This document shows, piece by piece, positions 1-32,957 of a DNA stretch of 32,957 bases. Both the position numbers and the translations under genes were made by a program. The stretch is taken from contig CAIMMI010000294.1 in assembly GCA_903842505.1 (NCBI GenBank), forward strand, positions 1 through 32,957, read 5' to 3'. Position 1 is the stretch's first letter. Every line of letters begins with the position of its first letter. Under the pieces are notes generated by a model. The model saw only the letters and a list, made by a program, of their open reading frames with translations, ran no database searches and was not told the origin of the DNA. Source of the stretch: an uncultured Verrucomicrobiota bacterium. GTDB taxonomy: Bacteria; Verrucomicrobiota; Verrucomicrobiia; Limisphaerales; UBA9464.

Positions 1-267
1 GAACAGGCGGACGTCACCCGCATTCCCAAGCGCCCGGAACGGCGCTACGACGTCGTCTGCGCCAACTTGATGGCCGACCTGCTCATCGCCGAGGCGACAC
101 GCATTGTCGCCCGGGTGGCGAAGGGCGGACGCTTGGTCCTCGCGGGAATCCTCGTCACCCAATTCCCGCAGGTGGAAGCCGCCTACGGCAAACTGGGTTG
201 GAAACGGATTGCCGACTGCACCGAAGGCGAATGGAAGTCCGCCTCGTTCGAGCTTACAGCGGCGTAG
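1..267 (+). CDS. prmA: Ribosomal protein L11 methyltransferase, 3' end only
   Basis: This is the C-terminal 88 residues of a class I SAM-dependent methyltransferase, open from the first base of the window and ending at TAG 265-267. The stretch YDVVCANLMADLL matches the region around motif IV of PrmA (usually VVANILA), which sits in the catalytic Rossmann domain. It is followed by the usual KGGRLVLAGIL strand and the C-terminal W-K/W-x-S ending. PrmA trimethylates ribosomal protein L11 in the cytoplasm. The start and the SAM-binding glycine motif lie outside the window. The last 14 bases overlap the 3' end of the convergent transporter gene. A different small methyltransferase cannot be excluded from this fragment, but the NLMADLL signature and the ending favour PrmA. 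Confidence 0.8.
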   Translation, partial: EQADVTRIPKRPERRYDVVCANLMADLLIAEATRIVARVAKGGRLVLAGILVTQFPQVEAAYGKLGWKRIADCTEGEWKSASFELTAA

Positions 268-1231
268 TCCGCGTCTGCTCGGTCTTCAACCGGGACGTCT
301 CCGCCTTCACATAGTGCAGGAGCACCGGCGCGAGGATCATGCCCGGGATCCCCATGAGGCGTTCCCCCAGCACCAATCCCAGCAACGTCAGCCACATCGG
401 GTTCCGGATCCGGTCCCCGATGATCTTCGAGTTCAGGAAGTATTCGAACTTGTGGATGGCGACCAGGAACAGCAGCGCCATGAACGCGGTCCGGTGGGAC
501 ACCGTGAAACCCACTCCGATGATCAGGGCGTTGCTGAGCAGGTTGCCCAGGATGGGCAACATCCCAAGCAGGAAGGTCAGCACCACGATCACCAGCAGGT
601 GCGGATAGCCGTTCCAGATCAGGAACACCGAGGTCAGCGCCGTATTGATCGTCGAGATCAGGATCTGCGCGCCCATCACGGTGGCGAAGCTGTGGTAAAA
701 CGTCGTGAACCGCTCAATCACAGCCTGCCCGGTCGCCGTGTAGAGGTTGCCCTCTTCCGCGCCCGGATGGCTTCCCAGGTCCAACTTCCGCGTCATGAAC
801 AGGCTGATCGCCACAACGACCCCGATCACGATGCTGACCGCCTCCACAGCAATGACGCGGACGTAGCCACCCACCTGGGCAAACTGCGTCTGGACATTCG
901 TCAATAGCAGCGTCCGCAGGCTCTTCGTGTCCGTGAACGGCAACTCCAACCCCAAGCCTTCCGCATAGTCGATGATCCGCGGGATGGATTCGTTTGCGAT
1001 CGTCGGGAGCGCGACGACGGCCTGCTTCGCGAAGAAGTACAGGCCACTGGCAATGCCCACCATCATCACCAGGAACAGGATGACGCCAACCCAGCGTTGG
1101 CCGAAGCCAAGCCGGTTCAACGCGAAGAACGCGAACAGCACCGCGATCAGGGGCACCGTCATGTGCATGACGGCCACCAGGACCAGGAGCCCCAGCACGA
1201 AGAGATAGGAGATGCGGATCGGCTGGTTCAT
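254..1231 (-). CDS. AI-2E family transporter (PerM/YhhT-like membrane protein)
   Basis: A 325-residue polytopic membrane protein. It opens with a pair of hydrophobic helices (ISYLFVLGLLVLVAVMHMTV and the following PLIAVLFAFFALNRL). A third helix follows, then a long soluble loop rich in charged residues (about residues 70-115). The C-terminal half carries the helices and glycine/proline motifs of the family: LLGMLPILGNLLSN and NPMWLTLLGLVLGERLMGIPGM. The family includes E. coli TqsA/PerM; substrates vary and are mostly unknown, so no substrate is assigned. The start at 1231 (MNQPIR) was chosen because the upstream in-frame extension MVWHRGAG is unlike a membrane N-terminus. The gene begins 42 bp after glycyl-tRNA synthetase ends on the same strand, so the two may share a transcript. 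Confidence 0.85.
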   Translation of the reverse strand: MNQPIRISYLFVLGLLVLVAVMHMTVPLIAVLFAFFALNRLGFGQRWVGVILFLVMMVGIASGLYFFAKQAVVALPTIANESIPRIIDYAEGLGLELPFTDTKSLRTLLLTNVQTQFAQVGGYVRVIAVEAVSIVIGVVVAISLFMTRKLDLGSHPGAEEGNLYTATGQAVIERFTTFYHSFATVMGAQILISTINTALTSVFLIWNGYPHLLVIVVLTFLLGMLPILGNLLSNALIIGVGFTVSHRTAFMALLFLVAIHKFEYFLNSKIIGDRIRNPMWLTLLGLVLGERLMGIPGMILAPVLLHYVKAETSRLKTEQTRTTPL

Positions 1232-1273
1232 GGAAGGTGGCAGCCCGGCACCCCTGTGCCAGACCACCCAAGG

Positions 1274-3043
1274 CTATCGAATGCGTTCAAGAAGATAGGC
1301 CGTCAAGGCGCTGATCGGCATCCGCTCCTGCCGACCATCGTCACGATGTCGGATGGTAACAGTGTCCGTCCACTCGGGCTTCTCGCCCAGCGTGTCGAAG
1401 TCAATCGTCACGCAGAAGGGCGTTCCCGCCTCGTCCTGGCGCGCATAGCGGCGACCAATCGCCCCGGCATCGTCGTAGAAGGCCATCATGTGCCCACGCA
1501 GAAGCTCGTGAACCTCGCGCGCCTTGGCCACCAATTCCGGCTTGTTCTTCAACAGCGGGAACACGCCCACCTTGATCGGCGCCACCTTCGGGTGGAACCG
1601 CATGACGACGCGCGTCTCGGTCTTGCCCTTCTCGTCGGTCGTCGTCGTCTCCGAGTAGGCATTCGTCAACAGACCCAGGATCAACCGATCCACACCCGCC
1701 GACGGTTCGATCACGTGCGGAATGAACTGACCCTTGGCCAACCCTTCCGCGTCTTCCTTCGCGTCGCGCGCCGCCTGCTCCGCCGGCACCCCAGCCTTGA
1801 GCAGGTACTTCTGACGATGCTGGAAATAGGAGTCCGACAACCGCGCCCGCGTCGCCTCGTCGAGCTTCGTCCACGCCGTCCGCAATTCCTCGTCAAACAC
1901 GCCCTGGGACTTGCCCGAACAACGCTCGTGCTGGCTCAGGTCGAAGTCGCTCCGGGCCGCAATGCCCTCCAATTCCTGCGTGCCGAACGGGAACTTGAAC
2001 AGCAGGTCCACCGTCGCCCGCGCGTAATGCGCCAACTCATCGGCCTTCTGCCAGTACTCTTCCAGCAACGTGCGCGGCAACCCGATGGAATCATAGAAGC
2101 GGATGCGCTCCTCGACCCAGTACTGGTGCCACATCTGCCAACCCCAGTTCTTTTGCGGAGCACCCGGATGCCCGGGGCCCGCCGGCTTCGCCACGCTGCC
2201 GCACAGGGCCTCGACCGCCTCGTCGGGCAGGATGAAGAACTCGAGTTCCATCTGCTCGAACTCACGCGACCGGAACGTGAAGTTCCGCGGCGTGACCTCG
2301 TTGCGGAAGGCTTTGCCGACCTGCGCGATGCCGAACGGCACCTTCTGGCGCGACGTCTCCAGCACGTTCTTGAACTGCGCGAAAATTGCCTGCGCCGTCT
2401 CCGGCCGCAGGTACGCCACGTTATCCTCGTCCGCCACCGGGCCGACATAGGTCTTGAACATCAGGTTGAACGGACGCGGCTCCGTCAGCAGCGAACCGTT
2501 CTCCGGATTGAACCGCTGCGAGTTCTCCACCTTCTCGGTGCGCTCGCCCTGCAACTCCACCTGGCCCAGACCGCGCGCCTGATAAAACTGCGTCGCCACC
2601 TTGCGCGCGCTCTCCGGCGGCTTGCCCGGCGGCAACAGCACCGCATACGGCTCGCCCGACACCTTCCCGGACGCCGGATCCACCGCACCCGTGTAGTGGT
2701 AGGCCGTGCCCGATTGGAGCTCGATCTGGTCCGCCCGGAACCGCTTCCGGGTCAACAGGCAGTCCGCCATCGGATCACTGAAGGTGTCGACATGCCCCGA
2801 CGCCTTCCAGATCTGCGGGTGCATGATGATGGTCGCCTCCAGGCCCACGACGTCGTCCCGCCGACGCGTCATCAGGGTCCACCAGAGGTCCTTCACGTTG
2901 CGCTTCAACTCCGCGCCCAACGGACCGTAATCCCAAAAACCATTGATGCCGCCGTAGATCTCCGAGGACTGGTAAACAAACCCGCGCCTCTTGCAGAGGC
3001 TCACCACCTTCTCCATCAACTCGTTGACTTTCGGTTCGGCCAT
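1274..3043 (-). CDS. glyQS: Glycyl-tRNA synthetase, single-chain dimeric type
   Basis: A 589-residue class II aminoacyl-tRNA synthetase of the homodimeric type, not the split alpha/beta type. It charges tRNA-Gly with glycine in the cytoplasm. The N-terminus has the family signature SEIYGGINGFWDYGPLG (residues 27-43). Motif 2 contains R247-N248-E249 in GKAFRNEVTPRNFTFRSREF, followed by EQMELEFF. Motif 3 is EPSAGVDR ending at R453. The HGTP anticodon-binding domain occupies about residues 480-589 (VAPIKVGVFPLL onward). About 90 residues of insertion between motifs 1 and 2 fit the bacterial dimeric enzymes. The start at 3043 (MAEPKVNEL) was preferred over ATG 3070 because conservation begins there. 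Stop is TAG. The transporter gene follows 42 bp downstream. Confidence 0.95.
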   Translation of the reverse strand: MAEPKVNELMEKVVSLCKRRGFVYQSSEIYGGINGFWDYGPLGAELKRNVKDLWWTLMTRRRDDVVGLEATIIMHPQIWKASGHVDTFSDPMADCLLTRKRFRADQIELQSGTAYHYTGAVDPASGKVSGEPYAVLLPPGKPPESARKVATQFYQARGLGQVELQGERTEKVENSQRFNPENGSLLTEPRPFNLMFKTYVGPVADEDNVAYLRPETAQAIFAQFKNVLETSRQKVPFGIAQVGKAFRNEVTPRNFTFRSREFEQMELEFFILPDEAVEALCGSVAKPAGPGHPGAPQKNWGWQMWHQYWVEERIRFYDSIGLPRTLLEEYWQKADELAHYARATVDLLFKFPFGTQELEGIAARSDFDLSQHERCSGKSQGVFDEELRTAWTKLDEATRARLSDSYFQHRQKYLLKAGVPAEQAARDAKEDAEGLAKGQFIPHVIEPSAGVDRLILGLLTNAYSETTTTDEKGKTETRVVMRFHPKVAPIKVGVFPLLKNKPELVAKAREVHELLRGHMMAFYDDAGAIGRRYARQDEAGTPFCVTIDFDTLGEKPEWTDTVTIRHRDDGRQERMPISALTAYLLERIR

Positions 3044-3077
3044 AGAAAACGCGAGCATCGCGAACCCCACTCCCCAG

Positions 3078-3083
3078 TGTCAA
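3078..3083 (-). promoter_or_regulatory. Possible -35 box upstream of glycyl-tRNA synthetase
   Basis: Read on the minus strand this is a perfect TTGACA, 34 nt before the ATG at 3043. The -10 position 17-18 nt downstream is poor (around CGATGC or GATGCT), so the promoter is a weak guess and would give a very short leader. Confidence 0.2.
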
Positions 3084-3102
3084 CGGATCGTTCCCGGACG
3101 TG

Positions 3103-3167
3103 TCGGCTCAAACCCCATCCCGACACCCCCTCCCACCAGGGATGGGGCAAGTGTCCTCACGAGCCGA
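3103..3167. repeat. Nested inverted repeat between the isomerase-like gene and glyQS
   Basis: CCCCATCCC (3113-3121) pairs perfectly with GGGATGGGG (3139-3147). Outside it TCGGCTC (3103-3109) pairs with GAGCCGA (3161-3167). Together they form a 65-bp imperfect palindrome 60-124 nt upstream of the synthetase start. It has no T-tract and no recognisable T-box features. It could be a terminator for the upstream minus-strand gene or a folded leader. The rest of 3044-3298 holds only the dispersed repeat at 3253-3291. Confidence 0.45.
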
Positions 3168-3252
3168 TGGGGCTTCTCATCTGAGGAGAGCGCTGGTCGG
3201 GATTCAGTACGAGGATCGCCCTGCGGGCTGAGGACGAGCACGAAGGGAGTCC

Positions 3253-3291
3253 GGCTTGAAACTTGAATCTGAAAACTTCGAACTCTGGATC
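3253..3291 (+). repeat. Dispersed intergenic element, copy A
   Basis: A 39-bp sequence that begins GGCTTGAAACTTGAATCT and ends GAACTCTGGATC. It is identical over its whole length to 10268-10306 and recurs in inverted orientation at 15129-15186. Copy A ends 7 bp before the stop codon of the isomerase-like gene at 3299, and the family's GTCTCGCCCCACC tail is missing here. Confidence 0.85.
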
Positions 3292-3298
3292 CCCTCGC

Positions 3299-4210
3299 TC
3301 ACACACCGAACACCCGGTCGAGAAACTGCCGGCTGCGGGCGTGGTTCTGAACGACGTCGCGGGTGATCTTCGTTCCGCCTTCGATGGCCAGTTCGACCGA
3401 AAAGAACTGCGGGATCTTCTTCGCCTTCACCTCGGAAGCGATCGCCGCGTAGTCGATGTCGCCCGTGTCCAGATCTTCCCACCAGATGCGGTCCCGGCTC
3501 TGCCGCAGATGCCACGACACGATCCGGTCGCCGTAGGTCTTGAGGCACTCGGCCGGCGCGATACCCCCGCGGAAGACCCAGTGCACGTCGTAGCAGAATC
3601 CCACCGTCTCCGCCGGGCACCGACGGAAGTTCGAGTGGAACTCATGACCGCCATTGGCCATCTCGGGCGTGTGATGGTGGATACCCAGCTTCAGGCCAGC
3701 AGCCTTGAGGTCATCGCCCAGTTCCTTCAAGGCATCGGCCTGGATCTCGAGTTCGCGATCCGTCTTCGAACGTCCGATCGGATCCGGGTTGAAGTTGATG
3801 ATGCCGAACCCGGCCTTGCCCGCCACCACCGCCGCCTTGGCAATCCGTTCGCAGGTCTCGGAGGCCTTGCCGAGCACATGGGTCGCACCGCCCGTGTAGA
3901 GGGCGACCGGCTTCAGGCCGAACTTGCGCAGACGTTCGGCGAACTTCTCGTTGTTCTCCGGCGTCGTGACGTCGAGATTCCCCTCCGCGTAATCGTACCC
4001 GGCATCCCGCAGCGCCATCAGGACCTCGTCGAGGTTCTTCCCCAGGTCCTTCCCGGCCCGCTCGTAGTACTGGCCCCAGCCGTACAACTGCGAACCCACC
4101 TGCGGCGACTTAAGCTTCGGAATCGGCGGGGCCTTCTTGGCATCCGCTCCATTCAACGCCATCGCACCGCCCGCCGCACCCGCGGCCATCAGGAATTCAC
4201 GCCGAGTCAT
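3299..4210 (-). CDS. Tat-exported sugar phosphate isomerase/epimerase-like TIM-barrel protein
   Basis: A 303-residue protein of the xylose isomerase-like TIM-barrel superfamily (AP endonuclease 2 fold). The N-terminus MTRREFLMAAGAAGGAMALNG is a twin-arginine signal (T-R-R-E-F-L then a weakly hydrophobic alanine/glycine stretch), so the folded protein is predicted to be exported. Likely metal and substrate residues are E76 (DYAEGNLDV), H178-H180 (GIHHHTPEM), D208/H210 (CYDVHW), H234 (SWHLRQ) and E273 (SVELAIEGG). The start at 4210 was chosen because the Tat motif begins there and AGGACAGG lies just upstream. The longer open frame to 4504 is only translated intergenic repeat. Many Verrucomicrobiota and Planctomycetota encode such exported barrels beside Gfo/Idh/MocA oxidoreductases, as here, and sugar or inositol catabolism is suspected. 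The substrate is unknown. Confidence 0.85.
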   Translation of the reverse strand: MTRREFLMAAGAAGGAMALNGADAKKAPPIPKLKSPQVGSQLYGWGQYYERAGKDLGKNLDEVLMALRDAGYDYAEGNLDVTTPENNEKFAERLRKFGLKPVALYTGGATHVLGKASETCERIAKAAVVAGKAGFGIINFNPDPIGRSKTDRELEIQADALKELGDDLKAAGLKLGIHHHTPEMANGGHEFHSNFRRCPAETVGFCYDVHWVFRGGIAPAECLKTYGDRIVSWHLRQSRDRIWWEDLDTGDIDYAAIASEVKAKKIPQFFSVELAIEGGTKITRDVVQNHARSRQFLDRVFGV

Positions 4211-4235
4211 GCCCTGTCCTGTGAGGGGCGGGCGG

Positions 4236-4262
4236 ACAAGTTTCAAGTTGGAAGTTTCAAGG
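4236..4262 (-). repeat. Variant of the TTGAAACTTGAA dispersed element
   Basis: On the minus strand this reads TTGAAACTTCCAACTTGAAA inside a slightly longer repeat-like stretch. It shares the TTGAAACTT word with the elements at 3253, 10268 and 15195 but lacks their right half. It lies 26 bp upstream of the Tat-exported isomerase-like gene. Confidence 0.45.
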
Positions 4263-4320
4263 CAGTGGAGTTGCCTGGCCGAGGAACGAAGCCTACCCAC
4301 CTGCCACCCTCGCGCCTTCG

Positions 4321-4466
4321 CGGCTTCGCGCGAAGCCTTCACGGGCTGGAAGGGGTTTCGCGCGAAGCCGCGAGGGTGCGAAGGAATGAAGGTCGGGGTT
4401 ACAACAACGGCAGCGACGGCCGCCACGTTCCGTCTTCCCTGCGCCTCAGCGCCCCTGCGGGAAACC
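4321..4466. repeat. Direct repeat unit 1 (146 bp) with CTTCGCGCGAAG palindromes
   Basis: This block recurs 294 bp downstream at 4615-4760 with about 11 mismatches in 146 positions counted by eye (about 92% identical). It contains the self-complementary word CTTCGCGCGAAG and its near copy TTTCGCGCGAAG, and ends in a GCGCCTCAGCGCCCCTGCGGG motif (two pieces of which recur near 15860). It does not look protein-coding. Confidence 0.8.
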
Positions 4467-4614
4467 CCATCCGTGTCTGTCATCGGTGCCCTCTGCGGTT
4501 CCAACGGCCGTCTCCCGGTTCACCGAGCGGAAGAGTTTCGCGCGAAGAGGAATCGAGACCGGGCAACGGGGACATTGCCACCCCGTCCGACTCTTTCGCG
4601 TCCTCGCGGCTTCG

Positions 4615-4760
4615 CGTCTTCGCGCGAAGCCTTCACGGGTCGGAAGGGGTTTCGCGCGAAGCCGCGAGGGTGCGAAGGAATGAGGGTCGGGGTTACGACA
4701 ACGGCAGCGACGGGAACCACGTTCTGCCTTCCCTGCGCCTCGGCGCCCCTGCGGGAAACC
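4615..4760. repeat. Direct repeat unit 2 (146 bp)
   Basis: Second copy of the block at 4321-4466, same orientation. It is immediately followed by CTCCGCGTCTCCGCGTGAA (4767-4785), a member of a second repeat family also seen near 15890 and 30790. The spacer 4467-4614 has another TTTCGCGCGAAG palindrome near 4536 and nothing that looks like a gene. Together these explain the 677-bp gap between 4210 and 4888. Confidence 0.8.
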
Positions 4761-4887
4761 GTCCCCCTCCGCGTCTCCGCGTGAACCCTCCCACCCCTCT
4801 GCCGCCCCATCCCGCGGGATCCAACGGCTGACGCCGTGGGCTAACTTCTGTCGGTGCTCCGCACCTCGGGAGGCCGCCAATCCCCGC

Positions 4888-6048
4888 CTATCTCCGGAAC
4901 GACGCGGCGAAATCCTCCTTGCCCCCAGCGACCACGACCTTTTCCAACCGGGATCCGGCGATCAGTTCCTTCAATCGCCGTTCCCACGCGAGGGCATCGA
5001 GCGGCAGTTCGACTTCCCGGCCTTCGAGCGCCGAGAACACGATGGCGTTCGCCAACTCCACCGAATTCACGCCGTCGCTGCCGGGGGCGATCAGTGGTGC
5101 GCCGTCGAGGGCGGCGGCGACGAAGTTTTCCATCAATTGCGCGTGGGGTGCGGCGGCGTTCTCGAACGGGATCTCGACGTTCCAGATCTCGGGCTTGGTG
5201 AAGCCGCCCTTCGCCGAGCGTGAGAACTCCAGCATGTCGCCGTCGTTGCGCGTGAACCGCAACTTTCCGTCCTCCAGCACCAGTCGGCCACGCGAACCCA
5301 CGATCTCCAATCGGTTGGTCCCGGGCGCCTCGGCCGTGCTCGCCACGAACACTCCGGTGGCACCTCCGGGATATTCGAAGTACGCCGTCACGTCGTCCTC
5401 GACCTCGATTCCGTGGTAGCGACCGAACCCGCAGAATCCCCGGACCCTGGAAGGCTGACCGAGCATCCACGAAAGCACGTCGAGATTGTGGAGGCACTGG
5501 TTCAGCAAGACACCGCCACCCTCCCCCTTCCACGTCGCCCGCCAACCGCCGCTCGCATAGTAGGCTTCGGTCCGGAACCAATCGGTGTTGATCCAGTTCA
5601 CCCGGACCAACCGGCCCAGTTCCCCGCTCTCCAGCAGGCGTCGGATCTTCTGGTACCGGGGTTCCACCCGGAGTTGGAACATCCCGCCCAGCACCTGCCC
5701 CGGCCGCGACGAAGCCACCGCCAACAACCGTTCCGCGTCCGCCTTGTGCGCCGAGATCGGCTTTTCGACCATCACATGCAACCCCGCCTCCAGCGCGGCA
5801 ATGCCCAGCGTGGTGTGATCGTAGTGCGGGGTCGCGATCAGGACCGCATCGACCGTCCCGCTCCGGATCAGCGCCAGGCCATCGCCCCAGACTTGAACGC
5901 CCTTCGCCGCGTAACTGTCCAGCTTGCCGGGCGACGTCGAGCAGACGGCCACCAACTCGCATCGCGCCACCTTGCGGTCCAACAGATAACCCGCGTGGTG
6001 CCGCCCGATGTTGCCCATGCCGATGATGCCAATGCGGATCGTTTTCAT
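4888..6048 (-). CDS. Gfo/Idh/MocA family NAD(P)-dependent oxidoreductase
   Basis: A 386-residue protein with the two-domain layout of the family. The N-terminal Rossmann domain starts IRIGIIGMGNIG with the G-x-G-x-x-G dinucleotide motif (G10, G12, G15). The signature E95-K96-P97 lies in HVMVEKPIS. The C-terminal alpha/beta domain carries the substrate-site H-x-x-D (H187, D190) in NQCLHNLD. These enzymes oxidise or reduce sugars, inositols or their derivatives with NAD(P). No signal peptide is visible, so it should be cytoplasmic. The start at 6048 (MKTIRIG) is the only one that places the first beta strand at the N-terminus. It lies upstream of the Tat-exported TIM-barrel gene on the same strand, across a 677-bp repeat-rich gap, so co-transcription is doubtful although the pairing is typical. 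The substrate is unknown. Confidence 0.92.
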   Translation of the reverse strand: MKTIRIGIIGMGNIGRHHAGYLLDRKVARCELVAVCSTSPGKLDSYAAKGVQVWGDGLALIRSGTVDAVLIATPHYDHTTLGIAALEAGLHVMVEKPISAHKADAERLLAVASSRPGQVLGGMFQLRVEPRYQKIRRLLESGELGRLVRVNWINTDWFRTEAYYASGGWRATWKGEGGGVLLNQCLHNLDVLSWMLGQPSRVRGFCGFGRYHGIEVEDDVTAYFEYPGGATGVFVASTAEAPGTNRLEIVGSRGRLVLEDGKLRFTRNDGDMLEFSRSAKGGFTKPEIWNVEIPFENAAAPHAQLMENFVAAALDGAPLIAPGSDGVNSVELANAIVFSALEGREVELPLDALAWERRLKELIAGSRLEKVVVAGGKEDFAASFRR

Positions 6049-6221
6049 TCGTGGGAAAGTTTTCCGAAGCCTGCGCAAGCAGTCCCTCGATCGGCAAGCA
6101 GCGCCCGGATCCGGGCGCTGGAAAACTTCACATCTGTCACCCGGCGGCTTCCATTCCGCCTTCCGCTGAGTTTTGCTTTGCCCTCGCACCAAGGGTTCCG
6201 TTCCCTATCCCGATCTCACCT

Positions 6222-9044
6222 ATGCAAGAGGAGTCCCGCACACCCGCGTCGACCCATGGCCGTTTGATCCCCCGGATCATCGCCGCCGCGGTCCTGGCAG
6301 TCTATCTGGTCACCGTGAGCCGTTGGGTCACCGTCCAGAGCCTCACCCTCGTGGCCCAGGTGGGCGGATGGGACGACAACCTCCCGGCCAATGCCCCGGT
6401 GCTGTACCTCCTGACGCGGCCGCTGGCGTTCCTGTCCGCCGGCATCCTTCCCCTCGCCGGCAACCTTTTCACTGTCCTGCTTGCAGCGGCCACCGTCTGG
6501 ACCCTGGCCCGGTGCGTGCAACTCCTACCCCAGGACCGAACCTACCCCCAGCGGATCCGGGGTTACGCCGACGGCCGCCCCCTCCACACGAAACTCTCGT
6601 GGGTTCCGCCGGTCCTCGGCTGCTCCCTCTTCAGCCTCCAACTCACCACCTGGGAACACGCCACCTCGCTGTCCGGCGAGATGCTCAACGCGCTCATTTT
6701 CGGCACTGCCGTCCGCGCCCTCCTGGAATTCCGCAACTCCGGCAATGCCCGCTGGCTCGACCTGATGGCCCTGCTCATCGGCGTCGGCATCACCAACAAC
6801 TGGGCCATGATCGGCTTCCTGCCGGCCTTCATCGCCGCCTTCTTCTGGATCGGTGGCTGGGAAATACTGAAGGCCCGCACCCTCCTCCGGTTGGCAGGCA
6901 TCGGTGCTGCCGGCCTGGTCCTTTACCTCGTCACGCCCCTCGTCGGCGCAGGCCGGGGCGGACTTCCCGAGGCCTTCCATTCTGCCCTCTGGGCCCTCCT
7001 CACCAGCCAGAAGGATTTCCTCTTCAACATTCCCAAGGGCCGCTTCCTGATGCTCGGCGCCGTCATGATCCTTCCGCTCGCCGCGGCCGGCATCCGGTGG
7101 GCCAGTCCCCGGGGCTCCGGATTCGAGCGGATGGCCACCTTCGCCGCACTGACCACCATCCAACTTGCCTGGCTCGGTGCCAACATCTGGATGGGTTTCG
7201 ACGGCCTCTTCAGCCCGCGGGCGCTCGTCTCCACCGACCCCGGCTATGGCGCCTTGCCCTTGCTCACCTTCCACTTCTGCGCAGCCCTTTCCATCGGTTA
7301 CATCGCCGGGTACTTCATCGTCCTGGGAACCATCACGCCCGACAAGCAATGGACCCGGGCGGATCTCGCCGGCGGGTTCATCCACAAGGCCCTGGCGTGG
7401 CTCGTGGTCGCCATTTCCGTCGGACTGCCCGCCGCCCTCGCCGTCCGCAACTGGAATCCCATCCAGATCCAGAATGGCCGGATCCTCTCGGACCTCGCCG
7501 AAAATCTGGTGGCTCCCCTGCCGAAGACACCGGCCGTGGTCGTGACCGACGACCTGCTCCTCCACGCCCTCGTCGATGCCCAGATCCGCCGCACCCCGAA
7601 TGCGCCGCACCACCTGCTCATCAACTCGCGCCGTGGCCCGGACGCCAGCTATCGCCGTCACCTTTACAAGACCCAAGGCGCCCAGTGGCCGGACCTGAAA
7701 CCGTTCGCCGAGGTCCAGGAGAACATTGGGGGCGCGTTCCTGGGCCTGCTCACCAAGGCCGCCCTGACGAAGAGCGCGTTCACGCTCAACCCCTCCACCA
7801 CCTTCCTCAACGAACCCAACTACCTCGTCCCCGCTGGGGCCATCTTCGCCTTCCGCACCTACGAAGCCGGGCAGGTCGTCACGCCACCCCTCTCCGCCAC
7901 CGACGCCGCCGCGACCGCCGCCTACTGGTCCGGCCAGAAGGACACCCTGGACCGCGTCGCCCTCGCCTCCGTCGACCGCAAGGCCATCGCTCCCCGTTAC
8001 GCCGCCGAGTTCTGGGCCCGTGCCGCCAACACCCAAGGCATCGCCTGCCAACGCGGCGGGCACCTCGACCTGGCCTCCCAGATCCTCGCCCTCGCCAAGA
8101 AACTCGACCCCGAGAACCCCAACGTCTCCGTCAACCTGGCCGTCAACGACCTGCTCCGGCGCCGCGCTCCCATCGACCCCTCGGTCCGCAAGCCGATCGA
8201 ATCGTTCGGCGTCTACATCATCGAACAGTTCGGCCCCATCGACGAACCCCGCTTCCTCGAACAACTCGGGAACGTCTGCCTGGAACTCGGCGATCCCCTC
8301 GTCCGCGCCGCCGCCAATGCCTTTGGCCGTGCCCGCGAACTCGATCCCCAAAGCCTGGAGGCCGCCATCGGCTACGCGCGGACCTGCGTTTCCGCCAACG
8401 AACCCAAGCTCGCCCTCGAAGCCCACACCATCGCCAAGGCCCTCGCCGCACAACGAAAGCCTTCGCTCTCGCAGTACAGCCACCTCACCCGCGTCGAGGC
8501 CAACATCCACATGCGGAACCAGGACTTCCCCGCCGCAGAACGCGCGCTGATCCGCGGCCTCCAGGAGTCGCCCGACGATGTCCCCATGATGGACCAACTT
8601 TCCTATACTTACCTGCAGACCGACAACGGTGCCAAGGCACTGCCCTTCGTCGACCGACTCCTCAAGGTCCGTCCGGACGACGAAGCCCTGCTGCAACGCC
8701 GCGGATACCTCCTTCTGCACCTCGGCAAGCTCGAGGAATCCATTTCCGTCTTCGACCAGATCCTCAGCCGCCATCCCGATGACGCCGGCGCACGCATGAA
8801 CCGCGCCACCGCCCACCTCGCGGCCAACCGCCCCGAGAAGGCCGCCGACGACTTCAAGGCGATCCTTCGCGAGACTCCCAAGGCCGTCGATGCCCTCGTT
8901 GGACTCTCGGAAGCTTCCGCCCGCAGCAAGGACAAGAACGGGGCCATCCGCCACCTCAACGAGGCCATCGCAACGCTTCCGTCCGGCACCACCCTTCACT
9001 CCAACCTCACCGCCCGAGTCGCCGCCCTCAAGGCCGCTCCATGA
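6222..9044 (+). CDS. Polytopic membrane protein with C-terminal TPR repeats (DUF2723-like)
   Basis: A 940-residue protein in two parts. Residues about 14-430 hold many hydrophobic helices (for example RIIAAAVLAVYLVTV, NLFTVLLAAATVWTL, ALLIGVGITNNWAMIGFLPA, FHFCAALSIGYIAGYFIVLG). The order and loop motifs resemble the DUF2723 group of GT-C-like membrane proteins, which often carry TPR tails. Residues about 590-935 are a run of tetratricopeptide repeats (such as ALQRRGYLLLHLGKLEESI and RMNRATAHLAANRPEKAADD). GT-C proteins usually transfer lipid-linked sugars, so a role in glycan assembly or protein glycosylation is an inference. The start at 6222 (MQEESRTP) excludes a proline-rich upstream extension. 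Its stop overlaps the ATG of the glycosyltransferase gene (ATGA at 9041-9044), implying translational coupling. Confidence 0.75.
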   Translation: MQEESRTPASTHGRLIPRIIAAAVLAVYLVTVSRWVTVQSLTLVAQVGGWDDNLPANAPVLYLLTRPLAFLSAGILPLAGNLFTVLLAAATVWTLARCVQLLPQDRTYPQRIRGYADGRPLHTKLSWVPPVLGCSLFSLQLTTWEHATSLSGEMLNALIFGTAVRALLEFRNSGNARWLDLMALLIGVGITNNWAMIGFLPAFIAAFFWIGGWEILKARTLLRLAGIGAAGLVLYLVTPLVGAGRGGLPEAFHSALWALLTSQKDFLFNIPKGRFLMLGAVMILPLAAAGIRWASPRGSGFERMATFAALTTIQLAWLGANIWMGFDGLFSPRALVSTDPGYGALPLLTFHFCAALSIGYIAGYFIVLGTITPDKQWTRADLAGGFIHKALAWLVVAISVGLPAALAVRNWNPIQIQNGRILSDLAENLVAPLPKTPAVVVTDDLLLHALVDAQIRRTPNAPHHLLINSRRGPDASYRRHLYKTQGAQWPDLKPFAEVQENIGGAFLGLLTKAALTKSAFTLNPSTTFLNEPNYLVPAGAIFAFRTYEAGQVVTPPLSATDAAATAAYWSGQKDTLDRVALASVDRKAIAPRYAAEFWARAANTQGIACQRGGHLDLASQILALAKKLDPENPNVSVNLAVNDLLRRRAPIDPSVRKPIESFGVYIIEQFGPIDEPRFLEQLGNVCLELGDPLVRAAANAFGRARELDPQSLEAAIGYARTCVSANEPKLALEAHTIAKALAAQRKPSLSQYSHLTRVEANIHMRNQDFPAAERALIRGLQESPDDVPMMDQLSYTYLQTDNGAKALPFVDRLLKVRPDDEALLQRRGYLLLHLGKLEESISVFDQILSRHPDDAGARMNRATAHLAANRPEKAADDFKAILRETPKAVDALVGLSEASARSKDKNGAIRHLNEAIATLPSGTTLHSNLTARVAALKAAP

Positions 9045-10237
9045 TCCAACCGGACGCCACCCGCCGCTGGCGCATCCACCACGTCATCACGCGCCTGATC
9101 GTCGGTGGCGCCCAGGAAAACACGATCGCCTCGGTCCTCGGCCTCCGGCAACGCCCGGACTTCGACGTACGCCTCCTGTCCGGCCCCACCACCGGCGCTG
9201 AAGGCTCCCTGGAACACCTGTTCAACGAACACCCGGGCGCACTGACCCTCCTCCCACACCTCATCCGAGCGGTCCGTCCCTGGACCGACTGGCTCGCTTA
9301 CCGCGACCTCGTCCGCTCCTTCCGTCGGGACCGTCCGCACCTCGTCCACACCCACTCGGGCAAGGCCGGCGTCCTCGGAAGGCTTGCCGCCCGGAAGGCC
9401 GGCGTCCCGGTCATCCTCCACACCGTCCACGGCCCGTCCTTCGGGCCGTTCCAGGGCCCCGCCGCCAACGCCCTCTTCACCCGGGCCGAGCGCATCGCGG
9501 CCCGCGTCACCGACCACTTCGTCGTCGTCGCCAACGCCATGACCCGGCAATACGTCGCCGCCGGCGTCGCCCCCGAATCCCACTTCACCCGCATCTTCAG
9601 CGGATTCGACCTCAACCCATTCCTCAACGCCCAACCCGATCCTGTCCTCGCAGCGCACCTCGGCATCCAACCCGGCGACTTCGTCATCGGAAAAATCGCC
9701 CGCCTCTTCGAACTCAAGGGACACGACGACCTCTTTCTCGCCGCCCCGGAACTCGTCCGCCGCATCCCGAACCTGAAGATCCTGCTCGTCGGCGACGGGC
9801 CCTGGCGTCAGCGCTTCGAAGCCCTCGCCGCCCAACCCGACCTGGCCGGCCGGATCCTCTTTGCCGGCCTTGTGCCCCCTTCCGCCGTTCCGGCGCATCT
9901 CGCCCTGATGGACGTCCTCGTCCACCTCTCGCGTCGCGAAGGCCTGGCCCGGGTCCTTCCCCAGGCCCTCGCCGCCGGCAAGCCCATCATCGCCTACGAC
10001 TGCGACGGCGCCTCTGAAGTCTGCCTGAACAACGAAACCGGTTACCTGCTTGCCCCGGACGACCTCAACGGCCTCGTCAACCGGATCGGCCAACTCGCCG
10101 ATGCCCCTGAGATCGGCCAGCACCTCGCAGAAACCGGCCGGGCCTTTGTCCGCCAACGTTTCCCCACGGAGCGGATGGTCGATGACCTCGACCTCCTGTG
10201 CCGCGACTGGATCCGCCGCAAGAATCTGACCGCCTGA
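9041..10237 (+). CDS. GT4-family glycosyltransferase (GT-B fold)
   Basis: A 398-residue glycosyltransferase. The N-terminal domain has the acceptor-side loop LIVGGAQENT (about residues 19-28) and PHLVHTHSGKAGVLGRLAARKAG. The C-terminal domain has the nucleotide-sugar part: GDFVIGKIARLFELKGHDDL, LKILLVGDGPWRQRFE and SRREGLARVLPQALAAGKPI. The GT4 E-x7-E motif begins at E300, but its second glutamate is replaced by Q308, a variation seen in some related enzymes. It likely transfers a sugar from a nucleotide donor to a lipid-linked or cell-surface glycan at the inner membrane. The ATG overlaps the stop of the TPR membrane protein by 4 bp, so both are probably made together in one pathway. Donor and acceptor are not predictable. 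Confidence 0.9.
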   Translation: MIQPDATRRWRIHHVITRLIVGGAQENTIASVLGLRQRPDFDVRLLSGPTTGAEGSLEHLFNEHPGALTLLPHLIRAVRPWTDWLAYRDLVRSFRRDRPHLVHTHSGKAGVLGRLAARKAGVPVILHTVHGPSFGPFQGPAANALFTRAERIAARVTDHFVVVANAMTRQYVAAGVAPESHFTRIFSGFDLNPFLNAQPDPVLAAHLGIQPGDFVIGKIARLFELKGHDDLFLAAPELVRRIPNLKILLVGDGPWRQRFEALAAQPDLAGRILFAGLVPPSAVPAHLALMDVLVHLSRREGLARVLPQALAAGKPIIAYDCDGASEVCLNNETGYLLAPDDLNGLVNRIGQLADAPEIGQHLAETGRAFVRQRFPTERMVDDLDLLCRDWIRRKNLTA

Positions 10238-10267
10238 GCCATGATCCGGGGCGCATCGGAAGACTGC

Positions 10268-10326
10268 GGCTTGAAACTTGAATCTGAAAACTTCGAACTC
10301 TGGATCGGCTGGACGTCTCGCCCCAC
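10268..10326 (+). repeat. Dispersed intergenic element, copy B (59 bp)
   Basis: It starts GGCTTGAAACTTGAATCT and ends GTCTCGCCCCACC. The first 39 bp are identical to copy A (3253-3291). The whole length aligns to the reverse complement of 15129-15186 with a few mismatches and one gap. The remainder of the 10238-10414 gap has no gene. Confidence 0.85.
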
Positions 10327-10414
10327 CAGCGGGGCAGTTCGCCCCACGTTCGGCGCGCCTCACCCCACAGGATCCGCGTAGAACCCGGAAACGCTCTAGA
10401 ACGGCGTTGTTCCC

Positions 10415-11515
10415 ATGACTCGATCCTATTCCACCATTCCGGGCCGTGCCCTTGTTGCCGGCATCATCGCCTTGGCCACCAGCCAGGGAGACATCCTCGC
10501 CCAGGGTTGCGTCGCCGTCCGCGGCGCCGGCAACTGCGCCGCCAATCCAGCCGGCATGACCAACATGCTCGATTCAAAGTGGTTCGCCTCCGTCTCCTAC
10601 CGGTGGCTCCACTCGGATCGGCACTTCGTCGGCGATGTCGAGCAGACCCGGCGCCACGAGATCGGAAACCAGGTCGTCAATGACTCCCACTTCATCGACC
10701 TCGGACTCAGCTACTCCTTCACCCCCCGCTACTCGGCCAGCCTGGCGCTGCCGTTCGTCCACCACGACCGCTCTTCCTGGTACGAACACACCCGCACGAA
10801 CCGTCACCACAGCCAGTCCGGCGGCCTCGGCGACGCGCGACTCACCTTCAGCACCTGGATCCTCGACCCCGCCAAACTCCCCAGCGGCAACCTCCAGGTC
10901 GGCCTGGGCGTCAAGGCTCCCACCGGCGATTACTCGGCCACCGACACCTTCAACACCGTCAACGGCCCCGTCATTGGCTACGTTGACCAGTCGATCCAAC
11001 CCGGTGATGGCGGCTGGGGAATGACCCTGGAACTGAACGGATACCAGACCATCACCCATGGCCTGTATGCCTACGGCCAAGCCTTCTATCTCGCCAATCC
11101 CCGCGACGTGAACGGCACGCCCACCAAGTCTGGCAACTCCCGCGGCAACCCCTACGAACAGATCACCTCGGTTCCCGACCAATACCTGGTCCGCGGCGGC
11201 CTCGGCTACGCCATCCCCTGGGTCAAGAATCTCACCCTGACGCTCGGCGGCCGGATCGAAGGCGTCCCCGTCGAGGACCTCATCGGAAGCGAGAACGGAT
11301 TCCGCCGCCCCGGATTCTCGGTCGCCATCGAACCCGGCATCTCCTGGATGCCCGGCCACTGGACCTTCTCGCTCTCGACTCCCGTCATGCTCTACGCCAA
11401 CCGCCAGCGCAGTGTCGCCGACGAACGCTGGACCAATGACACCGGAGTGTTCCGCCATGGCGACGCTGCCTTCGCCAGCTTCCTGATCTCATTCAGCGCC
11501 TCGCGCACGTTCTGA
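10415..11515 (+). CDS. Predicted outer-membrane beta-barrel protein
   Basis: A 366-residue protein with an N-terminal signal peptide (hydrophobic ALVAGIIALATSQGDILAQG) followed by alternating short amphipathic strands typical of a beta-barrel, such as WFASVSYRWLHSD, FIDLGLSYSFTPRYSASLALPF and LQVGLGVKAPTGDYS. It ends in FLISFSASRTF, with a terminal phenylalanine like the BAM recognition signal. The pattern of extended strands and aromatic girdles suggests a transporter or porin-like protein of the type often annotated as involved in the MetA pathway of phenol degradation, but I cannot assign a ligand. The ATG has no clear Shine-Dalgarno sequence. It stands alone, with a hairpin 35 bp after the stop. 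Confidence 0.65.
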   Translation: MTRSYSTIPGRALVAGIIALATSQGDILAQGCVAVRGAGNCAANPAGMTNMLDSKWFASVSYRWLHSDRHFVGDVEQTRRHEIGNQVVNDSHFIDLGLSYSFTPRYSASLALPFVHHDRSSWYEHTRTNRHHSQSGGLGDARLTFSTWILDPAKLPSGNLQVGLGVKAPTGDYSATDTFNTVNGPVIGYVDQSIQPGDGGWGMTLELNGYQTITHGLYAYGQAFYLANPRDVNGTPTKSGNSRGNPYEQITSVPDQYLVRGGLGYAIPWVKNLTLTLGGRIEGVPVEDLIGSENGFRRPGFSVAIEPGISWMPGHWTFSLSTPVMLYANRQRSVADERWTNDTGVFRHGDAAFASFLISFSASRTF

Positions 11516-11550
11516 GACCCAGGCCACCTTCTTCCACTCCTGAGCAAAGC

Positions 11551-11582
11551 ACGGCCGTCGGGGATTTCTCCCCGGCGGCCGT
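11551..11582 (+). terminator. Strong hairpin after the beta-barrel gene
   Basis: ACGGCCGTCGGGG (11551-11563) pairs with CCCCGGCGGCCGT (11570-11582) with one mismatch around a 6-nt loop. Only a short T run follows (CTGTTT), so it is a probable but not textbook intrinsic terminator. Confidence 0.6.
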
Positions 11583-11745
11583 CGCTGTTTGGGCGGCGTC
11601 CACTTCGTCCCTGAACCCAAATCAGCATTTGATCTGACCCACCCGATTTTGCTACCCCCTCAAGACCCTTGGGAGGGGGCAACACCCCATAAGTTCCCTC
11701 CTATCAGCAAGTAAGTACGAAATTAAGTAGGCAAGCACCCCTCAG
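11583..11745 (+). promoter_or_regulatory. AT-richer leader upstream of the secreted protease
   Basis: This stretch is clearly lower in GC than its surroundings near its end (AGTAAGTACGAAATTAAGTA around 11710-11730). It also has an imperfect hairpin formed by CCCCCTC-AAG and CTTGGGAGGGGG (about 11653-11678). It probably holds the promoter of the gene at 11746, but I cannot place reliable -35 and -10 boxes. Confidence 0.25.
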
Positions 11746-14013
11746 ATGAAGACTCATTCACTCAGTGGATGGTGTGCGCTCTTGTCTTGCATGGTGCTCC
11801 TCGCCATGCCGGCTCGTGCCACGCGGGTCGTCGGTCCTGAAGCTGGAAACTTCCCAAAACTCCGCCTGAAGCGCGTCCAGCGCGGGCAGGATGCCATCGG
11901 CGCACTGGGCACCCAACTTCCCCGCGTCGCCGGGGCTTACGGCCTCCAGCCTCACGAACTCCGACTCAAGCTCTCCGTCGATCCAAGCATCGCCCTCGAT
12001 CAGGAAGGCCGACTCCTCTTCACCTGCGAAGGACCCGTCGCCGCCACCACCGCCCCCAAGCTCAGCAATCGCATCCTGGCAGCACCCATTGCTGACACCT
12101 TTTTGCTCCACAGCCGTCCCGGCGCCACCAAGGTCATCTACCTCGACTTCGATGGCCACACCACCACGGCCACCCCGTGGAACTCCGGCTTTACCCTCGG
12201 TACGGACATCAACACCCCAGTCTTCAGCACGGACGCTGACCCCGTCCTCTCCGATGCAGAACTGGCTGTGATCCAGAGCATCTGGCAACGCGTCGCCGAG
12301 GATTACGCTCCATTCGACGTCGACGTCACCACCGAGGACCCCGGGGCCGAAGCCCTCCGCCGCACCGCGGCCACCGACGCCAGCTATGGCGTCCGGATCT
12401 GCATCGGTGGCAGTTCCCTCGACTGGTACGGATCCGGCGTCGGCGGCGTCGCCTACGTTGGATCCTTCACCTGGAACACCGACTCACCGGCCTTCGTCTT
12501 CCCGACCCAACTCGGCGCTGGCAATGACAAGTACGTCGCCGAAGCCGCCAGCCACGAAGCCGGCCACACCCTCGGACTCTCCCACGACGGAACCCTCGCC
12601 ACCGCCACCACCGCCGCGACCGCCTACTATACGGGTCACGGCACCGGCGTAACCGGATGGGCTCCCATCATGGGCGTCGGCTACTACAAGTCCGTCACCC
12701 AGTGGAGCAAAGGCGAGTACGCCAATGCCAACAACACCGAGGATGACCTCGCCATCATCAACTCGTACCTCGGCTTCCGCGCCGACGACCATGGCGACAA
12801 TGCCGCCACGGCCACCTACCAACCCGCCGGCCCCTCGTTCACCAGCGCCGGGATCATCTCCCAGGCCTCGGACGTCGACGTGTTCGCCTTCACGACCCGC
12901 GCGGGCCCGGTAACCCTCGCGATCAACCCGGACGACCGCTCCCCCAACCTCGACGTCTCCCTGGAACTGCGGAACGCGGCCGGAACCCTGCTCTTCAGTT
13001 CCACCCCCACCAACACCGTCTCCGCCTCGCTGTCCAACAACCTCGCCGCCGGCACCTACTTTGTTCATGTCCGCGGCGCCGCCCTCGGCACCCCCTCCAC
13101 CGGCTATTCCACCTACGGTTCCGCCGGAAGCTACGTCCTCTCGGGGACCGTCGTGGATCCTTTCGGCACCGTGGCCCCGGTCTCCGTCATCTCGGCAACG
13201 CCGACCACGGGTTCCACACCCCTGATCGTTTCCTTCAACGGCACCGGCTCCTTCGACCCGGACGGCTCCATCGTCCGCTACGCCTGGAATTTCGGGGACA
13301 ATACGACCGGTGCGGGCCCGACGATCTCGAAGACCTACAATGTCATCGGCAATTACACCGCCGCACTGACCGTAACGGATGACTCCGGCCTCACCGCCAC
13401 CACCTCGGTTCCCATCCAGGTGGTCGCCCCCAACCTCCCACCGATCGCTGTCCTCTCGACGAGTGCCACGACCGGCTTTACCCCGCTCGCCATCTCCTTC
13501 AGCGGTGCCAGTTCCTCGGATCCGGACGGAACGATCGCTTCCTATGCCTGGACCTTCGGGGATGGCACCACCAGCGCGGCCGCCACGGTCTCCAAGACCT
13601 ACAGCGCCGCCGGAACCTACAACGTCACGCTGACGGTCACCGACAACCGGGGTGCCAAGACTTCGAGGTCCACCACCATCATCGTCACCACGAATCCGGC
13701 GACCGTTGTCCGGGTCGGCTCGATCGTTCTGAGCCGGTCGACCACGACCCGCGGCACCACGGTCAGCGCCACCGTTCGGGTCACCAACCTCAATGGCACT
13801 CCGGTCTCCAACGTTTCCGTCAACGGCCGCTGGAGCGGCCTCGTGACTGGAACGGTTTCCGGCGTCACCAGCACGGCCGGCACGATCACCCTGACTTCTC
13901 CGCGGTTCACAACGACGGGTATCGTCACCTTCTCGATCGCTGGACTCAGCCGCACGGGCTACACGTACGACGCTACCAAGAACATTATTTCCAGCGCCTC
14001 CCTCACCCGGTAG
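11746..14013 (+). CDS. Secreted metzincin-type zinc metalloprotease with PPC and two PKD domains
   Basis: A 755-residue protein. A signal peptide (MKTHSLSGWCALLSCMVLL, cleavage near ARA) precedes a propeptide-like region and a catalytic domain. The zinc motif HEAGHTLGLSH (H270, E271, H274, H280) is the long H-E-x-x-H-x-x-G-x-x-H form of metzincins. M309 in APIMGVGYY is a likely Met-turn. A bacterial pre-peptidase C-terminal domain spans about 347-470 (DDHGDNAAT... DVDVFAF). Two PKD domains follow at about 477-560 and 563-649; each has SxDPDG and a WxFGDxTT-like core. The last 100 residues form an Ig/Fn3-like beta domain ending SSASLTR, with no sorting motif. It probably degrades extracellular protein. 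Family placement (reprolysin-like, M12-type) is inferred. It stands alone between a hairpin and the convergent lipid kinase. Confidence 0.85.
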   Translation: MKTHSLSGWCALLSCMVLLAMPARATRVVGPEAGNFPKLRLKRVQRGQDAIGALGTQLPRVAGAYGLQPHELRLKLSVDPSIALDQEGRLLFTCEGPVAATTAPKLSNRILAAPIADTFLLHSRPGATKVIYLDFDGHTTTATPWNSGFTLGTDINTPVFSTDADPVLSDAELAVIQSIWQRVAEDYAPFDVDVTTEDPGAEALRRTAATDASYGVRICIGGSSLDWYGSGVGGVAYVGSFTWNTDSPAFVFPTQLGAGNDKYVAEAASHEAGHTLGLSHDGTLATATTAATAYYTGHGTGVTGWAPIMGVGYYKSVTQWSKGEYANANNTEDDLAIINSYLGFRADDHGDNAATATYQPAGPSFTSAGIISQASDVDVFAFTTRAGPVTLAINPDDRSPNLDVSLELRNAAGTLLFSSTPTNTVSASLSNNLAAGTYFVHVRGAALGTPSTGYSTYGSAGSYVLSGTVVDPFGTVAPVSVISATPTTGSTPLIVSFNGTGSFDPDGSIVRYAWNFGDNTTGAGPTISKTYNVIGNYTAALTVTDDSGLTATTSVPIQVVAPNLPPIAVLSTSATTGFTPLAISFSGASSSDPDGTIASYAWTFGDGTTSAAATVSKTYSAAGTYNVTLTVTDNRGAKTSRSTTIIVTTNPATVVRVGSIVLSRSTTTRGTTVSATVRVTNLNGTPVSNVSVNGRWSGLVTGTVSGVTSTAGTITLTSPRFTTTGIVTFSIAGLSRTGYTYDATKNIISSASLTR

Positions 14014-14042
14014 CGGCCAGGTGCAATCCGGCAAAGCCCAGC

Positions 14043-14072
14043 CCTGACGGCGCAGCTCACTTCGCCGTCAGG
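14043..14072. terminator. Bidirectional hairpin between convergent genes
   Basis: CCTGACGGCG (14043-14052) and CGCCGTCAGG (14063-14072) are perfectly complementary around a 10-nt loop. The structure lies between the protease stop and the end of the convergent lipid kinase and overlaps the last codons of the latter. No T-tract is present on either side. Confidence 0.45.
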
Positions 14073-15010
14073 ACCGGCACCGCCCGGTGCAGCACCCGGA
14101 CCTGCATCGGGGTCTCCCCCACAACGTCCCCATCCAAAGCCACCGCCTGCGGGACGTCGGATTCCACCGCCATCCAACCCGAGCGGAAGTAGTCCACCCG
14201 CGGATGCCGGATGTGCGTGCCCTGGGTCAACCGGATGAACTGCCGGGCAATCGCGACCTTCCCCAAGGCGCGGATCAGGCTCACTTCCAGGAGCCCATCC
14301 GTCAGGTCCGCGTCCGGAGCAATCCGCATCCCCCCACCCCCGGCATGCGGGGCATTGGCGGCCAGCGCGACGACCAGTGACTCCTCGCACAAAGCCTTTT
14401 CCGTCCTCACCCGCAGCCCCACCGGTTGCCAATTCGCCAACGCACGGAAAAAGCCGACCGAATAACTCAACTGCGGCCCGAACCACCGCTTCACCGTCGG
14501 CGTCGTGTACCGCAGGATGTCGCTCGCGAAACCCACCGCCGCGAACAGGAATCCGTGCCGGACGATCTCTCGTCCGTCCTTCCAGCACCGGACCTCCAGG
14601 ACATCCATCCGCCTCGATCCCGTTCCTTCGGCTTCGCCCGTTCGTCCCAACCCTTCCAGGGCCCGGAACAAGTCTTCCTCCCGGAACAAACCCACGTGCC
14701 GCGCCACGTCATTTCCTGTCCCGAAGGACACGGGCGCCACGCCCCGCACCCGCCCACCACCCGCCGTCAGGAATCCTCCCACTACCTCGCAAAACGTCCC
14801 GTCCCCACCCACCGCCAGCAACACGTCGGACTCCGCCGCCAACTCCCGTCCCAACTCGATCCCTCCACCCGGCCCCGCCGTCGGCTCAACCCGCAATCGA
14901 TGGCCCGCCGCAACCAACCGTTCCGTGAACTGACTCAGGCGGGCCGACTGATCCCGACCGGCCTTCGCCTTCGGGTTGACGACCACGCCCAGTGAAAGGG
15001 ATTTCGACAT
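14057..15010 (-). CDS. Diacylglycerol kinase family lipid kinase (YegS/BmrU-like)
   Basis: A 317-residue protein with the DAGK catalytic domain fold. VVNPKAKAG (residues 10-18) is the N-terminal nucleotide-binding strand. VGGDGTFCEVVGG contains the GGDGT signature (68-72), and FGTGNDVAR (96-104) is the second conserved motif. The C-terminal beta-sandwich ends with VALDGDVVGETP, the conserved D-G-E/D-like motif. Members phosphorylate diacylglycerol, other lipids or sphingoid bases using ATP at the membrane face; the substrate here is unknown. The start at 15010 (MSKSLSLGVVVNP) has CGGAG at a suitable distance. The longer frame to 15124 runs into repeats. It is divergent from the YdcH gene across a 414-bp repeat-rich spacer. 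Confidence 0.9.
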   Translation of the reverse strand: MSKSLSLGVVVNPKAKAGRDQSARLSQFTERLVAAGHRLRVEPTAGPGGGIELGRELAAESDVLLAVGGDGTFCEVVGGFLTAGGGRVRGVAPVSFGTGNDVARHVGLFREEDLFRALEGLGRTGEAEGTGSRRMDVLEVRCWKDGREIVRHGFLFAAVGFASDILRYTTPTVKRWFGPQLSYSVGFFRALANWQPVGLRVRTEKALCEESLVVALAANAPHAGGGGMRIAPDADLTDGLLEVSLIRALGKVAIARQFIRLTQGTHIRHPRVDYFRSGWMAVESDVPQAVALDGDVVGETPMQVRVLHRAVPVLTAK

Positions 15011-15062
15011 AGCTGGCTCCGTGTCAGCCCCTACGAAGTCACGATGCGGATGGAAGGGGAAG

Positions 15063-15111
15063 TCTTGAAACCCGAAACCCCGCAGCGTCTCGCGATGACC
15101 CTCGCCCCACC
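15063..15111 (+). repeat. Degenerate copy of the dispersed element
   Basis: It starts TCTTGAAAC and ends GCGTCTCGCG plus CTCGCCCCACC. The same layout, with a close match in the right half, recurs at 15210-15257. It overlaps the region just upstream of the lipid kinase gene. Confidence 0.6.
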
Positions 15112-15139
15112 TCACGCTCAGCAAGTTGGGTGGGGCGAG
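15101..15139. repeat. 11-bp perfect inverted repeat, CTCGCCCCACC
   Basis: CTCGCCCCACC at 15101-15111 pairs with GGTGGGGCGAG at 15129-15139 across a 17-nt loop. The two arms are the ends of two oppositely oriented copies of the dispersed element, so the hairpin is a product of repeat arrangement. It could also act as a structured leader or terminator. Confidence 0.7.
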
Positions 15140-15186
15140 ACTCGAGCCGGTCCGGAGTTCGAAGTTTTCAGATTCAAGTTTGAAGC
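15129..15186 (-). repeat. Dispersed intergenic element, copy C (inverted)
   Basis: On the minus strand it begins near CTTCAAACTTGAATCT and ends GTCTCGCCCCACC. It matches copy B (10268-10326) closely along its length and copy A in its left half. Confidence 0.85.
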
Positions 15187-15194
15187 GGCCGCCG

Positions 15195-15257
15195 GCCTTG
15201 AAACTTGAATCTTGAAACTTGGGACTCCAACGCGTCTCGCGAAGACCCTCGTCCCAC
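15195..15257 (+). repeat. Dispersed intergenic element, copy D variant
   Basis: It starts CCTTGAAACTTGAATCTTG and ends GCGTCTCGCG followed by CTCGTCCCACC. Facing copy C, it makes an inverted pair (GATTCAAGTTT at 15171-15181 with AAACTTGAATC near 15201-15211). These elements account for most of the 15011-15424 gap. The remainder (15258-15424) shows nothing recognisable apart from the GAAAGG ribosome binding site of the next gene. Confidence 0.7.
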
Positions 15258-15424
15258 CGCTCGATGGCCCACCCTCGAACGGGTGCAGTACCAACATCCG
15301 CCCTGCTTCCGCCAACCCAAGCCGAGCCCCCTGCCCCTCCCCGAACTAGCCTGCCCCCGGAGCCCAGAGATTCGTCAACTCACCGACACGCAATCACCGC
15401 TGGGTTCCCAACGAAAGGCCTCCC

Positions 15425-15664
15425 ATGATCAGCTTACTCGAACACCCCCTCCTCAGCGAGTTCCCGGAACACCGTGACGTCATCGTCCAACTCAAGACCA
15501 GCGACGCCCACTTCCGACGCCTCTACGAGGAATATCACGAGGTCGACAAGCATATCGTCCGGATCGAAGAGCAGATCGAACCCGCTACGGACGCCTTCAC
15601 CGAGGGCCTCAAGGTCAAACGCCTCCACCTGAAGGACGACCTGCTCCGGGCCATCCTGACCTGA
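15425..15664 (+). CDS. YdcH family (DUF465) small protein
   Basis: A 79-residue protein matching the DUF465/YdcH pattern closely: HPLLSEFPEH near the start, IVQLKTSDAHFRRLYEEYHE in the middle, then IVRIEEQIEP and LKVKRLHLKDDLL. It is predicted to be an almost fully helical hairpin, probably cytoplasmic. The molecular role of the family is not established. A GAAAGG ribosome binding site lies about 9 nt before the ATG. It is a one-gene unit closed by an intrinsic terminator. Confidence 0.9.
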   Translation: MISLLEHPLLSEFPEHRDVIVQLKTSDAHFRRLYEEYHEVDKHIVRIEEQIEPATDAFTEGLKVKRLHLKDDLLRAILT

Positions 15665-15683
15665 CCCAAGCTCACACAACACC

Positions 15684-15714
15684 GTGGCCTCTTCCGGAGG
15701 CCACAGCCGTTTTT
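15684..15714 (+). terminator. Intrinsic terminator of the YdcH-like gene
   Basis: GTGGCCTC (15684-15691) pairs perfectly with GAGGCCAC (15697-15704) around a 5-nt loop. A T5 run follows at 15710-15714. It is 20 bp after the stop codon. Confidence 0.85.
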
Positions 15715-15839
15715 CACCCGTCGCCCCAACCTTGGGGGTTTGACTTCCGGATCGAGATCCGTCTCCGACGAATCCCCTCTCATTGCGCCACTCGCCAACC
15801 TCCTTCTCCCACGACATCGTCCCGCCCCATGCAAGACGA

Positions 15840-15912
15840 GGCGCGCCTCCCCCTCTGCGCCCCAGCGCGCCTGCGGGAGACCGCCCCTTCTCCGCATCTC
15901 CGCGTACCCCCC
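15840..15912. repeat. Third site of the GCGCC...CCTGCGGGA / CTCCGCG repeat families
   Basis: It contains CTGCGCCCCAGCGCGCCTGCG followed within 30 bp by CTCCGCATCTCCGCGTACC. The same two modules occur in the same order at 4735-4785. The rest of the 15715-16009 gap has no gene. The open frame that extends upstream of 16010 through it is not supported as coding. Confidence 0.55.
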
Positions 15913-16009
15913 TCCTGACCCCGGAACCGACCGATCGGCAAGATTTCCGATTGCGGAAGCCATTGGCGGGCACAAACGTCCTCGGGCGGCTCAACAGAGC
16001 CCGAAGCCG

Positions 16010-17113
16010 ATGACCGACCGTACCCACCGCCCTTCTCCTCGCCGACTTCAGGCCGGCCTCCTCGTGGCCGCCGCCTTGGCCCTGAGCGCGTGCAAGCCCT
16101 CCCAGCCTGCCGCCTCACCCAAGCCTCCGACGCCCCCGGTCGCCGTCCGGATGACACCCGCCACCGAACGCCCCATCCCACGCTTCATCCGCGTCACCGG
16201 ACAACTCCTCGGATACCAGGATGCCCTCGTCGCCGCCGACCTCGGCGGCAAGGTCTCCGAAACCCGCGTCGAACGGGGCTCGAAGGTGTCCAAAGGCGAC
16301 GTCCTCGTGCAGATCGACAACCGCGGTCCCACCCTCTCCCTGCAGGAGGCCGAAGCTTCCCTCGCCCTCGCCCAGGCCCGGCTCGCACTCGCCCGCAGCG
16401 ACGTCGAGCGGAACGCCCCGCTCGTCCAGACGCGCGCCGTTGCCGAAGCCGACTTCCGCCGCTTCGAGGCCGATCTCGCCATCCGCGAAGCCGAGCTCGC
16501 CGGTGCCCGCTCCCGACGCGACCAGGCCCTCAAGAACCTCGACGACTGCACCACGCGCGCGCCCTTCAGCGGCGTGGTGGTCGAACGCTTCGTCCAACCC
16601 GGCGAATACGTCCGCGCCGATTCGCGCATCGTTCGCCTCGTCGAACTCGCACGCATCCGGCTCGTCCTGAACGTCCCCGAACCCCTCTCCGGCGGCATCC
16701 AGCCCGGACAGGCCGTCGACTTCCAGACCGCGGCCTTTCCGGGCCAATCCTTCGCCGGCGAAGTCCGCTTCGTGAGCTCCGCCGTCCGCGAAGCCACCCG
16801 CGACCTCCAGATCGAAGCCGAAGTTGCCAATGCGGATGAACGCCTCCGTCCCGGTTTCTTCGCCGAGGCCCGCATCCGCACCGGCGACCAGAAGGCCACG
16901 ACCATTCCCGCCTCGGCCCTCCGCACCGAGGGCAACCGCCGCAGCGTGTTCCTCGTCGAGGGCAACACCCTCGTGGAACGCCTCGTCGAGGTCGGCGACG
17001 CGATCGAAGGCTGGGTCGAGATCCGACGCGGCCTGACCAACGGCACCCCCGTGGTCAATCCGGCCGAACCCCGTCTCGCCGACGGTCTCCCGGCACAGGT
17101 CACGCAGCCCTGA
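16010..17113 (+). CDS. RND efflux membrane-fusion lipoprotein (periplasmic adaptor)
   Basis: A 367-residue periplasmic adaptor. The signal peptide ends in a lipobox L-S-A-C with the lipidated cysteine at C28. A lipoyl/barrel-sandwich half (DALVAADLGGKVSETRVERGSKVSKGDVLVQID) leads into a helical hairpin (about residues 105-175, with regular alanine/leucine heptads such as LQEAEASLALAQARLALA). The second lipoyl half is CTTRAPFSGVVVERFVQPGEYV. A beta-barrel domain and a membrane-proximal domain end near residue 367. The start at 16010 is chosen because the signal peptide begins there; the in-frame ATG at 15740 lies in a proline-rich repeat region. It is 12 bp upstream of the pump gene and would bridge pump and outer-membrane channel. 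The substrate is unknown. Confidence 0.93.
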   Translation: MTDRTHRPSPRRLQAGLLVAAALALSACKPSQPAASPKPPTPPVAVRMTPATERPIPRFIRVTGQLLGYQDALVAADLGGKVSETRVERGSKVSKGDVLVQIDNRGPTLSLQEAEASLALAQARLALARSDVERNAPLVQTRAVAEADFRRFEADLAIREAELAGARSRRDQALKNLDDCTTRAPFSGVVVERFVQPGEYVRADSRIVRLVELARIRLVLNVPEPLSGGIQPGQAVDFQTAAFPGQSFAGEVRFVSSAVREATRDLQIEAEVANADERLRPGFFAEARIRTGDQKATTIPASALRTEGNRRSVFLVEGNTLVERLVEVGDAIEGWVEIRRGLTNGTPVVNPAEPRLADGLPAQVTQP

Positions 17114-17125
17114 TCCCCACAAGTC

Positions 17126-20100
17126 ATGCAATGGCTCGCTGAACTGTCCGTCCGCCGCCCCGTGCTCGCCAGCGTGGCGGTCCTGATTTTTCTGGTGGTC
17201 GGCATCTACGGCTATTCCCACCTCGAGGTCGACCGCTTCCCCAAGATTGATTTCCCCACCGTCGCCGTCACCACCCGCCTCAACGGCGCCACGCCGCGCG
17301 AGATCGAGACCGAGATCACCGACAAGATCGAGGAAGCCGTCAACACGGTCAGCGGCATCGACGAGGTCCACTCGACCTCCAGCGATGGCGTCTCCCAGGT
17401 GCTGGTCACCTTCCTGCTCGAGAAAAATGTCGACGTCGCCGCCCAGGAGGTCCGCGACCGCGTCAACCAGATCCTCGCCGACCTCCCCGAAGCCGCCGAT
17501 CCCCCCGTCGTCGAGAAGCTCGATCCCGACGCCGCCCCAATCCTCAACCTGGCCCTCGTCGCCGATCGCCCCGTCCGTGAACTCACCGAGTACGCCGACA
17601 AGGTCCTGCGACGCCAACTGGAGTCCGTCCCCGGAGTCGGACAGGTCCGCGTCCTCGGCGGACGCAAGCGCCAGATCAACGTCCGCCTGGATCCCGTCCG
17701 ACTCCACGCCTTCGGCCTCACTGCGCCCGACGTCCAGCGCGCGCTCCGTTCCCAGAATGTCCAGATTCCCGCCGGGATGGTGAGGGGCACCGGCACCGAA
17801 GCCGGCCTGCGCGTCCTCGGCAAGGCGGGCTCCATCCCGGAACTCGCCGACCTGGTCCTCCGCGAACGCGACGGCGCCCTCGTCCGCCTCCGCGACGTCG
17901 CCCAGGTCGAGGACGGCGAACAGGAACCCCAGACCGGCGCCCGCCGCAACGGCATCCCCACCCTCCTGCTTTCGATCCGGAAGCAGTCCGGCGCGAACAC
18001 CATCGCCGTGGTCGATGCCGTCAACGAACGCCTCGCCGAGAACCGCCCGCTCCTGCCCCGCGGATACGAGGTTGCCATCGCCCGCGACAACTCCCGCGTC
18101 ATCCGAACCAGCGTGGGTGCCGTGAAGGAACACCTCGTCCTCGGCGCCGGCTTCGCCGCCCTCGTGGTGCTCCTCTTCCTCGGCAACAGCCGCGCCACGC
18201 TCATCGCCGCCCTCGCCATCCCCACCTCGATCATCGCCGCCTTCGGCGTCATGTGGGCCGAGAACCTCACCATCAACCAGATCAGCCTCGTCGCCCTCGC
18301 CCTCGCCGTCGGCATCGTCATCGACGACGCGATCATCGTCGTCGAAAACATCTTCCGACACATCGAGGAGAAGGGTGCCAGCGCCTTCGACGCCGCCATC
18401 CTCGGCACCCGCGAGATCGGGCTGGCCGTCATGGCCACCACCCTCTCGCTCCTCGCCGTCTTCATCCCGATCGCCTTCCTGAGCGGCATCGTCGGCATGT
18501 TCCTCAAGAGCTTCGGCCTCACCATGGCCTTCGCCATTGCCGTCTCGCTCCTCGTCAGCTTCACGCTCACCCCCGCCCTGGCCGCCCGGCTCTTTGCCAA
18601 CCACGAGAAGCCAGGCCCGATCGACCGCGCCCTCGAACACACCGTCAACACCGTGTACCGCCCCATCGAAGGCGCCTACATGGTCCTCCTCCGACTGTCG
18701 CTCCGCCACCGCTGGGCCGTTGTTCTCGCCTGCGTCCTCGTCTTCGCCTCCGTCCCGAGCCTGATGAAGGTCGTGAAGAAGGACTTCCTGCCTCCGGTCG
18801 AGGAAGCCGAATTCGTCGTCAACCTCCGTGCCCCCGAAGGTTCCACCCTCGCCGCCACCGATCTCCTTGCTGAACGCGTGGCCCGCGAGATCCGCCAACT
18901 GACCGGCGTCGAGTCAACCCTCCTGACCATCGGCGACAACGAACAGCGCACCGCCAACCTCGCCGGCATCTACGTCCGCCTCGTGCCCCCCGATCAACGC
19001 GCCGATCCCCAGGAGAAGCTCATGGAACGGGTCCGCAACGAGATCGTCCCCCGCTTCCCCGAGGAATGGCGCATCACCGTCCTCCCCGTCCCCGCCTTCA
19101 ACACCGGCATGTCCTCCGCCAACGTCCAGTACTTCATCGCCGGCCCCGACCTCGACCGCCTCACCGCGGCCACGGCCACCGTCCTGGCGGACGCGAAGAA
19201 GATCCCCGGCATCCGCGACCTCGATTCCTCCCTGATCGCCGGCAAACCCGAGATCGTCGCCCGCGTCGACCGCAGCAAGGCCGGTCAGCTCGGTGTCCCG
19301 ATCTCCGATCTTTCCACCACCCTCCGCCTGCTCGTCGGCGGTCTCGATGTCTCGACCTATGACGAAGGCGGCGAGCAGTACGACATCCACCTGCGCGCCC
19401 TCGAACCCTATCGCAATCGCGCCGAGGCCCTCCCCCTGCTCTCCGTCCCGTCCGCCCGGACCGGTCCCGTGCCCCTCGGAAATCTGGTGACGTTCGAATC
19501 CGCCGACGGCCCCTCGCAGATCAACCGGCTCAACCGCCGACGTCAGGTGATGATCACCGCCAACAACGCCCCCGGATACGGCGAGACCCAGATCCTCGAA
19601 GGCATCGAGGCGGCCGTGAAGAAGCTCAACCTGCCCTCCGATTACCTCTCCGGCGCCGCCGGCCGCACCAAGGAAATGAACCGGGCCCAGAAGGCCTTCC
19701 TGACCGCCTTCCTCATGGCGTTCATCTTCATGTACCTGATCCTCGCCGCGCAGTTCGAAAGCTGGCTCCACCCCGCCACCATCCTCCTCGCGCTCCCGCT
19801 CACCCTGCCCTTCGCCATCCTCTCGCTCATCCTCTTCGGTCAATCGATCAACATCTTCTCCATGCTCGGCATCCTCGTGCTGTTCGGAATGGTGAAGAAG
19901 AATGGCATCCTCCAGATCGACCACACCAACCAACTCCGCTCCCACGGCCTCGAACGCAACGAAGCCGTCCTCCGCGCCAATCGCGAACGCCTCCGTCCCA
20001 TCCTCATGACCACCCTCGCCTTCGTCGCCGGCATGATCCCCATGATGCTCGCGAAGGGCGTCGGTGCCGCCTACAACAACGCCACCGCCGGCGTCATCCT

Positions 20101-20215
20101 CGGCGGCCAACTGTTCTCCCTCCTCCTCACCCTCCTCGCCACCCCCGTCTTCTACACGCTCTTCGACGACCTCATCCGGAGATTCCAACGACCCCGGGCA
20201 GAGATTTCGGGATAG
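17126..20215 (+). CDS. RND efflux pump, HAE1 (AcrB-like) family
   Basis: A 1029-residue inner-membrane pump of normal family length. N-terminal helix 1 (RRPVLASVAVLIFLVVGIYG) is followed by a large periplasmic loop, helices 2-6, a second loop and helices 7-12. The proton-relay pair D400-D401 is in GIVIDDAIIVVENIF. The MATTLSLLAVFIPIAF segment and the C-terminal TTLAFVAGMIPMM are typical of HAE1 pumps. It uses the proton gradient to expel hydrophobic or amphiphilic compounds from the periplasm and inner membrane. It is transcribed with the adaptor 12 bp upstream, and a TolC-type gene follows after a 221-bp spacer. No regulator gene is nearby. The drug range cannot be inferred. Confidence 0.95.
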   Translation: MQWLAELSVRRPVLASVAVLIFLVVGIYGYSHLEVDRFPKIDFPTVAVTTRLNGATPREIETEITDKIEEAVNTVSGIDEVHSTSSDGVSQVLVTFLLEKNVDVAAQEVRDRVNQILADLPEAADPPVVEKLDPDAAPILNLALVADRPVRELTEYADKVLRRQLESVPGVGQVRVLGGRKRQINVRLDPVRLHAFGLTAPDVQRALRSQNVQIPAGMVRGTGTEAGLRVLGKAGSIPELADLVLRERDGALVRLRDVAQVEDGEQEPQTGARRNGIPTLLLSIRKQSGANTIAVVDAVNERLAENRPLLPRGYEVAIARDNSRVIRTSVGAVKEHLVLGAGFAALVVLLFLGNSRATLIAALAIPTSIIAAFGVMWAENLTINQISLVALALAVGIVIDDAIIVVENIFRHIEEKGASAFDAAILGTREIGLAVMATTLSLLAVFIPIAFLSGIVGMFLKSFGLTMAFAIAVSLLVSFTLTPALAARLFANHEKPGPIDRALEHTVNTVYRPIEGAYMVLLRLSLRHRWAVVLACVLVFASVPSLMKVVKKDFLPPVEEAEFVVNLRAPEGSTLAATDLLAERVAREIRQLTGVESTLLTIGDNEQRTANLAGIYVRLVPPDQRADPQEKLMERVRNEIVPRFPEEWRITVLPVPAFNTGMSSANVQYFIAGPDLDRLTAATATVLADAKKIPGIRDLDSSLIAGKPEIVARVDRSKAGQLGVPISDLSTTLRLLVGGLDVSTYDEGGEQYDIHLRALEPYRNRAEALPLLSVPSARTGPVPLGNLVTFESADGPSQINRLNRRRQVMITANNAPGYGETQILEGIEAAVKKLNLPSDYLSGAAGRTKEMNRAQKAFLTAFLMAFIFMYLILAAQFESWLHPATILLALPLTLPFAILSLILFGQSINIFSMLGILVLFGMVKKNGILQIDHTNQLRSHGLERNEAVLRANRERLRPILMTTLAFVAGMIPMMLAKGVGAAYNNATAGVILGGQLFSLLLTLLATPVFYTLFDDLIRRFQRPRAEISG

Positions 20216-20233
20216 GAACTGAGTTATGGGTAT

Positions 20234-20260
20234 CCACAGATTACACAGATTACACGGATT
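20234..20260 (-). repeat. ATCTGTGTAATCTGTG family repeat, copy 1
   Basis: On the plus strand it reads CCACAGATTACACAGATTAC and on. Its reverse complement matches the two copies at 20379 and 20424, so it faces them across about 120 bp and could pair with them as a long-range stem. Confidence 0.8.
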
Positions 20261-20378
20261 CCCGGAAGCCGACGTGGGGAGTGTGGCGCCGTGTCGGGGA
20301 CCCGGCACCGCACGCTTCATTCCACGCGCCTTCCTTCGGCCACCCCACGTGAGATCTGCGGACCCGCACCCGCTCCAC

Positions 20379-20405
20379 AATCTGTGAAATCTGTGAAATC
20401 TGTGG
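20379..20405 (+). repeat. ATCTGTGTAATCTGTG family repeat, copy 2
   Basis: Three AATCTGTGA-like words in a row, period 9. It lies in the spacer between the pump and the TolC-type gene. Confidence 0.8.
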
Positions 20406-20423
20406 CCCCACGCCCTCTCCACC

Positions 20424-20449
20424 ATCTGTGTAATCTGTGAAATCTGTGG
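20424..20449 (+). repeat. ATCTGTGTAATCTGTG family repeat, copy 3
   Basis: It reads ATCTGTGTAATCTGTG and then AAATCTGTGG. Both upstream GTG start candidates (20437, 20446) of the TolC-type gene lie inside it. The rest of the 20216-20436 spacer has no gene. Confidence 0.8.
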
Positions 20450-21879
20450 ACCGCCCAACCTCCCTGTCATCCGTGCACCTCCTGCGCATCGGTGGATGTG
20501 CGCTGCTGCTCTCGCTCGCCTCATGCGTCTCGCCGATCGGCCGGGACCATCAACCGCCGGACGTCTCGGCCATCACCCCGGGCTCCTATACGTGGCAACC
20601 GGCCCAACCCGTCGACCACCTGCCCAAGGGCGAATGGTGGAAGGCCTTCAACGATCCGGAACTCGACGCCCTCGAAACCCGCGCCCGCGCCGGAAGCCCG
20701 ACCGTCCAGGCCGCTGTCGCCCGCGTCGAACAGGGCCGCGCCCGCGCCCGCGCCTCCAAGGTCGACTTCTTTCCCGACATCCGGTTCCACCCCGCCTTCG
20801 ACCGCCAACGCACCTCGGGCAACCTGCCCACCCCAGTCCCCGTCAGCATCCCGGCCGCCCAGATCAACAGCTTCTCCGTCCCGCTCGACCTCAGCTATGA
20901 GATCGACCTGTGGGGCAAGGTCCGGCGCACCGTCGAATCCGCCCGCAACACCGCCGCCGCCAGCGCCGCCGACTACAACCAGGTCCTCCTCACCCTGAGC
21001 GCCGACGTCGCCGCCCAGCATTTCACCCGACGCGCCCTCGACACCGAGATTGCCGCCCTTCGACGCACCCTCGCGCTCCGCGAAGGCCAACTCCGACTCC
21101 TCGAACAACGTGCCGCCGCCGGTACCATCGCCCAGACCGACGTCTTCCGCGCCCGCACCGAACTCTCCAACACCCGCTCCGATCTCGCCGACGCCATCCG
21201 CCTCCGCGAAGAAGCAGCCGCCGCACTCGCCCTCCTCTGTGGCGAACCCGCCGGTCGACTCCCGCTGACCGAAAGCCCTCTCGGCACCAACGCGCCCCCG
21301 ACGGTTCCTCCTGGCCTTCCCGCGCAACTCCTCGAACGACGTCCCGACATCGCCGCCGCCGAGCGACTCGTCGCCGCCCGCAACGCCGACATCGGCGTCG
21401 CCAAGGCCGCGTACTTCCCCAGCCTCCGCCTCACCGGCAACGCCGGATTCCTCAGCAGCGACGTCGACTCCCTGTTCTCCGTCGACAGCCGCACCTGGTC
21501 CATCGGTCCGTCCCTGACGCTTCCGGTCACGGGTTACGCCGTGATCGGCGCACGGGTCCGCAACGCCCGGGCCGCCCACGCCGAAGCCACCGCGCAGTAT
21601 CGTCAGGCCGTCCTCGGGGCCATCCGCGACGTCGAGACCTCGCTCGCCCAGGTCCGATACCGCGCCGAGCAGTCAGCCGCCCTCGCCGAATCCCTCGCCT
21701 CCGCCCGTCAGGCGGAGGACCTCATCCGACAACGCTACGACCGTGGCCTCGTCAGCCAGGTCGAACTCCTCGACGCCGAGCGCACCCGCCTGCTCGTCGA
21801 ACTCCGCCACGCCCAGATCCTCGCCCAGCAACACATCGCCTCCGTCCGACTCATCAAGTCCCTCGGCGGCGCGTGGTGA
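20437..21879 (+). CDS. TolC/OprM-like outer-membrane efflux lipoprotein
   Basis: A protein of up to 480 residues with the two OEP repeats of the RND outer-membrane factor family. The lipobox L-A-S-C has its cysteine at position 30 from GTG 20437. The start is uncertain: no in-frame ATG lies before the signal peptide. GTG 20437 and GTG 20446 lie within a dispersed repeat, and GTG 20473 (MHLLRIGGCALLL, lipidated Cys18) gives a more ordinary signal peptide. The first repeat includes WWKAFNDPELDALETRA and LSYEIDLWGKVRR; the second includes LLERRPDIAAAERLVAARNADIGVAKAAYFPSL. It should form the outer-membrane channel for the pump encoded at 17126. It ends 58 bp before the convergent TIG protein gene. 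Confidence 0.92.
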   Translation: MKSVDRPTSLSSVHLLRIGGCALLLSLASCVSPIGRDHQPPDVSAITPGSYTWQPAQPVDHLPKGEWWKAFNDPELDALETRARAGSPTVQAAVARVEQGRARARASKVDFFPDIRFHPAFDRQRTSGNLPTPVPVSIPAAQINSFSVPLDLSYEIDLWGKVRRTVESARNTAAASAADYNQVLLTLSADVAAQHFTRRALDTEIAALRRTLALREGQLRLLEQRAAAGTIAQTDVFRARTELSNTRSDLADAIRLREEAAAALALLCGEPAGRLPLTESPLGTNAPPTVPPGLPAQLLERRPDIAAAERLVAARNADIGVAKAAYFPSLRLTGNAGFLSSDVDSLFSVDSRTWSIGPSLTLPVTGYAVIGARVRNARAAHAEATAQYRQAVLGAIRDVETSLAQVRYRAEQSAALAESLASARQAEDLIRQRYDRGLVSQVELLDAERTRLLVELRHAQILAQQHIASVRLIKSLGGAW

Positions 21880-21922
21880 GGCGGACTCGCGCCCCAACAG
21901 GGCAAACAGCGAAAGCCAATAC

Positions 21923-21935
21923 GGGGTGGAACCCC
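21923..21935. terminator. Short hairpin between convergent genes
   Basis: GGGGT (21923-21927) pairs with ACCCC (21931-21935) around a 3-nt loop in the 58-bp gap between the TolC-type gene and the convergent TIG-domain gene. Short stem and no T-tract, so the assignment is weak. Confidence 0.2.
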
Positions 21936-21937
21936 AC

Positions 21938-24262
21938 TCAACGCGCCGCCTTCGGGTCCGGCGGGAACTCGGCAGCGGCCGAGTTCCAATCGAGGCGGGC
22001 GCCCGAATCGTTCTGCATGCTGCCAGCCGGTATCGAGTAGTCACCGCTGAGGATGGTCTCCGTTCCGGGCAGCGGGAGATCGAACGTCGATCCATCCGGC
22101 AGGAGCTCTTCCAGCGGCAGCTTGAAGGTCGGGGGATGATCCACGTCACCCGGGATGGCTGGCACGAGCGGAAACGAGAAGCTGCCGCCAGCACAGGGTT
22201 CGAACCGGACCTTCATTGGACTGGCGTCGGGGTCGAAGAGCCCGAAGGCAAACCCCAGGGCCACGACGCGGTCGATGGTATTGACGGAAAGCATGACGAG
22301 CGAGTGGGCAGGGTTGGTAACCTCCTCGTTGAACCCCCTCACCTTCCATTCGCCGCTGCCTTCCCAGAAGATGCGCTCGGAGCCTTTGCTGCACGGAAAG
22401 GTATCGATTCCCTTGGCCTCGAGAAAGACCACGGAATCCTTGGCAGCCTGCGCGGACCGGGTCGGCCGGATGAAGACCTGACCCGGCACCCTGCGGTACT
22501 CTCCCACGTCCGCCCGGAAGATGAGGCTCACGGTGCCGTCGACCCGATGCGCCGAATCCTGTTCGGTGTACCGGTAGGTTCCGGTCAGGGTCCAGCGGGT
22601 GAGCCGACGGACGTTGCTGCGATGTTCGCGTACGAGGACCTGGACATCCCCCGCGGATCCGCCCCCGCTCCGTGCCAGATGGCAGATGATCTTGCGCGAC
22701 TCCCAGACACGGACGACGGCCTCGACCCCGCCCACCAGTACCTTGCGCTGGCCTGCGGGCGGGCTTCCAAACAGACCAACCACGTGAAGTTCATCCGTGG
22801 ACTCGCTCACGAGCACGTATTCGATGGACGGCGCGAAGACACCGAAGCGTTCGTCACCGGGCGTCCCCTCGTAGATCAAGTCGGTCGTGGTCGGGTTGCC
22901 CCGGGAATCGGTGGTGGGGTGGCGGTGCAACCCGCGGCTCCTCAACTCAACCCAGGCATTGTCGTAGTCGAAGGGACGCTGCGGGGTCGCCGGAGGCAGG
23001 ATCTGGTTCGCTCCCAGCATCCGGTCCCAGACAAAGGGCGTCGCTGCCAGAACCGCATTCCCATTCACGTCCTCCGTCCAACCGGAAACCATCTCCGCAC
23101 CGACGGCGCGAAAGGCGTCCCGAAGCGGCCGGGCGTCTGACGAACCACTCCGACAGACCGCAAGCCAGACGCTCGCATGGTTCTCAGCCGGGAACCGCAC
23201 GTTGGCCCGCACCCATGCCGCCGTCACACAGAAGTGCCATTCGTTGTTTGGTGACTGAACACCTCCGGTACCCATCGTGTACGAAGCCGGCGCCAACGCG
23301 ACGGCCATCCTGCCCGCCTTCAAATCCGAGACGAATTCGTCGTGCCGATAACTGACATCGGTCTTCGCCGGATCGATCTTCGTCCCGGTCCACAGCCCAT
23401 AATCCTGATAGTACAGGATCTTGCCCTGCGCATTGCGCGAGGGCTTCCCATCGTTCCCGAACAACGGCACCAGGACCACTCCGCCATGCGTGTTCAGGAA
23501 GTAGGCCGACTCGGAGTGAACACCCTTCATCGACGCCAGGGCGCCGTCGTCGGTGGTGGTCTGATAGCCATTGGCACGGAGCAACCCACCAAGACGAGGC
23601 GCCGCGAGGACAAATCCTGAACCCACTGCGACTGAGAAGCGCGCCGGAGATCCACCCGGGGTCGCGGTCCCCTGCGGTTCGGCAAGGCGCTCGGTTGAAA
23701 TCAGGCTGGCCGGGTCCGCTCCTCGATTGTTCCAGAGACACAGCGGAATTCCGTCCCGGGTTAAAGCCCAGACGCCGTCCGGTGATTCGCCAGCGGAATC
23801 GATGTCCGGACGTGCCTGGAGGAAGGTGAGCACCTCGCTTCGCCACCGGGACGGGTTGTCGCGGGGCACCGCGTTTACGAAGTCGCCGACCGCCTTCAAG
23901 GTGGCACGCATCGCAGCCTCATCCGCATTCGTCCCTCCGCCATTGGCGAAAGTCCGGAAGAAACGTTGCGAGGCGACCGGGTTGATCAGCACCGAGTTGG
24001 TCGACGCCGGATCACCCATGTTCGTCCATGGCCCCACCGGGGAGTCCGATTCCTGGAGCTGCAACGGACCGGGGGCGTTGGTCCAGCCCAGGCGGACCTG
24101 AACGCCCTCACGCACCAACGGACCGAGGTCCGTCGCGGAGAGCCTGGCTCCGATGCCAAGCATGCAGACGGCGACAACCGGACCGAAGAACCCCACCCAG
24201 GCCCGGAAGACGGCGGATCGGCGACGGGAGCGAAGATCCAACTGCGTGCGGTTCGGTTCCAT
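21938..24262 (-). CDS. Exported protein with possible caspase-like domain and TIG domain
   Basis: A 774-residue protein; I do not recognise a named family for the whole. Residues 19-43 are one hydrophobic segment (signal peptide or anchor) after a basic n-region. A short beta domain with VQVRLGWTNAP and RFFR resembles Fn3-like modules of Verrucomicrobial secreted proteins. Residues about 200-420 show a caspase-like pattern: FVLAAPRLGGLLRANGY, then YFLNTHGGVVLV (H259), then VWLAVCRSGSSDA (C370) and LRDAFRAVGAEMVSGWTEDV. Metacaspase, CHAT and C25 proteins share the THG...C-SG...GA-x-V-G-W order, but the His-Cys distance (111) is longer than in most. Residues 490-550 look like an IPT/TIG Ig-fold (DELHVVGLFG, VLVGGVEAVVRVWESRKIICHL). 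Start ATG 24262 (MEPNRTQLD) is preferred to upstream frames. Peptidase activity is a hypothesis. Confidence 0.7.
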   Translation of the reverse strand: MEPNRTQLDLRSRRRSAVFRAWVGFFGPVVAVCMLGIGARLSATDLGPLVREGVQVRLGWTNAPGPLQLQESDSPVGPWTNMGDPASTNSVLINPVASQRFFRTFANGGGTNADEAAMRATLKAVGDFVNAVPRDNPSRWRSEVLTFLQARPDIDSAGESPDGVWALTRDGIPLCLWNNRGADPASLISTERLAEPQGTATPGGSPARFSVAVGSGFVLAAPRLGGLLRANGYQTTTDDGALASMKGVHSESAYFLNTHGGVVLVPLFGNDGKPSRNAQGKILYYQDYGLWTGTKIDPAKTDVSYRHDEFVSDLKAGRMAVALAPASYTMGTGGVQSPNNEWHFCVTAAWVRANVRFPAENHASVWLAVCRSGSSDARPLRDAFRAVGAEMVSGWTEDVNGNAVLAATPFVWDRMLGANQILPPATPQRPFDYDNAWVELRSRGLHRHPTTDSRGNPTTTDLIYEGTPGDERFGVFAPSIEYVLVSESTDELHVVGLFGSPPAGQRKVLVGGVEAVVRVWESRKIICHLARSGGGSAGDVQVLVREHRSNVRRLTRWTLTGTYRYTEQDSAHRVDGTVSLIFRADVGEYRRVPGQVFIRPTRSAQAAKDSVVFLEAKGIDTFPCSKGSERIFWEGSGEWKVRGFNEEVTNPAHSLVMLSVNTIDRVVALGFAFGLFDPDASPMKVRFEPCAGGSFSFPLVPAIPGDVDHPPTFKLPLEELLPDGSTFDLPLPGTETILSGDYSIPAGSMQNDSGARLDWNSAAAEFPPDPKAAR

Positions 24263-24661
24263 TATTGACCCTATCCAACGCCAATCGGTTGCCTGTGTCC
24301 AACGGGGTTTCCCTACAGACACCCTATTTGCCCTCCCGGGTCGTTCACGGGGCCTTGCACCGATCCACCAACGCAGACCCGAGGGGTGCCACAAGGTTCC
24401 GCTCCGCGGCACCTTGGGCTGTCGCCGTGCGCCGCGTTGCGGCGAGGGTGGGCGCGGGATGCATGTCCAGGGGATGCGTCCCCACAGGCGCAACCGCTAA
24501 CTGCAGGCGCCAAAACCCTCGACGACAACGCATCGCTCACCACCTTCGCTCACGCACCAACGGACCCGGTTGCGTCGGACAAAGCGCCGCCGGCTTCGCG
24601 GCAGATAAATACCCAACATTAGCAGCTAGAAACCGATCAGGGATTAACTGGAATTAGGAGT
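24263..24661. other. Divergent intergenic region, no gene seen
   Basis: 399 bp between two divergent starts. No tRNA, ncRNA or coding frame could be supported. It turns AT-richer in the last 60 bp (AGATAAATACCCAACATTAG near 24603-24622), where a promoter for the plus-strand gene is likely. AGGAG (24656-24660) sits only 1 nt before the ATG, while GGAA (24650-24653) is better placed. Confidence 0.4.
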
Positions 24662-25726
24662 ATGAGCCGTCCCCCAAGACGATTTACCCGGAATAAAGGC
24701 CAAATCTCCCTGATGTCCATGGCTTTGAGCATTGCCATTGCCACCCAGGTAGCGGCTCAGGGCTGGCAGCGGGTCGTTCAACTGAATGATGTTGCCGGTT
24801 CAGCCATCGGCGCCGGCTCGGGCGATACGCTGTACGCCGCATTGGTCCCCGGTCAGGTCTTCCGCTCCACCGACAACGGCCTCACCTGGACCGCCATCAA
24901 CAATGGGCTTGTGGACAACTCGGGCCGCATGCTTCTACCCAAGGCATTCGTACTCACTCCCACCGGTCGCGTCCTCCGCGGCGGTGACAATGCCTCCTGG
25001 AATAACCGCGTCGGCTCACCCCTTTTCTTCTCCGACAACCAAGGCGACTCGTGGACCGAGGTACCCCTGCCATTCGGATCCACCCCACGCAACCCGGCAG
25101 GCATTGGCATCAGTGATCTCGTGCTGCATCAGGGCGCCCTCTATTTCTCGGACCTGCTTTCCGAAGGTGTGTGGAAAAGCACCGACAACGGACTCACGTG
25201 GAACGTCGCGGGGGCGCAACTCCCCACGGCTCGCTTCGTCACCAACACCAAGGTCTACTATGCGGTGGCCAGCGCGGGCGAAGCCCTGCTGACCATCCAG
25301 CCTTACAGGGGCGTCTTCCGTTCCACCGATGGCGGGACCAACTGGACCGAGTCGATCAACGGCATCCCCGGCGTCGTCGACAGCCCCATCGTCGGCGGGC
25401 GTACCTGGAACGGAACGGATGTCACCGGCCTTCCGGACGGCACTGCCTTTGCCGTGTCCGACGGCCGACTCTACCGCAGCCGCAACGGCGGCGCCTCGTG
25501 GACCGAGGTTGGATCAGGAATCCTCCAAAGCCCAAATCCCTTCGTGCCCTCGGTGGTCCAACCCTCCGCCAGGAAGGTGGAGGTGCTCGGCGACCGGGTA
25601 TTCGTGACGACGACCGATACGAATCCCCGCTTCTTCGAAGGAACGGCCCTGGGGGATTCCTGGACCGAGTTGCCCCGGATCGAGGGCAACAACACGACCG
25701 CCAGCATTCTCGCCCAGTCCTTCTAA
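24662..25726 (+). CDS. N-terminal fragment of the giant protein: signal peptide plus BNR/Asp-box repeats
   Basis: A 354-residue open frame. After a basic n-region (RRFTRNK) and hydrophobic core (LMSMALSIAIATQVAAQ) come at least five Asp-box/BNR motifs, S/T-x-D-x-G-x-T/S-W: VFRSTDNGLTWTAI, FFSDNQGDSWTEV, VWKSTDNGLTWNV, VFRSTDGGTNWTES and LYRSRNGGASWTEV. Such blades form sortilin/sialidase-type beta-propellers. The frame ends at TAA 25724-25726 in the middle of the propeller, since the following in-frame codons continue the same blade. As a stand-alone protein it would be truncated. Ribosome binding is unclear, with AGGAG only 1 nt from the ATG. Confidence 0.7.
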   Translation: MSRPPRRFTRNKGQISLMSMALSIAIATQVAAQGWQRVVQLNDVAGSAIGAGSGDTLYAALVPGQVFRSTDNGLTWTAINNGLVDNSGRMLLPKAFVLTPTGRVLRGGDNASWNNRVGSPLFFSDNQGDSWTEVPLPFGSTPRNPAGIGISDLVLHQGALYFSDLLSEGVWKSTDNGLTWNVAGAQLPTARFVTNTKVYYAVASAGEALLTIQPYRGVFRSTDGGTNWTESINGIPGVVDSPIVGGRTWNGTDVTGLPDGTAFAVSDGRLYRSRNGGASWTEVGSGILQSPNPFVPSVVQPSARKVEVLGDRVFVTTTDTNPRFFEGTALGDSWTELPRIEGNNTTASILAQSF

Positions 25727-28700
25727 GCCCACAACGGCGCGCTCTATTTCGCCGGCGACAAGGGTGTCCACCGACTTCACCTCGCCACGGTCAACCGCAC
25801 CAACCTCCTGCCCGTTGCCACGGGCTTGCCGACGGCGCCGTTCTACGCGAACACCGGATCCCGCCTCTCGATCCCCGCCTCCGTTCAAGGCACGGCCCCC
25901 TTCACCTTCCAATGGCAACTCAATGGCTCGCCCATCCCGGGACAAACCTCGGCCACCCTCGATTTCACTCCCACCACCACCAATGACGCCGGCAACCTCA
26001 GTCTGGTGGTCGCCAATGCCGCCGGCCAAGCCACCTTCCTTTTCGGTCGCCTGATTGTCGCCCCGGTTGGCCCCGGCCAACCCGACCTGTCCTATCGCCC
26101 GCAATCTCCGGGAACCGTCCAGGCCATGGCCATCGACCGCGACGGCTCGGTCCTCTACGGCGGTCCGTTCTTCTCCCAACTCGAGACCTATGCGGGCGTC
26201 CGCAAGACCTTGGTCGACGGGACCGTGGACTCCAGTTTCATCACCGGGGCGGTCATCGGATCCGGATCCGGCCCCGGGTTGTCCCAGGGTACCCCACGGG
26301 CGTTGCTGCCCCTGGGCAACGGGTCCGTGCTGGTTGGCGCCGCGGACACTTCGGCCAATGCGCGCTATTACCGCCGCCTGCTCGCGGACGGTTCGCAGGA
26401 CACGTCGTGGCCCTGGCCGCAGGAAATCGCAGGCGGGCCGCGCAAGATCGCCCAACTTCCCGACGGCAAATTCCTCATGGCCGGCGGCAGCACGGGCGGC
26501 ATCCACCGATTGAATGCGGACGGTTCCTTCGACAATACGTTCCTCGGCCCCACCAGCATCGGCTCCTTCCAAAGCGACTACGTGTCCGACTTCGCTGTGA
26601 TGCCAGACGGCGGCATCCTCATCGTGGGTAAGTTCACCCTCGTTGATGGAGAAACCAGGAGAAGCATCGCCCGATTGCACCCCTCCGGCGCGTTGGACAC
26701 CGGGTGGATCCCCGCCTCCATTAGTGACTCCGTGTTCAGCGTCGCCATCCAGACCGACGGACGGATCCTTCTTGGCGGCAACTTCACAACCGTCGGAAAC
26801 CAACCCTATCGAGCCCTCGCGCGACTCAACGCCGACGGCACGCTCGACGCCTCCGTGGGTCCGATCCTTCCCAATGGGTCGGTCGTCAACACGCTGGAAA
26901 CCCAACCCGACGGCAAGGTTTGGGTCGGTGGACAATTTGCTGGGGTTCAGGGACGCAACCACCTGATCCGGATCAATGCCAATGGAACGGTGGACACCAA
27001 TGCCCCAAACCCGGGTTTACCGGCCGCCCTTGCTTCCTCCATCAACCTACTGCGATTCACCACGGACGGACGCTTGTGGATCGGAGGTGGCAACCTCCCC
27101 ATCGCCGGCCAGACCAGCGCCAACCTCGCACGCTTCTTCACCGATTGGACCGGTCCCACGATCGGGTACGCTGGAGTCGATCAGTCCCCGGACGTCGGGA
27201 CGTCGATCACCCTCCGCGGAACCACTTCAGGTTCCTTCAATACCGTTCAATGGCGGTTTCAGGGCAATCCCGTCCCCGGAGCGACCGGACTGGAACTCCC
27301 GCTGGCCAACCTGACGACGGCCGCCTCCGGCCTCTATGATCTCGTGGTGGCATCCGCTGGTGGTGCCCACACCAGCGCTCCCGTCAGCGTGCGCGTGCGC
27401 GGCCCGGTGGTGATCGACCAACCTCCCCTTCCCAGGGTGGTCGCCCTCTCCAATGCCGCCAACTTCTCCGTCACCGCCTTTGGCAAACTTCCGCTGTCCT
27501 ACCAATGGTTCCGGGACGGCGTCGCCGTACCAAACGCCACCGGACGAACCCTCTCGCTCACCAACCTGAGCCTCTCCGCCTCCGCCGACTATTCGGTCCG
27601 GGTGACCGCCGGCGACGGTTCCTCCGCTGAAGGCGGGCCCGCCTATCTCGCCGTGGTCCCCGCTCCGGGCTCAACCAACGCCAGCTTCCGCCCCGCCCTT
27701 TCCACCACCACCACCTTCACCACCTTCCGGGACATCGCCTTCCTACCCAATGGCCAGGCAATCGTCGGCGGCAACTTCTCGACCACCGGAACCGGTGGCC
27801 CCAACGCCTTCCTCACCCGGTTGAACACCGATGGAACCGTAGACTCCACCTTCCAGTTCAACGCCGCCGGGATTTCCGACTTCGGAGCCGTGGAACGGCA
27901 GCCAGACGGACGCTTGGTCGTCCTGCTGCGCCTCTCCACCGCACCCTCTCCCTTTATCATCCGACGATTGCTGGCCGACGGCTCCGTTGATTCGGGATTC
28001 GTTGAAACCGAGGTGTTCTATGGCAGCGACCTCCGCCTCCATCCCGATGGCGGCGTGCTCGTCGTGGGCAGTAGTGGAATCGAACGCCGGAACGGCGATG
28101 GCTCGGTGGACGCCGGTTTCAAACAACGCGCTACGATGAACGGACAGGCGCTTTCGGTGGATGTGGATCCGTCGGGCCGGATCTATGTCGCCGGTTTTTT
28201 CTCCACCGTGGGCGGGGTTCAACGACCCGGGCTCGCTCGCCTTCTGGCGAATGGCACCGTTGATTCCGCCTTCGTTCCCACCCAGGTCCTCTCGAGCACC
28301 CGCGTTGTGACCGCCCTGCCCGATGGCGCACTCGTCGGCGACCAGAGTGCATTCTTTCGCTTTACCGAATCCGGCGCCCGTGACCTCGCCTACGCTTGGG
28401 CCACCCGACTGAACGCCTGGGATATCCTCCCGACCCAACAATTGATCGGCTTGCTGAACGGCAGCGAAGGCAACGGCGTGATCCGATCCGCCAACGGCAT
28501 GCCAGGCCGTCCATTCGCGACGATGAAGGTACCCCGTTCGTTCAACGGGTATAGCTGGGTCCGGGTCAGCCCCGATGGCTCCATCTGGCTCGCCAACGGC
28601 AGCGTTGGTACTGCAACCGATCCAGCCACCCTGCTCTTCCGGCTCAGTGGCCTCGTCACGCCCCTCTCCATCCTCCTCCAACCCCAACCGCAAGCCGTCC

Positions 28701-30530
28701 TTCCTGGAGGCGAAGCACGCCTGCAGATCTCTGCGTCCGGGACTTCCGCCATCCGTTACCAATGGCAACTCAACGGCCAGGACCTTCCCGGTGAAACCAA
28801 CTCCGTCCTCGTCCTCCGAAACGTCCAGGCCCCGAACGTCGGCGACTACTCGGTGCGCATCACCAACGCCTCCGGTTCCCTCACCAGCCAACCCGCCCGA
28901 GTGTCCCTCATCGTTCCTCCAGTCATCGCGGCCAATCCTACCTCGCTCGTCCTATCCGAGGGCGAATCCGCCCAATTGAGCGTCACCGCCGTCGGCGTCC
29001 AACTCCGCTATCAGTGGCTCGCCAGCGCCACCAACCTCCCCGGTCAAACCAACGCAACCCTCATCCTCAGCAACGTGGGTCCCGCAAGGGCCGGGCCCTA
29101 CTTCGTCCGCGTCACCAATCCCGCCGGCACCAACGACAGCCTCGTCGCCAAAATCCGGATCCGCCCACAACCCGCCACCGGCGTCGGGGCCGGCCCCGCC
29201 AACGGACTCGTCCGCCGCTGGCGTTTCGAAAACAATCTGACCGAATCCGTCTCCGGACTCACCACGATTCCCTACGGCACCCTGACGTACGGCACCGGCA
29301 TCGAATCCGCCTCCGCCCTCAAGGTCCGCTCCGGACAGAACTGGATCCAGATGGGTGACGGACCCGGGGTCGCGAGCCGGCTCACCGACGAACTCTTCAC
29401 CGTCTCGTTCTGGATCAAGCCGGAGTCCGAAGGGACGATCAATCCCTTCAGCTACCTGATGCTCAAGCGCGGGAACAACCCCGGCTCGTTCCAGGGCACC
29501 GAACTCACCTTCTGGCTGAGCGGAACCAATGGGCTCGGCCAGGGATTCGGCACCAACCGCCTCAAGATCGGCGCCAATTCCATGAACACGATGGTGTCCG
29601 CCGACCCTCGCGCCTACGTCCCCAACCTCGTCGGTAAATGGACCCACTTCGCCATCACCTACCCTGGGGGCAATCCCGTCGCCGACTTCTCGATCTACCT
29701 GAATGGCGAGAAACTGAAGCTGGGGGGTGGCCCCTTCGATTTCACCCCGAACAACCTTCAGAACGCCATCGGTCGCTACACCCCGGCAGCCACCTTCCAG
29801 ATGGACGACTTCCGGGTCTACAACCGCGCCCTCACCGATGCAGAAGTGGCGTCGCTCTCACAACCCTCGACCCCGGTCCCGCCCCCCAACATCACCTCCC
29901 ATCCCGTCACCGGCAGCGCCAATGCCGGAGCGCCGTTCACCTTCAACGTCAGCGCCACCGGCCCAGATCTCTTCTACGAGTGGTTCCGCGGCACCAATCT
30001 CCTCGCCAACTTCGACGGTCCCACCCTCACGATTCCCTCCACCACTCCGTCCGATGCCGGCGACTACCGGGTGACCATCTCCAATGGCGGGGGATCCACC
30101 AACAGCCTCACCGGCACCCTCACCGTCAACGCCGCCGTCGATCCGTTCGTCACCCTGGGCCGCGACGGCCGGCCTCACCGGAGCCGCGGCAGGGCCCGAT
30201 GCCGACCCGGACGGCGACGGCTTCAAGAACCTCGCCGAATTCGCCTACGGCACCGACCCCACCTCCGCCGCCGTGCGTCCCCAGTTCATCCTCGGAACGT
30301 TCTCCGTGAACGGTCTCGAGTATCCCACCCTCACGTTCACCCAACGGCGGAACCTCGGCTCGGTCCAGGTCCGCGTCCTCACCTCTCCAACGCTCGACTT
30401 CAGCACGGCCACCCAAGCCATCCCGGTAGGTATCGTGACCGCCGGAGATTTCGACACCGTCACCGTCCGGAGCGACCTCTCCACGACCACCGGGTCCGCC
30501 CAGTTCTTCCAGATCGTGACGGGCCCCTGA
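24662..30530 (+). pseudogene. Giant surface protein gene, broken by an in-frame TAA and a 1-bp frameshift
   Basis: Read as one gene, this encodes about 1955 residues: signal peptide, BNR/Asp-box repeats, Ig-like domain, delta-60 beta-propeller repeats, two Ig-like domains, a second delta-60 set, two Ig-like domains, a LamG-like domain, another Ig-like domain and a calcium-binding-type C-terminus. Two lesions interrupt it. TAA at 25724-25726 is in the same frame as both flanking parts, and the codons after it continue sensibly (AHNGALYFAGDKGVHRL). At 30153-30155 the run CCC has one base too many: deleting one C restores FVTWAATAGLTGAAAGPDAD, the expected lead-in to DPDGDGFKNLAEFAYGTDP. The protein family is known from Verrucomicrobiota and is presumably secreted or cell-surface. 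Mutation, assembly error or readthrough are all possible. Confidence 0.75.
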
Positions 30531-30541
30531 TCACCCGCTGA
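25826..30541 (+). CDS. Main fragment of the giant protein: Ig-like, delta-60 and LamG-like domains
   Basis: An open frame of 1571 codons whose first possible start is a TTG at 25826, with no credible ribosome binding site, so it is better read as a continuation than as a separate gene. Order of modules: Ig-like (about 25830-26060, LSIPASVQGTAPFTFQWQLNG); delta-60 repeats (about 26110-27150, such as GRILLGGNFTTVGNQPY and LARLNADGTLDAS); two Ig-like domains (to about 27660); more delta-60 repeats (to about 28660, such as GRIYVAGFFSTVGGVQR); two Ig-like domains (to about 29170); LamG/concanavalin-like (about 29210-29870, LFTVSFWIKPES, DDFRVYNRALTDAE); and one Ig-like domain. From about 30156 on this frame is wrong: the real C-terminus is in the next frame and stops at 30530. 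Confidence 0.7.
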   Translation: MPTAPFYANTGSRLSIPASVQGTAPFTFQWQLNGSPIPGQTSATLDFTPTTTNDAGNLSLVVANAAGQATFLFGRLIVAPVGPGQPDLSYRPQSPGTVQAMAIDRDGSVLYGGPFFSQLETYAGVRKTLVDGTVDSSFITGAVIGSGSGPGLSQGTPRALLPLGNGSVLVGAADTSANARYYRRLLADGSQDTSWPWPQEIAGGPRKIAQLPDGKFLMAGGSTGGIHRLNADGSFDNTFLGPTSIGSFQSDYVSDFAVMPDGGILIVGKFTLVDGETRRSIARLHPSGALDTGWIPASISDSVFSVAIQTDGRILLGGNFTTVGNQPYRALARLNADGTLDASVGPILPNGSVVNTLETQPDGKVWVGGQFAGVQGRNHLIRINANGTVDTNAPNPGLPAALASSINLLRFTTDGRLWIGGGNLPIAGQTSANLARFFTDWTGPTIGYAGVDQSPDVGTSITLRGTTSGSFNTVQWRFQGNPVPGATGLELPLANLTTAASGLYDLVVASAGGAHTSAPVSVRVRGPVVIDQPPLPRVVALSNAANFSVTAFGKLPLSYQWFRDGVAVPNATGRTLSLTNLSLSASADYSVRVTAGDGSSAEGGPAYLAVVPAPGSTNASFRPALSTTTTFTTFRDIAFLPNGQAIVGGNFSTTGTGGPNAFLTRLNTDGTVDSTFQFNAAGISDFGAVERQPDGRLVVLLRLSTAPSPFIIRRLLADGSVDSGFVETEVFYGSDLRLHPDGGVLVVGSSGIERRNGDGSVDAGFKQRATMNGQALSVDVDPSGRIYVAGFFSTVGGVQRPGLARLLANGTVDSAFVPTQVLSSTRVVTALPDGALVGDQSAFFRFTESGARDLAYAWATRLNAWDILPTQQLIGLLNGSEGNGVIRSANGMPGRPFATMKVPRSFNGYSWVRVSPDGSIWLANGSVGTATDPATLLFRLSGLVTPLSILLQPQPQAVLPGGEARLQISASGTSAIRYQWQLNGQDLPGETNSVLVLRNVQAPNVGDYSVRITNASGSLTSQPARVSLIVPPVIAANPTSLVLSEGESAQLSVTAVGVQLRYQWLASATNLPGQTNATLILSNVGPARAGPYFVRVTNPAGTNDSLVAKIRIRPQPATGVGAGPANGLVRRWRFENNLTESVSGLTTIPYGTLTYGTGIESASALKVRSGQNWIQMGDGPGVASRLTDELFTVSFWIKPESEGTINPFSYLMLKRGNNPGSFQGTELTFWLSGTNGLGQGFGTNRLKIGANSMNTMVSADPRAYVPNLVGKWTHFAITYPGGNPVADFSIYLNGEKLKLGGGPFDFTPNNLQNAIGRYTPAATFQMDDFRVYNRALTDAEVASLSQPSTPVPPPNITSHPVTGSANAGAPFTFNVSATGPDLFYEWFRGTNLLANFDGPTLTIPSTTPSDAGDYRVTISNGGGSTNSLTGTLTVNAAVDPFVTLGRDGRPHRSRGRARCRPGRRRLQEPRRIRLRHRPHLRRRASPVHPRNVLRERSRVSHPHVHPTAEPRLGPGPRPHLSNARLQHGHPSHPGRYRDRRRFRHRHRPERPLHDHRVRPVLPDRDGPLITR

Positions 30542-30603
30542 TCTCACGCGGATGGGGCCTGTCGGCGGTGGAACCCCGGGGACCACGCCACACCACGTCC
30601 TCC

Positions 30604-30620
30604 GTGCCCTGAAAGGGCAC
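30604..30620 (+). terminator. Hairpin after the giant gene
   Basis: GTGCCCT (30604-30610) pairs with AGGGCAC (30614-30620) around GAA. The stem can extend with a bulge to TCCGTG/CACGGA. No T-tract follows, so this is a weak terminator candidate. Confidence 0.35.
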
Positions 30621-30675
30621 ACGGAACAGGGTGCGTGGGGTCACCGTTCGCTTAGCCGTAATCATGCAGTAGCAG

Positions 30676-30822
30676 TCTCACGCGGAGCCGCGGAGAGCGC
30701 CGAGACAGGGGCTGGTCACGAGCCTTGCAACCTCGGCAACCGGTCACCAAACGGTGACGGGCCCGCCTGTCTTCCAAAGGTCCATCCTCCGCGCCTCCGC
30801 GCCTCCGCGTGAACCTATTCCC
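30676..30822. repeat. Inverted CGCGGAG / CTCCGCG repeat pair
   Basis: CACGCGGAGCCGCGGAG begins near 30679, and the opposing CTCCGCG runs end CCTCCGCGTGAAC near 30810. The ends are complementary (CACGCGGAG against CTCCGCGTG). Between them is another small palindrome, GTCACC-AAAC-GGTGAC (30743-30758). The CTCCGCG module also occurs at 4767-4785 and 15890-15910. Confidence 0.65.
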
Positions 30823-30907
30823 GTTCTCTACCGCAGGGTTACGGCTTCGTGCAGCCCGGCGCAGGGAACACATCCTCTCCCGGGATCGCCCGGATGCCGC
30901 GGCCTGA

Positions 30908-31041
30908 GGGCGCATCTTGACACTGCCACCGTTTGGAAAGGATTCGGGGCGGCGATGTCCTCATCGCCTTGGGAATAGCTTTGGAACGGCGACGAGGACG
31001 TAGCCACCCCGTTGCACGCGGGGCAGTGTCAAGATGCGCCC
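30908..31041. repeat. 134-bp palindromic element with perfect 20-bp terminal inverted repeats
   Basis: The left end GGGCGCATCTTGACACTGCC (30908-30927) is the exact reverse complement of 31022-31041. Inside, GGCGATGTCCTCATCGCC and GGCGACGAGGACGTAGCC form a further imperfect inverted pair (15 of 18 positions), and the first of these also folds on itself. The 94-bp centre encodes nothing apparent. Size and structure suggest a miniature mobile element or a REP/BIME-type element. No flanking target-site duplication was found by eye. The element ends 55 bp before the start of the following gene. Confidence 0.75.
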
Positions 31042-31096
31042 GCGACCTGACGCCGCCCGGATCGACAGGCACAGCAGTTCCCGGCAAGGTATCCCC

Positions 31097-32452
31097 ATGT
31101 TCCGACGCTTCCGATGGGCGTTCGCTCTCCTGACCGTGATTGCCATCGTCGGCCTCGCTGTCTGGATCTACCAGGCCAGTGTGCCGCGGTTCCCGATCCA
31201 GGAGGTGGTGCTGACCAATGGCACAACCCTTCGACTCGTTTCGGTCCAACTTGGCCTGCGGGACACCGGCCCTTTCCTGCCCTCCTGGAAACAGTGGGCT
31301 TCCGGTTTTCCTGAGAGTTGGACCCGTCGGGTCGGACTCAACATTCCTCCAAGAATCCAGTCCAAGGGCAGCCACCCGCTTCTCACCGTGTGGCTGACCG
31401 CATCGAAGGCGCCCCCCACCCCCGGCCAACCCGCCTACGGTGTGTTCGTGGGGGACGATGACAACAACTTCGCCGGCCCGGTTCACGAAGCAGGATCCAT
31501 CGTCGGCTGGACTCCCGAGATCCCCCACTACGAGGGGCACGGCTTCCCCATCTTCCCACGTCGTTCGCCGGAACTCCGGATCCGCATCTATGACAATCCC
31601 ATCGGGTGGGGTCGGCTGCTGCACGAATTCCGGATTCCCAATCCCGCCTTCGTCTCCACAAAGGCAGTCCCACCGTTCGCGGCCCAACCCCTGCCGCAAA
31701 CCCGAACCTCGGGCGACCTTGAAGCCACGCTCGAGTCCCTGGAGGTCGGGCCCACGCCCGTCGGCATGAAGCTGGGAGACCCCGTGTGGCAACAAACGCA
31801 CCTCGAGTTCACCCTGCGCCAAGGCGGCCATCCCACCACCCATTGGGTCGCACACCGCATCCACCAACTCTCCGACGCAACGGGCAATGAAGGCGAAGGA
31901 ACCGGCCCGCACGGTTGGGCGAATGGACGGGCGTTTCTGTCGTTCGAGCGCTGGTCGCTTCCACTCAGCGAACCTTGGCGGATGCAGGTGGATTTCCGCC
32001 AACGACATGGCTTCGCCACGAATGAGCTCTGGGAATTCCGGAACGTTCCCATTGCAACAGCCACAACCGCACTCATCCCGATCACCAATCGAATGAGCGG
32101 TACCGTGGTCTGGATCAACTCGCTCGAGCACAGCCGCCCGGACGAACTCGGACACATGGGCCTGCGCGGCGTCAACCTCAGCGCGGCAACTGGGTCCCCT
32201 CCGGACGAACGTCGCTGGCGTCTCACGATCGCCAAGGCGATCGACTCCACTGGCCTCGACGTAACTTCGAGCCAAGGGGTCGAGTACGAGGACAACAACG
32301 CGCTCTTGTTCACGTTCAATGTCTCGACCAATGCCACCTCGCTCGACCTCTGGTTGGCCTACGTCCCCGCGCGGACGATGGAATTCACGGCCCAACCCAT
32401 CCGATACACGCCTCGCGTGAAGCTTCCCGCGGGTTCCCCAACTTCCCCCTAG
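31097..32452 (+). CDS. Membrane-anchored hypothetical protein
   Basis: A 451-residue protein that I do not recognise. It has a short basic N-terminus (MFRRFR), one hydrophobic segment at about residues 7-26 (WAFALLTVIAIVGLAVWIY) and a large polar, probably extracytoplasmic, domain with many beta-prone strands. Tryptophan is frequent (for example NPIGWGRLLHEFRIPNP and RWSLPLSEPWRMQVDF). It ends proline-rich (KLPAGSPTSP). No catalytic motif, lipobox or sorting signal is visible. The ATG at 31097 has AAGG 6 nt upstream, and the longer frame from 31034 begins inside the palindromic element. It could be a single-pass anchored protein of a lineage-specific family. Confidence 0.7.
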   Translation: MFRRFRWAFALLTVIAIVGLAVWIYQASVPRFPIQEVVLTNGTTLRLVSVQLGLRDTGPFLPSWKQWASGFPESWTRRVGLNIPPRIQSKGSHPLLTVWLTASKAPPTPGQPAYGVFVGDDDNNFAGPVHEAGSIVGWTPEIPHYEGHGFPIFPRRSPELRIRIYDNPIGWGRLLHEFRIPNPAFVSTKAVPPFAAQPLPQTRTSGDLEATLESLEVGPTPVGMKLGDPVWQQTHLEFTLRQGGHPTTHWVAHRIHQLSDATGNEGEGTGPHGWANGRAFLSFERWSLPLSEPWRMQVDFRQRHGFATNELWEFRNVPIATATTALIPITNRMSGTVVWINSLEHSRPDELGHMGLRGVNLSAATGSPPDERRWRLTIAKAIDSTGLDVTSSQGVEYEDNNALLFTFNVSTNATSLDLWLAYVPARTMEFTAQPIRYTPRVKLPAGSPTSP

Positions 32453-32515
32453 AAGGCCATGGTATCGCGTCTCCAGGTCTGACACAGGCCCAACCGCCAT
32501 TCCCCCACTGCCCGC

Positions 32516-32957
32516 CTATCTCGCGACCGAACTGGGTATCAGCTCCAGTCCACAGAGTTCCGCCGCCTTGCGCTGCCGGGAATCGTACGAGGCGAATGCC
32601 TGGCAACCCGCCTCCAAGGCAGCCGCTACATGCCACAGGTCGAGGCTTCGGGTTCCCAAGGTCGCTGAGAATCTGGCCGAAAGCTGCTCGGCACGGATGA
32701 AGACGGCGGCCAAGTCATACGAGATCCGCTCAAACCGTCCGGCATCCACATCCGCCTTGAACATACGAATGGCGGCCGACTCCTGCGCTTTGGTGACTTC
32801 TCCCCGAAAGCACTTCAGGCGAATCGCATTCGGAATCTCAACCTCGTGCAGATGCGAGTACGCAAACGGCTCCCCGATCCGTTCCAACAGGGCAATGGCC
32901 TCTGCCGAGTCCGCCTCGAGAATGAAGGCCTTCACGAAAACCGCGGTGTCAACGTAC
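32516..32957 (-). CDS. PIN-domain toxin (VapC-like), 5' end cut off by the window edge
   Basis: At least 146 residues of a PIN-domain nuclease. The frame is open to the last base of the window and starts there as YVDTAVFVKAFILEADSAEA, whose Asp is the first catalytic residue of the PIN fold. The apparent GTG start at 32935 is therefore internal. Other acidic-site candidates are the Glu in HLHEVEIPNAI, the Asp in RSLDLWHVAAALEAG and the Asp in ASYDSRQRKAAELCGL, the usual end of VapC. Such proteins are Mg-dependent endoribonucleases in type II toxin-antitoxin modules. The antitoxin gene would be expected just upstream, beyond the window. It converges on the membrane-anchored gene with a 63-bp gap. 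Confidence 0.85.
   Translation of the reverse strand, partial: YVDTAVFVKAFILEADSAEAIALLERIGEPFAYSHLHEVEIPNAIRLKCFRGEVTKAQESAAIRMFKADVDAGRFERISYDLAAVFIRAEQLSARFSATLGTRSLDLWHVAAALEAGCQAFASYDSRQRKAAELCGLELIPSSVAR

Follow-up and report, generated by a model that had tools for sequence, protein, structure and literature searches.

A probable composite REPIN in a Verrucomicrobiota genome, with inverted REP ends around a palindrome of heptanucleotide repeats

REPs are defined as imperfect palindromes with GT(A/G)G heads, found on the flanks of the REP-associated tyrosine transposases, or RAYTs (PMC2817692). Here we describe a repeat family that resembles the REPIN/RAYT systems, as set out in PMC3116915, PMC8049555 and PMC2817692, in several ways: its GT(A/G)G-headed REPs are inverted, its single-stranded DNA is predicted to form a hairpin, it lies in intergenic DNA in of the order of 100-300 copies, and the same REP class flanks RAYTs in relatives. 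It differs in its interior, a conserved palindrome of 7-bp repeats that stands free in congeners; the spacer is short and highly diverse in the account of PMC8049555, whereas here the two arms are conserved (0.93 and 0.90, against 0.96 for the REPs). Spacer conservation is a descriptive trait and no condition of REPIN mobility. For REP dimers, PMC3733652 reports that heterodimers are preferred in most families and that among the spacers, which measure 20-100 bp, some are largely conserved and others have complementary ends, so neither conserved or self-complementary spacers nor REP heterodimers are new; its section on dimers, however, mentions neither a heptad-repeat palindrome nor a spacer element that occurs independently in relatives. 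The same paper, the only one that our search found on REPIN/RAYT systems in Verrucomicrobiota, describes GTAG REPs of Opitutus terrae, a member of the same phylum, in which the GTAG-20 heads have mostly mutated to GTGG, and we liken them to the present REPs by description only. A heptad-armed REPIN was not found in the literature searched, whose coverage excluded most subscription papers, and a search there for heptanucleotide repeats came up empty. The BIME of E. coli is also alike in joining an asymmetric pair of REP types by an inter-REP part, and three divergent REP neighbours within 60 bp, a BIME-like trait, occur in a 430-kb sample of our genome.

The window analysed here, 32,957 bp long, is contig C294 of a 5.21-Mb genome (362 contigs, 95.6% complete) of an uncultured Verrucomicrobiota bacterium; below, genomes are numbered G, contigs C and loci L. 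An initial annotation of the window had described a dispersed unit of roughly 60 bp, which did not hold, since the unit is an imperfect palindrome of ~130 bp and the supposed 60-bp element is one half of it. The identity it had claimed between 3253-3291 and 10268-10306 is exact and extends one base further to the left, making 3252-3291 and 10267-10306 the same 40 bp, both of them truncated right halves. Also confirmed are the longer form, at 10268-10326, with its inverted copy at 15129-15186 (48 nt, 90% complementary), and the degenerate copies at 15063-15111, 15195-15257 and 4236-4262; 15129-15186 and 15195-15257 are real but are not separate copies, being the two arms of one palindrome at 15129-15258. 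The exact 40-bp pair appears particular to the window, because no other place exceeds 92% identity to the query among the BLAST matches listed of at least 30 nt; two shorter pieces come closer, one of 23 nt at 96% and one of 16 nt at 94%. The parts of the family in the window are as follows.

3141-3165, plus strand: REP-L whose head has decayed to GATGGGGC; a GAGTAC-type module separates it from the truncated arm, which lies downstream
3252-3291, plus strand: truncated right heptad arm without REP-R, the same 40 bp as 10267-10306
4236-4262, minus strand: degenerate heptad arm without a REP
10267-10327, plus strand: right half standing alone, made up of the heptad arm and a REP-R that has lost most of its apical stem
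15063-15111, minus strand: left half in a decayed state (arm and REP-L), separated from the complete element by 17 bp
15129-15258, minus strand: the window's only complete element, an imperfect palindrome of ~130 bp from REP-L to REP-R (covariance-model match, E 6.5e-28; single-stranded DNA fold -32.8 kcal/mol, z -4.5)
15129-15149, minus strand: REP-R end of the complete element, with a shortened apical stem
15155-15186, minus strand: right heptad arm of the complete element
15187-15196, minus strand: loop of the complete element
15197-15227, minus strand: left heptad arm of the complete element, reading CTTGAAA CTTGAAT CTTGAAA CTTGGGA on the plus strand
15233-15258, minus strand: REP-L end of the complete element

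The GAGTAC-hexamer module, at 3164-3247 in the window and also seen at L006, L008 and L017, takes the place of the left arm in some copies, which suggests that half elements combine with other intergenic repeats.

According to the initial annotation, the repeat would be only a local duplication if the rest of the genome held no further copies, and more than 100 were found. A covariance model gave at least 148 matches, or 143 places once five both-strand duplicates were dropped, a lower bound because 150 of 3946 candidates were scored, while a 69-nt query, with 40 of 370 candidates scored, gave at least 61 places in the 5.2 Mb. The pattern CTTGAAACTTGAATCTTGAAACTTG, at ≤3 mismatches, occurs at 132+137 places on the two strands against 1+0 for the reversed control, and the REP pattern GTGGGGCGAGN{5,9}CGAGCC has 179+147 = 326 exact places against 0+0. 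The copies are intergenic, as had been claimed: in the 430-kb sample 57 of the 62 REP ends fall outside genes, as do 12% of random positions, the genes being our own home-made calls by codon usage. These calls replaced a longest-ORF map that placed 36 of the 62 REPs in ORFs and called 91% of the sample coding. Gaps holding REPs (n=36) comprise 20 tandem, 11 divergent and 5 convergent ones, and the background (n=184) comprises 103, 49 and 32. Distances to gene 3' ends are ≤21 bp in 11 of 50 cases; only 2 of 62 distances to gene 5' ends fall under 48 bp (16 and 40). Such distances are more in keeping with an avoidance of gene starts than with a role in termination, and we rejected a terminator as the main function, gaps with REPs not being enriched for gene 3' ends.

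With its junctions written as n, the consensus of the element reads GGTGGGGCGAGTGTCCTCACGAGCCG - nnnn - GGAGTCCCAAGTTTCAAGATTCAAGTTTCAAG - loop - GCTTCAAACTTGAAACTGAAAACTTCnAACTC - nnnn - CGGCTCGACGGAGTCTCGCCCCACC. It was drawn from 22 copies with recognisable arms out of 25 REP pairs that were located solely by their REP ends, the three pairs without recognisable arms being excluded from the alignment. The arms are made of degenerate 7-bp units (CTTGAAA/CTTGAAT) in opposite orientation, and are nearly as conserved as the REPs. Mean pairwise identity over the 22 copies is 0.91 for REP-L, 0.90 for the left arm, 0.91 for the right arm and 0.94 for REP-R, and 0.40, 0.63 and 0.52 for junction 1, the loop and junction 2. 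In 92 oriented copies, a set found with an arm-containing model and so favouring apparent arm conservation, the mean major-base frequency runs from 0.957 (REP-L) through 0.492 (junction 1), 0.931 (left arm), 0.771 (loop), 0.903 (right arm) and 0.585 (junction 2) to 0.958 (REP-R). The REP-arm junctions, of 4-5 bases, are thus hypervariable at near-constant spacing, with 41 and 44 distinct strings among the 92 copies. Pairing between the two junctions of a copy was tested and none was found; in a test of free reassortment of halves, the junctions proved to be associated, since 22 pairs have both in common where 3.7 would be expected, and column-by-column linkage between the halves is weak. As single-stranded DNA, three whole copies fold into one long hairpin of -33 to -43 kcal/mol (z -4.5, -8.1 and -6.9).

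Each end of the element is a 25-bp REP of the form GTGG-GGC-GA-(GTG..CAC or GAC..GTC)-GA-GCC, with the head GTGG and an imperfect hairpin that contains a GA/GA internal loop. Since the REP pattern leaves two apical pairs free, covariation can be read from its matches: 42 of 69 variants (distinct free regions among the matches listed, plus our own types) pair at both free positions, G-T counted, against a mean of 14.6 and a maximum of 28 in 2000 shuffles, so that the apical stem covaries across the order. The conserved pairing that the initial annotation had named as support for a REP-like element is present in the REP hairpins across species; it is not in the long palindrome, where two-sided compensation was found in 0 of 33 pairs. 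Single REPs fold no better than shuffles (z -0.44 and 0.58). In the 430-kb sample 34 of 59 REPs are in pairs, and all 17 convergent pairs join an L with an R (18 of 19 at looser matching); a REP-L whose sole arm is R-type was never seen, nor a REP-R whose sole arm is L-type, a strict link that favours one founding composite. Singlet REPs showed no clear excess of decay over paired ones, with 0.74 versus 0.92 edits at ≤3 (p 0.79) and 1.32 versus 0.92 at ≤4 (p 0.12). Beyond our own genome, 33 of 115 relatives have at least one exact match to the REP pattern, and 11 of them have 18 or more (G003, G026, G028, G033, G058, G060, G065, G068, G091, G093 and G100); the other 22 have 1 to 6 each, low counts that may be chance. 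In five genomes the reversed control gave one or two matches. One of the REP ends has exact copies in at least 92 stretches of public genomes, mostly verrucomicrobial among the 80 listed, and one contig of G016, of the same family, carries such a copy. Loci of other genomes contain 62 convergent REP pairs (some contigs counted twice), mostly with spacers of 20-39 nt (45 of 62), and heptads at ≤2 substitutions were found in none of them.

The distribution of the heptads is different from that of the REPs. At ≤2 mismatches the heptad pattern has 158 places in our genome, 59 in G004, 8 in G006 and at most two in any other of the 116 genomes; its reversed control gave 0 here, but as many as 62 in G066 and more than 10 in each of G054, G065 and G100, so there are other heptad-like repeats in the order. 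Our own 430-kb sample holds 88 heptad arms (4 in the reversed sample), which make 27 inverted pairs, 17 of them with REPs on both sides, 6 with a REP on one side and 4 with none. The heptad interior does have matches in relatives: in loci retrieved because they held heptads or matched the model, inverted arm pairs number 5 among 21 loci of G004 and 1 among 4 loci of G006, none of them with the REP class on both sides, and one G004 pair with it on one side at ≤4 substitutions. Inspected by eye, the loci of these congeners already contain the two arm flavours, whose ends are GGAGT or GAGTT and ACTCC or something close to it, and in most of 17 G004 loci single heptad arms lie a few bases from other REP-like hairpins. 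The composite model reached at most 54.8 bits outside our own genome, against 168.1 inside (stricter filters, 28 candidates scored per genome). Because G004 and G006 have inverted arms without this REP pair, the heptad palindrome seems to be a distinct and older element that lies within the REPIN. The reverse nesting was also seen by eye in G004, at L483 and L485, where the loop of a heptad palindrome holds a hairpin like another REP family.

Several sites are without the element in congeners. The 230 bp at 3068-3297 in the window correspond to 31 bp between the same two genes in G006, and the 682 bp at 4212-4893, which contain several kinds of repeat, to 58 bp; by eye, neither G006 nor G002 has the 10268 element in the gap that corresponds. 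On contig C309 a REP-L stands between a RAYT-like gene and its neighbour, which we take to be ruvC-like, and it is unseen in five congeners with that gene pair. These sites were judged from match coordinates and by eye, alignment of the gap regions being poor, and as identity over the longer matches to congeners is about 63-82%, an insertion here and a deletion in the congener look the same at any single site. The initial annotation had taken the repeat for mobile, selected or recently spread; it is probably mobile, but with a mean column identity of 81% over 22 copies, and no listed match of 30 nt or more above 92% apart from the exact pair, recent spread lacks support.

RAYTs were found in 11 of 12 genomes with NCBIfam NF047646, and in 46 and 34 of 116, our own included, with two RAYT queries. 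Within 400 bp of these genes (75 rows) and at ≤3 substitutions, a tolerance at which some matches are chance, the REP class is present on both sides in 12, on one side in 10 and on neither in 53. Six two-sided RAYTs, from G058, G028, G067, G075, G003 and G095, form one clade with support 94/81, under the 95 mark; G003 is a congener and G028 a member of our genome's family. Five of them (G058, G028, G067, G075 and G003) are still two-sided when ≤2 substitutions are allowed, and the G095 gene is doubtful, with a two-REP cluster on one side only. The flanking REPs are inverted around the RAYTs of G067, G075 and G003; at G058 the nearest two are parallel and a third beyond them is inverted, and at G028 one REP lies inside the RAYT match itself. 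A RAYT of this flanked clade was not found in our own genome, 95.6% complete, where the best match is the C245 RAYT at 33% identity, and this sets the genome apart from the REPIN/RAYT systems described; the REP family has therefore probably been orphaned of its transposase. REPIN-bearing E. coli genomes without a RAYT are described in PMC8049555.

Four candidates for a cognate transposase in our own genome were set aside. L084, the RAYT-like gene of C309, has a perfect REP-L 180 bp upstream; congeners keep the gene at the same place without a REP, and the loci fetched for 29 of the 45 other genomes with a homolog show none at ≤2 substitutions, save doubtful one-sided cases in G091 and G060, so that the proximity is probably a coincidence. 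At L084 and at L117, L118 and L120-L122 in congeners the RAYT-like gene sits beside the ruvC-like gene and is apparently vertically inherited. L083, the C245 RAYT, lies among copies of a different REP family, GTAGGCCGGGTGCCCTCACCCGGC, which has 86+83 places at ≤3 mismatches (control 0). L081 and L082, on C116 and C21, are two IS200-like transposases with terminal inverted repeats unlike the ends of our element. Such an arrangement resembles the TIRYTs, tyrosine transposases with inverted repeats, of PMC3733652, as described there; the repeats of C116, GCAATGGGGTCAGTCCC, fit GGGGWSAS and those of C21 do not.

We think it likely, at roughly 75%, that the family is a composite REPIN moved by a RAYT, with inverted REP ends and the older heptad palindrome inside. 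Copy number, inverted heterodimers, intergenic location and the covarying REP hairpin support this, together with the RAYT clade flanked by the same REPs in relatives, the element-free sites of congeners and the heptad arms that lack this REP pair there. The two inverted REPs would be the ends of a miniature non-autonomous transposon whose interior is filled by the heptad-arm palindrome. RAYTs belong to the Y1 HUH enzymes and are related to IS200/IS605; one of them would attach to the hairpins of the two ends while the DNA is single-stranded, cleave at the GTGG head, excise the unit and re-insert it between genes. By homology, such an enzyme may have moved the present copies and later been lost, leaving a family that is now mostly fossil, and the heptad palindrome would have been captured by the REPIN along the way. 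A point against this reading is that simple copying does not predict the hypervariable junctions. The copies seem to be filtered for both REPs and arms, since both are conserved and the 4-5 bases that join them are nearly random, and we tentatively suggest that the heptad palindrome was a mobile or replicating element in its own right, locked here in a REP doublet, with its arms now serving as a second working component of the unit that transposes. If so, two unrelated palindromic elements spread jointly and outlived the transposase.

The junctions count in favour of a rival reading in which the heptad palindrome itself is the moving unit, spread by an unspecified mechanism, and the REPs hitch-hiked or landed beside it. 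The four REP-free and six single-REP arm pairs of our sample, like the pairs without this REP pair in G004 and G006, agree with that; it is nevertheless unlikely, given the 17 of 27 pairs with REPs on both sides, the strict link between REP type and arm type, and the heptad-free REP pairs of many genomes. Less probable is a host element under selection at each locus, such as a terminator, an mRNA 3' stabiliser or a nucleoid-protein site. Element-free sites in congeners and weak solo REP hairpins tell against it, as do the 11 of 36 REP-bearing gaps that lie between divergent genes and so lack any gene 3' end (the background, 49 of 184, is alike), notwithstanding the long stable hairpin (z -4.5 to -8.1 in three copies), arm conservation near that of the REPs and the 11 of 50 distances to gene 3' ends of ≤21 bp. 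Host uses of these kinds could be secondary.

Inverted ends of ~25 bp, a length of ~130 bp, intergenic location and high copy number would suit a MITE belonging to an insertion sequence of the cut-and-paste (DDE) type, in which the ends were ordinary terminal inverted repeats. Each end, however, has its own covarying hairpin, and in relatives such ends bracket tyrosine transposases, so we hold this to be very improbable. Local slippage of a heptanucleotide repeat, without any mobile unit, might account for the degenerate 7-bp periodicity and for the heptad arrays that congeners have without this REP; about 140 places on many contigs, with a fixed architecture and REP ends, leave it next to no credibility.

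On the composite REPIN reading, the family adds a REP class that covaries across an order and has a flanked RAYT clade in several relatives. REP-based and heptad-based intergenic palindromes are joined in one element here and separate in sister species, and comparison with species that have one part only, or that keep the transposase, would make the acquisition of a REPIN interior and the persistence of a REPIN family testable.

The window has other features besides. An Acido-Lenti-1 RNA (Rfam RF01687) matches at 4821-4866 on the plus strand with 45.3 bits, against a gathering score of 37. A 159-nt direct repeat, 92% identical, occupies 4308-4466 and 4602-4760, with inner palindromes around TTCGCGCGAAGCC; the gap in G006 that matches this region is the one of 58 bp. 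A perfect inverted repeat of 20 bp, GGGCGCATCTTGACACTGCC, lies at 30908-30927 and 31022-31041, and motifs similar to it occur on the outer flanks of several elements. Repeats of the TCCACAGATTACACAGATT type, both direct and inverted, lie at 20233-20450.
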